64,000 nt of DNA, from assembly GCA_026627305.1 (NCBI GenBank), contig JAPNVD010000027.1:1-64000 (forward strand), in the 5' to 3' direction. The translations under genes and the position numbers were made by a program. Below, piece by piece: positions 1-64,000 of the stretch. Numbering within the stretch: the first letter of the stretch is position 1; the number at the start of each line of letters is the position of its first letter. This DNA is from Sulfolobaceae archaeon. Its GTDB lineage: Archaea; Thermoproteota; Thermoprotei_A; Sulfolobales; Sulfolobaceae. The notes beneath the pieces are model-generated. The model saw nothing but the letters and a program-made list of their open reading frames with translations, was not told where the DNA came from and did not search any database.

Positions 1-1
1 G

Positions 2-211
2 AGTAGGGCTTTGTTGAGGAGTCAGGAGTTTGGTGATAGGATTCCTATTGGTGTGTTTTATCAGAATGAGTTAGTACCAACTTATGAGGCTAGGATTAAC
101 CAAAGGGCACCGAGCTATTTACAAAACCCACCATACAAACAACAAATAATTGTTAATAATAAATTAACTACTCTAGTAGACGATCTTCTAAAAGAGAAAG
201 AAGTTGATTAG
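2..211 (+). CDS. 2-oxoacid:ferredoxin oxidoreductase beta subunit, C-terminal fragment (truncated by window edge)
   Basis: Open from the window start in frame 2; C-terminus '[28 protein letters not shown]...PPYKQQ...[11 protein letters not shown]' resembles archaeal OFOR beta C-termini. The Met at 11 is internal. Confidence 0.7.
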
Positions 212-254
212 TTTTTGTTTTCTCTCTTTTACTTTATTGATTTCCAAGATTTGT

Positions 255-2270
255 ATGAAAACTAGCAAAAGATTTAATAGAGGAATTTCTACAATTATTG
301 GTAGTATAATATTTATTCAAATAATAATTTTATCTATAATAGCAGTAATTGTAATAACTAATAGGTATTTCTCCTCTGAAATGCTTGTGTATAATCATGT
401 TATAAATTCGGCGAGTAATCCTCCTTTAATTGAATATTCTGATGGCAGTGAAACTTATCTAGTTTCAACTAAGCCAGAATTGATTAAATATATTATATTG
501 CCAAATGGAAAAATTTTAAATGAAAATATAATAATTAATGGAAAATTACCTATCTCTTATTTGTTAAATAGCAATGAGTGGGCTATTGTAGTTCTAGGTG
601 ATGGTCAATGGTTTAATATAAGTTACTTACCAACTCTAAGTCAAGAACTAGGTTCATTATTAACGACCATGAATTTTGCTGGAATTTATAATATTCCCCC
701 AGCTTTAGTCAACCAGCTAATAGTGTTTTTGCCACAAGGGAATGGCGGTAATATATTGGTTAATTATCCTACAGCTATTTATGTTCCACCTTATGGTCTT
801 AATTACGTTCTAGAAAATATAAGTGATCTTGCAGGATATACAAGCGGTTTAGATTACTTTAGACAGGTTGATGGTGCATTCGTACCTGTTACTAAATATA
901 TGTATGGATTAGTATGGGTTACTAACTCTACATTAAGAGAATACTTTGATGGTAATTCATTAAACTTTATTATTTATTTTCCTCTCGTAGATTTCGTTCA
1001 TAACGTGCATAAGGGTAAGATTGGTAATTATTATGGTAATTACTTAGAATTTCCTAGCTTCGCTAGTGTAATATTCCCAGTAAATATAACTAATGATATG
1101 TATATGCCATTAGGTATTTTGAGCTTTTCATTTCTTTATAATATTTCTGGAAATCTATACTACTTAGGATTTTATTTTAATGGTGTAACATGGGCATCAC
1201 CACTTTATGGATACTATACTGCTCCTACAGGATTTATAGCGCCTCCATGGAATACCTCAACCTACTCTATGGCTAATCAAATTGTGATATCTCAGAGTAA
1301 AGATGTTGAAGCCATATGGTCTTCAAATGATAATTATCGTTATGCCGTGAATAACACCGTAGTATTACTGCCCAACTATAATTCTTACTTACCCATAGAT
1401 AATACAAATTTAAGTTATTACATAAATTATATACCACTTACAGGTATAATTTCAGAAGCATGGGCGTGGCTTAACAATTATTCCTCATATAACAAGAACT
1501 GGTCTATTTCTAAATTCCTAAATGAGTATTCACTTAGACCATTAAATTTAATTCATCAGCAGAACTTCTTTGAACAACTGCTCATAATTCCTTGGAGTTA
1601 TAATCCTACCACAGGACAAATAACAGTAGCATTAGCTTTAGTAGGTTCTTCAGATCTTCAAAAATATACAGATAATTACTGGTGTTTAGGCGGATATGAT
1701 GGCCATACTTATTCACAGCAGATACATATTATAGCTGATGGCTATACGATTTACACAATTGAGTACTTTACTTATGATATTTCATCTTCCATTTTGTCTC
1801 AAAACAACGGCGTAATTTTAGCATTTAGTTTAAATTCTAATTCTACCGGCGACTATATCTCGTCTTTTGCTGTTGTTGACGGTAAATCATATATTGGTAT
1901 TGGCAACTTTACGTATTATTTATTCAAAATCAATAGAGATGATACACTTACTTATAATGGTAGTTATACAATAAGCGGTTATAAGATACCTATAGGTTAT
2001 CCTTATGTAGTATTCACTGGTTATAAAGAGTTTAAATATGTTCCTTACGGTGTTTCAGCCGACGGTATTTCAAATAATAGTTATGAGTTATTAGAAGTAC
2101 CAACAGCTTATGTTAATAATTACCTAGGTATTGACTTCACATCACCGTTTAATATCTATATGCCACCTTTAGAGAGTGGCTTAGTTTATGAATATGTATA
2201 TGACAATCCTAATTACAATTATAATTATTATGGATGGATAGCAATAGGTAACTATAGCTTAGTTGCTTAG
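255..2270 (+). CDS. large exported/surface protein with class III (type IV pilin-like) signal peptide
   Basis: Start reassigned from 204 to ATG 255: MKTSKRFNRG|ISTIIGSIIFIQIIILSIIAVIVI = basic n-region, RG cleavage-like site, hydrophobic helix; ectodomain rich in N-x-S/T sequons and aromatics. Confidence 0.65.
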   Translation: MKTSKRFNRGISTIIGSIIFIQIIILSIIAVIVITNRYFSSEMLVYNHVINSASNPPLIEYSDGSETYLVSTKPELIKYIILPNGKILNENIIINGKLPISYLLNSNEWAIVVLGDGQWFNISYLPTLSQELGSLLTTMNFAGIYNIPPALVNQLIVFLPQGNGGNILVNYPTAIYVPPYGLNYVLENISDLAGYTSGLDYFRQVDGAFVPVTKYMYGLVWVTNSTLREYFDGNSLNFIIYFPLVDFVHNVHKGKIGNYYGNYLEFPSFASVIFPVNITNDMYMPLGILSFSFLYNISGNLYYLGFYFNGVTWASPLYGYYTAPTGFIAPPWNTSTYSMANQIVISQSKDVEAIWSSNDNYRYAVNNTVVLLPNYNSYLPIDNTNLSYYINYIPLTGIISEAWAWLNNYSSYNKNWSISKFLNEYSLRPLNLIHQQNFFEQLLIIPWSYNPTTGQITVALALVGSSDLQKYTDNYWCLGGYDGHTYSQQIHIIADGYTIYTIEYFTYDISSSILSQNNGVILAFSLNSNSTGDYISSFAVVDGKSYIGIGNFTYYLFKINRDDTLTYNGSYTISGYKIPIGYPYVVFTGYKEFKYVPYGVSADGISNNSYELLEVPTAYVNNYLGIDFTSPFNIYMPPLESGLVYEYVYDNPNYNYNYYGWIAIGNYSLVA

Positions 2271-2336
2271 TAGTGTCTTATCGATGCTGAAGAATTACTA
2301 AAGACTCTTAAGCTACTTTGTCTTAAAAATATTTAG

Positions 2337-2795
2337 ATGTATAGAGGACCAGAGAGGTTAAGGAAGGGTATTTTGAAAGCGTTAGTATTAGAAGCATTAA
2401 ATGACGGGCCCAAGTCTCCATATGAGATCATCAAATATATTAGTGTGAAATTTAATAATTTATATAAACCTAGTACAGGTTCTATATATCCTGTTTTAAG
2501 AACTTTGAGTTCTGAGGGATTAGTTAAGATTGATAATTCTGATATTATGAGAAAGAAATACATGTTAACAAGTAAAGGAATTGAAAAATATAGTGAAGTA
2601 AAAAAGAGTTTAGAGGAATTCTTTTCACAAACCAGTCCATATAGAGATATCTTAAATGAATTAATTGATATAAGCTTCGTAATATATAAAAATAAGGAAA
2701 AGATAATGAAAAATAAAGATATTGAAACGAAAGTATATGAGAGCTTAAAAAGAATTAAAGAGGAGTTGCTAGCTATCTTTAATGAGGTTTATTAG
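2337..2795 (+). CDS. PadR family transcriptional regulator
   Basis: N-terminal winged helix 'ILKALVLEALNDGPKSPYEIIKYISVKFNNLYKPSTGSIYPVLRTLSSEGLVKI' matches the PadR signature. Confidence 0.88.
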   Translation: MYRGPERLRKGILKALVLEALNDGPKSPYEIIKYISVKFNNLYKPSTGSIYPVLRTLSSEGLVKIDNSDIMRKKYMLTSKGIEKYSEVKKSLEEFFSQTSPYRDILNELIDISFVIYKNKEKIMKNKDIETKVYESLKRIKEELLAIFNEVY

Positions 2796-3323
2796 TTCAA
2801 TAGCTCTCTTAATAACACTCATAGGATCTGTATCTATGATAAAAATTCCTGGTTCTTTACCATAATCTCCTAGATCAATAATGTAGTTAGGAATCTTTCC
2901 TAACTCTTCATACGCTTTACTTATCATGAAATTCATTGTATGGTGCTCCTTACTCTTAATATCTTTAGGTTCCTTTTTTCTATCGAATATGTATAAGTTA
3001 CCTGCTAATTGTTTCTCAAATTCAGGATAATATTTTAGATTAATCGCGCTTCTATACTTTTTATTATATTTCATTGTCTCTAATATCACTCTAGCTATGT
3101 GATCAGAGGCACCAAATGCCGGTTGCATGCAGTATATAACTTTATTAAAGGCTACTGTCAATCGCCCAGGGATAGCTGCAACATCTTCTGTACTTTTAGC
3201 ATCCTCGATAGCATAACCTATATTAGTCCTTATTTCAGGTATTAAAAGATAAGCTTTTTCATTCCTAATAAACGTATCTACTGCTTCTTTTAGTTTTAAC
3301 AGCACCTCTTCTCTTTCGTTCAT
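2769..3323 (-). CDS. ThiN-domain protein (thiamine-phosphate synthase ThiN-type, stand-alone)
   Basis: 'IPEIRTNIGYAIEDAKSTEDVAAIPGRLT...FGASDHIARVILETMKYNKKYRSAINLKY' and 'IIDLGDYGKEPGIFIID' are typical of ThiN domains; no kinase or HTH part. Confidence 0.75.
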   Translation of the reverse strand: MNEREEVLLKLKEAVDTFIRNEKAYLLIPEIRTNIGYAIEDAKSTEDVAAIPGRLTVAFNKVIYCMQPAFGASDHIARVILETMKYNKKYRSAINLKYYPEFEKQLAGNLYIFDRKKEPKDIKSKEHHTMNFMISKAYEELGKIPNYIIDLGDYGKEPGIFIIDTDPMSVIKRAIELINLIKDS

Positions 3324-3363
3324 AATAGTGTATATTCTTTATAAAATAAAATATTTTTATTTC

Positions 3364-4131
3364 TTAACGTGTAGGTAATGGCACAATTAAAAAGCTGAGG
3401 AGCAATGATAATAATCCTGAAATATATATACCATCAAAAGTTCCCATTCCACCTATGCTTATGATTAGAGGGTTATTATCTATAATTTTCTTCATATTAA
3501 GAAGATCAGCGCCTATTATAGTACCTAAAGTGCTTGAGATATATGTGGATAGTGGAAGAAGCAATATGTTGCTCCTAAACATGATGTAGCTAAAGAAAAT
3601 GGAGAATAGAGGAGGAATTATTGGATGCATAGCAACCCCTACGGAAGGTATTACTTTAGAAAATAGTTTTGATATTAGTGTTACAAAAACGATAATAATT
3701 ATTAACTCTATCATGTAATAATATTTATATATAAAATAGCTTTCTATAAGAATAATAGACATTATAAAAGGGATTAAAGCACCACCTACATTAATTGCAA
3801 TATACGTATTAGATCTTTGCTCTATTTTAATAGAAGGAAAATAAAATGGAATACCAAATATGTAAATTACTTGATCCTTTCCAATCTCTAATATCCTTTT
3901 CCTCTCAATTTCCTTAATAACTATATTTATTGGACTAAATACAAGACTTAATATCGATATGCTAAATGCAAAGATAAAAGCGACTATTTGACTTATCCTC
4001 AAATATTCAAAGAGGGCAGTTATGTATGTGTACGTGATTATAAATAGAATAATACTTGCTATATAATACAAAATAATAATAAATGGTTCGTTAAGGAATT
4101 TTGTAAAGATTATTCTCTTCATAACTATCAC
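3364..4131 (-). CDS. DUF1614-like multi-pass membrane protein
   Basis: Hydrophobic throughout; 'PSVGVAMHPIIPPLFS...GADLLNMKKI...SIGGMGTFDGIYISGLLSLLL' resembles DUF1614 proteins. Confidence 0.6.
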   Translation of the reverse strand: MIVMKRIIFTKFLNEPFIIILYYIASIILFIITYTYITALFEYLRISQIVAFIFAFSISILSLVFSPINIVIKEIERKRILEIGKDQVIYIFGIPFYFPSIKIEQRSNTYIAINVGGALIPFIMSIILIESYFIYKYYYMIELIIIIVFVTLISKLFSKVIPSVGVAMHPIIPPLFSIFFSYIMFRSNILLLPLSTYISSTLGTIIGADLLNMKKIIDNNPLIISIGGMGTFDGIYISGLLSLLLSFLIVPLPTR

Positions 4132-4667
4132 GAAATCTGCTTCTTACAAGTTTCTGCTACTTTTATATATTCTTCGAAATTATTGAATGTTAATGGATAT
4201 ATCTTGATACCAATGTTTTCGTAATTGCTATAGTTATATCCCTTCCAAAAGCTAATACCAACATAATTATCGTTAAACACAAGATTACAAATATCAGAAG
4301 TACAACTTAAAATAAGATATTGTAAAAGAATCTCAGAGTTTAAATAGATATCTGCAGGTAGAATCAAAATTGGAACTTTTAATATATTTACAACTTCTAA
4401 AATGTCCTTTTCATATCCTTCTCCTCTAGTATAAATCAGTTGTACATCTGGATTTAGAGCTTTTAAAAATCTAGTTACGGGATGAGAATATGTTGTCGCC
4501 ACATATACCCTGTTTGTTAAATGTTTTGAGATAGTTATTAAATTAATTAAATTTTTGGAATCACATACATTAGCCAGAGGTTTATCTTGGTTAAATCTAC
4601 TACCTTTGCCTCCACTCATTATAACTACTTTCAAATCTTGCAAGTTCTTCGTGTAAATCATCCTCAT
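4128..4667 (-). CDS. CobY-like nucleotidyltransferase (MobA/CobY fold)
   Basis: 'LKVVIMSGGKGSRFNQDKPLANVCDSKNLINLI' is the NTP-transferase signature. The real start is probably nearer 4634 (TTG). Overlaps the end of the PurM-like gene. Confidence 0.65.
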   Translation of the reverse strand: MRMIYTKNLQDLKVVIMSGGKGSRFNQDKPLANVCDSKNLINLITISKHLTNRVYVATTYSHPVTRFLKALNPDVQLIYTRGEGYEKDILEVVNILKVPILILPADIYLNSEILLQYLILSCTSDICNLVFNDNYVGISFWKGYNYSNYENIGIKIYPLTFNNFEEYIKVAETCKKQIS

Positions 4668-5598
4668 TTATCTTTCCCTCACCCGAAACAAATACTTCAG
4701 CTTCCCTTTCTTCACCAACCTTTCCTATTATAGCTGACTCTTTTATGGTATTTAATATAGCCTCGGGCTTATCTGTAATTACTATAAAGGATCCTGATGA
4801 AATAAATAAGTAAGGATTAATTCCTAATCTATTTACGATCTCCCTTATCTCTTCACGTATTATTATATTTTCCTTATATACAATTAGCTTTCTATTTAAT
4901 GCATTTGAGATCTCGTAGAGCGATTGCCAAATTCCTCCATCTGTTATATCATGCATAGCCTTAGAATATTCCCAAATTTTTTCTGCTTTGATTTGATCTA
5001 TAATTTCATATTTATAATTTTTTCTAATATTTTCTATAATTTCCTTTTTTATTCCTCTATTAATAAGTAGTTCTTTAAACTCCGTCGCTAATATCCAAGC
5101 ACCTTCTATACCTATACTCGATACTTGAACAATATAATCTCCTTCCTTCACGTTTCTATAACTTAAATATTTATTTACTGTGGAGAATGCAGTAGTTACA
5201 ACTATTGGACTTTTGACAGTTGAGGTAACTTCGGTATGCCCACCTATTACACTACATTTTAAGATATTGCAAGCCTCCTTGATACCATCTATTACTCTAT
5301 CTAGATCCTCTAATCTTGGTAATAAAATAGTAGTAGAAATCCATTTACAATAGCCACCTTTCATATTAATGTCGTTACATGCGACTACTACAGATAAATA
5401 TCCTGGTTCTAAGGAGGCTTCGGTAATAGGATCAGAATGTACTAAGATATATTTGCTCTCCTTATCCAAAGATATTACTGCGGCATCTTCCCCCAATGCT
5501 GGGCATATTTCACATGAACCGATCGGTAGTTTATTTATAAATTTATTAATGTTTACTTTGCCTTCATAAACACTTGTCATTAAATCAATACCAAACAT
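4600..5598 (-). CDS. PurM/HypE/ThiL superfamily (AIR synthase-related) protein
   Basis: 'GEDAAVISL...ILVHSDPITEASLEPGYLSVVVACNDINMKGG' and 'VIGGHTEVT', 'DITDGGIWQSLYEI' are AIR synthase-family motifs. Confidence 0.72.
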   Translation of the reverse strand: MFGIDLMTSVYEGKVNINKFINKLPIGSCEICPALGEDAAVISLDKESKYILVHSDPITEASLEPGYLSVVVACNDINMKGGYCKWISTTILLPRLEDLDRVIDGIKEACNILKCSVIGGHTEVTSTVKSPIVVTTAFSTVNKYLSYRNVKEGDYIVQVSSIGIEGAWILATEFKELLINRGIKKEIIENIRKNYKYEIIDQIKAEKIWEYSKAMHDITDGGIWQSLYEISNALNRKLIVYKENIIIREEIREIVNRLGINPYLFISSGSFIVITDKPEAILNTIKESAIIGKVGEEREAEVFVSGEGKINEDDLHEELARFESSYNEWRQR

Positions 5599-5615
5599 TA
5601 TATGACTTAAAAAGA

Positions 5616-6353
5616 TTAGCTAAACTCATTTGCTTTACTAAGTAAAACATTTCTTAATTCTATTCGTGTAATTAATTCAACATATTCAGAAAATTCTTTC
5701 TTTAACCTTTCGTCTATTAACTCAAATAGGTTTCGTTTTAGATTATAATTATATATGGAAACATTTAAATTTTGTATTTGCTTTATTATATCTATACTTT
5801 TCTCATATGGTATATCAGATGTGAAATCAATGTACTCTTGCAGATCAGTCACATTAATTTTTTGACCCATAATGGTTAGCCTTTTTATGATATTAGATGG
5901 TAGAATAAAAGGACCTAGTGTATACAATAAAGGTGAGTTAAGGCCAATCTGTAATCTATTATCAGAAATTTCGGTATCTGCTTTTGCTATTAGTATATCC
6001 ATACATAATAGCATGTCTAATGATTCATTCATAATACTTCCATTTATTATAGCTATTTTTAATTTATTTAATTCTATTAATCTTTTATATATTTCATATA
6101 GGTATCTAGCGAGTGAAGAAGCTCTTTCTCTAGATCTATTAGCGTTTAAAAGTTCTGCTATTCCTATTCCTCTTCCGAAACTTTCACCATCGGACTTGAA
6201 TATAGCGAACTTATATTTATTGAGACTCTCTATATATGATAATGTATCTAATAATTGAAGAAGGAAGTCAAGATTGTAGAAATATTTTTCAGATTTTAAA
6301 TTAAATGTAATAGTTATATAATCCCTTTCCTCTTTTACCTCTATATATTTCAT
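5616..6353 (-). CDS. divergent crotonase-fold (enoyl-CoA hydratase/isomerase-like) protein
   Basis: Likely start MKYIEVKEE at 6353 (ORF extends to 6413, into gad). 'FGRGIGIAELLN' and 'IAIINGSIMNESLDMLLCMDILIAKADTEISDNRLQIGL' align by eye with crotonase motifs. Confidence 0.65.
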   Translation of the reverse strand: MKYIEVKEERDYITITFNLKSEKYFYNLDFLLQLLDTLSYIESLNKYKFAIFKSDGESFGRGIGIAELLNANRSRERASSLARYLYEIYKRLIELNKLKIAIINGSIMNESLDMLLCMDILIAKADTEISDNRLQIGLNSPLLYTLGPFILPSNIIKRLTIMGQKINVTDLQEYIDFTSDIPYEKSIDIIKQIQNLNVSIYNYNLKRNLFELIDERLKKEFSEYVELITRIELRNVLLSKANEFS

Positions 6354-6406
6354 CAGTAAAGAATTCAGAGAAAATAGTTTATATTTATTGAGCATAAATA
6401 AGGAAT

Positions 6407-7585
6407 ATGACAAAAATTTCTGAAGTAGAGCCTATAGTTCTTACTTCTAAAGAAAAAGGGAGTGCTACTTGGGCTTCAAATATGATCTTAGTTAAAGTAG
6501 TTACTTCAGATGGTAGAGTTGGCTATGGAGAGGCAGTACCAACTTTAAGGATATTACCAGTTGTTAATGCGATAAGGCAGCTATCAAAATTCTTAGTAGG
6601 AAAGGATTTTCATCAAGTGGAATATAACTATCAAGAATGGTATAAACAGGAATTTTATTTAGCTAGATCGTTTGAGTACTCGACAGCATGGAGTGCTGTA
6701 GATATAGCACAATGGGATTTAATAGGTCGTGAATTAGGTTCACCAATATATCAGTTTTTAGGAGGAAAAATAAGAGATGAAATCCTAGTTTATGCAAATG
6801 GATGGTATCAAGATTGTGTAGAACCCGAGTGCTTTGCAGAAAAAGCTAAGGAAATAGTTAAAAAGGGATATAAGGGCTTAAAGTTTGATCCATTTGGTAA
6901 TTACTTTAACTGGATAGATGAAGAGGGCTTAAAGAAAGCTGAGGATCGTGTAAAGGCTGTTAGAGAAGCTGTAGGTGATAATATTTATATCATGATAGAA
7001 CATCACGGGCGTTTTAATGCTAACTCTGCAATAATGATAGCAAAGAGGTTAGAGAAATATGATCCATTGTTTATGGAAGAACCTCTACATCATGAAGATC
7101 TAGAAGGATATAAAAAATATAGAGCTTACACATCAGTAAGAGTAGCTTTAGGAGAAAGGCTGATCTCTGTAAAAGAAGCATTAGTTTACCTTAAAGATAG
7201 AATAGCTGATTTCCTTCAACCAGATTTATGTAATATTGGTGGAGTAACAGCGGCTAGAAAGATAATATCGTTAACTGAAGCTTTCGATGTAGAAATAGCA
7301 TACCACAATGCATTTGGTCCTGTGCAAAATGCAGTTGAAGTACAAGCTAGTGCTGCAACTCCTAATTTGCTAATATTAGAATCTTTCTTTGATTGGTTCC
7401 CTCAATGGAAGAGAGACTTAGTTTATGATGAACCTAAAGTCGAAAATGGTAAAGTTAAAGTACCTGATAAACCTGGAATAGGCGTTAACATAAATGAGAA
7501 AATTATAGAAGATCTAAAGGTGGAACCTATAGCTCTCGAAGTGAAAGAAGAGCCAGTATGGGTAGTAAAAGGTACATGGAAATAA
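6407..7585 (+). CDS. gad: D-gluconate/D-galactonate dehydratase (enolase superfamily)
   Basis: '[20 protein letters not shown]...[11 protein letters not shown]...[10 protein letters not shown]...[21 protein letters not shown]...[14 protein letters not shown]...[12 protein letters not shown]' matches the Sulfolobus gluconate dehydratase from memory. Confidence 0.92.
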
Positions 7586-7620
7586 CTATATTATTATCAC
7601 TTTTTTATATCATCACCTTA

Positions 7621-8007
7621 CTAATGGTGTGCTAATATTAGTGGTAGTATAAAGATCGCGAATAATAGATTAAAGAGTACTATTGCTGTTATAATTGTGT
7701 AAAGATAGTTTCTTTGTTTTGCAAAATCTGCTATACCTAAGATGACCCTTAGTACAGGCGTAGCTATAAGTACCATTAATCCTAGCCATACAAAATTCAT
7801 TCCATCATTAATATCTAAATTCTTAAGCACGTTTATAGGCACAAAGACGGAACTATTTAGAGGAGATTTGGGATTCACCCAATCATTTACTGGATAACCA
7901 TTTGAACTTCCGTGAATTATCGTTATCACAATTCCTGTTACAATTAGGATGGCGCTTATTATTACTCCTATTCTAAGGGTATATCCTATAACATCGTAGA
8001 TATCCAT
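7621..8007 (-). CDS. DUF1634-like small membrane protein
   Basis: About three TM helices; 3' neighbour of a TauE/SafE transporter, the usual DUF1634 pairing; 'LGLMVLIATPVLRVILGIADFAKQRNYLY'. Confidence 0.65.
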   Translation of the reverse strand: MDIYDVIGYTLRIGVIISAILIVTGIVITIIHGSSNGYPVNDWVNPKSPLNSSVFVPINVLKNLDINDGMNFVWLGLMVLIATPVLRVILGIADFAKQRNYLYTIITAIVLFNLLFAIFILPLILAHH

Positions 8008-8023
8008 CGTTATTCACCTCCTC

Positions 8024-8884
8024 TTAAACTGCAATACCTAATCCTCTCAATATCATTTCTATACCTAGAATTACTAGTATGGCTGTAAATATATACCTTA
8101 TAGTTACATTTCTGATCCTAACTAAAATCCTTGTACCGATCATGGCTCCTACTAAAACACCTAGAGCTGTTGCAGCTGCAATAAACGGTTGAATATATCC
8201 AAAGAACCAGTAAATAGAACTACCTGTAGCAGCAGTAACCCCTATCATAAAATTGCTGGTTGTTGTACTTACCTTCATAGGTAAGTTCATTGCCCAATCC
8301 ATTCCTAATACTTTTAAAGCACCTGAACCTATACCCAATAACCCTGATATGAATCCTGCAAAGAACATGATTATCTCGCCTAGCCACCACCTAACACCAT
8401 AATATTCTACTTCCCTTCCCAATGCTTGATCGTAATATTTTCCTTGAAGTTGAAATATTCTAGTCGTCCAATCTGCAGGTATAGGTCTAGGCAATTCGAA
8501 TTTAGATCTTTGCAATTGTATATATACTTGAGATAGTAAAACTATTCCGAATACAATATATATAATATATTGAAGGTGATGTGCATATATATAAGCTACG
8601 GTTAGTGCGCCAACTATAGAGCCAGTTGTTGTAGCTATTTCTAATCCCATTCCAATCTTTACGTTAGTTATCCTGTCTTTGACATAAGCACTTGCTGCTC
8701 CACTAGAAGTAGATATTGTAGATATCAAACTAGCACCAGTGGCATATATTATTGGAATATTTAGATAGAGGGTATATATTGGGACTAAGAATGTACCTCC
8801 GCCTAATCCTGTTAGCGATCCTAATAATCCTGATATTAAACTTGCGATAAACATTAAGAAAAATTCAACTAACGGGTTCATCAT
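8024..8884 (-). CDS. sulfite exporter TauE/SafE family membrane protein
   Basis: 'LISGLLGSLTGLGGGTFLVPIYTLYLNIPIIYATGASLISTIS' and a second repeat 'GFISGLLGIGSGALKVLGMDWAMNLPMKVSTTTSNFMIG'. Confidence 0.88.
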   Translation of the reverse strand: MMNPLVEFFLMFIASLISGLLGSLTGLGGGTFLVPIYTLYLNIPIIYATGASLISTISTSSGAASAYVKDRITNVKIGMGLEIATTTGSIVGALTVAYIYAHHLQYIIYIVFGIVLLSQVYIQLQRSKFELPRPIPADWTTRIFQLQGKYYDQALGREVEYYGVRWWLGEIIMFFAGFISGLLGIGSGALKVLGMDWAMNLPMKVSTTTSNFMIGVTAATGSSIYWFFGYIQPFIAAATALGVLVGAMIGTRILVRIRNVTIRYIFTAILVILGIEMILRGLGIAV

Positions 8885-9083
8885 GTTGTATACCTCTTAA
8901 TAATTGCCAAGATTTACAATAAAAAGGTATTCCACATCCTTGATGAGAAAAATGTTGAAAATATTTTTTGAAATGTATTTAATAACATATTATCAGTATA
9001 CTTATTTTTATTCTATAAATACTCATTAGGTCTCCCAGACAATTTTAATACTCTAAAACCTAATCTATCAATAATAAGTAAGA

Positions 9084-9293
9084 ATGATAAGAATAACAGT
9101 CCATTTAATACGAGAGAAAAAGAGTTTAGAGCTAGAGGTGCCAGATAATTTTACAGTTAGTGACCTATTAAAAAAATTAGGTTATTCGATACAAGGTACT
9201 GTGGTTTTACGCGATTCTACTCCAGTAATAGAGTCAGAAAAACTGCAAAACAACGATGTCTTAGAAATCTTTCTTACTGCATCAGGAGGGTAA
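9084..9293 (+). CDS. Urm1/SAMP/MoaD-ThiS-like beta-grasp protein with C-terminal Gly-Gly
   Basis: 69 aa: 'MIRITVHL...SLELEVPDNFTVSDLLKKLGYSIQGTVVLRDSTPVIESEKLQNNDVLEIFLTASGG*'; ubiquitin-like layout with terminal GG. Confidence 0.78.
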   Translation: MIRITVHLIREKKSLELEVPDNFTVSDLLKKLGYSIQGTVVLRDSTPVIESEKLQNNDVLEIFLTASGG

Positions 9294-9295
9294 TT

Positions 9296-10021
9296 ATGAC
9301 TGATGATAAAATTGAAGAAATTTTAGAGGCAGTAAAGAATAACGATATATATACGATAAGTAAGAATCTCAGGACAATTTTCAATCTTATTAAAAGTCCA
9401 GTAAAAGAAGAACGTGATACAGGATGGAAAATAATTGAAAGTTTGATAGAAAATAACAGGATAGTTTTAACCGATAAAGATAAGAGATTCCTGAAATCCC
9501 TCATGTGGAATAAATTGCAAGGGATTAGGGATGATGCTTGGTCTCATCTATACATATATAAAGTTCTAGGAATAACGGGTTTTGATGACCTTTTAACTGC
9601 TAAAAGCGATAAGATAAAATGGAGTGTCTGGTCACATGTTTTAGATATAATACAACTATCACTGATTGACGTAAAAACCGTACAAAAGTATAGTGATTCG
9701 TACTGGAGATTACTAAAGAGTTATTATCCTACTATTAGAAAGAAAGCATGGAGGTTATTTCCTAAATTAGTAACGTTTGGAATTTTTAATTTAAAAGAAA
9801 ATAGTAAACAAAAAGAAAGATATTATGAATTTTTAAAACATAACAAATATAGTGTAAGAATATATGCATGGGAAGCTTCAATAGAACTATTAAAAAACAG
9901 CATAATTATTAAATCTGAGATAATTCCTCTAATAAGCTATTTAGAAGAGTTAACTAAGGTAAATGGGCAACTGGGCAAAAGAGCTAAAAAAGTACTAAAT
10001 TACATTCAAAATCTTCCTTAA
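9296..10021 (+). CDS. uncharacterised helical-repeat (HEAT-like) protein, co-directional with the Urm1-like gene
   Basis: ATG is 2 nt after the preceding stop; recurring '(R)xxAW/xVW' motifs with Trp at residues 44, 82, 112, 152 and 192. Confidence 0.5.
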   Translation: MTDDKIEEILEAVKNNDIYTISKNLRTIFNLIKSPVKEERDTGWKIIESLIENNRIVLTDKDKRFLKSLMWNKLQGIRDDAWSHLYIYKVLGITGFDDLLTAKSDKIKWSVWSHVLDIIQLSLIDVKTVQKYSDSYWRLLKSYYPTIRKKAWRLFPKLVTFGIFNLKENSKQKERYYEFLKHNKYSVRIYAWEASIELLKNSIIIKSEIIPLISYLEELTKVNGQLGKRAKKVLNYIQNLP

Positions 10022-11680
10022 CATAAGAATTATAAAAGGAGAGATGAGAGAGATCACATCAATCGACATCAGAAAGTCTTGTATAGTAGTATATGCGAAT
10101 CTAGAAATATTTCCTCTTAAAAGTATGTAATTGTTATAGTCTGTAGCGTTCGTCCAGTAAGGGTTATAGTAAATTAGTACTACTGCATTCCTTTCACCTA
10201 TTATCTCCCCATTTTCTAGTTTTACATTAGCGGGAGTACCGTTAAGAAAGTATGAAATTCCATGAAATCCTTCATTATAGTATATGTAGTATTCGTTTGA
10301 GACATTATAAACTAACACTAAGTAAGAATAATTTAGTTCTTGCGTAGAAATAATGTATTTAATGCCCTGCAGTGTTAAATTCTCTTCAGATAAATTTGTT
10401 ATTACTCCTGATATCATTGGTATGAAAGATTGATAAACCGGCGATATTGTACCTGTTGAAGAATACATTGCTGTAAATAAGGGATCATGTTCACTTAAAT
10501 ACCGATAAATTGTAGACAGTGCAGTATAATTTACCTCATATTTAACTGGATTAAATGTAAATAAATCGTATGTATCGTGAAGTGGGTAGTATGCAATAGA
10601 GGGAAGAAAACTTGATAAGATAATTATTAAAATTACAAAAAGAAATAGTTTTTTTATTCTTACATGAATAAGTGAAATAGATATTAGTCCTATGGCAAAC
10701 ATAAATATCTTACTTTCAAACGTGGTGAGAGAGAGGATAATGCTCCCTATTAATGGTATATGTACAGGTGTTATTGAAAAATAAGTGAATATGAACAGCA
10801 AGAGTCCTAAAGGAATAGTGGAGGAAATTAGAAGCCTATTCTTTTCATAAATTCCAAAAATAACTAATAAAATAAATATTGAGATTAATAAGAATGTTGG
10901 AAAACTAGATACCTCGATAACTGGGAACGTAGATATGTGTGAAACAGTAGGCACTACAAATAGCTCAAACGCTATTTCTTGACTAACGTTACTCAAAAAA
11001 GCAATAACGTCAGCAAGTAGTATCAAAAGAATGCTCTTAAAATGTAGCTTAATTGAGTCCACGATAGCTATAATAAGGATAGGTACTTCAAATAGGAATG
11101 CGTAGTAAAACGCTTGATAAAAGAGTACGTTTAGAACAGAAACTATAATAGTTAAAATAATAAAATAGTTTAAATTTTTATATTTGTATATTTTATATGA
11201 TAAATAATATACTAATGGCATGAACGAGTAAATTAACAAAACGGTTGGAGAATCACCAGTGTAAAAGATTTGTGCAGTGCCTGGATTTAAAATATAGATG
11301 AAAGGAACTATATACCTTAAAATTATGCGAAGAGGGCTCTTCTTAAGATCGTTAGTAAAGTATTTTGCAACATAATAAAAGCTTATAGTGCCTACTGGAA
11401 AAGGAATGAAAGCAAATATCTTAATTAAATTCCAAGATCCAAAAATTAGAGAAAGATAATAATAGATATAAACTCCTAACCCTATTTCGCTTACTGCTCC
11501 ATGTGCATAATAGTCGATTGGTGTACTTGATGGAAATTGTAAATGTGGTGGCGGTGGTTCAAGATCTATTAAAGAAAAATAGCTAGCTACTAATAGTCGG
11601 TAAAATACTAAAACATATATTACAACTACTACAATTGAGAAGAGTAAAGATTCCTTATCTACGTTCAGCTTTAGCCTCAT
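9995..11680 (-). CDS. polytopic membrane protein with extracytoplasmic C-terminal domain (GT-C/YfhO-like architecture)
   Basis: 561 aa, many TM helices, then a soluble domain with N-glycosylation sequons and 'LTLQGIKYIIS', then a terminal TM. Confidence 0.5.
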   Translation of the reverse strand: MRLKLNVDKESLLFSIVVVVIYVLVFYRLLVASYFSLIDLEPPPPHLQFPSSTPIDYYAHGAVSEIGLGVYIYYYLSLIFGSWNLIKIFAFIPFPVGTISFYYVAKYFTNDLKKSPLRIILRYIVPFIYILNPGTAQIFYTGDSPTVLLIYSFMPLVYYLSYKIYKYKNLNYFIILTIIVSVLNVLFYQAFYYAFLFEVPILIIAIVDSIKLHFKSILLILLADVIAFLSNVSQEIAFELFVVPTVSHISTFPVIEVSSFPTFLLISIFILLVIFGIYEKNRLLISSTIPLGLLLFIFTYFSITPVHIPLIGSIILSLTTFESKIFMFAIGLISISLIHVRIKKLFLFVILIIILSSFLPSIAYYPLHDTYDLFTFNPVKYEVNYTALSTIYRYLSEHDPLFTAMYSSTGTISPVYQSFIPMISGVITNLSEENLTLQGIKYIISTQELNYSYLVLVYNVSNEYYIYYNEGFHGISYFLNGTPANVKLENGEIIGERNAVVLIYYNPYWTNATDYNNYILLRGNISRFAYTTIQDFLMSIDVISLISPFIILMLRKILNVI

Positions 11681-11888
11681 TACTCTTAATAAATATCAGT
11701 TCTACTATTAATAAGACTGATGCTAAGAGAAGGAGGTATGAGGTTACGTGTAAGATAATTACTATATTATAAGTTCCGAATAAACCTAGTGAGAAGTAAA
11801 ATAGTAAAAATAGTATGATATATAATAACAGCTTTATGTATTTTTCGTTTTTCTTCTCTTTAACGTTTCCTTTTTTCCTAGTGCTCAA
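11655..11888 (-). CDS. small membrane protein
   Basis: 77 aa, basic N-terminus plus two TM helices; overlaps the start of the 561-aa membrane protein. Confidence 0.4.
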   Translation of the reverse strand: MSTRKKGNVKEKKNEKYIKLLLYIILFLLFYFSLGLFGTYNIVIILHVTSYLLLLASVLLIVELIFIKSNEAKAERR

Positions 11889-11932
11889 TTTACCATTGAG
11901 TATATTAGCTTAATATTAATATAAATGTTTCA

Positions 11933-12541
11933 ATGAGCCAACAGCTAGACGTTATTAAAAAGCTTCTCGAAATCAAGAGTTATATAGCTAATAATCTTGA
12001 AAAAGAAGGGTTAATGCTGTTGAAAGAACTTAAAGATAAAGGAGTATTGAATAAAGATTTTGCTAGAGAGAATAACTGGTATGTATGTAATATAATTGAA
12101 ATTATAAGCTGCAATAACATATTTGAATTTCTCAATGGATATGCGGAACTTTTCGATATAACTAGGTGTAAAAATATAAAGAGAGTATTGGAATGCTCTA
12201 TATCGAGAAATATAGATAATACATATGTGGATATCGTGCTTGAAGAATATAAGAAAAGGCATGATATCAATGCTGTTAATGAGATACTTCAACTAAATAA
12301 AGAAAATCTAACTAATGCATCAATCATGCTTAAATTACTAAGATTCTATGAAGATCTAAATGATATACGTGATATAGAAAATTTAGTTACGATAGTAATT
12401 TCAAATATAAATAGAATCCAGGACGGTAAGATGTTATATGTTATGTCACAAGAATTTAAAAAATATCTAAATAAAGAAAGTTATGAATATATTCTAAAAA
12501 GAGCTTGTGAGTTAGGGTATAAGGATGCATGTATTTCATAA
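11933..12541 (+). CDS. hypothetical alpha-helical protein
   Basis: 202-aa ORF, helical and Cys-containing; antisense ORFs in the same region look non-coding. Confidence 0.45.
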   Translation: MSQQLDVIKKLLEIKSYIANNLEKEGLMLLKELKDKGVLNKDFARENNWYVCNIIEIISCNNIFEFLNGYAELFDITRCKNIKRVLECSISRNIDNTYVDIVLEEYKKRHDINAVNEILQLNKENLTNASIMLKLLRFYEDLNDIRDIENLVTIVISNINRIQDGKMLYVMSQEFKKYLNKESYEYILKRACELGYKDACIS

Positions 12542-12641
12542 TTATAAATTATATGATACTAAAAACATTGGCTGTTTTATTTAAGCAATTCATCTAAAAG
12601 TTTAAATATCTCCAAGTAAAATTTATATATGAAGTAAGAAT

Positions 12642-13082
12642 ATGCTAAGCTTATCATTTACTATTAGGGAAGCAAGACCAACTGATTGGCACCAAATATA
12701 CGAGCTATATAACTCTCTTCCTCTTGAGGATTTATATATGAGATTCTTCTGTTTGCATAGATTTTCTGAAGAGGAAGCTAAGAGATTAGTTACTCTGAAC
12801 GATCATGTAACAATAGTAGTGGAAGTAGCTGGTAGGATAATAGGTGAAGGATCTCTTTATAATACTGGAGAATTTTCCTTGGTTGTAGCACCTGATTTTA
12901 GAGGCTATGGTATTGGAACGGAAATAGTAAAGACGTTAATAGAAAAAGCGAAACAATTAAAAATGAAAAAGATATTCTTTTACGTGCTAAGGGATAATAT
13001 ACCAATGATAAGGATAGGTAAGAAATTAGGGTTTAAATTTATTGAAGAAGAAGGAGAATTAATGGGTTATTTAGAGTTATGA
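12642..13082 (+). CDS. pat: GNAT acetyltransferase, Pat-like (archaeal protein/Alba acetyltransferase)
   Basis: 'REARPTDWHQIYELYNSLPLEDLYMRFFCLHRFSEEEAKRL...GEFSLVVAPDFRGYGIGTEIVKTLIEKAKQ...MIRIGKKLGFK' resembles Sulfolobus Pat. Confidence 0.75.
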   Translation: MLSLSFTIREARPTDWHQIYELYNSLPLEDLYMRFFCLHRFSEEEAKRLVTLNDHVTIVVEVAGRIIGEGSLYNTGEFSLVVAPDFRGYGIGTEIVKTLIEKAKQLKMKKIFFYVLRDNIPMIRIGKKLGFKFIEEEGELMGYLEL

Positions 13083-13113
13083 TGAGCTTCCAGGCTTAAG
13101 ATGATCTAATGAA

Positions 13114-13770
13114 TTAAATTGCAAGCGCTGATTTAAGTTCACATAGTGATTGTAATATCATATAGTTATTACTTCTGATTTCCTTTAGCTCTTTTTCCTC
13201 TATCTTTATTTTTCCTTTTATGATGAACGAATACTTTAAACTTGCGTTAGTGTATGCTTTTAAGTCTATAATGGTATCGCCAATTCCAATCACCTCTGAG
13301 CTTCTTAAATTCATTTGATTAAGAGCTTTAAGTATAGGCTCAGCAGATGGTTTACCTTCATTAATATCATCACTACTTACTAGATATTCAGGATAAAAAT
13401 TAATTACACTTAATGTCGCTATCGCTGATTCTCTATTAGATGAAGTTACTACTGCGATCTTGATATTATGTTTTTGAAATAGCCTAATAATTTCTGTTGC
13501 ACATGGACGCTCTTTGCCATACTTTTTCACTAGATCTAAATAATAACGAGTTTTAATCTCAGCTAATTTTGGTGCGATTTCCTTCCCTGCAAGTGTTTCG
13601 GCTATTTCTATTGTTTTCTTTCCTATAAGCTTCTCTATTTCTATTTCACTTTTTATTTTCAAGTCTTTCATCGCTAGTAACCATGCATCTCTATGCACTT
13701 CTGCAGTATCTACCAACGTTCCATCCAGATCAAAAATTACACCTTTAATTTCATAAATATTAATCTTCAT
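13114..13770 (-). CDS. HAD-superfamily hydrolase
   Basis: 'GVIFDLDGTLVDT', 'VVTSSNRES', 'GIGDTIIDLKAYTNA'. Confidence 0.88.
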   Translation of the reverse strand: MKINIYEIKGVIFDLDGTLVDTAEVHRDAWLLAMKDLKIKSEIEIEKLIGKKTIEIAETLAGKEIAPKLAEIKTRYYLDLVKKYGKERPCATEIIRLFQKHNIKIAVVTSSNRESAIATLSVINFYPEYLVSSDDINEGKPSAEPILKALNQMNLRSSEVIGIGDTIIDLKAYTNASLKYSFIIKGKIKIEEKELKEIRSNNYMILQSLCELKSALAI

Positions 13771-13830
13771 TGTGTTCTAGATAATTATGATAAAATATTA
13801 TTAAAAAGTCTAGATACAAACTACTAGATA

Positions 13831-14460
13831 ATGATTATCGAAATACTAAAATCGACATCAAGATGGGAGCAATATACTAGACATAAGTTTGTGAGGATGA
13901 TGAAAGAAGGATCGTTACCATTAAGTGCTTTTAGATATTATATAATCCAGGACTCAAAATACGTAGAAGAAATGAATAGAGCTTCACTTAAGGCAGCTTC
14001 AGTAGCTCCAGATATTGATGAAGCTATAGAGTTCATCAACAAAATGTTTAGTGCTAGCGATAAGGGAAAAGAAGTTCACGGTAAGATCTATAACCTATTG
14101 AAAATATCACAAGAAGAGATTAAACGCACTCCGATCAACGATGTAAATTATGCTTACACAAGACATTTGCATTATTGGGCTGATAAAGATTGGTATAAAT
14201 ATCTCGTAGCTCTAACTCCGTGCATGTTAGGCTATCTTGAGATAGGAATTTTTGTTAAAGATTCAGCAAATCCTATATATAAAGAATGGGCTGAGTTTTA
14301 TGCTTCAGATGTATACAAAGAGAAAGTAGATACGATAATTAAAATTCTTAATAAGATAAATATTAAGGCTCAATCAGAAATTGATGAGTATATTGACATT
14401 TTTAGGAGAAGTGTAAATTATGAAATAGATTTCTGGGATAGTGGGTTAGCCAATGCTTAA
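13831..14460 (+). CDS. tenA: TenA family protein (thiaminase II-like)
   Basis: 'LPLSAFRYYIIQDSKYVEEMNRA', 'ALTPCMLGYLEIG', 'YKEWAEFYASDVYKEKV'. Confidence 0.8.
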   Translation: MIIEILKSTSRWEQYTRHKFVRMMKEGSLPLSAFRYYIIQDSKYVEEMNRASLKAASVAPDIDEAIEFINKMFSASDKGKEVHGKIYNLLKISQEEIKRTPINDVNYAYTRHLHYWADKDWYKYLVALTPCMLGYLEIGIFVKDSANPIYKEWAEFYASDVYKEKVDTIIKILNKINIKAQSEIDEYIDIFRRSVNYEIDFWDSGLANA

Positions 14461-15508
14461 TAAGAAATTTTACAAGAAATTAATATATATAAACGATTTC
14501 TCAGTTCCGATGGTAGGATCTCTTGCATTTGGCATAGTAGATAGAGGGACAAACATAATAGAGGTTAGGCCAACTACAATATGTGGCCTCTCATGTATCT
14601 TTTGTAGTGTGAATGCGGGCCCTAAGTCTAAAGTTAGGTGGGCAGAATTTATTGTAAGTAAGGATCTCTTAATAGATGCTGTTAATGAAATTGTTAGATA
14701 TAAAAATGTAAACAATATTGAGGTTCATATTGACGGTATGGGAGATCCTGGCAACTATAAAGATTTAGTAGAACTCGTACAGGGGATAAAGAGTATAGCC
14801 AGTGTAAAAACGATCTCCATGCAAACTAGATTATATATGCTAAATGAGAAGAAAATAAAACAACTAGAAGAAGCTGGACTAGATAGGTTTAACGTAAGTA
14901 TAGATTCCTTAGATCCCATACTTACGAAAAGGTTAGCTGATAATGAGATCTATGAAGTTAGCAAGGTTCTTGAACTTATAGACTATACTCTTAAAAATAC
15001 AAAAATAGATGTTATTATTTCTCCCGTTCTTTTAGAAAATATAAATGATGAGGAGATTAAAAAATTAGTAATATGGGCATATAACTCTGGTCTAGGGAAA
15101 AAGTGGCCTCCCATACTTATTCAAAAATTCATTCCGCATAAGAGAGGCAGAATTCCCAAGGGTATACATATTAGTAATTGGAAAGAATTTAATGAGAAGC
15201 TGCATAATATAGAGAAGGAATTAGGATATAAATTACTTTTCGATTCAGAGGTATTTAATATTACTAGGGTAAGAGCACTGCCGATAGTGTATGATATTGG
15301 AGAGAAAGTAGACGTCAAGATTATAGATAGAGGAATATTTAAAGGTGAATTTCTAGGAGCTCCTATAAATAGGTCTTATAGTAACATTGAGGATAGGGTA
15401 ATTACTGTTGTTGCCCCATCAGAGCTTGAGGATTCATTAGTAGGTTCAAAGGTTAAAGTTAGGATAATAGATAATAACGATAATATCTACATTGCAAGAA
15501 TTCAGTAA
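14453..15508 (+). CDS. radical SAM protein with TRAM-like C-terminal domain
   Basis: 'TTICGLSCIFCSVNAGP' Cx3Cx2C cluster; C-terminal 'GEKVDVKIIDRG...LVGSKVKVRIIDNNDNIYIARI' resembles TRAM; overlaps tenA by 8 nt. Confidence 0.78.
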   Translation: MLNKKFYKKLIYINDFSVPMVGSLAFGIVDRGTNIIEVRPTTICGLSCIFCSVNAGPKSKVRWAEFIVSKDLLIDAVNEIVRYKNVNNIEVHIDGMGDPGNYKDLVELVQGIKSIASVKTISMQTRLYMLNEKKIKQLEEAGLDRFNVSIDSLDPILTKRLADNEIYEVSKVLELIDYTLKNTKIDVIISPVLLENINDEEIKKLVIWAYNSGLGKKWPPILIQKFIPHKRGRIPKGIHISNWKEFNEKLHNIEKELGYKLLFDSEVFNITRVRALPIVYDIGEKVDVKIIDRGIFKGEFLGAPINRSYSNIEDRVITVVAPSELEDSLVGSKVKVRIIDNNDNIYIARIQ

Positions 15509-15577
15509 AAGAATATAAATTAGGTTTTTATGAGAAATATTTATTTTAGTGCATATTTTAAGTGATTATGAGATACA

Positions 15578-16780
15578 TTGAGCTATCTTAAGAACTACCT
15601 AAATCTCGATAATGCTATAAAAGTTGCGTGCGATATAAAGTTTGAATTTACTAAGCAAAAAGTAAGCGTTCAAGATGCAGTAGGATATTATGCAGCCGAA
15701 ACGGTGGCATCTCCGAAAAATTTTCCACCTTATGATAGGAGTGCTGTAGATGGATATGCAGTTATTCACGATGATGTTATATCAGCTTCATCTGATAACC
15801 CTGTTTTTTTAAAAGAAGTCGGTCTCGCTACTGCTGATAAACCTTATGATAAATCTATAAAAAATGGTGAATGCGTTAGAGTTCTTACTGGTGCTAAGAT
15901 CCCAGAAGGTGCAGATGCTGTTGTAATGGAAGAAGATACAAGAAAGATTAGTCCTGATACAATAGCTGTGCTAAAATCAGTAAGGAAATATCAGAATATA
16001 AGTAGAGTAGGGGAAGATATAAAGATAGGTAAAGAAATTCTAAGGAAAGGAGAAAGAATAAGGTCTTGGCATGTTCCTGCATTACTTGAGGTAAATATTG
16101 ATGAAATTTATATATGGAAGCTAAGAATTTGTGTTCTTTCTACTGGTGATGAGCTAGTTAAAGGGAGTGTAAAGAATACAACACAGCCTATGTTACTTGA
16201 ATTAATAAGGGAATACGGTTTTGATCCAATAAGCCTAGGTATTAGTGAAGATGATGCTGAAAAAATAAGAGAAATTCTTGACAAAAATAATTCTTCATGT
16301 GATATATATATTGTTACAGGAGGTACTGGACCTAGTGAGAAAGACGAATCGAAACAGTTCTTATCTACGTACGGAAAATTAATTTTTCACGGCCTTAACA
16401 TAAGACCCTCTAGGACTACAGGGTTTGGCATATATAACAATAAACCAGTGTTTATAATCTCAGGTTTGCCAGTTGCAGCTTTAATTGCGTTTGAAAATGT
16501 AATATTTCCTATAATTAGCTGTTGGTTAGGGCTAGAAAAACCAAAGGAATGCGAAATATCTGGAATTTTAGATAAGGCTGTTGTAAATATAATAGGAGTT
16601 AAGAGTTTTGTTAGAGTGAAGATATACGAAAAAGATGGAAAAATACATGTAGATCCGTTGAAAGTTACAGGTTCTGGAATAATATCCTCAATAATTGATG
16701 CAGACGGATATTTGATTTTAGACGAAAATACCGAGGGATTACCTGAGGGAAGCACAGTAAAGGTCAAATTAATAAGGTGA
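15578..16780 (+). CDS. moeA: molybdopterin molybdotransferase MoeA
   Basis: TTG start; 'FPPYDRSAVDGYAV', 'GECVRVLTGAKIPEGADAVVMEEDT', 'STGDELV', 'VTGGTGPSEKD'. Confidence 0.9.
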   Translation: MSYLKNYLNLDNAIKVACDIKFEFTKQKVSVQDAVGYYAAETVASPKNFPPYDRSAVDGYAVIHDDVISASSDNPVFLKEVGLATADKPYDKSIKNGECVRVLTGAKIPEGADAVVMEEDTRKISPDTIAVLKSVRKYQNISRVGEDIKIGKEILRKGERIRSWHVPALLEVNIDEIYIWKLRICVLSTGDELVKGSVKNTTQPMLLELIREYGFDPISLGISEDDAEKIREILDKNNSSCDIYIVTGGTGPSEKDESKQFLSTYGKLIFHGLNIRPSRTTGFGIYNNKPVFIISGLPVAALIAFENVIFPIISCWLGLEKPKECEISGILDKAVVNIIGVKSFVRVKIYEKDGKIHVDPLKVTGSGIISSIIDADGYLILDENTEGLPEGSTVKVKLIR

Positions 16781-18699
16781 TGCATATCATGAGCAATAGA
16801 ATCTTTCATGTTTTAGTAACTTGGAACGAAGCTAAGGATATTATAAGAGATGAAATTAGAAAAATAGTAGTAGAAGGAGAAGAAGTAGATGTTAAGGATG
16901 CTAATAACAGGATAACTGCTGAAGACATAATATCACTTCATGATGTGCCTCCATTTGATAGAGCTGAAGTAGATGGATATGCTGTATATCACGAAGATAT
17001 AGAAGGAGCTGATGATGATAATCCTATAAGATTGAATCTTATTGGTGAAGTGAGACCTGGTCAAAAACTAGAAATAGAATTGCGACGAAATTCCGCAATT
17101 AGAATTTCGACAGGAAGTATGATGCCTAGAGGTGCAGATTCCGTTATAATGGTAGAATACACCAAGCATGATAACAACCATGTGATAGTTTATAGGGGTA
17201 CAGTACCAGGAGAGAACATTCAATATGCTGGTTCAGATTTCTATATAGGGGAACTATTAGTACCTAAAAATTCGCTTATAAATCCAGAGAAGATAGCCTT
17301 ATTGAGTGCTGCTGGTATTGGTAAAATAAAGGTTTATAAAAAACTGAAGATTGGAATATTCTCTACCGGAGACGAGCTAAAAAGACCTGGGGAGGAATTA
17401 AGAGATGCTCAAATATATGATGCTGACTCATACTATTTTTACTCCACATTAAACTCTTTGCCTTCTGTTGAGGCATATTATATCGGTATTGTTAAAGATA
17501 ATTATGATGAGATGAAGAAATTACTACTCGAAAATTTAGACCGTTTTGATATATTAATTAGTTCAGGTTCTACTTCTAGCGGCTACTACGATATCCTTTA
17601 TAGAGTAGTCGAGGATTTAGGAGGAAATATAATCTTTCATGGAATTAAGATAAAACCAGGTAAACCAACTTTCTTTGCAAAGATCAGAAATAAACTACTT
17701 ATAGGTATGCCTGGCTTTCCTATGTCATCTGCAATTGTGTTGAAATTTATTGTAGAACCTGCAATATTGGAGGCTTTTAATACTCCAGTGAAGTTAGAGA
17801 GAAAGCCTCTAGCTGTAAGAGTAAATATGGAGAGAGGTAGAGATCAGTTAATCCCTGCTATAGTTACTAAAAACGGAAAGATTTATCCTTTATATGGACA
17901 GCCTGGATCCATCTCAAGGCTCTCTTACGCTGACGGAATTATACTCTTACATGGTAATATCACTTATTACGAGAAAGACGAGCTAGTAGAATTTTTACCC
18001 TTTAACGCACATTTAAGGGATTCGATAATTGCCATAGGTTCAGTAGATCCGCTATTAGAAAGAGCAATATATTCCATCGATACCTTTTCGAAGATAATTA
18101 ATAAGGGTTTTGGCGAAGTTATAGAAGCTGTGAAAAATGAAATCTCGGATATAAGTGGCATATCATTAATATGTCTTGATAACAATAATCAACTCTTAAC
18201 AACACTATTAAATGACAAAGAACTAATGAGTAAAGCTTATCTCATTAGGGGTTATTTTAGAACGATCGGTTTCGTCTCTAAGAGGGATGTCATATCAAGT
18301 TTTAAGGAAATCGTAGAAAAGAAACTATTATTTGTAAATAGGGATAAAAATTCTGCAGCTAGAGTTCTCATAGATTATCTAATAGATACTGAAGATCCTC
18401 ATTTGAGGTCTAAAATTAGAGGTTATTCGTGGGAAGTAACTACTTATGCTGCCGTAGCGAGAGCAATTGCACAGGATAGAGCAGATGTCGGAATTAGTCT
18501 CGAATATTATGCGAGAAAACTTGGGTTGAATTTTAGACCATTAAAAGATGAGGAATATGATATTTTAATAAATAAGAAATTCTATGGCTCAGAATTAGGG
18601 AAGAAGTTTATAGAAGCGCTTAAAAACTTAGGTCAATACGTTGAAAGCTATCCAGGATATAAGATACCAAATGATATAGGGGAGATAATATCCAGCTAG
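16777..18699 (+). CDS. MoeA fused to a C-terminal LysR-substrate/periplasmic-binding-like domain
   Basis: 'VPPFDRAEVDGYAVYHEDIEGADDDNP', 'IRISTGSMMPRGADSVIMVEYT', 'IFSTGDELKRPGEELR'; C-terminal ~230 aa 'IAIGSVDPLLERAI...AAVARAIAQDRADVGISLEYYARKLGLNFRPLKDEEYDILI'. Confidence 0.88.
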   Translation: MMHIMSNRIFHVLVTWNEAKDIIRDEIRKIVVEGEEVDVKDANNRITAEDIISLHDVPPFDRAEVDGYAVYHEDIEGADDDNPIRLNLIGEVRPGQKLEIELRRNSAIRISTGSMMPRGADSVIMVEYTKHDNNHVIVYRGTVPGENIQYAGSDFYIGELLVPKNSLINPEKIALLSAAGIGKIKVYKKLKIGIFSTGDELKRPGEELRDAQIYDADSYYFYSTLNSLPSVEAYYIGIVKDNYDEMKKLLLENLDRFDILISSGSTSSGYYDILYRVVEDLGGNIIFHGIKIKPGKPTFFAKIRNKLLIGMPGFPMSSAIVLKFIVEPAILEAFNTPVKLERKPLAVRVNMERGRDQLIPAIVTKNGKIYPLYGQPGSISRLSYADGIILLHGNITYYEKDELVEFLPFNAHLRDSIIAIGSVDPLLERAIYSIDTFSKIINKGFGEVIEAVKNEISDISGISLICLDNNNQLLTTLLNDKELMSKAYLIRGYFRTIGFVSKRDVISSFKEIVEKKLLFVNRDKNSAARVLIDYLIDTEDPHLRSKIRGYSWEVTTYAAVARAIAQDRADVGISLEYYARKLGLNFRPLKDEEYDILINKKFYGSELGKKFIEALKNLGQYVESYPGYKIPNDIGEIISS

Positions 18700-19040
18700 A
18701 AGAAGGTATGCGGTTTTATTTCTATTTTATTAATCATGTTCATTAATAATACATTTCCATTACTCAATTTATAGATAGCGTAAATAGTTAAAAATTTTAG
18801 TAATTTTTCCTCGTTACTTCTGAGTTCGTTGTAAGAAGTCTTTAACTCTTCGCTAAATGGGAACATTTCATCAATTTTTAAATCATTTCCAGCCTCTAGA
18901 TCTTTAAGTATCTTTTCTAACTCCGCGACTATTTCTAAATTCTCTTCATCATATTTTGCTAGTTCAATAACTTCCTTAGCTGCTGTTCTTATTTCTCCTT
19001 TATTAACTAACTCTATAATCTTAATGAGGTTCTCCAACAT
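18696..19040 (-). CDS. hypothetical small helical protein
   Basis: 114-aa ORF abutting the 811-aa membrane protein on the same strand. Confidence 0.45.
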   Translation of the reverse strand: MLENLIKIIELVNKGEIRTAAKEVIELAKYDEENLEIVAELEKILKDLEAGNDLKIDEMFPFSEELKTSYNELRSNEEKLLKFLTIYAIYKLSNGNVLLMNMINKIEIKPHTFF

Positions 19041-21475
19041 TAACTCTTATTTCTTCTCCGAGGTTTTAAATGTTTTATAATAATGTCTATAACGATTGTC
19101 GATATAAAAGATATAATTGAGACATATAGTCCATAATATATCAATTTCTCTCCTTTGTAAATTACTGTTATGGTATAATTTCCCTTATGCAACAGTATAG
19201 TAGAATTTGATATATTTGTTATGGTATCACTTCCATTATTTATTCCAACATAAAATTTTGATACATTAAAAGAGAAATTTACAATAAAATTTGACTCTAG
19301 ACTCAAATGCACTTTCATTCCTCCAGGGATCAGGTATGAGGTTTCAGAGTAGCTAGGTATCTTAGGGTTTATTATATAGTATACAGAACCATTGTATATG
19401 TAATACATTGAGGTAATTATTATTTTTGAAAAACTTTCATTAGCATAGTATATCTGGAGTTCATATAAGCTACCGTTCAATCTTATGGAGTACGTCGTGG
19501 AATTTATAGCGATTTTGCTTCCATTATATATAACTGAAAAACCTATATATTGAGGTGCAAAGAGAAGTTCTGACGGTTTTACAGTGGAATTGATAGTAAT
19601 AAAAAGTGTACTATTAGGAGGAATATTTTCTAAGAAAAATGTTTCTATGCTTCTATACTGAACAGATTTGCTAGAGGGTAATATCCAGATTATTTTATAG
19701 TTATATACCTGATTATTAGACGACTCGTTTAAAACAATCAATTGCTCATCATTTGAAGTTGATATCCACTTTGATTGTATGTAATTGCTAATGCTTGTAG
19801 GTATTAATATAACCGGATATCCCTTAAATATCTCATTAGTCTCTATGGAGAAGTTATTTGTAATTATATATTTTACATAATGGTTTAAGGTAGGAGATAA
19901 CGGCATAGATGAGAGTAATGGATAACTTCCATTCCAAAAAACTAAGTACGTTTCATTATGTGAGTAAATATCTTTACTAACATTTAATGCGCTCGGAGGT
20001 ATTGATATAACAGGCGCATTAAATATGGCTCCTATTCCTGAAATTATCAAAACAGCTAATATGCCAATCTTAATATAGGTTATTATCTTATCGTATCCTG
20101 ACTTTTGCATTAAATCAAGAACCAAGAAAATTGCTATTAATGATACTAATGGCAATAGAATCTGATAGAACGGAAGTTTAAAATACGAATATATCAGGGC
20201 GATAGCTACGAAAAATGAAATATAATTTCTTCTTTTCTCGTCTACAAGGAAATATAATGATGTAAGCGTTAATAATACCAGTCCAAGAGCTATTTTGCTA
20301 AAGCCTAAGGTCATTATACTATATGTCAAGGATATGCTAGGAGCTCCAAGAGCAATATAAGGAATAATCCACCAAGAGTTTACTAGAATTAAAGGTGGTA
20401 TTAGATAACCTCCTTTACCTTTGTTAATAATTAATGAGCCCAGGGAAACTGTGGCTATCCATAAATAAAAGGAAGAACCTAGTATTGAAAGCAATAGCAA
20501 ACTTATCACATAAATGATTCTTTTAGTTGAAACATACTTTTTGAAGAGAGCTATCGCTATTGGTACACTCATATACCATAGTAATCCATAAGGTAAAAAC
20601 ACTGGAAAGAAAGATGAAATTTGATAAAGTAAGCCTCCTATTAGCGCTTCTTTTTCATTAAAGTCCATTAACTTTAGTGCAATATAAGTTAAATAACCTG
20701 TCAAAAAGGTAAACAATATTATATAACCTTTTACGCTTAGCTCATGAGCTATGACAAATAATGGGAACTGATTAATTTCAGGGTTATATCCTACTCCGGG
20801 AATCCAGAGCGATGCTATTGTAGTTAACTTAAAGTAGAATGAGATGGGATTCCAATAATAATATCCGCTCAATGTGCCAATTAGTCCCCATATTAGAGAT
20901 ATTGGAGTGTAAATCAATATAGTGACTAACCATAAAGGTATTTTAACTTTTGAACCACTGAATATCATTCCAATTGTGCCTATGAGTAAATAGAAGTATG
21001 AAATGTATGATAGCGTTTCGAAGAGTTGAAACATTGAAATGAAAGAGTAGGCTGATAAAATAAGGTCAAAAATACCAATTAAAATCATAGGTCTAATATC
21101 TAAATTCAATATTAAACACAATATAAGAAGAGATAATATAGATAAGAACTGTATAATTACTGTTTCATTTATTAGTAGTATATTTAGTGCAAGGATATAA
21201 AAGGTGGGTTCTATGTATTGCGCTTTGGTATAGTAAATTCCAATAGAACCCAGGATCACTATTATAAGGTAAATTGCGTTGTCAAGTGATATTAAAGATG
21301 TGAAAAAGACACCTATTATTAGAATGCTCAATTCTTTCGTTGTTTGTAATCTTGACAGTAAGCCTAATGATATTAATATTACAGCTAAAATTATTTTAAG
21401 CTCTTGATGATCTATGATAAGATAATCAATTATGACAGTGATTAGAATTGGCGATAGCAATCGCTTTATATCCAT
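19040..21475 (-). CDS. large polytopic membrane protein with glycosylation-sequon-rich extracytoplasmic domain
   Basis: 811 aa: many TM helices, a Ser/Thr/Asn-rich soluble region with many N-x-S/T, then a C-terminal TM and basic tail. Confidence 0.5.
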   Translation of the reverse strand: MDIKRLLSPILITVIIDYLIIDHQELKIILAVILISLGLLSRLQTTKELSILIIGVFFTSLISLDNAIYLIIVILGSIGIYYTKAQYIEPTFYILALNILLINETVIIQFLSILSLLILCLILNLDIRPMILIGIFDLILSAYSFISMFQLFETLSYISYFYLLIGTIGMIFSGSKVKIPLWLVTILIYTPISLIWGLIGTLSGYYYWNPISFYFKLTTIASLWIPGVGYNPEINQFPLFVIAHELSVKGYIILFTFLTGYLTYIALKLMDFNEKEALIGGLLYQISSFFPVFLPYGLLWYMSVPIAIALFKKYVSTKRIIYVISLLLLSILGSSFYLWIATVSLGSLIINKGKGGYLIPPLILVNSWWIIPYIALGAPSISLTYSIMTLGFSKIALGLVLLTLTSLYFLVDEKRRNYISFFVAIALIYSYFKLPFYQILLPLVSLIAIFLVLDLMQKSGYDKIITYIKIGILAVLIISGIGAIFNAPVISIPPSALNVSKDIYSHNETYLVFWNGSYPLLSSMPLSPTLNHYVKYIITNNFSIETNEIFKGYPVILIPTSISNYIQSKWISTSNDEQLIVLNESSNNQVYNYKIIWILPSSKSVQYRSIETFFLENIPPNSTLFITINSTVKPSELLFAPQYIGFSVIYNGSKIAINSTTYSIRLNGSLYELQIYYANESFSKIIITSMYYIYNGSVYYIINPKIPSYSETSYLIPGGMKVHLSLESNFIVNFSFNVSKFYVGINNGSDTITNISNSTILLHKGNYTITVIYKGEKLIYYGLYVSIISFISTIVIDIIIKHLKPRRRNKS

Positions 21476-21545
21476 TGTACTAGATAATTAGAGAAGTTTA
21501 TTAATTAAATTTTAGGTAAGATCTAATTAGTAGAGGAGCTGCTAA

Positions 21546-22361
21546 ATGAAGAGGAGAAGCCAATTATATGTTCCTGCGAATAATATGAAAATGATTCAAA
21601 AGAGCACTACGTTAGACGCCGATTCAATCGTTTTTGATCTAGAAGATGCAGTACCATCAAATGAAAAAGAAAATGCTAGGAATACACTAGCAAAAGCTTT
21701 GAGTGAACTCGAGTGGAACGGAAAAGAGCTATGTGTTAGGATAAATTCCATAAACGACAAAAATGGGATAAAGGATCTGGAGTTCGTAATGAGTTTGGAT
21801 AAGATTAATACAATATTGGTGCCGAAGGCTGAACAAGATCTAAGTTTTATATATAAGTCTACAGGCAAAAATATTATACCTATAATAGAGACCTCTAAGG
21901 GAGTTGTCAATATAGAGAATGTAATACGATCTGAAGGAGTCGTTGCTGTAACCTATGGCGCTGCTGATTTAGCGCTTTCCGTTTATGGTGATATAAAAGA
22001 GTATGAGAAAAATATCTATATTAAAACGTTAATTGTACTTAATGCTAAGGCATATGATATAGACGCTATAGATAAAGTATATTTTGATTTAAAGGATTTA
22101 GAAGGATTCAAAAACGAAGCCCTAGAGGCTAAACGATTAGGATATGTCGGGAAGCAAGTTATTCATCCTTCTCAAATATCAATAGCAAATGAGGTATTTA
22201 CTCCATCAAAAGAAGAAGTGGAGTGGGCTAAAAAGGTGATAAGTGCATATGAAGAAATGATAAAGCAAGGAAAAGGTGCTTTAAGGGTAGATGATAAGCT
22301 TGTTGATGCTGTACATTATAAATTGGCTAAGAAGATCCTTGAACTTTCTGGATCAAGCTAA
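21546..22361 (+). CDS. HpcH/HpaI aldolase / citrate lyase beta (CitE)-like
   Basis: 'RRSQLYVPANNMKMIQKSTTLDADSIVFDLEDAVPSNEKENAR', 'GYVGKQVIHPSQISIANEVFTPS'. Confidence 0.9.
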   Translation: MKRRSQLYVPANNMKMIQKSTTLDADSIVFDLEDAVPSNEKENARNTLAKALSELEWNGKELCVRINSINDKNGIKDLEFVMSLDKINTILVPKAEQDLSFIYKSTGKNIIPIIETSKGVVNIENVIRSEGVVAVTYGAADLALSVYGDIKEYEKNIYIKTLIVLNAKAYDIDAIDKVYFDLKDLEGFKNEALEAKRLGYVGKQVIHPSQISIANEVFTPSKEEVEWAKKVISAYEEMIKQGKGALRVDDKLVDAVHYKLAKKILELSGSS

Positions 22362-24636
22362 GTACATAGTCTGGCGTTATTGGAATTTCAACCTCATTTA
22401 ATGTGATTCCTAGAGCATCTTCTAGAGCGTTTACAATAGCTGCAGCTGGACCTAATGCGCTTCCTTCTGCCACTCCCTTTGTACCTAATGGTGTAAGGGG
22501 TGATGGGGTAACTAAGTGTGCTATATTTATATTAGGAGCTTCTAAGGCACTAGGTATCCAGTAATCTGAGAATGAAGTCTGTTGTGGAATTCCGTTTTCG
22601 TCATATCTTATAACTTCATACAATGCTGTTCCAATTCCCATTATTGTGCCTCCAATTATTTGACCATCCACTATTAATGGATTTATTATATTACCAGCAT
22701 CACTTACCACTACATATTTCAAGACTTTTATAAAACCTGTATCCTTATCTATTTCGATTGCTGCAGCGTGAACACTAACACCGTAGGTTGTAGAGAAGTT
22801 AACTCTTCTTTTATCATCTGCTAACGTGATATTGGGAGAGTTTAATGTAACTGATACATCTACACCTATTTCATTATTTTCCAACATGTAGGATCTATTG
22901 TATATCCAATTAACGGCTTGCTGTATTGGAATTGAATTTCCTTTAACATAAACCTTTCCGTCCTCTATTTTAACCTCGTTTACCTCTACGTTATACATCT
23001 TTGCGACATACGTTCTAATTTTTTCTCTAAGTCTTATCGCTGCTTCATAAACAGCTGAAAGCGTAACAACAGAGAACCTGCTACCATAAACGCCAGTTCC
23101 AGGAGGACCCTCAGTATCTCCTAAGTTTACTCTAACATCATTTATATCTATTCCTAATACATCAGCTACAACTTGTGCAATTGTAGTCTCATGGCCAGTG
23201 CCTATAGAACCTGAGCTGATGAATACTGAGACTTCTCCACCACTATCCATTCTCATGTATACTCCTTCGTAATATGGGGTTCGTGGTTTCTTTACTATCA
23301 AGTTTTGAAAACCTAAAGATGAACCAGGCTCTACTACAAATGCGTAACCTACTCCCCTTAATTTTCCTGGTTCTTTTATCCGTTCAGGCTGTAATAGTTC
23401 AACCGCTTTTTCCATTGCAGCGATATAATTACCACTGTCATAAATCGCTCCTGTTATTGTTGTTGCAGGGAACTTCGTGATAAAATTCTTCTTTCTCAGT
23501 TCATACGGTTTAATCATTAGTTTTCTCGCTAGGCTATCAACTAAATTTTCTAAAACTAGAACTGCAGGTGGTAATCCTAAACCTCTCCATGCTCCAGTGG
23601 GCGGTTTATTTGTTACAACTCCTTTTATCTTAAACCTCAAGAATTTCATATCGTAAGCTCCAGTCAAATGGTATATCTGTCTAAGAACTGGTAGAGGTTG
23701 ATAGGTGTGCATATAAGCGCCAAAATCCTCAATTAGTTCGACATCAACGCCAATCAACTTATCCCCCTTGTAAAGAAGTTTTGCGGTATAACGCCTGTCA
23801 GGTCCATGGACTGCCGCTGATATATTTTCAATCCTAGTTTCTATGTACTTAACGGGTCTTCCTGATACTATAGATGCCAATGAAGCCAATACCAACGGTT
23901 TTAAAAAGATCTTTCCACCAAATGCACCTCCAATATCTGGCACAAGTATTCTAACACTGCTTCTAGGCAAATTGAATATTATACTTAAAGCGGTTTTAAA
24001 TACTTGGGGAACTTGAGTGTTAGCATATACTGTAAGTCTATTTGAGAATTTATCATAGTCTGCTATTACAGCATTGGGTTCTAGGAATCCATGCGATACC
24101 CTATTATATCTAATTTTTTTCTCTATATAATCAAAGCTCTCTGGTTCTTCGCCATATACAAATTCATCTGTATAGACTAAGTTAGTCCCTAAATCCTTGT
24201 GGAGAACTGGAGCATTAGGCTGGATTGCAGCTATTGGATCAACGAGTGGTGTATATGGTTCATATTCTACATTAACTAATTCAGCTAGATCTGCAGCTTC
24301 GTATCTATCGTTTCCTAAAACTAACGCTATCGGTTCGCCAAAATATTTAGCTTCATAATCTATAGGTAAGGCATATTCTTTTGGTGCTTTATCGTAGAAA
24401 AAATTGGGTAAGGGCTTAAGATCTAAATCTTTTACTACTGATGGAGTTATTACAATTGCCCCTCTTTTTTCTGCTTCTGTTGTATCTAGCCTAAACTTAG
24501 CCCATGCGTAATTCGATCTTATAACATATAAGTATTGCATACCTGGTAATATTATATCATCAACATATCTTCCGCGTCCTGTTATAAGCCTGGGATCTTC
24601 AATTCTCTTTATAGGTTTTCCTATATATCTCGTCAT
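22327..24636 (-). CDS. molybdopterin-dependent xanthine dehydrogenase/aldehyde oxidase family large subunit
   Basis: 'MTRYIGKPIKRIEDPRLITGRGRYVDDI', 'VPDIGGAFGGKIFLKP', 'PTGAWRGLGLPPAV', 'TPLGTKGVAEGSALGPAAAIVNAL'. Confidence 0.9.
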   Translation of the reverse strand: MTRYIGKPIKRIEDPRLITGRGRYVDDIILPGMQYLYVIRSNYAWAKFRLDTTEAEKRGAIVITPSVVKDLDLKPLPNFFYDKAPKEYALPIDYEAKYFGEPIALVLGNDRYEAADLAELVNVEYEPYTPLVDPIAAIQPNAPVLHKDLGTNLVYTDEFVYGEEPESFDYIEKKIRYNRVSHGFLEPNAVIADYDKFSNRLTVYANTQVPQVFKTALSIIFNLPRSSVRILVPDIGGAFGGKIFLKPLVLASLASIVSGRPVKYIETRIENISAAVHGPDRRYTAKLLYKGDKLIGVDVELIEDFGAYMHTYQPLPVLRQIYHLTGAYDMKFLRFKIKGVVTNKPPTGAWRGLGLPPAVLVLENLVDSLARKLMIKPYELRKKNFITKFPATTITGAIYDSGNYIAAMEKAVELLQPERIKEPGKLRGVGYAFVVEPGSSLGFQNLIVKKPRTPYYEGVYMRMDSGGEVSVFISSGSIGTGHETTIAQVVADVLGIDINDVRVNLGDTEGPPGTGVYGSRFSVVTLSAVYEAAIRLREKIRTYVAKMYNVEVNEVKIEDGKVYVKGNSIPIQQAVNWIYNRSYMLENNEIGVDVSVTLNSPNITLADDKRRVNFSTTYGVSVHAAAIEIDKDTGFIKVLKYVVVSDAGNIINPLIVDGQIIGGTIMGIGTALYEVIRYDENGIPQQTSFSDYWIPSALEAPNINIAHLVTPSPLTPLGTKGVAEGSALGPAAAIVNALEDALGITLNEVEIPITPDYVLSLIQKVQGSS

Positions 24637-24648
24637 TTTGATCCCTTA

Positions 24649-25866
24649 TCAGACTTTAACACCCATAAACCTATTATAGAACTGCCTAGCAGCTGAAATC
24701 CTCTGTATATCATTAGTTCCTTCATATGTTTTAAGTATTTGTAAGTCTCTTAGCATCCTTTCAAGTTCAATATCTGTGGTTACGCCATAACCACCGTGTT
24801 CAATCATAGCCCTTAGTACTATTCTTTCTGCAGCTTCTGTCACGAAAAACTTAGCTAAAGAGGCTACTATAATGTACTCGTTCTTCATATTTCTTTGATA
24901 TAAAGTTCCTGCCCAATACGTTAATAGCCTAGACGCTTCTAGATCTGCTAACGAGTCAGCTATTTTTAGCTGTATATTTTGGAAATTAGCTAACTTAGTA
25001 TCAAATGCAGTTCTTTGTAATGAGTAATTAGACATTATTTCAAAAGCTCTTTGAGCTATACCAAGAGCTTGAGCAGCGACAATTGTTCTAGCATAATCAA
25101 AAGTTTCCACTGCATATTTAAAGCCCATATTTTCCTCTCCGAGCAGATTCTCAGCAGGAACTTTGACGTTATCTAGCGCTAACTCTGTAGTATGTGAAGC
25201 CTTCAATCCTATTGTCTCAAGCCTACTTACTGGTTTTACCCCCCAATCCTTTTCAACTATGAATAGTGAAATTCCTTTCCATCTAGCTTCTCTTTGAGGT
25301 GGTATTGTCCTAGCGGCTATTATATAATAGTCAGCAATATCTCCATTAGTTATGAACAATTTTCTGCCATTTAATATATAATATCCGTTTTCTTTCTTTG
25401 CAGTTGTTTGAATTCCAGCAACATCTGAACCAGCAGCAGGCTCTGTTACAGCAAAGGCAGCTACTTTTTCGCCCGTTGCTACTTGAGTTATATACTTCTT
25501 CTTTTGTTCTTCATTACCATATTCGTTTATTGCACGGTTAAACATCCAATTTATCAGGAAAAACGTGGCAAATGATGGCCAAATCCTAGATAATTCTTCA
25601 GCAACTATTATTGCTGATAAGTAATCTCCTCCTTGTCCACCATATTCGGGTTTCACATCTATTCCGTAGAGACCTAATTCTTTAGCCTTAATCTTCAACT
25701 CTTGTGGAATATCTCTCATTAATTCTCCTTGTTTAACATAATTTGAAAGAATCTTTTCTGCGAAATCTCTGATCATTGTTCTCGTAAGCTCATGTTCCTC
25801 ATTAAGATCTATTGTGAAGTTTTTAATCGATGAAAAAGGGAATACCATATCACATACAAGTATCAA
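24649..25866 (-). CDS. acyl-CoA dehydrogenase
   Basis: 'YGGQGGDYLSAIIVAEELSR', 'AFAVTEPAAGSDVAGIQTTAKK', 'LQILKTYEGTNDIQRISAARQF'. Confidence 0.93.
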   Translation of the reverse strand: MILVCDMVFPFSSIKNFTIDLNEEHELTRTMIRDFAEKILSNYVKQGELMRDIPQELKIKAKELGLYGIDVKPEYGGQGGDYLSAIIVAEELSRIWPSFATFFLINWMFNRAINEYGNEEQKKKYITQVATGEKVAAFAVTEPAAGSDVAGIQTTAKKENGYYILNGRKLFITNGDIADYYIIAARTIPPQREARWKGISLFIVEKDWGVKPVSRLETIGLKASHTTELALDNVKVPAENLLGEENMGFKYAVETFDYARTIVAAQALGIAQRAFEIMSNYSLQRTAFDTKLANFQNIQLKIADSLADLEASRLLTYWAGTLYQRNMKNEYIIVASLAKFFVTEAAERIVLRAMIEHGGYGVTTDIELERMLRDLQILKTYEGTNDIQRISAARQFYNRFMGVKV

Positions 25867-26027
25867 AGTGTCCAGAATTATATTAAAGTTTTTTAGTGCT
25901 ATAGATATTATGTATATTCATAATTGAGATCTTTCTGGTGAATATTTTGATTCAATACTATTTTTAAAATTATCTAAATGAACATTAAAGTAAAGATATA
26001 TTAGTAGTCAAGAACTTAATATCTATT

Positions 26028-26846
26028 GTGGATCTTATGCCTAATATTGCGGCTTTTGTTAAAATTTCTCTAGATCCCAATATGATAAGGACAGCTGGCG
26101 ATGATAAAATTGACACAGTTAACATGCAGATGAGCATAAGTGAATACGATAAAAATGCATTAGAAGAGGCTGTGAAGTTAAAAGAAAAATATGGAGGAAA
26201 AGTAATAGCTTTCACTGCATTAACTTGGGGTCCAATAGATAAGAAATTAAAGGATACTGAGGTTATTCAACGCGAAATATTAGCTAGAGGAGCTGATGAA
26301 TTATATGTAATAACCTCAAATCTTATTTTAAACTCATCACCTTTATATACAAGTATTTTACTTGCACAAGCTGTAAAAAAGGTAGGTAATTTTGATCTTT
26401 ATATAACTGGAGAATCATCAATGGATATAGGATCGTCTCAGATCAGCAGTAGAGTAGCGTCAATATTAGGTTTACCAGTAATAACATATGTTAGGGAGTT
26501 AGAATATGATCCTCAAAATAATTTAATAAGAGCTACTAGAGATCTAGAAGATTCTTATGTTAAAGTAGAAGCAGAACTCCCCGTAGTAATCAGTGTAACA
26601 GGTGAAATTAATCAAGCAAGGATTCCTACACTATTACAAATTAGAAGGGCTTTTTCAAAGCCAGTTAAAATACTTACTGATAAAGATCTAAATATACCAG
26701 AACAACAACTTCTTCTACATAAAAGAGAAGATCTAAAGGTCATTAAAATAAATAGGAAAAATATTATTCTTGAAGGTAAATCGCTAGACGAAATTGCTGA
26801 TAAACTAATTTCAAAGTTGAGAGAGGAAGGAGTTTTAAAGGTGTGA
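26028..26846 (+). CDS. etfB: electron transfer flavoprotein beta subunit
   Basis: 'AAFVKISLDPN', 'DKNALEEAVKLKEKYGGKVIAFT', 'TGESSMDIGSSQISSRVASILGLPVITYV'. Confidence 0.9.
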   Translation: MDLMPNIAAFVKISLDPNMIRTAGDDKIDTVNMQMSISEYDKNALEEAVKLKEKYGGKVIAFTALTWGPIDKKLKDTEVIQREILARGADELYVITSNLILNSSPLYTSILLAQAVKKVGNFDLYITGESSMDIGSSQISSRVASILGLPVITYVRELEYDPQNNLIRATRDLEDSYVKVEAELPVVISVTGEINQARIPTLLQIRRAFSKPVKILTDKDLNIPEQQLLLHKREDLKVIKINRKNIILEGKSLDEIADKLISKLREEGVLKV

Positions 26847-26849
26847 GTC

Positions 26850-27785
26850 ATGTCAACAGTTCTAATATTTTCAAATAATCCACAGTCATTTACGGATGCC
26901 ATAGGTTTTCTAGAAGTTCTTAAACAAAAAGGATTAAATGTTGATAAGATAATTGGAGTAACATCTAACAACTCAGCTAATACTGAAGATATTAAGAAGT
27001 TAGGCATTCTAGAACTTTACTTATACGATTCAAAATCTACTGATGATCAGATAGCTAAGGGATTATTTCAGCTAGTGAAGAAATTCTCGCCAAATATTAT
27101 ACTGTCATCATCTTCAAAAACTAATAATTCTATATTAGCCTATTTAAGTGGTTTACTTTCTCTGCCTATGTTAACAGAGATAAGTGATTTGTTGAATGCA
27201 ACTTCCGATACATTAACTTTAAGTAGATCTGTTCTTGCAGGTAGGGCATATAGTATTGAGAGCGTCAAGTTACCTGCAATTATTACTATAACTCCTAAGA
27301 AATTTACTCCTTCTAATTTAGCAGCAACAAATGACATAAAATTAGACAATTTGCCTCTACAAGATACAACCGTAAAGATAGTTGAAGTAACGCCTAAAAA
27401 GAGAGAAGGAGTAAAAATAGAAGATGCTGAGATAGTAGTCGGAGTAGGAAGAGGGTTTAAATCAAAAGAGGACTTAAAGTTAGCATTTGAATTAGCCTCA
27501 TTACTAGGTGGAGAGGTAGGATGTTCAAGACCTATAGCAGCCGATCTTAGATGGTTACCAGAAGATAGGTGGATAGGTATATCTATGAAGAAGATAAGGC
27601 CCAAGCTATATATTGCCATTGGAATATCCGGGGCCCCTCAACACATGTCAGCAGTAGATGCGAAGATAATTGTTGCTGTTAATAAAGATAAAAATGCATC
27701 TATATTTAGTTATTCGGATTACGGTATAGTAGCAGACCTATATCAATTTTTACCTATTCTCATTAATAAACTAAAAAAGAAGTGA
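26850..27785 (+). CDS. etfA: electron transfer flavoprotein alpha subunit
   Basis: 'EIVVGVGRGFKSKEDLKLAFELASLLGGEVGCSRPIAADLRWLPEDRWIGIS...YIAIGISGAPQHMSAV...IVAVNKDKNASIF' FAD-binding signature. Confidence 0.92.
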   Translation: MSTVLIFSNNPQSFTDAIGFLEVLKQKGLNVDKIIGVTSNNSANTEDIKKLGILELYLYDSKSTDDQIAKGLFQLVKKFSPNIILSSSSKTNNSILAYLSGLLSLPMLTEISDLLNATSDTLTLSRSVLAGRAYSIESVKLPAIITITPKKFTPSNLAATNDIKLDNLPLQDTTVKIVEVTPKKREGVKIEDAEIVVGVGRGFKSKEDLKLAFELASLLGGEVGCSRPIAADLRWLPEDRWIGISMKKIRPKLYIAIGISGAPQHMSAVDAKIIVAVNKDKNASIFSYSDYGIVADLYQFLPILINKLKKK

Positions 27786-27792
27786 ATTTAAT

Positions 27793-29799
27793 ATGACTGA
27801 TTTTTTTGAAGGGATAAAATATTTTGTTTTTGTTCAAAATCTATCTTTTTTAGTATATTTATTTACAATAATTGGAGCCATTCCATTTTGTTATGGGGTA
27901 TATAGGAGTCATAAATTGTGGATTCAAAAAGGGGAGTTCTATTCTTTTGATCATTTCTGGTTAAGATTAAAAAGGATGATAATATATGGGATTGGGAATA
28001 GAAAGGTTTTACATCAAGCTCAAGGGGGATTAATGCATACTATACTCTATATAGGAATTATGGGTCTATTTTTAGCAACAATCCTCAGCGGAATACAACT
28101 AGAAATAACTATGAGGTTCTTTCATCAAGAGTTCTTAGTAGGGCCTGTATATTTAGGGTTTAAGTTAATGGCAAATATTGCAGGTATATTAGTTATCATC
28201 GGAATTTTAATCGCGTTGTATAGACGAATAACTAGATCTTATCCATATTTACCAACAACCTTAGAGGATTACCTAATACTTATTGATTTATTAGTAATAG
28301 TGATAACAGGTTTTATTCTAGATGGTGCAAATACTTGGTATTATAGGCTTCCATGGATTGATCATTATGATCTAATAGGCTACGAAATAGCCTTATGGCT
28401 AAAATCGATATATGGATATAATTATTCCGCATTTCAGGGAGTATATACTGTCATATGGCTTATACATATCAACTTAGCGATTTGGAGCGTAGCTTTTATA
28501 CCATATACTAAGTTTTATCACATGATAGTAGGCGGGCTATTTAATACATTCTTTTCAAGACTCGAAGAACCATCAGCGTTCAAACCAATAAAAGATATGG
28601 ATAAGAAAATAGAGGAAGGCAAGGCGTTAGGAGCAGTCACAATTTCAGACTTTAGTTGGAAACAGAGAATGGATTTTGATGCATGCGTAAAATGTGCTAG
28701 GTGTACTAACGCATGTCCGGCTAATGCTTCAGGAAAACCATTGAGTCCTATGAATCTTATTCAAACTCTAAAAGTTCAAATGCACAGAGGCAATTTTAAT
28801 GGGAAGCTCATCCCAGATGTAGTATTTCCGCAAGTTATATGGTCTTGTACTACATGTGGCGCATGCGTAGAAGAATGTCCAATGCTAATACATCATGTTG
28901 AAACAATTTTAGATTTGAGGCGTGGAGTTTATAGTTTAGGAGAAAACACTCCTTCAGAATTACAACAAGTCACCTATAACATCATGAGAGTAGGTAATCC
29001 TTATGGATATGATCCCATGGAGAGAAAGAAGTTCATAGACAAACTATCTACAGAGTTAGGGGTCGAAATAGCTCAAGAAGGCAAAGAATACGATTATATA
29101 TACTGGCTAGGCTGTAATGCAAGCTATGATCCTAATTTACAGAAAGTAGCATATAGCTTACTTAGGATTCTAAAAAAGGCTGGAGTTAATGTAGCTATTT
29201 TACCTGATGAAATTTGTTGTGGAGAGCCAGCTAGAAGAATAGGGGATGAATATCTATTTAGAGATATTGCAGGTAAAACCTTAGAGAATTTAAGAAAATA
29301 CAATTTTAAGAAGTTATTAGTAAGTTGTCCTCATGGTTATAATAATTTTAAGAAAGAATATCCGTTATATTTTGATATAAAGTTTGATGTAATACATCAT
29401 TCTCAGCTTCTTAATCAGTTAATAAGTGAGGGTAAAATAAATGTAAATAGAGAGAAAATTAAATATAGTGTAACATATCATGATCCATGTTATTTAGCTC
29501 GTTGGAACTCCGTTACAGAAGAGCCTAGAAATGTAATCACTAAAGTTACTGAATTGAAAGAGATGAACAGAATAAAGAATCACACCTTCTGTTGTGGTGG
29601 AGGCGGAGGAGGAGCATTTTATGATATTAAGATTGGCGAGAGAATAAGTAAGTTAAGAATTAAGGAAGCTGCGAGTACTGGAGCGAATAAAGTTGTTGTA
29701 GCTTGTCCTTTCTGTAATATTATGCTAAGGGCTGAAGCTCCTGAATATAATTTAGAAGTAATTGACCTTGCACAACTTTTAGATGAGGCATCTGAATGA
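27793..29799 (+). CDS. membrane FeS oxidoreductase (NarI/HdrE-like TM domain + 2x[4Fe-4S] + two CCG domains), EtfD-like
   Basis: N-terminal TM helices with conserved His; 'CVKCARCTNACP' and 'CTTCGACVEECP'; CCG motifs 'PDEICCGEPARR' and 'NHTFCCGGGGGGAFYD'. Confidence 0.85.
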   Translation: MTDFFEGIKYFVFVQNLSFLVYLFTIIGAIPFCYGVYRSHKLWIQKGEFYSFDHFWLRLKRMIIYGIGNRKVLHQAQGGLMHTILYIGIMGLFLATILSGIQLEITMRFFHQEFLVGPVYLGFKLMANIAGILVIIGILIALYRRITRSYPYLPTTLEDYLILIDLLVIVITGFILDGANTWYYRLPWIDHYDLIGYEIALWLKSIYGYNYSAFQGVYTVIWLIHINLAIWSVAFIPYTKFYHMIVGGLFNTFFSRLEEPSAFKPIKDMDKKIEEGKALGAVTISDFSWKQRMDFDACVKCARCTNACPANASGKPLSPMNLIQTLKVQMHRGNFNGKLIPDVVFPQVIWSCTTCGACVEECPMLIHHVETILDLRRGVYSLGENTPSELQQVTYNIMRVGNPYGYDPMERKKFIDKLSTELGVEIAQEGKEYDYIYWLGCNASYDPNLQKVAYSLLRILKKAGVNVAILPDEICCGEPARRIGDEYLFRDIAGKTLENLRKYNFKKLLVSCPHGYNNFKKEYPLYFDIKFDVIHHSQLLNQLISEGKINVNREKIKYSVTYHDPCYLARWNSVTEEPRNVITKVTELKEMNRIKNHTFCCGGGGGGAFYDIKIGERISKLRIKEAASTGANKVVVACPFCNIMLRAEAPEYNLEVIDLAQLLDEASE

Positions 29800-29810
29800 A
29801 TAAGCTTAAC

Positions 29811-29901
<91 letters not shown>

Positions 29902-29947
29902 CCAACGTTCAATTAAAAAATTGTTCTAGGTTAGTATTTAAAGTAAA

Positions 29948-30250
29948 CTATTCGCTTTCTGATGATTTTTCTTTTTCACTGAGTCTTGAAAGGATGTACT
30001 TTATCGTATAATTCTTTGATTTAACTTTATTCACTATGATTACTCCATATCTTCGATCTCTAGGATAAGCTTTATTTTCTATGACAACAGGATCTAGATT
30101 TAGTTCTTTTGCAATATCTACTAGCATATTTAGGGTTATCTTAAAAGGTAATTTTCTTACTCTTCTACCTTTCTTTCTTGAGTCTGAAATAAAATATGAT
30201 AACCAAATAGCTACTTTATTTTCATCTTTCAATTCTTTACTTATACTCAT
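29948..30250 (-). CDS. srp19: signal recognition particle 19 kDa protein
   Basis: 'YFISDSRKKGRRVRKLPFKITLNMLVDIAKELNLDPVVIENKAYPRD' SRP19 signature. Confidence 0.85.
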   Translation of the reverse strand: MSISKELKDENKVAIWLSYFISDSRKKGRRVRKLPFKITLNMLVDIAKELNLDPVVIENKAYPRDRRYGVIIVNKVKSKNYTIKYILSRLSEKEKSSESE

Positions 30251-30260
30251 CTCCCATCAA

Positions 30261-30644
30261 TTACTTAATTAAAATAGCATTTATAATTCCATCTTGTCCT
30301 GGTCTAGAGGTTACTATAGCTTCACCTAATTCAGTTCTAATTCTCGTGCCTTTTGTTATTATACCTCTTCTAGCAAGTTCTGGATTTGATGGTGTTTCTA
30401 GAACAGCTAGAATTTTTGATTTCTTAGCCTGTTTTGTTGTAGGATCATATACATTAGCTGTAACAGCATATCTTAATTTATACTTAAGGTTCCCTCCAAA
30501 CGTTCTTTCTTTGATTTTTACATCTTCTGTAGATAGTGTTGTATTTGTTGGTGGTGACCCCATCTCAAACTTCCTTTTATCCCTACTTTTACCTTTTAGT
30601 CCTCCTGATATCTTCTTAAAGTCGTTGCCCTGATAAACACCCAT
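30261..30644 (-). CDS. rps8e: 30S ribosomal protein S8e
   Basis: 'GVYQGNDFKKISGGLKGKSRDKRKFEMGSPPTNT...NPELARRGIITKGTRIRTELGEAIVTSRPGQDGIINAIL'. Confidence 0.95.
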   Translation of the reverse strand: MGVYQGNDFKKISGGLKGKSRDKRKFEMGSPPTNTTLSTEDVKIKERTFGGNLKYKLRYAVTANVYDPTTKQAKKSKILAVLETPSNPELARRGIITKGTRIRTELGEAIVTSRPGQDGIINAILIK

Positions 30645-30679
30645 TGCAATATAGAGTTTAGTCCTCTACTAAATAAATC

Positions 30680-31474
30680 TTAAGCTCCAAAATTCCTTTT
30701 CCTTTTCTGATAGGATCTTATTGCTCTCCATAGATCGATTTTTCTGAAATCAGGCCAATAAGCCTCACAGAAAAACAACTCGGAATAGGCTAGGTGCCAT
30801 AGTAAGAAATTACTTATCCTTACCTCACCTGAAGTTCTTATTACGAGATCTAGATCTTCTAGCTCAGGGTCATAAAAGTATTTCTTGAAGTTCTCTTCAT
30901 TAATCAATAACTCATTTACTTTTGTTCTATCACTTTCTACATCTATTATAATCTTTTTGACTGCATCTAAGATTTCTTGCCGTCCACCATAACATATTGC
31001 TAAGGTAAGTTTATGTTTGTTATAATTCTCTGTCTTTTTTGTAACTTTCTCTATTAACTGATTTATGTCATCAGGTAATTGGGACAGTCTACCTATTGCC
31101 CTTACTTTGACTTCCCTCTTTTCTATAAGCTCATTAGTAAGTAAATCTTCGAGTCCTTGTTTAATATACTTTAATACATACTCTAATTCGTATTTATTTC
31201 GTCTTTCGCAGTTTTCAGTGGATAATGCAAAAACTGTTACATTTTTTATTCCAAGGTCCAATAGCCATATAAGAACTTCTTTTAGTTTTTTATAACCATA
31301 AAAATAGGCATTATCTATATTAAGATTATAACTCCGAGCCCATCGTCTGTTCCCGTCAGGAATAATACCTACATGTTTTGGAAAAGGCCCGTTTTTTATC
31401 TGATTCCAGAGGATTTTTTCATAAACCTTATAAATGGGTTTTGAAACAACTTTATAGAAGTTATTAATTCTCAT
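30680..31474 (-). CDS. uppS: polyprenyl diphosphate synthase (cis-prenyltransferase)
   Basis: '[17 protein letters not shown]', '[14 protein letters not shown]', '[36 protein letters not shown]'. Confidence 0.95.
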
Positions 31475-31524
31475 GAATTTCTAGCATTATCTATCCTTTA
31501 ACATTTTTATATTTATCCAAAAGT

Positions 31525-31965
31525 TTATTGAGTGTAGAGCCAGGTTCTCAAAACAATAGTGCTATTAGTACTCACAACGCCTTGTACGCTTCGTATTTCA
31601 TCTATGGTTTTATTTATGCTGGCTATACTATTTCCTCTTATTATGGCTATTATATCATAATCACCTGTAGTTTCATATACTACTTCAACGCCTTGTATGC
31701 TAATTATTTTCTTTGAAATCTCAGGCGTAGGGATTTGAGGAGTTGATTTAACCATTACTATAGCTCTTATTTCGCTTGAAAGTTCATAATCGATTGTGAA
31801 TCTTTTAATTATTCCGTTCTTTTCTAGCTTGCTAATCCTTTTTCTAACTGCAGCCTCACTAATTCCCAATTCCTTTGCAATAGAAGTATAAGGAGTTCTG
31901 GCGTTTTTTCTTAGTATTTCTAATATTTTTATGTCATTTTCATCAATTTCAGGTATGATAATCAC
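31525..31965 (-). CDS. Lrp/AsnC family transcriptional regulator
   Basis: 'IDENDIKILEILRKNARTPYTSIAKELGISEAAVRKRISKLEKNGIIKRFT' plus RAM domain 'TTGDYDIIAIIRG'. Confidence 0.93.
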   Translation of the reverse strand: MIIIPEIDENDIKILEILRKNARTPYTSIAKELGISEAAVRKRISKLEKNGIIKRFTIDYELSSEIRAIVMVKSTPQIPTPEISKKIISIQGVEVVYETTGDYDIIAIIRGNSIASINKTIDEIRSVQGVVSTNSTIVLRTWLYTQ

Positions 31966-32019
31966 CTACATTAAATAATATATAGAGAGATTAATAAGAA
32001 TAGGCTCTACTATTATATA

Positions 32020-32448
32020 GTGAAGAACATGAGCAGTGATGATTTAAAGAAATTTCTTGAAAACAAGATAGCATCATTAAAAAAAGAATTAGAATACTAC
32101 GAGTATTTATTAAGCCTTGTGGAATCAACTAGTTACATAAATATTAAAGGTAATAAGGGAAGCGTAGAGGTTGTTAAAAACGCTAAGGGAGAAGTTATAG
32201 CTGAAATAATTTATACCCCGCCTCTGTTTAAAATGGTTATAAAGACTAAAATTAGCTCAAGAAAGCCAATATTTTCTGTATTAAATAAACTATTGGAATC
32301 AGAAAAAGTTAGCAGCAAAATTGATTATGAAATAGTTGTGGATAGCGATGAATTAAAAGAAATAGTAGTAAAGAACGTAAATGACGATATTATGTACAAT
32401 AAGTTAAAAGCAGGTCTACAAGTCATTTTAGAAAGAATAGCCGAATAG
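32020..32448 (+). CDS. hypothetical protein with N-terminal coiled coil
   Basis: 142 aa; 'DLKKFLENKIASLKKELEYYEYLLSLVE'; convergent overlap with the CedB-like gene. Confidence 0.5.
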   Translation: MKNMSSDDLKKFLENKIASLKKELEYYEYLLSLVESTSYINIKGNKGSVEVVKNAKGEVIAEIIYTPPLFKMVIKTKISSRKPIFSVLNKLLESEKVSSKIDYEIVVDSDELKEIVVKNVNDDIMYNKLKAGLQVILERIAE

Positions 32449-34140
32449 GGGATCAACCTTTATTTGAATAGGTCTAGGATCATTAATTATTCTGACTAAC
32501 GCCTCTCCTCTTCCTAAATATCTTAACTTCTCTAAATCTTCACTGTTAAGTTTTGCAAAGCGCCTTACCTCTTCCCAGAATTTCATGTCGCCATTATTTA
32601 AAAATACTAGAAGACCTACATTATCTAGATAAATATCAGCATTCTCGCCTAAATCGCTTAAGTTTTGTGTAGCCATTAATAAGGAAATTCCATAGCCTCT
32701 TCCTCTTTTAACTATATCTGAAACTAGTGGCATTCGTTCTTCCCTCAGTATTGTCCACGCTTCATCCACTAATATTACTTTATCTATTTCATCATCAATT
32801 ACTTTGCCGTTTAAATACAATTGTGATAATGTAGTATTGATTATAAGTCTCTTTATTTCGTCACTAGATATTAATGTTAAATCGATAATGTTAATACCCT
32901 TGCTCAGACTTTCGTAAATAGTTTTTCCACGATAATCAAACGAATTCAAGATGCTAAAGATTCTATAGAAATACACGCCTAAGTTAGTATCCTCTAGTAT
33001 CTCGGATACTTTTTCAGCAAACTCCTTCCAGTCAACTATGTCCGGATTCTCTACAAGGAATTTATAAATTATTGATGATTGAAACCTATCTAATAAGAAG
33101 GAATTAGATAATATCTTCTCTATATATAGAGATTTTAACTCTGTTGAGGGATAACTTGAATTTAACAGTCCCAAACTATACACAAATGGATTAATTAAAT
33201 TGAATGGAATTTTATATTGTTTTAACCTCTTCTTTATATCCCCTTTCGTATCATAAATTATAACCAACTTATCCTCAACTAGAGACAGTTTACTTGCTAC
33301 ACTTAACAAGAACTCTGTCTTACCTGAACCTGTAGGGCCTATAACTAATATATGAGGATTAATAATTCTCTTATAGTTCCAAAAAATAGGCGTAGCTGTC
33401 TCTATGTCTCTTCCTATGTAAACTCCTTCGGAAATTAGCTCAGTTCTAACTTTACTAGGAAAGGCGAATGGTGTTATGTAAGGTATTAACGTTGGTAAAA
33501 TTATCTTTTTATCATCCAGTTTACCTCGAAAAAAGGGTACATTATCCTTAACTTCCTCAATTTCAACACCTAAACTTGATAAACCTCTTTTTACAATTTC
33601 TTCATTTGCTCTTACTTCATTTTCATTCTCGCCTTTTATTACAAAGTACATGGAGTACTTAAAGGGTTCTTCGCCTTCAACTATCTTTTTAATAACCATT
33701 CTGACAAATTCTAGTTCTTTTCTTGCCTTTTCGTTAGAAGGATCGGCATCTAGCATTATTTGAAGATTTTGTGCTTTTAATATTAAATTGTTTAAATATT
33801 TTTGTTTATCTACATATTCCTTTCTTATTATTATATCTATATTTTTTATATTATTTAAAACTTTATAAAATAATATTATTTTTGATTTTAATTCATTTTC
33901 ACTAAGATCTCTATAATCGTATTGTAAATCCTTTACCTTTAGTATTACTGACCCGGGAGTATCTTGACTTTTAATGGATTTCTTAAATGGTAAAAAATTA
34001 AATTTTCTTAAAATATTTTCGAAATTGAACATTATAACGAATATAATGCCTAAAAGAAATAATATATAATTCCTTGATATAATTGATGTAATTATCAACA
34101 AAAAACCGATTATACTTACTAGTAGTTTGGTATATTCCAT
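32428..34140 (-). CDS. cedB: VirB4/HerA-like membrane-anchored ATPase, probable CedB (crenarchaeal DNA exchange)
   Basis: Two N-terminal TM helices; Walker A 'VIGPTGSGKTEFLLSVASKL'; Walker B 'KVILVDEAWTIL', 'VKRGRGYGISLLMATQNLSDLG'. CedB assignment is from memory of its architecture. Confidence 0.62.
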   Translation of the reverse strand: MEYTKLLVSIIGFLLIITSIISRNYILFLLGIIFVIMFNFENILRKFNFLPFKKSIKSQDTPGSVILKVKDLQYDYRDLSENELKSKIILFYKVLNNIKNIDIIIRKEYVDKQKYLNNLILKAQNLQIMLDADPSNEKARKELEFVRMVIKKIVEGEEPFKYSMYFVIKGENENEVRANEEIVKRGLSSLGVEIEEVKDNVPFFRGKLDDKKIILPTLIPYITPFAFPSKVRTELISEGVYIGRDIETATPIFWNYKRIINPHILVIGPTGSGKTEFLLSVASKLSLVEDKLVIIYDTKGDIKKRLKQYKIPFNLINPFVYSLGLLNSSYPSTELKSLYIEKILSNSFLLDRFQSSIIYKFLVENPDIVDWKEFAEKVSEILEDTNLGVYFYRIFSILNSFDYRGKTIYESLSKGINIIDLTLISSDEIKRLIINTTLSQLYLNGKVIDDEIDKVILVDEAWTILREERMPLVSDIVKRGRGYGISLLMATQNLSDLGENADIYLDNVGLLVFLNNGDMKFWEEVRRFAKLNSEDLEKLRYLGRGEALVRIINDPRPIQIKVDPLFGYSF

Positions 34141-34188
34141 TTCATTGGATTTAATACTACATAGATAATAGAGGGTTAATAAAAAGTA

Positions 34189-34818
34189 TTAAAGTTCGAT
34201 ATTAGCATGGGCTAATCTAAGATCTTCTTCAGACTTGCCTAACTTGATCATAAGCTCAGCTACTATACCATCTAAAAATATCTGCGTAGTATCTTCGAAA
34301 AGCGTTCCTAATGGTGCAAGGGGTTCAGTAATCCCTAATATTTGCCTGGCGAAGTAGTCTTCATTAGTTGAATACTTTGTCCTTCCTGGCACCTCTACTA
34401 CTATGTCAGCTATTTTACCTAACGGGCTTTCACGATAACTTGTTATGGCTATAATTTTGGCTTTTGCTTCTTTGGCTGCTTCAGCAGCCGTGACTATTAA
34501 TTTAGTCCTACCTGAGCCTGATATTGCTACTACGATATCATCTTCTCCTATGGGTGGAACAATTGTTTCACCTAGAACATAGGAATTATAACCTAAATGT
34601 AACAATCGCATGGCAAATGCTCTGCCCACTAATCCACTTCTTCCAGCTCCCATAACTAAAATTTTTCCATTTCTTTTATTCTTATAGAAATTAACAAGCT
34701 CATCAACCATACGCTCTACTTCTTCAGGTTTAATTAATTGGGCTGCACGAACTATAAATTCAGAAATATCGTAAATAGTCCTTAATGTTATGGGAAGGTT
34801 TACTGAAGAAGAATCCAA
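34189..34818 (-). CDS. 6-phospho-3-hexuloisomerase-like SIS domain protein
   Basis: '[55 protein letters not shown]', '[23 protein letters not shown]'. Confidence 0.88.
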
Positions 34819-34922
34819 ACTACTTCACATATGAACTTTTCGAGAAGGATTTTTAAATGTTATTCTTTATAAAGCAGGAGAATTTATACGCTTTTAATTT
34901 AAAAGTATGATATCGGGAATAT

Positions 34923-35213
34923 ATGAGCCTAAGATGGACTCCTCTGTGGAAAGTAGAAAAAATAGAATATCGAGGAAAGGACTTGGAAGTATGTAAAGAC
35001 GAGCATACAGGCCTTTATGCATGCCCATATTGTACACCCGCTTGTAAGAAGGGAGAACCAGTTATTGATGGTGCATTCTTTTACACATTAGAGGACTTAA
35101 AAAGACATTTGGATGCACATAAAACTAGTTATTGGGTTAAAGGAAAGAGAACTGTTGAAGAGGAAGAAGAGGAAGAATATGTTACAGGTGAGGAAGAAGA
35201 GGATGAAACCTAG
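34923..35213 (+). CDS. small C2H2-like zinc-finger protein with acidic tail
   Basis: 'CPYCTPACKKGEPVIDGAFFYTLEDLKRHLDAHK' (CxxC...HxxxH), C-terminal 'EEEEEEEYVTGEEEEDET'. Confidence 0.6.
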   Translation: MSLRWTPLWKVEKIEYRGKDLEVCKDEHTGLYACPYCTPACKKGEPVIDGAFFYTLEDLKRHLDAHKTSYWVKGKRTVEEEEEEEYVTGEEEEDET

Positions 35214-35910
35214 GATATTAGTAGTGGGCAACTACACTTTTGATATAGTAAATGATAAAACGAGTGATGGTGGTTCCCCTATATATTCTTCATTAGGAAT
35301 AAAATATGCGGGCGGCATTGTAGATATATTAAGCGGTGAAGAAAGAGCGATATTTAAGATAGATATCAGTGATTCATCGTCAAGAAAGCTTATACTAATG
35401 CGAAAGGGTAGTAACATAGATTTAGCTAATATAAATCATTATTCATATGTTGATGGTATTTTAATAAATCCTGTATGCCAAGAAGTCAAGGCGTTATACG
35501 CTTTACCAAAGCCTTTATCAATAGACCTTCAAGGATTTGTAAGGAATTGCATTGAGTCACATGAAATAGAGAATAGCGAGGATATAGATGATATTGTAGT
35601 ACCAGCCCAATATTTAGTGGCACATGCGAATTATGACGAAGTTTCAGCTATAGACGGAAATATAACAAAGTTAATTAAACTAGGTTTTAAAGAGCTTTTA
35701 ATTTCTTATGGTAGAGATGGCTTCGATTTGATCACTTATACATCATCTAAATGGTTTCCGGTGCATGAAATAGGAAACTTTGAGATAGGTAATGGTGATT
35801 TCTTATTGGGTGCGTATTTTACATTTAGGCTAAAAGGTTATTCTCCGATAGATGCGGCTAGTCTTAGTAAAAAATTGGTAGAAGATTTCAGCAATTTAAG
35901 GCTTCATTAA
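35203..35910 (+). CDS. PfkB/ribokinase-like protein
   Basis: ORF from 35113 trimmed to MKPRILVVGNYTFDIV at 35203; 'GGSPIYSSLGIKYAGG' and C-terminal 'IGNGDFLLGAYFTFRLKGYSPIDAA'. Confidence 0.68.
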   Translation: MKPRILVVGNYTFDIVNDKTSDGGSPIYSSLGIKYAGGIVDILSGEERAIFKIDISDSSSRKLILMRKGSNIDLANINHYSYVDGILINPVCQEVKALYALPKPLSIDLQGFVRNCIESHEIENSEDIDDIVVPAQYLVAHANYDEVSAIDGNITKLIKLGFKELLISYGRDGFDLITYTSSKWFPVHEIGNFEIGNGDFLLGAYFTFRLKGYSPIDAASLSKKLVEDFSNLRLH

Positions 35911-36781
35911 AACTCTCATACAAGCTAAAATTCTTCCACTTCCCTAATCTTCCGCAAACAACTATATTATCTTGGATATCTAAACTAGGAGTTCCTTCTC
36001 CTATTAGAATCGCCTCCTTTATTATCATCGTTCTAAAAGCTAAGATCTCATTTGGATATAACGTTTTAGTTCTCTTTAAGTCTATAAGTACTCTTTTTAG
36101 TTCAGGAACTTTAGAACCCTTAAAGAAGGAAAGCACGTAGAAGATACTTACATCTACTTTATCCATCTTAAATATGTAACTATACGAGATTCCTTTTCTT
36201 CCATTTATAATTACGTTCCAATTGGTTTCCTTTTTATTCGTTAATAAAACACTTATGTGAGCAGATATATAATCCAACCCAGGATTTTTCTTGCCTAGTA
36301 TCCCTAAAAGCCTGATCAAAGATCCAGTATAAATCAATTTATCAAAGTTAAAGGAGCTTCCTCTATTAGTAATTATGTAATTGTTACTCGTTATCTTTAT
36401 AGGATAACCTCTAATTATTTTCTGATTTTTCTTTAGAGTATCTAAAACCTCAGGTACGTTTTTTATAATGTAAATCTTGTCCTTTTCAAGTAACTTCAAC
36501 CAACTAGGAATTTCACAATTAGTAGAAATGCATACTTTTTCCTTTAGATGCTCAACCTTCTCATATACTTGATTGAGCTTGATCTCTTCGAGCTCAAATC
36601 CAAAATTCTCTAATGATTGTTCATCAGTCAAAGGAGGTGTTAAGGGTAATCTATATCCGTTTAGTTCATCAGTTAAATATACCCCTCCAACATCAGGTTG
36701 CTCCTCTATAAGAATTGTTGATTCTTTAAGGCGGTTAGCTATGAATAAACCTGTAAAACCTGCTCCAATTATAATTTTCAT
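35888..36781 (-). CDS. FAD-dependent oxidoreductase (protoporphyrinogen oxidase/UGM-like)
   Basis: 'MKIIIGAGFTGLFIANRLKESTILIEEQPDVGGVY' dinucleotide-binding motif; 'DNIVVCGRLGKWKNFSLYESFNEAL' C-terminal motif. Confidence 0.7.
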   Translation of the reverse strand: MKIIIGAGFTGLFIANRLKESTILIEEQPDVGGVYLTDELNGYRLPLTPPLTDEQSLENFGFELEEIKLNQVYEKVEHLKEKVCISTNCEIPSWLKLLEKDKIYIIKNVPEVLDTLKKNQKIIRGYPIKITSNNYIITNRGSSFNFDKLIYTGSLIRLLGILGKKNPGLDYISAHISVLLTNKKETNWNVIINGRKGISYSYIFKMDKVDVSIFYVLSFFKGSKVPELKRVLIDLKRTKTLYPNEILAFRTMIIKEAILIGEGTPSLDIQDNIVVCGRLGKWKNFSLYESFNEALNC

Positions 36782-36792
36782 ATAAAGTCAAT

Positions 36793-37095
36793 CTAAGATA
36801 TTACGACACCCATACTTAAACCTCCATCATCCTTGTTCTGCCAAATATAATTAGCATCATCTATATTTTCGTCCTTATGATAAAGTAATCTTATGACGTC
36901 ATCTATATTGTATACTCTCATCTTTTTCTTATTGTTTATCTCGATTATAGGTCCACCCTGATGTAACAAGTCAAAGTCAAAATCCACATAAATCTTATCT
37001 CTTAGTATACTTTCTAAGCTAGCCTTTAGTTTATGAAGTTCCTCTAATATTCCAAAGTCTCCATCAGTACCAAATATTACCTTTACAACTATCAT
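36793..37095 (-). CDS. hypothetical protein
   Basis: 100-aa ORF with no recognised family, directly after the FAD protein start. Confidence 0.45.
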   Translation of the reverse strand: MIVVKVIFGTDGDFGILEELHKLKASLESILRDKIYVDFDFDLLHQGGPIIEINNKKKMRVYNIDDVIRLLYHKDENIDDANYIWQNKDDGGLSMGVVIS

Positions 37096-37160
37096 ATCGT
37101 ACTCATACTATAAGTTTCAGTAGGCATATGTTTAAAATCTCTACATCCTTATAATACACA

Positions 37161-37391
37161 ATGAGATCTTTCTTCGGAAGTACGATCTTAGAGGAGAGGG
37201 GGATATTGTATATTAGCAAGAATAGAGATGAGGCAGAAAAGGTATTAAAAATAGCAAAAAGAATATATGCCGAATTTAATGTGTTTCTTGTTGACCTTAG
37301 CAATCCAGAAGAGAGAATATGCGCTATAGATATAGATCCAGATCTTGGAGATTTTAAAGAGGGATATGCAGTAGTGGTGAGTGTTAGTTAA
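37161..37391 (+). CDS. hypothetical small protein
   Basis: 76-aa ORF with protein-like composition; overlapped by a less convincing antisense ORF 37103-37303. Confidence 0.4.
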   Translation: MRSFFGSTILEERGILYISKNRDEAEKVLKIAKRIYAEFNVFLVDLSNPEERICAIDIDPDLGDFKEGYAVVVSVS

Positions 37392-37437
37392 AAGCAGTTG
37401 AGCTAACTTTTAAAAATCAGACTTAAAATTAAAATAT

Positions 37438-37512
37438 GGGCCCGTAGTCTAGCCTGGTTAGGACGCCGGCCTTACAAGCCGGAGGTCGCCGGTTCAAGTC
37501 CGGCCGGGCCCA
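37438..37512 (+). tRNA. tRNA-Val(TAC)
   Basis: GGGCCCG acceptor paired to CGGGCCC; anticodon arm CCGGC CTTACAA GCCGG; T-arm GCCGG TTCAAGT CCGGC; TATA-like tttaaaaat upstream. Confidence 0.95.
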
Positions 37513-37577
37513 TGATAGTTCTATAGTTATTATTGTGATGTTTATTTAAATACTAATTATATCAAAGAATAAATTAA

Positions 37578-39026
37578 ATGCCGTCAAATATAGATAAAAA
37601 AATCGTTGTCAGTCAACATTTTCTAGCTACAATTATAGGTAAAAGGATATTCGAACTAGGGGGAAATGCCTTCGATGCAATAATAGCTACGAGTGCAGCA
37701 GTATCTTTACTCTTGCCTCATACAAGTGGTCTTGGTGGAGACGCTTTTTTATTAGCATCAACACCTGAAGGTATTATTGCTTATAACGCATCAGGATGGG
37801 CTCCTAAAAGGCTCAATGTGGAACGCTTTTCTAACTATAGAGATCCTAGAACTATACTAGTACCAGGCTTGGTTGATCTATGGCATTTTATAGTTTCTAA
37901 TAATTATAACAAATTACCTTTAGAAGAAATACTAAAACAACCTATATCTTTAGCCTCAAATGGATATTATATAGGTAGAGAGCTAGCTAACGCTATTTCA
38001 AGATCTAGAAGTTCAATTAATGATAGCGATTGGCATATACTTTTTGGCAGTAAAGAGTATGGGGATTTGGTATTCTATCCAAAATTGGCTGAAATTTTAA
38101 AGAAAGTAGCAAAGGATCCAAGGAGTTTCTATGAGGGAGAAATTTCAGAAAATTTAGTCGTAGAATTAAAGAAGAAAGGATTGGAGCACTTTGAAGTAGA
38201 GGACTTTAAGGAGTTTAGAGGTGAAAAAGTAAAACCAATAAAGAGTACGTATAAAGATTATGAATTATTTGAACTTCCACCCAACTCACAGGGAATAACA
38301 ACGCTTGAACTTTTGAAGATGATAGAGTTAGATAATTTAAATGATAGATATCAATTTTTTGATGAGGAGAGAGTAAAAAGGCATGTTGAATTGACAAAGT
38401 TAGCTTATAGCGATAGGGATACTTACATTACTGATCCTAAGTTTGCTGATGTACCAGTTGATAAGTTACTCAGCGTAAGTTATTTAAGAGATAAGATAAG
38501 GTCATCATCTTCAAGAAATATAAGGGCTGAACTGAGCGGTGATACAACATTTCTAATAGCTGCTGATGAAGCAAATATGGTAGCATTAATCCAAAGCCTA
38601 TTCTATCCGTTTGGTTCAGGTGTGGTGGTTAACGATATAGTATTTAACAATAGAGGATTTTCGTTTACACAAGGGGTTAATAAGCCAGAAGGAAGAAAGA
38701 GACCCTTGCATACGCTCTCAATATTATACGCAGATAACACAAAAGAGCAATTAATAATAGGCTGCGCTGGCGGCTATCTCAGACCTCAAATACATGCAGA
38801 GGTATTTGAGTATTATGTTGATTATAAAAAAGAAATTGATCAGGCGGTATATGCACCAAGATTTATGTTAACAGATGAAGAAGGACTGATATCAGAACAA
38901 GCAATTGGTAATGCTAAACAAGTAACTTATCCTTCTCCTAGCGTTGGTATAGTTCAAGCTGTGAAGAGAAAAAGAGAAGTATATATTGGTGTTTCAGATA
39001 TTAGAGCGGAGGGTTTAGCTCTCTAA
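37578..39026 (+). CDS. ggt: gamma-glutamyltransferase
   Basis: 'GGNAFDAIIATSAAVSLLLPHTSGLGGDAFLLA', 'LPPNSQGITTLELLKM', 'DTTFLIAADEANMVALIQSLFYPFGSGVVV'. Confidence 0.92.
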   Translation: MPSNIDKKIVVSQHFLATIIGKRIFELGGNAFDAIIATSAAVSLLLPHTSGLGGDAFLLASTPEGIIAYNASGWAPKRLNVERFSNYRDPRTILVPGLVDLWHFIVSNNYNKLPLEEILKQPISLASNGYYIGRELANAISRSRSSINDSDWHILFGSKEYGDLVFYPKLAEILKKVAKDPRSFYEGEISENLVVELKKKGLEHFEVEDFKEFRGEKVKPIKSTYKDYELFELPPNSQGITTLELLKMIELDNLNDRYQFFDEERVKRHVELTKLAYSDRDTYITDPKFADVPVDKLLSVSYLRDKIRSSSSRNIRAELSGDTTFLIAADEANMVALIQSLFYPFGSGVVVNDIVFNNRGFSFTQGVNKPEGRKRPLHTLSILYADNTKEQLIIGCAGGYLRPQIHAEVFEYYVDYKKEIDQAVYAPRFMLTDEEGLISEQAIGNAKQVTYPSPSVGIVQAVKRKREVYIGVSDIRAEGLAL

Positions 39027-39390
39027 TACTGTAGTATCTAGATAGAGTAAATGAGTCCTAAAAAGCCTATTAAACGAGAATGGAGTCAGTTTGCTTATTA
39101 ATAAATCGTAAGATTTCTTACCTTTTCTTTCAATCCTGTTAATTTTGAACCAAAATTCGATGTTTATAAAAGCTCATAATAGATATAAACAAGAATTATT
39201 AATAATATCTATTCTATGATATGATGAGAAATAAGATACGTTATAGAATATTATAGTAATTATATTGATAGCGAGGGTAGAAGAGATATTATGCCCTTAT
39301 AAGAGAATATGAAGGGCAAGATAAGGAATTTATGTAGGATTTTAGACAAATTCGTTGAGTTTTACAGAACTAGTACGTCATCTTCAATAG

Positions 39391-39475
<85 letters not shown>

Positions 39476-39504
39476 ACCTGTTCAATTTATTCTTTTTTGT
39501 TCCT

Positions 39505-40074
39505 TTAAACCTTAACTGCCATGACTACATTATAACCTTTACTTCTCTTTAAAAGCTTTGCATTTGAAAATGTTTTTCTCAAGAGATCCAATGCTATCTC
39601 TTCGCCCTTATATACTACAAGCTCTATTATTCCATTAATTTCTAACCTTTCATAAGCTTCAGAAATTAACTTTTCAATAAATTCCCTGCCTTTTGATAGA
39701 GGCGGATTTGAATAAATTCCTTTAAACGTTATATCTTTAGGTACATCCGAAAACATATCACTCTTCAGCACTATAACTCTGTCTTCAACATTGTTTAATT
39801 TTACATTGGTTCTAGTTGTTTTCACTGCTTCTGGATTAATATCAACCATATAAACCTTTAATTGTGGTTTAATCTTAGCTATATATATCCCTATAGGACC
39901 ATACCCACATCCTACATCTATTACATTTCCTTGTTCAGGTAGTATAAGGTTCTCCAGAAGTACACGTGTGCCTTCATCTAGTCTACCTTTTGAAAATAAA
40001 CCACTCTTACTTAGAAATGTTAATGGAATGCCATTAACAACTGTAGCTATTACTAATGGTTTAGGGTTATTCAT
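39505..40074 (-). CDS. class I SAM-dependent methyltransferase (RsmC/MTS-like)
   Basis: 'VIDVGCGYGPIGIYIAKIKPQLKVYMVDINPEAVKTTRTNVKLN', 'IYSNPPLSKGREFIEKLI' (NPPL motif). ORF from 40125 trimmed to MNNPK at 40074. Confidence 0.9.
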   Translation of the reverse strand: MNNPKPLVIATVVNGIPLTFLSKSGLFSKGRLDEGTRVLLENLILPEQGNVIDVGCGYGPIGIYIAKIKPQLKVYMVDINPEAVKTTRTNVKLNNVEDRVIVLKSDMFSDVPKDITFKGIYSNPPLSKGREFIEKLISEAYERLEINGIIELVVYKGEEIALDLLRKTFSNAKLLKRSKGYNVVMAVKV

Positions 40075-41126
40075 TTTCTTGTTTTGTATGTTTTTTCCAG
40101 AATCTCGGATAAAGGTTTTTATCAATAAAAATTCGATTAGGCTTTATCACTTTTCCTTTCTCCATCGTTTTCAAATCGTTTGAATCTACAACTGCCTGAC
40201 CTATTGCAACTAGTTCACCCTTTAATGTAAGTATTCCAACTACATCCCCTTTTTTGAAGTTTTGATATGCTACAATTCCTGGGGCCATTAATGATGCGCC
40301 GTGAGCTACAGCACTTACTGCGTGGTCATTAATTACTATTTTAGGCATTCCACATGTTGCCATTTCAACAGGAATTAGAATTTTTCTTAACTCGTCCTCA
40401 TATTTACAGTTCTTCCATAAATATAATGCTTCTGAGACCTCATGTAGTGTAACTAAATTAGTGCTTTCTGTGAATATACCAGATCTCGTCCTTCTCAGTT
40501 CTCTCATATGTGCACCACAACCTATAATGATTCCGATATCATGACAGATCTTTCTCATATAGGTTCCCGGTTCTGATGATATTCGAAGCAATACAGTTCT
40601 TCCATCCCTTTCTAATTCTTCTATTTTAAATACCACCCTAGTCCTTAATCGCCTTTTTACAGATGATCTTACAGGAGGTCTTTGATAGATTGTTCCATTA
40701 AACTCATTTATTACATTTATTAGCTCATCATCACTAACATCACAATGGAGTTGCATTACGCAGACATATTCTTTTTGGCTTTTTACAATATAATTCATTA
40801 TCTTAGTAGCGTTTTCTAGACCTATTGGCAATACTCCTGAAACTTTAGGATGACCCCGCTCCACTGGGGAGCTCTAGGGTCCCACCATGTCCTGCTTTAC
40901 TTACATTAAACATCTTCTTGATCCAATAAGCGACTTCATGGCTCGTAGGACCTGGGGGCTTATCTAAGTTGATAATGGAATTCTTTATTAATTCATTTAG
41001 AGGTCTTTTATCGGGATAGATTCCGTATTGGTCGGAAGTTGTTGCTTTAGCTCTAAAATTCCATTCGTTTTTATAGTTACAAAATTCATCTATCTTATAA
41101 ATAAAATCATATAGTTTAAAACTCAT
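40067..41126 (-). CDS. cbf5: tRNA/rRNA pseudouridine synthase Cbf5 (H/ACA RNP), split by a 22-nt BHB intron at 40852-40873
   Basis: Exon 1 41126-40874 'NLDKPPGPTSHEVAYWIKKMFNVSKAGHGGTL', exon 2 40851-40067 'PKVSGVLPIGLENATK...'; splicing gives GGTLDPKVSG and a 1038-nt in-frame CDS. Confidence 0.95.
40852..40873 (-). other. archaeal protein-coding (BHB) intron in cbf5
   Basis: Minus strand ...GGA CCCT AG^A GCTCC CCAGT GGAGC GGGG TC^A TCC...: outer GGA/TCC, central CCCT/GGGG, inner GCTCC/GGAGC helices with two 3-nt bulges. Confidence 0.93.
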
Positions 41127-41422
41127 GTAACTCCACTTATGTTTACCTTTATTGGTTCTTTCATATATTCTACAAGATTAGCTTCTTGAAGTTTTTTCAT
41201 GACTTCTTCATCACTTGCTCCTTTTTGTATATCTATCTTCTTATCCGTAGGCTCTAAGTGTAGTATATTTACCCTTCTTCTTTTTACGCCATTAACGTTC
41301 TTAGGACCCGTAATTAGTACAAAATTATTATCTATTATATCAACTATTACACATTTCTTTCCAGCTTCTCTTCCCCTTAGTTTAACACATATTCTGCCAA
41401 TTTCTATTACAGCCATATCCAT
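41123..41422 (-). CDS. rpl14e: 50S ribosomal protein L14e
   Basis: 'IEIGRICVKLRGREAGKKCVIVDIIDNNFVLITGPKNVNGVKRRRVNILHLEPT'. Confidence 0.94.
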   Translation of the reverse strand: MDMAVIEIGRICVKLRGREAGKKCVIVDIIDNNFVLITGPKNVNGVKRRRVNILHLEPTDKKIDIQKGASDEEVMKKLQEANLVEYMKEPIKVNISGVT

Positions 41423-41457
41423 CTAGATGAAAGAAAGTATTATCCATAATTAAAAAC

Positions 41458-44208
41458 TTACTGCCAGAATTTTCTATACTTTAGAAACCTTCTTTCTTCG
41501 TCGAGTAATGCTTCATAGAAGCTATTCTCTCCATCGCGTAATCTACTTAGAGCCTTACCAATATTATGAGGTCCAACTCCCCTAACTGATAAACCAATAG
41601 CTACATACTTATTATTTGATGAATAGTAATCAGCTATCAACTTTAAATCCTCTAAAACCTTTTTCTCTGCTTTACTCAGTTTCATTCCTTTCAACGCTTT
41701 CTTTATTATTTCCATTCCTTCAGTATCATCTTTATTTAAAACAGTTAAGAAAACTGATCCACAATTAGGACATTTAATTGGTACATCCTTAGCTTTGAAC
41801 ACTCCATTCCAACCACATAAAATGCACACAACTCTTACCTGGGATTCCATTAATCTCCTTTTAAATACTTCAATCAAAACAGGTGTTTCTGCGGAGTCCT
41901 TACGTAAGAGTAATATTTTATCCAAAAACATTTTAGCTAGTGGTGAAATCGATGGTACATCAATTACATTCCAGGTAACCTTTTTGAGGTCCTTAAATAT
42001 CTCAATATCATAATCCTTCGTCATAAGCTCTCTAACTGCTTCTTCTCCGATTATTGTATCATAATACGCTTTCAATAAAGTAGAGGTGATAGTAATATCT
42101 GATTTAGGCTCTATTGCACCAAATCTTTCAGCTTCTATCAAAATGCTCCATTTAAACTGAGGGCTCTCTTTTATTGATATTTTAAGATACTCGATAAGTG
42201 TAGATTCCTCACTTGATAATAGACTCTTGATGATATTCTCTATATCTGTTTTAGAAACAGGCAACACAGAGGATATTGCGATGTGATATGCATCAGCTCT
42301 ATACGAGGTCTTTATTCCTTTTATTCTACTTAATATAGACGATATTAAAGCTCCTAATGTGTTATTTCCTCTAGTACCAAATGGTGCGTGAATTATTAGT
42401 AATGTTCCACCGATATTCTCTATGACTATTCTATTTTTAGTAGGTAATGGGTATCCTCTGGCTATATGTTCGTTAAGTATTTGCTTGATTTTATTATAGC
42501 TGTAATCATCTAGATATTCTACTCTCTCTCCCTTACTGATTCTCTCTAAAAATTCATAAGCTTTCATAGCTACTTCTTTCTCAACTGGTATCGACTCACC
42601 AAACCAACTTGGCAATATCCCTGCTTTTAATTCCGTTTCCTCGACGTAAATCTTATTCTCCTCGATAGAATTAACTTTCCATAACCTTCCTCCTAATACA
42701 ATTACGCTGCCTTCTTCTAATTGGACTACGAAATCCTCATCTAAAGTCCCTATCTTAGTGTTATCTACCATATTAATAACTATATATGTCCTTAAGGAAT
42801 CAGGGATCATGTTCACGTTATAGTAATAGCTTATTGTCCTAGCATAAGGTAAAACCTTACTATCTCTTCTTCTAACAATTTTTGCAGCCTCTAGCATGCT
42901 CAAAATGTTCTCTAACTCATCCAGCGTGAGATCTCTGAAGTAGTAGCTTCTCTTTAGTAATTCATAAATTTCCTGCTTATCAACTATCTTCTCAAGAACT
43001 AAGCCAGCAATTTCATGTGCTGCTACATCGTATGGTTTAAACTCCACTAGTGATTTTTCAAGGTATCCTGCCTTTAGCATATCAACAATAGATGCACACT
43101 CTAGAATATCAAAAACATCTTCTGAAGGTACAATAATACCCCGTGACTTTAAATGAACGGAATGACCACTTCTTCCTACTCTCTGTATTAATCTAATTAC
43201 CTGCCTAGGTGACATATACTGTACTACGAGCCTTATTGAACCTATATCTATACCTAATTCAAGACTCGAAGTCGCAGTAAGCGCATCTAATTTTCCTTCT
43301 TTAAAATCCTTTTCTGCAGATGTTCTTACTTCTCTGGATAACGAACCATGATGAGCTACTATATTAATATTGTACATAGTTTTCAAGGTGTTGGCTAAAA
43401 ATTCTGTAGTCTCGCGAGTGTTCGTGAATATCAGGACCGGTTTATTATTTTTTATAATTTCAGCTAAACTTCTTAATCTAGCTATTGTTTCTGGATTTAA
43501 ATTGCTATGAGCAGATTTATTTATATCATCTTCTGTTGGAGGAGCTAAATTTATCGAAATCTCTAGATCTTTTGTAGCATCAATTCTAGCTACTTCTACG
43601 TTACCTTCACTATCAAGAAAACGCTTTGCTAGCTCTATATCACTTATTGTTGCGGACAAGCCTATTAATTGTGGCTTATTGTTTGTAATCCTCTTAATCC
43701 TCTCTAATAGTATAGAGAGTTCAATGCCTCTTTTATCATCTAACATTTCCTGGAGTTCGTCTACTATAATCCATCTTAAATTTCTAAACAGGTTCTTATA
43801 GTTTTCATTAACAATAAGGTATTGTAAAGTCTCAGGAGTGGTAATAAGAAGGTCAGGGGGTTCTTTAATGATGTTTTTTCTTTCTCTTTCTGAGGTATCT
43901 CCATGTCTGACGGCTACTCTGATATCAAACTTATCCCCGATTTTACGTAGTCTATCTTCTAGATCTCTATTTAGTGCTCTTAATGGTGTAATGTATAGTG
44001 CGGAAATACGCTCAGGACGTTCGTTGTATATTTTATAAAATACTGGTAAAATTGCAGACTCAGTTTTTCCATATCCAGTGGGCGCGATAATAACTAAATT
44101 CTTACCTTCTAATACCTTTGGTATGGCTATTTTTTGAATTGGCGTGAGTTCTTTGTATCCTAACTCTAATAATCTCCTTACAAAATCTTTATTAGAGGTA
44201 ATACTCAC
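41458..44208 (-). CDS. Lhr-like ATP-dependent DEAD/DEAH helicase
   Basis: 916 aa: 'LVIIAPTGYGKTESAILPVFYK', 'IIVDELQEML', 'ATSSLELGIDIGSIRLVVQYMSPRQVIRLIQRVGRSGH', C-terminal CxxC...CPNC. Confidence 0.9.
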   Translation of the reverse strand: MSITSNKDFVRRLLELGYKELTPIQKIAIPKVLEGKNLVIIAPTGYGKTESAILPVFYKIYNERPERISALYITPLRALNRDLEDRLRKIGDKFDIRVAVRHGDTSERERKNIIKEPPDLLITTPETLQYLIVNENYKNLFRNLRWIIVDELQEMLDDKRGIELSILLERIKRITNNKPQLIGLSATISDIELAKRFLDSEGNVEVARIDATKDLEISINLAPPTEDDINKSAHSNLNPETIARLRSLAEIIKNNKPVLIFTNTRETTEFLANTLKTMYNINIVAHHGSLSREVRTSAEKDFKEGKLDALTATSSLELGIDIGSIRLVVQYMSPRQVIRLIQRVGRSGHSVHLKSRGIIVPSEDVFDILECASIVDMLKAGYLEKSLVEFKPYDVAAHEIAGLVLEKIVDKQEIYELLKRSYYFRDLTLDELENILSMLEAAKIVRRRDSKVLPYARTISYYYNVNMIPDSLRTYIVINMVDNTKIGTLDEDFVVQLEEGSVIVLGGRLWKVNSIEENKIYVEETELKAGILPSWFGESIPVEKEVAMKAYEFLERISKGERVEYLDDYSYNKIKQILNEHIARGYPLPTKNRIVIENIGGTLLIIHAPFGTRGNNTLGALISSILSRIKGIKTSYRADAYHIAISSVLPVSKTDIENIIKSLLSSEESTLIEYLKISIKESPQFKWSILIEAERFGAIEPKSDITITSTLLKAYYDTIIGEEAVRELMTKDYDIEIFKDLKKVTWNVIDVPSISPLAKMFLDKILLLRKDSAETPVLIEVFKRRLMESQVRVVCILCGWNGVFKAKDVPIKCPNCGSVFLTVLNKDDTEGMEIIKKALKGMKLSKAEKKVLEDLKLIADYYSSNNKYVAIGLSVRGVGPHNIGKALSRLRDGENSFYEALLDEERRFLKYRKFWQ

Positions 44209-44244
44209 TACAGTTAAGTGTAGAAGGGGGGATATTTACAGTTT

Positions 44245-45930
44245 ATGAACATTTTACGATCTTTGATATTTTTTAGTATAACTATTGCTGAGGCAGTTCT
44301 GTATAGATACGTTATCTCCTTATCTGGACTTAACAGCATTTATATACCATTAATATTTCAAGCCATTATCTTCTCTGATGCTATCATATTTTACTTACTT
44401 TTCTCCTCAATTATCATGTCTTTGTTGTTAATTGGAACATTGCAACTAACATGGAGCCTATTTGGCATGAGCTTTCTTAATTTTTCCTCACTGATATCTT
44501 ATATATTTGGACTCTTATTTTCGCTATTCTTTATTTTGCTGCTTAAATCTAGATCGTTTTCTGACTCTCTAATTCAAGAATTAAAAAATGTAAGAGTTAT
44601 GAGGAATGAGGATAAATATTATATGAAGTTTCTATCTTTCTTTTTATCTTTACCTTATTTATTGATACTTCACAATTATATTGCGTTTTTAGGCTCTATT
44701 TTTGCTGGAATATTTATTTTGCTTTTTGCTTCGGTATATGAGATACCCTTAGTATTAGCATCTTGGATAGCTTTACCATTCATCTATGAAATAGGCATAG
44801 CTGCAGGTACTGAGATAAAAACAAGCGAATCAATCTGTATAGGCAAAGTTGAAGCGGTTCTCGAAAGATCTCCTACTCAAGCCTTATCTAGAATACCGTT
44901 AAGATCTCTAAAATATTCTTGGAGACAAAAAAGTTATAACTATTGCATAAACTTTGAGACCTTAAAGAACTATAACGTAGCTATTGTTGGTACAAGCGGT
45001 TCTGGTAAATCTCATCTAGCTAAATTAATTATTGATAAATTAAATACAAGCTTTTTAGTTTTTGATCCTCATGGAGAGTATGAGATTCCTTCGGCAGTTA
45101 AAATAGATGCCTCTAAGATTAAAATAAATCCTCTTTCATTGTTAGGTGAGAGCCCAAGGCAACGTGCACTAGAGGTAGCATATATGATAAAATCTGTATT
45201 TAACTTAGGTAATATTCAGACTTTTGAGTTCTATAACTTGCTATTAGATGCATATACTTTGAAGGGAATATTTGATAGTAATGAGGAGACTTGGAAGTAT
45301 GATCCACCTACTTTTTATGATGTCTATTCCATTTTACAGAAGCGAAAATCATCTGCTTTATCCAGTAATGAATTAAATAAGTATTCATCGCTAGAACCTT
45401 ATGTAAGCTTTTTAGCTAACGAGGTTTTTGCATCTAATTCTATAAATATGGAAGATCTTATTGATAAAAATGTAATAATTGATCTATCTAAGGTACCAAC
45501 TACTGAAATTAGATATATCATAATTGAAACTATACTAAGAGGAATTTACTCATATTTGTACTCTAAAGGTAAGTCAAAGCTTTGGAAAATTGTCATAATG
45601 GATGAAAGTCCTTTTGTGCTTTCGAAGGACACAGGTAAGGATATAGTTGTAAAACTGACAGCTGAGGGAAGGAAATTCGGATTAGGTATTATGCTAATAT
45701 CTCAGAGTTCTAAGTTATTAAAGGAAATTCTACCAAATATATCTTTATTTTACGCTTTCGCAACAGTTGAACCTTCTGAACTTGAATATACAAGTAAATT
45801 TTTAAGCGGGAGTGATGAAGAAGAGTATAAGGCAATTTATGAGACTCTTCAAAAATTAGATAGAGGAGTAATGATAACAAAAGATATATACAAAAATAGC
45901 GTAATTCTTGTTCGCTTAAGTGGTAATTAA
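44245..45930 (+). CDS. membrane-embedded HerA/FtsK-like ATPase (several N-terminal TM helices)
   Basis: 'VAIVGTSGSGKSHLAKLIIDKL', 'FLVFDPHGEYEIP', 'KIVIMDESPFVLSKDTGKDIVVKLTAEGRKFGLGIMLISQSSKLL'. Confidence 0.75.
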   Translation: MNILRSLIFFSITIAEAVLYRYVISLSGLNSIYIPLIFQAIIFSDAIIFYLLFSSIIMSLLLIGTLQLTWSLFGMSFLNFSSLISYIFGLLFSLFFILLLKSRSFSDSLIQELKNVRVMRNEDKYYMKFLSFFLSLPYLLILHNYIAFLGSIFAGIFILLFASVYEIPLVLASWIALPFIYEIGIAAGTEIKTSESICIGKVEAVLERSPTQALSRIPLRSLKYSWRQKSYNYCINFETLKNYNVAIVGTSGSGKSHLAKLIIDKLNTSFLVFDPHGEYEIPSAVKIDASKIKINPLSLLGESPRQRALEVAYMIKSVFNLGNIQTFEFYNLLLDAYTLKGIFDSNEETWKYDPPTFYDVYSILQKRKSSALSSNELNKYSSLEPYVSFLANEVFASNSINMEDLIDKNVIIDLSKVPTTEIRYIIIETILRGIYSYLYSKGKSKLWKIVIMDESPFVLSKDTGKDIVVKLTAEGRKFGLGIMLISQSSKLLKEILPNISLFYAFATVEPSELEYTSKFLSGSDEEEYKAIYETLQKLDRGVMITKDIYKNSVILVRLSGN

Positions 45931-45950
45931 AATTTTAGTGGTGATAATAT

Positions 45951-46298
45951 ATGTCATCAGAAGAAGATGAGTATAACAATTCGACCGAGGAAAGTTCTGA
46001 AGAATCTGAAGAGACGGGCAAAAAATCAGAGAGAGAAGAGGAGGAATCTGATGAAGAATCTTTTCCCATGCTAACACTTGATGAGATAGAAGCACTAATG
46101 AAGAGTACTGAAGTATGGGATGAGCTATTGGCAGGAAAAATCACTATTGAAGAAGCTAAGGCAAAATTTGAAGAAATTTACCCTAAAAAGAAGCAATCAG
46201 AAGAGGAGCCAAAGAGAAAGGCTAAAACTTCTAAAAAATCTAAAAAGAAAAAGGAAAGGAAGAGCCGTAAAAAAGAAGAAGATACAGAAGAGGAATAA
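45951..46298 (+). CDS. rpo13: RNA polymerase subunit Rpo13
   Basis: Acidic N-term, core 'FPMLTLDEIEALMKSTEVWDELLAGKITIEEAKAKFEEIYPKK', Lys-rich tail; matches remembered Sulfolobus Rpo13 (FPKLSIQDIELLMKNTEIWDNLLNGKISVDEAKRLFEDNY). Confidence 0.9.
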   Translation: MSSEEDEYNNSTEESSEESEETGKKSEREEEESDEESFPMLTLDEIEALMKSTEVWDELLAGKITIEEAKAKFEEIYPKKKQSEEEPKRKAKTSKKSKKKKERKSRKKEEDTEEE

Positions 46299-46309
46299 AT
46301 TATTAGTGA

Positions 46310-47062
46310 GTGAATATGATAAAGGCAGTCTATTCTGGAGGAAAAGATTTTTATGAAATGTTAAAGGGTCTTCTTAAGGTTACAGATAACATAACATTAA
46401 ACTTTACAGAGGATGGCTTAATTTCAAGACATTTGACAGAGGATAAAGTTCTAATGGGTATTATTAATATTCCTAAAGAGTCGTTTGAAGAATACACAAT
46501 AAGTCAGCCTATAGCTATAGATCTTGCAATCGGAGATCTAAAAAAGGTCTTAAGTAAAGCAGTCTCTAAATCTTCTGCAATAGAGCTTAGTGAAACGGAA
46601 GAAGGTCTTAAAATGGTTATAAGAGATGAGAAATCGGGAGTAAGGAGTAATCTTTACATAAAAGGTAACAAAAGTAATGTGAATTTATTAAATGAACCGA
46701 AGGTTAATCTTCCTGTTTCATTTCAAATAGCTGGTAAGCATCTTAAGGTGATACTTAGGGACGTATCTTCAATTGGAGATGAGGTTACGATAAAAGCAGA
46801 AAACGATTATATAGAGTTTAATACAGAGGGTGAGGGAAAGGTATATAAAGCGACTTTAAGGAAAGACAAACCCCTTACTGATCTAACTATAGAGGGTTCA
46901 GCTCAAGCTATTTATAGTGTTGAGATGCTAAAGACTGCTGTAGATGGTGCCTCTTTTTCGGGAGATATAGTTGTTAGTTTTGGTACTAATATGCCTTTAA
47001 AGATAATTGCGAAAGCTACACAAGGAGGATACTTAGGATTTTGGGTTGCTCCGAGACTTTAA
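46310..47062 (+). CDS. pcna1: DNA polymerase sliding clamp subunit, PCNA1 type
   Basis: 'LNFTEDGLISRHLTEDKVLMGIINIPKESFEEY...IRDEKSGVRSNLYIK...EPKVNL...FWVAPRL' resembles Saccharolobus PCNA1. Confidence 0.92.
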   Translation: MNMIKAVYSGGKDFYEMLKGLLKVTDNITLNFTEDGLISRHLTEDKVLMGIINIPKESFEEYTISQPIAIDLAIGDLKKVLSKAVSKSSAIELSETEEGLKMVIRDEKSGVRSNLYIKGNKSNVNLLNEPKVNLPVSFQIAGKHLKVILRDVSSIGDEVTIKAENDYIEFNTEGEGKVYKATLRKDKPLTDLTIEGSAQAIYSVEMLKTAVDGASFSGDIVVSFGTNMPLKIIAKATQGGYLGFWVAPRL

Positions 47063-47076
47063 GTTATTTTTATTAT

Positions 47077-47628
47077 TTATTTATTTGTTTTTCTTTTAAT
47101 ATATTTTGCAACTGTGTATGATATGATAGATATCATTATTAGAATAATTAAAATTGAATTGAATGTAAAGACATTTAATGAAGTTCTATCATTATTAGTA
47201 GTTAGTGAGATGTGTTTTACATTACCGATACTAATAGATGAGACGTTGTTTTGGATTAGATATATTATTATTGTCGCGTTTTGTGAACTACTTGTTATAT
47301 TAATATAATTTAATGAGCCTAAAGACTCATATGTGAAATTAACATAAGGAAATGAAATTACGATAGATAGCGATTTAGATGAGGTAATGTTTAATGGTGA
47401 AATATTGTTACTAATTTTAATGGAAAAACCTACAAGAGTTTGATGGATTGAAATGTTTAATGGTGAAGTTATAAAGCTTTGAATTATACGAAAGTCTATT
47501 GTATAGTCGTAAAAACTATAGTTATAATTGTATATAGTAACTGTTGCCTTAGGCACTATAGTTGAAACAAACAGTCCTATTATCAGAACTGTTAATATTA
47601 GTTTTGTAAGCTTGTAAGTTAAGAGCAC
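47077..47628 (-). CDS. putative surface-anchored protein (signal/TM N-term, TM C-term)
   Basis: 183 aa, N-terminal hydrophobic helix, sequon-rich ectodomain (NIS, NNIS, NITSS, NFT, NITSS, NAT, NVS), C-terminal TM plus KRKTNK. Confidence 0.55.
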   Translation of the reverse strand: MLLTYKLTKLILTVLIIGLFVSTIVPKATVTIYNYNYSFYDYTIDFRIIQSFITSPLNISIHQTLVGFSIKISNNISPLNITSSKSLSIVISFPYVNFTYESLGSLNYINITSSSQNATIIIYLIQNNVSSISIGNVKHISLTTNNDRTSLNVFTFNSILIILIMISIISYTVAKYIKRKTNK

Positions 47629-47669
47629 ATTTAAATATTATTAAAGCTATAAGCTTAATTAAGTTAGTT

Positions 47670-48428
47670 ATGTCTTCACAATACCCTAGTCCATATAATT
47701 GGAAAATGATATTACTTTCACAGGTGTCTATGTTAGCGTTTTCTTACGTTTTAAGTCTTTATCCCCAGTACTTTTTACCAATCTATATAGTGTATATGAT
47801 AGTAATGTTTGGTGTAATGTCTTACTTCATGTATAGGTCTAATCCTATGTTAAGGGAGAGAGTTTCGTTAAGGGAAATAGCTAATGCTAGAGTAATTTAC
47901 GAAGAGAAGAAGGCAAAGGAATTAATGGAAAAAGACACCGAGTATTTAAAATACATGACAGAGGTATCAATGAAGACTATGAGGATGTTACTTTATATGA
48001 TAGTTTATCTTATCGCTATATGGATATTGTACTATACATTCTTACTTAAGTATATAGGTACCTTTAAAGCTGGAATTGATAAGTTCATCGTTTATGTCGT
48101 TTTCTTTGAAGCTTTGTACGTATTTAATGTTCTAGTTTATAGCAGAATGATGAAGCCTGTTCAAATATCTGTAATGGCGCCTACTGGTTATAAAATTACA
48201 GAAAAGGGTATATTAGGTGACGGTGGTGTATTTCTACACTCTAAATATCTACTCAATGCCAATATAGATGTGAACAGAGAAAAGAAGTACGTAGAGATTT
48301 CTTCAGGAGAGTCTAAACTTCCTTTCAAGATTAGGTTATATACAGACGATGTAGACAAACTCTTAGCCTATATTGAAAGGCTCAAAAAGCTTGAAGCTAA
48401 GAGGCAATCAAGTAATTCTGAAGTTTAA
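47670..48428 (+). CDS. membrane protein (DUF2208-like)
   Basis: Four TM helices in two hairpins around 'SNPMLRERVSLREIANARVIYEEKKAKELMEKDTEYLKYMTE'. Confidence 0.6.
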   Translation: MSSQYPSPYNWKMILLSQVSMLAFSYVLSLYPQYFLPIYIVYMIVMFGVMSYFMYRSNPMLRERVSLREIANARVIYEEKKAKELMEKDTEYLKYMTEVSMKTMRMLLYMIVYLIAIWILYYTFLLKYIGTFKAGIDKFIVYVVFFEALYVFNVLVYSRMMKPVQISVMAPTGYKITEKGILGDGGVFLHSKYLLNANIDVNREKKYVEISSGESKLPFKIRLYTDDVDKLLAYIERLKKLEAKRQSSNSEV

Positions 48429-49725
48429 GAAAGTGAAAGTGAGAGTAAGAGGCTAATGTATTTTGGTTTATTAATCCGTCAAACCCATTGAAAAGACCTT
48501 TACCTTTAATCATTTTAAATGCAAACCTATTCTCTTCATTAATGACGAGAGGTTTAGAAATATGAAACTCGTGTGCGTTTATAACACTTCCCTTTCTCGA
48601 AATTATATTGTCATTGACGGTTTCTAGTTTAGTATAACCAATCGTAAGCTTGTCTTTAGCTTTGATTTCTACGTCAAATATATTAGCCATTCTAAATTTT
48701 CTATCATTTTCATCAATTAAGTATTTAGAGACGTACATTAATCCTCCACATTCAGCGAGTATTGCAGTTCCTTCATACGATTTTTTCTTTATCCAAAACT
48801 TAGTATTGGTTGCTTGTTCTAATGTCTCTAGATATAATTCCGGATATCCTCCTCCAATATAAATGAAATCTGCATCATCTACTACTTCATTACTGAGAGG
48901 ACTAAAGAACTTAAGTTTGTAACCCTTTCTTTTGATGATATCAAGATTTTGTGAATAATAAAAGTTAAAAGCGGCATCTAATGCGATAGCTGCTACTTTA
49001 TCTTCGTTTGCTTCTATTTTACCATCACCGGGATACTCTTGCTTAAGCTCTTCAGCCTCATTGGCTATATTGATTAGTTCGTCTAAATCTATATTACTTT
49101 CAATTTCCTTTGCAATAGCGCTTATTACCTCAGATGCCTTCTTAGAATACTCTATCGATGTATATAATCCTAAATGCCTTGATGGAAGCTGAAGTTCTTT
49201 ATCAAACCTCACATAACCTAAAGGCTTAACAGAAGGATCTAGTGAGGCTTTGCAGTCGAGGTAGTGGCTCTCTGAAGCTACTTTATTGAATATTACTCCT
49301 CTAACATCAGCATTCATGAAATCTTTAAGTCCTTTAACAATAGCACCAGCGGTATAACTTAGTTCGAAGCAGTCTACTATCACGACTATAGGGGTTTTTG
49401 TAACCTTAGAAAGTTCATATGTACTATATTTATAGCCTATGCCATCATATAATCCCATCACTCCTTCTATGATTCCAATATCAAAGCCTTTAGTATAATT
49501 CATCAAGGAATTTATTACGCCATCTTCTCCCATCAACCAAATATCTAGATTTATTGCAGGATAACCACTTGCTAATTGAAGATATCCTGGATCTATAAAG
49601 TCAGGTCCTACTTTGAATCCTCTAACTTTCAATCTATTGCTTAAAGCCTTTATTAAACCTGAAGTTATAAGTGTCTTCCCTGCCGAACTTTTATAAGACG
49701 AAATTATTACTCTTGGTATTTGCAC
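48397..49725 (-). CDS. cbiA: cobyrinate a,c-diamide synthase
   Basis: 'PRVIISSYKSSAGKTLITSGLIKAL', 'GFKVGPDFIDPGYLQLASGYPAINLDIWLMG', 'EGVMGLYDG', 'ILAECGGLMYVSKYL'. Confidence 0.93.
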   Translation of the reverse strand: MQIPRVIISSYKSSAGKTLITSGLIKALSNRLKVRGFKVGPDFIDPGYLQLASGYPAINLDIWLMGEDGVINSLMNYTKGFDIGIIEGVMGLYDGIGYKYSTYELSKVTKTPIVVIVDCFELSYTAGAIVKGLKDFMNADVRGVIFNKVASESHYLDCKASLDPSVKPLGYVRFDKELQLPSRHLGLYTSIEYSKKASEVISAIAKEIESNIDLDELINIANEAEELKQEYPGDGKIEANEDKVAAIALDAAFNFYYSQNLDIIKRKGYKLKFFSPLSNEVVDDADFIYIGGGYPELYLETLEQATNTKFWIKKKSYEGTAILAECGGLMYVSKYLIDENDRKFRMANIFDVEIKAKDKLTIGYTKLETVNDNIISRKGSVINAHEFHISKPLVINEENRFAFKMIKGKGLFNGFDGLINQNTLASYSHFHFLKLQNYLIAS

Positions 49726-49761
49726 TCAAAGTTTTATTTTTAGAAAACATAAAAGTTTTTT

Positions 49762-50514
49762 GTGAGCGCTCCTATACTTAAAGTTTCGAGCGATGATATT
49801 AGAGATCTAAAGGCAGTAATAGAAGCTTTAGCAAAGTTGGTAGACGAAGGTTCAATTAAGTTCACTCCTGAAAAAATGGAGATCATAGCTCTAGATAGGG
49901 CACACATCTCGTTATTACAAATTAGTTTCCCCAAAGAGATGTTTAAAGAATATGAAGTTCAAAACGAATATAACTTCGGCTTTAACGCGCAGTACCTCTT
50001 AAAGTTATTAAAAGCATCAAAGAGAAAAGAAGCTTATGAATTAAGTGCAGAAAGTAATGAATCAATAACTTTGAAGATAATAGGTTCTTTAGTGAAGGAA
50101 TTTAATATAAGGAATCTAGAGGTAGTTCCGCCCGAAGTCCCAGAAATAAACTTAGAATTTGATATAAACGCGTTGATCACATCTTCAGGTTTTAAAAAAG
50201 CTGTCCAGCAAGTTGCCGCTGTTTCAGATACTATAGACATACAGGCAACAGAGGAAAAGATTATTATAAAAAGTGAGGGTGAGGAAAAAGTTGAAATTGA
50301 ATTCTCGAAAGAGAGTGGTGGTTTACAATCAATTGAGGCTACTAAGGAAGCTCTATCTTCATATACTGCAGATTACTTGGTTGACGTGCTTTCATTAACT
50401 AAACTTTCTGACACTGTAGGTATAGCGTTCTCTGAAAAGAAACCATTAAAACTTGAATACAACGTAGAAGGAGGAGGAAAAGTTACTTATTTAATAGCTC
50501 CTAAAATTACCTAA
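49762..50514 (+). CDS. pcna3: DNA polymerase sliding clamp subunit, PCNA3 type
   Basis: GTG start; 'VIEALAKLVDEGSIKFTPEKMEIIALDRAHISLLQISFPKEMFKEYEV...FNIRNLEV...VTYLIAPKI' resembles Saccharolobus PCNA3. Confidence 0.9.
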   Translation: MSAPILKVSSDDIRDLKAVIEALAKLVDEGSIKFTPEKMEIIALDRAHISLLQISFPKEMFKEYEVQNEYNFGFNAQYLLKLLKASKRKEAYELSAESNESITLKIIGSLVKEFNIRNLEVVPPEVPEINLEFDINALITSSGFKKAVQQVAAVSDTIDIQATEEKIIIKSEGEEKVEIEFSKESGGLQSIEATKEALSSYTADYLVDVLSLTKLSDTVGIAFSEKKPLKLEYNVEGGGKVTYLIAPKIT

Positions 50515-51474
50515 TGAGTATAAAAACTGGTTTGATAGGTAGCTATCCAAGACCTGTTAACTTAGCTAAGGTTTTTTCGCGATATAATTCCAAAAAGATC
50601 GATAAAGAAAAATTGAACCAAGAGATAAGAAGATATACAGAGAAGTTTTTCAGTTTAGTAAAAGAGGTTAATGTAGAATATTTTACTGACGGTTTATTGA
50701 GATGGGATGACTTAATAGATCTAACGTTTAGTTATTTAAAATCACCAACTAAGGATGGACTAATTAGATTTTATGATAACAATTTCTATTATAGAAGACC
50801 TGTTATATCGTCAAAATTAGAAAAAGATGATTCACAACTTCTTGAAGCTATAAAGGAAGACCTAGAATTACTTAAAAAGTTGGAGATAGGAGGGACATTA
50901 AAGGCTGTAGTTGTAGGTCCTATAACTTATGCAACGTTATCAGAAAATAAATACTACAACGATTTTCAGAAGCTATTAGAAGATTATTCAAAGATATTGA
51001 ATGAGGTTTTATCTGATCTCCAGAGCTATGTAAATGCTGTGGAGATTCATGAACCTGGTTTCTTTGATAAAAACGTAAAGAGAGATCTTATTGAGAGGGC
51101 TAATGAGTATTATGAAATTATAGGGAAGGGCTTAAAAATAGAAAAACATCTCATTAGTTATTTTGATATCCAAGTAGATAGGTTAAAGGAGTATTTCAAT
51201 TTACCTGTAGATGTATACGGAGTTGATGTAATTGAAAATAGAAAGAAATTAGGTAAAGTCTATCCTTTCTTCAAGGATAAAAATGTATATTTAGGAGTTC
51301 TCGATACTAGAAACACTAAAATGGAGTCGATAACTACAATAAAAAGATTTATATCGTCCTCAAACGAAAGTGGGGCTAAAGATATAATAATTGGTAATGC
51401 ATCGCTGATGGACTTTATACCCGAAATAGTTGCTGTAAGGAAAATTAAACTTTTGAATAAGGTGGTGAGTAAGG

Positions 51475-51491
<17 letters not shown>
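50514..51491 (+). CDS. MetE N-terminal-like protein (cobalamin-independent methionine synthase family)
   Basis: '[10 protein letters not shown]...[38 protein letters not shown]'; directly upstream of the MetE C-terminal-type gene. Confidence 0.8.
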
Positions 51492-52506
<1,015 letters not shown>

Positions 52507-52513
52507 TGGTGAG

Positions 52514-52972
52514 ATGAATAAGAAAAGGGCACGTGGTACTTCACATTCAACACGACCTGTTAGGACTGGTCCTCCTAAATGGAATAGGTTCTCAAAAGAG
52601 GAAGCTGAGCTCCTCGTTGAAGAGCTAGCTAAGAAGGGCTATCCACCTAGTATGATTGGTATAATTCTAAGGGATCAATATGGTATTCCTTTAATTAAGC
52701 AAGTAACCGGCAAAAAATTAACACAGATATTAAAAGAAAGAGGTTTACAGCAAGAAATTCCTGAGGATCTCTTTAATTTATTAAGGCGTGCAGTAAATGT
52801 GAGAAGACATTTAAATGAACATCCTAGAGATAAATCAGCCAAGAGAGGATTAGAGGAGATTGAGTCGAAGATTAGGAGATTAGTAGATTACTATAAGTCT
52901 GTAGGAAAATTGCCAAAAGAATGGGTATATGACCCAGCTAAGGCTGAACTATTAGTGGCTGGTTCAGTGTAA
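52514..52972 (+). CDS. rps15: 30S ribosomal protein S15
   Basis: '[68 protein letters not shown]'. Confidence 0.95.
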
Positions 52973-53350
52973 ATTATTGGCTATTTTTTCAACTTTTTCC
53001 TTTATTATTAAGGCTATTCTTTCATCAACACCTAATGCGTCCGTTAATATTATCTTGACTCTCTTATTATCTACACTAATATAGCCCTCATTATCCATTC
53101 CTATGATCTTAGGAATATCTCTTTTATAATGTGTGCCTTCGGATATGAATACTGGAACTACAATTATAGTATCGATATCCTCTTTCTTTGCTAAAGTGTT
53201 TATTGCGTCTTTTATTGTTGGTTTAGAATATTCTAGGAAACCATATTCAACATTTTTAAAAAACCTCTCTAACAATTTTTTATACCCATCAGCAACCTCG
53301 TTCCAAGATGAAACTTTACTTCCATGAAAAATTAATAGAATTCCAATCAT
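52964..53350 (-). CDS. cbiX: sirohydrochlorin cobaltochelatase CbiX-like (short)
   Basis: '[26 protein letters not shown]...[50 protein letters not shown]'; start at MIGILL, 53350. Confidence 0.85.
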
Positions 53351-53442
53351 TATTATCACTCTATTGGTGTAGTTCAAAAACTTTGATTTTATAAACTCCA
53401 ACATAATATCTAGATTGCAAGACATTAGTAAGGTGCACTGAT

Positions 53443-54084
53443 ATGCCAGATTTTAAAATAGTAGTTTCAGATCCTCAGACTAAAAATGTTAAAGAATTAA
53501 AGGTTAAAGTTAAGGTTAGTGATACTATTCAGGAGCAACCAGGAGAGAAAGAAGGAAAAGCTTTACCTTTAGCTAAGTTGAATGAAAATACGTTAAAAGC
53601 ATTGGGTGCAGATAATCTAGTAACGTTGCAGTTGAATAAACAAGAAGGTGATAAAAAGGTTAAAATTAAAGTACATTTTAGGGTTGTTGTGGACAACTCA
53701 GTTCCTGATAATGAAATTTGGATCGATCAGGGCATTGCGGAAAAATTTGGTGCTCCTGAATTTGAAGCAATAGCTTATAGAACTAAGGCGTTCCAGTTGA
53801 CTGTTGATCAGTCTAAAGTGAGCTTCTTAATAGGTATGAAAATAGGAGATACCTTTGAAGGTTCGGCTTTAGGGCTACCTTATAAGTTAAAGATAACTGG
53901 AGGTTCAGATAATTCTGGTTTCCCCATGAGATATGATGTAAGTGGACCAGCCAAAAGAAAGATACTTCTAAGTGGTCCTCCTGGTTTCTATCCAGATGAA
54001 GATGGAGAAAGACGTAGGAAAACTATTAGAGGAAATACTATAAGTACGGAAGTAGTACAAATTAATACTATAATAGTAAGGTGA
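53443..54084 (+). CDS. rps6e: 30S ribosomal protein S6e
   Basis: '[20 protein letters not shown]', '[74 protein letters not shown]'. Confidence 0.95.
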
Positions 54085-54093
54085 TAAGTTTCT

Positions 54094-55341
54094 TTGGTAT
54101 GGCCTAAAGTACAACCAGAAGTAAATATAGGTGTTGTTGGACATGTAGATCATGGTAAAACTACTTTAGTTCAGGCTATAACAGGTATTTGGACATCTAG
54201 GCATTCTGAAGAATTAAAAAGAGGAATGACGATAAAGTTAGGTTATGCAGAAGCTTCAATAGGTTTCTGTAAGTATTGTGGAAAACCAGATGGTTATGTA
54301 ACTGAAGAGAGTTGTAAAGCCTGTGGTAGTGATGAAGAACCAGAATTTTTAAGAAGGGTTTCCTTCATTGATGCGCCAGGTCACGAGGTATTAATGGCCA
54401 CGATGATATCTGGTGCTGCATTAATGGATGGTGCGATTTTAGTGGTTGCTGCCAATGAACCTTTTCCTCAGCCCCAGACAAGAGAGCATTTCACTGCTCT
54501 AGGTATAATAGGTGTAAAGCAGCTTGTAATAGCTCAAAATAAGGTTGACATAGTTAGTAAAGAAGAAGCTTACAAACAATATAGGCAGATAAGAGAGTTT
54601 CTAAAGAATACATGGGCAGAAGACGCTCCCATAGTCCCAGTTAGTGCATTGCATAAAATTAACATAGATGCGCTATTAGAGAAGATTGACGAAAATATAA
54701 AGACTCCTCAAAGGGATTTAACTGCAGATCCAACTTTACTTGTGATCAGAAGTTTTGATATTAACAAGCCAGGTACGTCTTATAATGAGCTAAAGGGAGG
54801 AGTCATAGGCGGTAGTATTATAAAGGGCGTTTTTAGGGAAGAACAAGAAATAAAGATTTTACCCGGCATTAGAGTTGAAAAAGGTGGAAAAGCGTACTAT
54901 GAACCACTATATACTAAAATATCGTCGATAAGGTTTGGTGATATTTCAGTTAAGGAAGCTAAACCTGGTGGACTCGTGGCTATAGGGACTTATTTAGATC
55001 CTTCAATAACTAAAGCTGATAGTTTAATAGGCAATGTAGTTGTATCTGTAAATAAAGATCTACCCGTTTTGGATAATATTAGGTTACATTACTCGTTATT
55101 AGAGAGAGTTGTAGGAAGTAAAGAACTTACTAAAGTGGATCCTATTAGGCCTAGGGAAAAACTTATGATAAATGTTGGCTCTGCTACAACTTTGGGTGAA
55201 GTGACTAGTGCTAAAAAAGATGAAATAGAAATTAAATTAATTAGACCTGTAGTTGTATGGGAAAACGGAGTTAAGGCTGTAATAAGCAGGCAAGTAGCTG
55301 GAAGATGGAGATTGGTTGGTTGGGGCGAAATAAAGATTTGA
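54094..55341 (+). CDS. eif2g: translation initiation factor aIF2 gamma
   Basis: TTG start; '[45 protein letters not shown]', '[43 protein letters not shown]'. Confidence 0.97.
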
Positions 55342-55742
55342 ATAAGGAAATTTTATTGGATACTAATATTTTATTATATATTTATGATGGCATAGATATA
55401 TTTAATGAAATTATAAATGTGCTTGATTACAAGCCTCTATTTGTAATTCATAAAGCTAGTTTAAACGAATTAAATACCATGCTTAATGGAAAATCAACTA
55501 AGATGAGAAATAAAGCTAGGGTAGCCTTAGAATATCTGTCGAGGTTTAAACAATTATGGATAGAAAAGGATGATTTTATGACGTATCCTCCTGATGATGC
55601 GATATTGCTCACATGTAAGAAATACGATTATATACTATTAACGAACGATGAGGAATTAAAACAAAAAGCAAAGAGACTGGGTGTTAGAGTAGCATCTATT
55701 AACGAGAAAGGTAAAATTATAAGGTTAGTTTTTACTATTTAA
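55338..55742 (+). CDS. PIN domain (Fcf1/aPIN-like) nuclease-fold protein
   Basis: '[13 protein letters not shown]', '[36 protein letters not shown]'; probable TTG start overlapping the aIF2-gamma stop (TTGA). Confidence 0.8.
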
Positions 55743-55755
55743 AAATGATATCATT

Positions 55756-56277
55756 ATGTATAAGGTTTTCAAGGTTAGGGGTATTATAAGGATACCGCCA
55801 GAGTATTTTGGTCAGCCATTGGATCAAATCGCAATGAAATTATTAAGAGAGCAGTATCAAGAGAAGTTGCACAAAGATTTAGGTTTAATACTTGGTGTAT
55901 TATCAGCAAAAGTAAGTGAAGAAGGTGTAATTGTATTTGGTGATGGTGCAACATATCATAGTGTTGAATTTGAAGTTTTATCTTTTGTTCCTGTAAACCA
56001 GGAAATAGTATATGGTATTGTATCGGGTGTGGATAATATCGGTTTATACGTTAATTTAGGTCCTCTAGATGGTTTAGTTCACATATCGCAGATATCTGAT
56101 GAGCCTTTGAAGTATGATCCTGCAAGAGGTGCGTTAATTGGCGAAAGGACTAAAAAAATCTTTCAGAAAGGTGATAAAGTTAAGGCAAGGATAATATCAG
56201 TATCTTCTGTTACATCTGGAAGACCTATGAGGATAGTTTTAACTATGAGACAACCAACACTAGGTAAAATAGAATAA
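55756..56277 (+). CDS. rpoE1: DNA-directed RNA polymerase subunit E' (Rpo7)
   Basis: '[43 protein letters not shown]', S1 domain '[27 protein letters not shown]'. Confidence 0.96.
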
Positions 56278-56282
56278 GGTGA

Positions 56283-56489
56283 TTGAAACTGCCAGCAAAG
56301 CCTTTATTTAAAGCATGTAAGAAATGCAGAGCTTTGGTTCCTCCAGAGCAACAAGTTTGTCCTGTTTGCGGCTCAACTGAGTTTACCGAAGAATGGAATG
56401 GGATGATAATAATAATAAGAGAGGATTCTGAGGTTATGAAAGCTTTCGGGGCACCTAAACCTTGGAAATACGCAATAAACTTGAAGTAG
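56283..56489 (+). CDS. spt4: transcription elongation factor Spt4 (RpoE'')
   Basis: 'FKACKKCRALVPPEQQVCPVCGSTEFTEEWNGMIIII' double CxxC zinc site downstream of Rpo7. Confidence 0.94.
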   Translation: MKLPAKPLFKACKKCRALVPPEQQVCPVCGSTEFTEEWNGMIIIIREDSEVMKAFGAPKPWKYAINLK

Positions 56490-57004
56490 ATTACTGTTTT
56501 TATATAACTGAAAAGGATAGAAAAGAGTTCGCTAGACCATACGGATTATTATTTGTGAATAATAAAAAATTATTAAATTATTTAAATTCTTATAAAACTA
56601 TTATCTCGGTAGGAGATTATGTAACTCAATTGCTAGTGAAGTCTAACTTAATTCCTGATATAGCGATAATTGACATGAAAACTAAAAGAAATCAATTAGT
56701 AGAACTGAATGTTGATAAATTCAGCAAAATAATAAAAATAAAGAATGAAGCTGGTGTCGTTCGTTATTCAACACTACTCATCTTAAAAGAATTAATTGTA
56801 AACTCTAGTAATGGTAAGAATGTAGTTATTTTAGTTGATGGCGAAGAAGATGTATTGGTGCTGCCAATATCATTATATGCAGAGTCAGATACAGCAATAA
56901 TATATGGTCAACCAAACGCGGGTTCCGTGATAATGGAGGCTAATAGATATAATAAATGGAGGGCGTATGACCTGTTTTCTAAACTTAGGGTAAAAAAATG
57001 TTAA
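56462..57004 (+). CDS. GTP-dependent dephospho-CoA kinase (DUF359)
   Basis: 'FARPYGLLF...KTIISVGDYVTQLLVKSNLIPDIAIIDMKTKR...VVILVDGEEDVLVLPISLYAESDTAIIYGQPNAG'. Confidence 0.88.
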   Translation: MEIRNKLEVDYCFYITEKDRKEFARPYGLLFVNNKKLLNYLNSYKTIISVGDYVTQLLVKSNLIPDIAIIDMKTKRNQLVELNVDKFSKIIKIKNEAGVVRYSTLLILKELIVNSSNGKNVVILVDGEEDVLVLPISLYAESDTAIIYGQPNAGSVIMEANRYNKWRAYDLFSKLRVKKC

Positions 57005-57057
57005 TCAGACCTGCGCAGGGTCGTCACAATTTCCGTCCTTTCGAGCTTCATCACTCT
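57003..57057 (-). ncRNA. C/D box sRNA (2'-O-methylation guide candidate)
   Basis: Minus strand: GTGATGA(C)-AGCTCGAAAGGA-CGGA(D')-AATT-GTGACGA(C')-CCCTGCGCAGGT-CTGA(D); both guides exactly 12 nt. Confidence 0.85.
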
Positions 57058-58292
57058 CCAAACTTTTCCTCTCTATTTGAATAGTTCAGTAGTAGATTTA
57101 ATACATTAAGTCCTATAATTTTTAAACTTCCTTTCCTGGCTTCTCTCTCATTAAAATCGCTCACATTATCAGATATTATACTGTAAGGCACATAAAGTAG
57201 GAAAGGAACGGGATCGCCAGTATGATCCTTAAGCTCAACTGGAGTTGCATGATCTCCAGTAAATGCTAATACTATATCTGAACCATAATGATCTAATATT
57301 TTACCTATTACGCTATCTATTCTTTCAATGGCTTTTACTTTTTCCTCTATAAGTCCATCATGAGATGCTGCATCAGTAGCTTTTATGTGTAAAAACACGA
57401 AATCATAGTCCTTTAATAATTCTATAGCTGCCTGCGCCTTTGAATCATAATTAGTGTCTATCCCACCCGTAGCACCAGGTGGCGTAACTACTTTAAATCC
57501 TAGATCTTTACAAATTCCTTTTATCAATGCTGTAGCCGTTACTGCTGCCGGATTTATTTTAGTGTAGGAAGAAAATTGTGGCAATCTTTGATATTTTGCA
57601 GCACCTCTTAAAAGTATAATATTAGCTGGAAGTTCTCCTTCTTTACTCCTTTTCTCGTTTATAGGAGAGTTTGATAGCACTTCGTATATTCTCTTTGTAA
57701 GTTTATTAACAACACCTGCAGTTCTCTTTGCTTCAGGTGAATTGTCTAAAGGGTAGCTCATATTCAATTTCTTATTAATTTCATGAGGATCAGTATCAGA
57801 GATCCTATCTGATAAACCTGGTCCTGAAAGTACCACTGCTACCCTATGTTCAGTACCATGGTAAAATCGTACTTTAATGCCGTCTATTTCATTGATTTCT
57901 TGGTTTAATAATTTCACTAGTTCGTCAGCTTCTGGTAGTTTTCTGCCAGCTCTTCTATCTATTACCATAAAATCTGAGTTAACAGTTGCAAAATTGCCTC
58001 TAAAGGCTACATCGTTTTCAGATAGTTCTGCTCCAGCTCCAAGGGCTTCAAATGCCCCTCTTCCCCTATAATACTTATAGGGATCTAGCCCAAATATTGC
58101 CAAATGTGAAGTATCGCTACCTGGTCTTATGCCTGCATTTATAGGATCCATTAAGCCTACCATTGAAGATTTCAAAATCTCTTTGATGTTTGGTTTATCA
58201 GCCGCTTCAAGCGGGGTCTTAAGGTTTAATTTACTTACTGGTCTATCTCCTAATCCATCTGCTATAACCAAAACTATCTTGTATTGTCTCAT
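57051..58292 (-). CDS. apgM: 2,3-bisphosphoglycerate-independent phosphoglycerate mutase (archaeal apgM type)
   Basis: '[36 protein letters not shown]', '[31 protein letters not shown]', '[12 protein letters not shown]', '[24 protein letters not shown]'. Confidence 0.95.
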
Positions 58293-58332
58293 ACAAAATT
58301 TAATAGAGGTAGAAAGAAATATGTTTTTGTCT

Positions 58333-60600
58333 TTAAGCTATACTTCTCTTCAATTCTCTTGCTATCCTTTCATATCTTTCAATATCAGCTCTAGTAAGGC
58401 TAGGTTTTACTAGTTCTAAAGCTTTTTGGAAATGTTCCATCGTTACCACAGCTGAAGTCTTTTGTGTACATTCTTTCATCTTACTTTCAATACACCCCTG
58501 ATCTTTTCCTGTGCATTCCTTTATACTATTGGCTGTACAGTTATTAACAACTTCCCTCAAAACTAACATAGTTGCTTCTCTAACTACTGCCTCTATATCA
58601 GCTCCAGTATATCCTTCCGTTTTCTTGGCTAGTTCGGATATATTGACATCTGGGGCTAAAGGCACACCTCTAGTATGAACTTTGAAGATTTCTTCTCTTG
58701 CCTTCTCGTCTGGAGGAGGAACATATATAAGTCTATCAAATCTTCCTGGTCTTAGAAGTGCAGGATCTAGTATATCTGGTCTATTAGTAGCGGCTATAAC
58801 TACAACCTTATTGAGAGGTACTATTCCATCCATTTCTGCTAACAGCTGATTTACAATTCTCTCTGTCACACCGCTATCGTGCGCAAAACCTCTCATAGGA
58901 GCTATGGAATCAATCTCATCGAAGAATATAACGCAAGGGGCTGTCTGTCTTGCCCTTCTAAATATCTCTCTTATTGCTTTCTCGCTTTCACCCACCCATT
59001 TTGATAGCACTTCAGGACCTCTTACTGATATGAAATTAGCACCACTTTCAGTCGCCACTGCTTTAGCTAGTAAAGTCTTCCCTGTACCCGGTGGTCCAAA
59101 TAACAATATCCCCTTAGGAGGCTGAATATGCATATTCTCGAATAGATTAGGATATTTCATAGGCCACTCAACAGTTTCTTTTAGCTGTTGTTTTACATCT
59201 TCTAAACCTCCAATATCACTCCATCTTACTTTGGGCACTTCCACATAGACTTCTCTTAACAATGTTGGTTGTATGGATTTCATAGCTTCTAGAAAATCAT
59301 TCATTGTAACTTTAAGGTCTTTAAGAACTTCAGAAGGTATTCTGTTTTCTTCAAGATTTATTTTCTTCTCATTTATAAAACGTCTGAGGGCACTCATTGC
59401 AGCTTCTTTTACAAGAGCTGCTAGATCAGCTCCAGTGTAACCATGTGTACTTTCAGCGAGTTTTTCTAGCAGTTTGTCACGCTCTTCCTCGCTGTTCACA
59501 TCTAGTGGTACGTTTCTTGTGTGAACTTGTAATATCTCTTTCCTAGCTTTCTCATCTGGAGGTCTTATTTCAATTTCTCTATCAAATCTTCCTGGTCTTC
59601 TTAAAGCAGGATCTACAGCATCTGGCCTATTAGTAGCTCCTATAACTATGATTCTTCCTCTTCCTTTAATACCGTCCATTAAAGTTAGTAATTGTGCAAC
59701 TACTCTCTTTTCTACTTCACCAGTTACTTCTTCACGTTTAGGAGCTATCGCATCTATTTCATCTATGAAGATTATAGATGGTGCGTTCTTCTCAGCTTCT
59801 TCAAATATCTGTCTTAACCTCTCCTCACTTTCTCCATAGAATTTACTCATAATTTCAGGTCCATTAATTGAAGTGAAATATGCACCTATCTCATTTGCGA
59901 GAGCTCTTGCTAGTAGAGTCTTTCCTGTGCCCGGCGGTCCGTATAACAAAATACCCTTAGGTGGCTCTATACCTAGATGTTGGAATATTTCAGGGTGCTT
60001 CATTGGTAATTCCACTATTTCTCTTATCTTTTCCTTGGCCTCTTCAAGGTCGCCTATATCTTCCCATGTAACTTTTGGATAGATTCCAGCTTCCTTAACT
60101 GGCTCTTCCTTAATATCTAAAGACGTATTGCTAGTAATATAGACGTTATTGCTAGGTTGTGTTGATACCACTATAAAATCTAACACGCCCGTATATACAG
60201 GGACAGGTATTGTTTCTCCTTTTGTTATCGGTTTGTACATCAATTCTTCTTTAACGTAATCTATAAATGACGAATCAAACCTTATTGGTTCAGTAGGTGC
60301 TAACACGACCTTTGTAGCAGGCGATACTGTTGTCTTCTTAACATCTATTAGATCTCCAATTGATGCACCAATAGACTTTCTTATATATCCATCAACTCTA
60401 ATTTCATCATCGTTAATATTGTAGTCTGGCATTGCTTGTGCTAGTGCAGAACCATTAGGACCTGTTAGTTCGACATAATCTCCTGTCTCTATTCCAAGCT
60501 TTTTCATTGCACTTTCTGAGATCCTTACAATTTTTCTTCCTACATCTTTTTGTCTAGCTTCAACTACTCTAAGTTTTATACTATTTTCCTTACTGCTCAT
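58333..60600 (-). CDS. cdc48: Cdc48/p97/VAT family AAA ATPase (two AAA domains)
   Basis: N-domain '[20 protein letters not shown]'; two Walker A '[17 protein letters not shown]' and '[17 protein letters not shown]'; start trimmed from 60645 to MSSKENS at 60600. Confidence 0.96.
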
Positions 60601-60620
60601 CACTTTAAGATAATAATAAG

Positions 60621-60633
60621 CCTTATAAATAAG
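60621..60633. promoter_or_regulatory. shared TATA-like element between cdc48 and reverse gyrase genes
   Basis: CCTTATAAATAAG: TTATAAATA on plus, CTTATTTATAAGG on minus; about 27 nt from the cdc48 ATG and 31-39 nt from the topR TTG. Confidence 0.5.
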
Positions 60634-60661
60634 ACTTATTAACAATACGAATTGAAAAGTA

Positions 60662-63600
60662 TTGACTTCGCAGATTCCATTTACAACTTATGTGAAATCA
60701 TGTCCTAACTGTGGTGGTGATATTACATCAGATAAGCTAATCAATGGTTCAGCATGTTACAAATGCGTTCCTGAGGATATTTCTTTTGACACCTTTGAGC
60801 AACTATTATCTTATTTAAGTAAAACTGGAAAGCTAGATCGTTTAAAACAATTCGAAAATTTAATAGTTGAGAAGAAAGAGATTTATGAGTTATTCAGTAA
60901 AGTCCTCAACTCTAAACCAATGGGACCTCAGAGGACATGGATTTCAAGGGCTTTGTTAGGCGAAAGCTTTGCTATAGTTGCTCCTCCAGGTATGGGTAAA
61001 ACCACATTTGGTATGATAATGTCGATTTACTATTCTATGAAAGATGAGAATTCAATAATGATCTTCCCTACTAGGTCTATAGTGAAACAATTTGGTGATA
61101 GGTTAAAGTCAATAATGAATAGTTTAAGTTTAGATTCTAACAGTAGAGTAGTATATTATGCAGGTCTTCAATCTGAAAAAGAGGAACTCTTTGATTTGAT
61201 ACAGAAAAAACAAAAAGGATCTATAGTGCTCATAACCACGCGATTTCTTAACAATAATCTTGATAAATTCCTTCAGTTTCCATATAAGTTCCTATTTGTA
61301 GACGATGTAGACGCAGCTCTAAAGTCGAGTAAAAGTGCATCAAATATCTTAAAATTAATAGGATTTACTGATGATAGTATCACAAAAGTTAAGGAATGGT
61401 TGAAAAAATCACGCCAAAACAATAATAATGAGGATTTCTTCGAAGAATTATCAAAGCTAAGGCAATCAATACTCAATAACAGGGTTGTAGTTTTTTCCTC
61501 AGCAACGATAAGTAGAGGAAATCCTGTAATGTCGCTTCTTATGGGTTTTAGACCAGGAACCTCAATTCAATATATAAGAAATATAATAGATAGTTATGTT
61601 GACATATCTAACATAGCTTATGATGATTCAAAAATAGTTAGTCTGCTAGAGAGATTATTAGCAAACTTAGGGGATGGTGGACTAATCTTCGTTCCAATAG
61701 ATAAAGGATTAGACTACGCTAGATTTTTAGAGAGAGAACTTTCTAGTAAGTTTAATGTTGCTGCAATATCCTCTGAAAAATCATCACTTATTGGAGATTT
61801 TGCTAATGGGAAAATAGATGCGTTGATAGGTGTTGCGACTCATTATGGTATTTTAGTAAGGGGTATTGATATACCGTGGAGGATAAAGTATGCTATTTTC
61901 GTTGGAATACCTAGGTTTAGATTTAAAATTGGAGAGAGAATGCACCCAGTGGCATTATCTAGGATCTTAACACTTATGGCTGTTGCAAAACAAGATCAAG
62001 AAGTAACAAAAATAGCTAATGAAATAAGGAGAAAAGTAAGAAGGATGAGTCCTGGTCTATTAAATATGCTAGCCCAAAAGGTTAAGCAGGAGGGAAGTAG
62101 TGGAGATTCCATTATTGATAAGGGATACGAGATCGCATTAAAATTACTTAGAGATCAACAGGTTATTGAAAAATTGAGAGAGCTAGGTGATTTGGTTATT
62201 GAAAACGATTTTGTGTTGATACCAGATTATTTAACTTATATCCAGGCTAGTGGAAGAACATCTAGAATATATGGTGGAGATTTCACTACAGGACTGTCGA
62301 TTGTTTTAGTAGATAGCATGCCCTTATTTAACCTCTTGAATAAACAATTATCCCTTGTATTAGATGAAATAAATTGGAATAAACTTGATATAGATTCATT
62401 ATATATCGAGAATTCTGGCAAAATCCATGATGTCATATCTAAGTTGAATGAGGAAAGAAACGAGATCTTAAAGTTAAAAAGTGAAGGTCAAATAAAAAGC
62501 TCTGTAGATAGAGTTAAGACAATACTATTTATCGTAGAGTCGCCAAATAAAGCTAGAACTATATCTAACTTCTTTGGAAAGCCTAGTAGTAGAATATTAA
62601 AAGGTATACAAGCGTTTGAAACTGTTATAGGAGACAAAATCCTAATTGTTGCCGCATCTGGTGGTCATATCTATGACGTTATGACTAATGTCACTGAAGC
62701 TCCTGAGAAAGAGAAAGGACTACATGGTATTGAGGTTTTGAGGAAAGATGATCAATTAGTGTTTAATCCGTATTATGTCTCAATAAAAAGGTGTATTAAA
62801 GGTCATCAGTTCGCAGAGGATCCCATAGAGGATAAATATTGTCCTATTGATTATAGATATTCAGGCGTTAAGGTAAGTTTAAGTCTTGATAAATCTTATA
62901 TCATAGAATCCTTGAGGCAATTAGCTCTTGAGGCGGATGAAATATTGATAGGTACTGATCCTGATACGGAAGGAGAAAAAATAGGTTGGGATGTATACCT
63001 ATCTCTTAAACCCTTTAACCCTAATATAAAGAGGGCAGAATTTCATGAGGTAACTAGGAGGGCTATAATAAACGCTATTGAACATCCTAGAGAGTTTGAT
63101 ATAAATTTAGTAAAAGCCCAGATCGTTAGAAGAATAGAAGATAGATGGATAGGATTTGAATTGACTAGGAGATTGAGGGATGATTTTCTATATAATCAAG
63201 TATGTAATGATTCTAACATAAGCAAATATCCTGCTTATTTAAGGAAAATCTGTGAAAAGAAAGGTGGAGAGTTTATTCTAAGTGCAGGTAGAGTTCAAAC
63301 TCCAGTGTTAGGATGGATAATCAAGCGTTATGATGAGTTTAAGCAGCATAGAAAGAAATACTATACAATCAAGATATTAAAAGATAACAAAAACGTAATA
63401 GATGAGCTATCTATACAAGTTTCTCCTCAAAACGGTTTAAAGCTAAAGAAAAGCAGTGAGGTGGAAATACATATATTGAAAGACGAAACAATTATTGATA
63501 AATTTGGACCCTTACCGCCCTATACTACTGATGAATTGCTGCACGATGCTTCAGATATCCTTGGCCTGTCAGCCTCAGAGACTATGAAAATAGCACAAGA

Positions 63601-64000
63601 TCTTTTTGAATTGGGTTTAATAACTTATCATAGGACTGATAGTACAAGGATTTCAACAGTCGGTATTTCAATAGCAGAAAAATACTTGCAACAAGCTTTA
63701 GGTGAAGATTATAAAAACGTCTTTACTCCTAGATCTTGGGAAAAAGGGAAAGAGGGCGCACATGAAGCGATAAGACCTACAAAGCCTCTTGATGAAACAC
63801 AATTAAGAGTTTCAATAAATGAGGGTCTTTTAGAGTTGACAAAAACTTTAACTAGAAATCATTATAGGGTTTACGATCTTATATTTAGGCGATTCATAAG
63901 TAGTCAAATACAGCCGATAGAAGTTCAGAAGAGGCATATTTCTTATGAAGTAGTTGATCCCCAAAAGAATCTTAAAATATACAACGGTGAATTAGAGTTA
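60662..64000 (+). CDS. reverse gyrase (partial, runs off window end)
   Basis: TTG start; zinc finger 'CPNCGGD...CYKC', '[18 protein letters not shown]', TOPRIM '[18 protein letters not shown]', '[16 protein letters not shown]', '[14 protein letters not shown]'. Missing from the ORF track because no stop lies in the window. Confidence 0.94.

Follow-up and report, generated by a model that had tools for sequence, protein, structure and literature searches.

A considerable number of C/D box sRNAs is known from S. acidocaldarius, where RNA sequencing has recovered 61-62 of them (PMC4644070, PMC5539422). In the compilation of Dennis et al., the 489 sRNAs from seven species include 163 without an rRNA target, and matches to tRNAs are described as "not compiled" (PMC4644070). 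One S. acidocaldarius sRNA is directed to U34 of tRNA-Gln(UUG) (Ziesche et al. 2004, cited in PMC7668247), and the tRNA sites of this organism that PMC7668247 cites from a guide database are found in tRNA-Gly(CCC) and tRNA-Gln(UUG); other methylations detected by mass spectrometry of its tRNAs are given there as orphans without a known guide. In Pyrococcus, sRNAs target position 34 of tRNA-Leu, tRNA-Met and tRNA-Trp (PMC7994747), and G47 of P. furiosus tRNA-Leu(UAA) is a predicted guide site at which, according to the same account of tRNA modifications, methylation was not detected (PMC7668247). For the tRNA-targeting sRNAs of Pyrobaculum, PMC7994747 describes one guide as being used and the other as lacking a target. 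With respect to gene context, an overlap with the 3' end of an open reading frame is found for roughly a quarter of the C/D genes of archaea, and close to half of these overlapping genes have the stop codon in box C (PMC7994747).

The locus described here is found in a stretch of 64,000 nucleotides (the window) from an incomplete Sulfolobaceae genome (1.90 Mb in 41 contigs, 79.5% complete). Read directly from the minus strand, positions 57054-57005 have the order GTGATGA-12-CGGA-AATT-GTGACGA-12-CTGA, so that the layout claimed in an earlier note is exact in every box and in both 12-nt guides (Table 1). The further claims of that note, that box C shares its TGA with the apgM stop codon and that box D adjoins the stop of a convergent dephospho-CoA kinase (DPCK) gene, likewise agree with the sequence, and both gene names are upheld by protein family matches. 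Box C and box D correspond to the consensus (RUGAUGA and CUGA), and the variant boxes D' and C' keep the G.A bases. A strict C/D pattern has a single match in the 64 kb window and a loose pattern finds the same one, where 300 simulated windows with the dinucleotide make-up of the real window give expectations of 0.00 and 0.02 matches per window, respectively.

Table 1. Coordinates of the sRNA, its parts, the adjoining genes and a predicted tRNA target within the window.
Feature	Position	Strand	Remark
C/D box sRNA core, box C to box D, 50 nt	57005..57054	-	
Box C, GTGATGA	57048..57054	-	apgM stop TGA (57053-57051) inside
D' guide AGCTCGAAAGGA, 12 nt	57036..57047	-	predicted +5 nucleotide U34 of tRNA-Glu(UUC)
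Box D', CGGA, variant of CTGA	57032..57035	-	
Linker AATT between box D' and box C', 4 nt	57028..57031	-	
Box C', GTGACGA	57021..57027	-	
D guide CCCTGCGCAGGT, 12 nt	57009..57020	-	contains palindrome CCTGCGCAGG
Box D, CTGA	57005..57008	-	directly after stop of convergent gene (57002-57004)
apgM, 2,3-bisphosphoglycerate-independent phosphoglycerate mutase	57051..58292	-	TIGR00306
Convergent DUF359 / GTP-dependent dephospho-CoA kinase-like gene	56462..57004	+	PF04019; start codon not settled
tRNA-Ser(UGA)	39390..39475	-	CCTGCGCGGG at 39420-39411; predicted Gm at 39417

Rfam release 15 contains no family that reaches its gathering score on the window, and the same holds for 14 apgM-end loci of this genome and its family and for the sRNA at 20 loci mainly of other families. 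The weak similarities to sR5 (19.8 bits against a gathering score of 40), sR12 (18.0 against 38), sR2 (15.5 against 42) and sR23 (11.8 against 45) involve alignments that agree mainly in the boxes. No match to the guide sequences was found in the literature, and none in the plasmid records searched.

The sRNA is present in all 31 Sulfolobaceae genomes searched, including one (G005) in which it lies a few kilobases away from apgM. In S. acidocaldarius, taken as strain DSM 639, the copy occupies positions 669558-669611 on the minus strand. The earlier note had named a lack of conserved boxes in syntenic relatives as evidence against its proposal; at or near the 3' end of apgM, boxes, 12-nt spacing and guides are kept in 29 of 30 readable Sulfolobaceae loci, the present one counted. 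The apgM stop codon falls within box C in 12 of these 29 loci and overlaps it by a single base in one more, so that a dependence of the sRNA on the stop codon was rejected; in the remaining loci of the family, the sRNA follows downstream of the stop at distances of up to about 250 nt. An alignment of 27 sequences shows 31 invariant positions among 55 consensus columns, with a diverging downstream flank, and guide lengths of 12/12 nt in all sequences except one with 13/12. The fifth base of box C covaries with the second base of box D (T-T in 16 sequences, A-G in 8, G-T in 3): all eight TGAAGA boxes C occur with a CGGA box D, and all 19 TGATGA or TGAGGA boxes with CTGA. This is the behaviour to be expected if both positions face each other in a k-turn, beside the tandem G.A pairs, the bases of which are invariant in the aligned sequences.

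Conservation extends well beyond the family. Of the 199 genomes of the order, 184 match a model built on the sRNA sequence alone; among the 120 with a completeness of 90% or more and a contamination of 5% or less, 117 do so. Outside the Sulfolobaceae, the sRNA is often located away from apgM, and a restriction to this gene was therefore rejected; in family 3 it directly follows tRNA-Asn. In two loci of that family (L341 and L351) the distance to the tRNA-Asn gene is about a dozen bases, an arrangement that looks like a tRNA-sRNA dicistron. The guide cores GCTCGAAAGG and CCGCGCAGG are retained in most of the other families. With boxes, spacing and guides conserved to this extent, we think that the locus almost certainly encodes a real C/D box sRNA, as the earlier note had proposed.

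As to possible targets, both guides show complementarity of at least 9 bp to a stable RNA that covers the +5 base, and in both cases this RNA is a tRNA. The core of the D' guide, GCUCGAAAGG, is complementary to the anticodon arm of tRNA-Glu(UUC) over 10-11 uninterrupted Watson-Crick pairs, with U34 at +5; its part GCTCGAAAGG is the exact complement of C31-C40 (CCUUUCGAGC). This complementarity was read in the genome under study, in S. acidocaldarius and in many further genomes. tRNA-Glu(CUC) and tRNA-Asp(GUC) are mismatched to the guide exactly at the +5 base. Only 3 of 1500 shuffled guides match the tRNA set of S. acidocaldarius as well as the D' guide does. The tRNA-Glu(UUC) gene of the genome under study carries an intron near positions 37/38, and the guide pairs over 10 bp with the spliced and over 9 bp with the unspliced form; a strict need for the spliced tRNA was rejected on this ground. 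The genes for this tRNA in the genome under study (L170, G000:C36:79-189) and in S. acidocaldarius (L133) possess an insertion in the D-loop, and ARAGORN labels the latter as Ser(CGA).

The D guide core, YYGCGCAGG, forms 10 pairs, one or two of them G.U, with class II tRNAs. The sequence that it faces, CCUGCGCGGG or CCUGCGUGGG, lies where the long variable arm meets the T stem. The G next to C48 on its 5' side falls at +5 and, by its place, is to be called position 47. The +5 nucleotides predicted in the earlier note, G for the D guide and U for the D' guide, thus fall on tRNA positions 47 and 34. In the genome under study the guide matches Leu(CAA), Leu(UAG), Leu(GAG) and Ser(UGA), which would then be its Gm47 targets, and in S. 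acidocaldarius it matches four leucine tRNAs and none of the serine tRNAs read. At two positions the guide varies between C and T among the genomes, and every one of these variants faces a G. Most genomes of the order contain several copies of the pattern CCTGCGYGGGTTC and almost none of its reversed control; the counts include, in some genomes, the guide itself in antisense and a few matches outside tRNAs. Taken alone the match is modestly significant, being reached by 69 of 1500 shuffled guides. The window also contains an intron-containing tRNA (29811-29901, minus strand) with the anticodon "ct", which ARAGORN leaves unnamed.

The pairing is not perfect in all lineages. In genus 5, the tRNA-Leu genes read CCUGCACGGG, CCUUCGCGGG or CCUACGCGGG, with one mismatch to the D guide, and Ser(UGA) fits this guide in three of four genomes checked. 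In genus 2, an A stands opposite C36 in two of three genomes. The D' guide of genus 8 (L035 and L331) carries one extra C (GCTCGACAAGG); this base would loop out of the duplex with tRNA-Glu and leave the +5 register intact. In family 8 (G037), A37 of tRNA-Glu stands opposite a C of the guide, which still reads GCTCGAAAGG, and no compensatory change was found in this family; its D guide is changed at position 2, near box D. In family 7 (G046, locus L348), the D' guide is GGCTTTCAAGG in place of GCTCGAAAGG, and this sequence pairs, with one G.U and again with U34 at +5, with the anticodon arm of tRNA-Ser(UGA) as found in the genome under study and in G037 (CCUUGAGAGCC). It is thus possible that the D' guide of family 7 (G046) has been re-aimed to tRNA-Ser(UGA), judged by the target sequence of relatives. 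Among the lineages compared, no convincing compensatory change of guide and target was found, and the misfits are mostly single changes.

The earlier note had also drawn attention to a perfect palindrome in the D guide, CCTGCGCAGG, that could support self-pairing or dimerization. The palindrome is present, but among the genomes read it is confined to the one under study and to genus 5, most relatives having CCCGCGCAGG or CTCGCGCAGG, and because of the T that creates it, the guide forms a G.U with its target in place of a G-C pair. Furthermore, the sRNA strand has no folding advantage over shuffled versions of itself (z 0.10). The lack of conservation means that self-pairing is no feature of the design; the palindrome was rejected as a functional element and is incidental.

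From what holds for the class, we infer that the sRNA is transcribed, assembled into an RNP and active in methylation. It would be processed out of the 3' end of the apgM transcript, its presumed host, and its C/D and C'/D' motifs would be bound by L7Ae, at two k-turns, and by Nop5 and fibrillarin. Methylation would fall on the target base opposite the fifth nucleotide of the guide, counted back from D or D'. Under this rule the D' guide would set Um34 at the wobble base of tRNA-Glu(UUC), and the D guide would set, in class II tRNAs, a Gm 5' of C48, where the long variable arm has its hinge. We regard it as probable that both guides act on tRNAs in this manner. More tentatively, and short of an even chance, one nearly invariant RNA might serve the whole order by directing both Um34 of tRNA-Glu(UUC) and methylation of G47 in class II tRNAs, its wobble guide having been re-aimed to Ser(UGA) in one family.

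As alternative, the RNA could be a real C/D box sRNA with its true targets in rRNA, mRNA, 5S or SRP RNA, so that the tRNA matches of one or both guides would be coincidental. The share of shuffled guides that reach the D guide match, about 5%, would agree with this, as would the guide of family 8 that did not follow the change in its tRNA-Glu, and the scan covered a selection of the stable RNAs. However, when 16S and 23S rRNA of seven genomes were scanned with G-U pairs allowed, only short matches appeared, none of them common to the species, and the best uninterrupted rRNA pairing has 8 Watson-Crick pairs and one G.U compared with 11 and one on tRNA-Glu. Of the rRNA and tRNA targets that the earlier note had suggested checking, the tRNAs are supported and the rRNAs are not. 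For the D guide, a conserved ACCUGCG in the 3'-terminal part of 16S rRNA was rejected as a target, since the pairing covers 7 bp and is followed by mismatches. In addition, the D' guide addresses the wobble base in the exact +5 register and tells isoacceptors apart at just this base, and both guides and their tRNA targets stay constant across most families read. We therefore consider targets other than tRNAs unlikely.

A second alternative is that the RNA acts mainly as a folding chaperone of tRNAs, or as an L7Ae-bound k-turn of the apgM mRNA 3' end, with methylation being secondary. Binding of L7Ae to mRNA k-turns has been described in S. acidocaldarius (PMC5539422), and 12 of the 29 loci have box C over the stop codon; both points would favour this reading. 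Yet the sRNA leaves apgM in other families and lies up to about 250 nt downstream of it within the family, its guides remaining fixed, which indicates that a function for apgM is not what is conserved, and we rate this second alternative as very improbable. A chance resemblance in a convergent intergenic gap, without any RNA gene, would be in keeping with the lack of an Rfam match, but it is refuted by the order-wide fixation of the guides and by the expectation of zero matches in the window, and can practically be dismissed.

Compared with the described systems, the present RNA has the boxes, the two 12-nt guides and the +5 rule in common with the C/D box sRNAs of S. acidocaldarius, and it is likely that the copy in this organism has already been catalogued among them. 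The compiled targets of that set are in rRNA only (PMC4644070), whereas those predicted here are in tRNAs. A stop codon within box C is an ordinary arrangement, given its frequency among archaeal C/D genes in the account of PMC7994747. The sRNA for U34 of tRNA-Gln(UUG) is likewise a C/D guide aimed at a tRNA wobble uridine, but the present RNA would address another tRNA and would have its second guide on class II tRNAs. The guides of Pyrococcus have like kinds of target, the wobble position and G47 of tRNA-Leu, in another phylum, and the portions of PMC7994747 and PMC7668247 used here do not describe both sites on one RNA. In light of these known wobble and G47 guides, the rRNA-only compilation and the one-guide sRNAs of Pyrobaculum, the RNA looks like a new and unusually conserved member of the archaeal C/D class with both guides on tRNAs. 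Among archaeal C/D box sRNAs, those that lack an rRNA target are the least understood, and the present one would link a single sRNA to how glutamate codons are decoded and how leucine and serine tRNAs are shaped, providing two concrete methylation assignments that can be tested in a genetically tractable organism. Its guides are almost unchanged across the order, contrary to the usual fast-changing guides, and if both are confirmed, this double tRNA guide would be an exception to fast guide turnover as well as to the one-guide rule for tRNA-targeting sRNAs.
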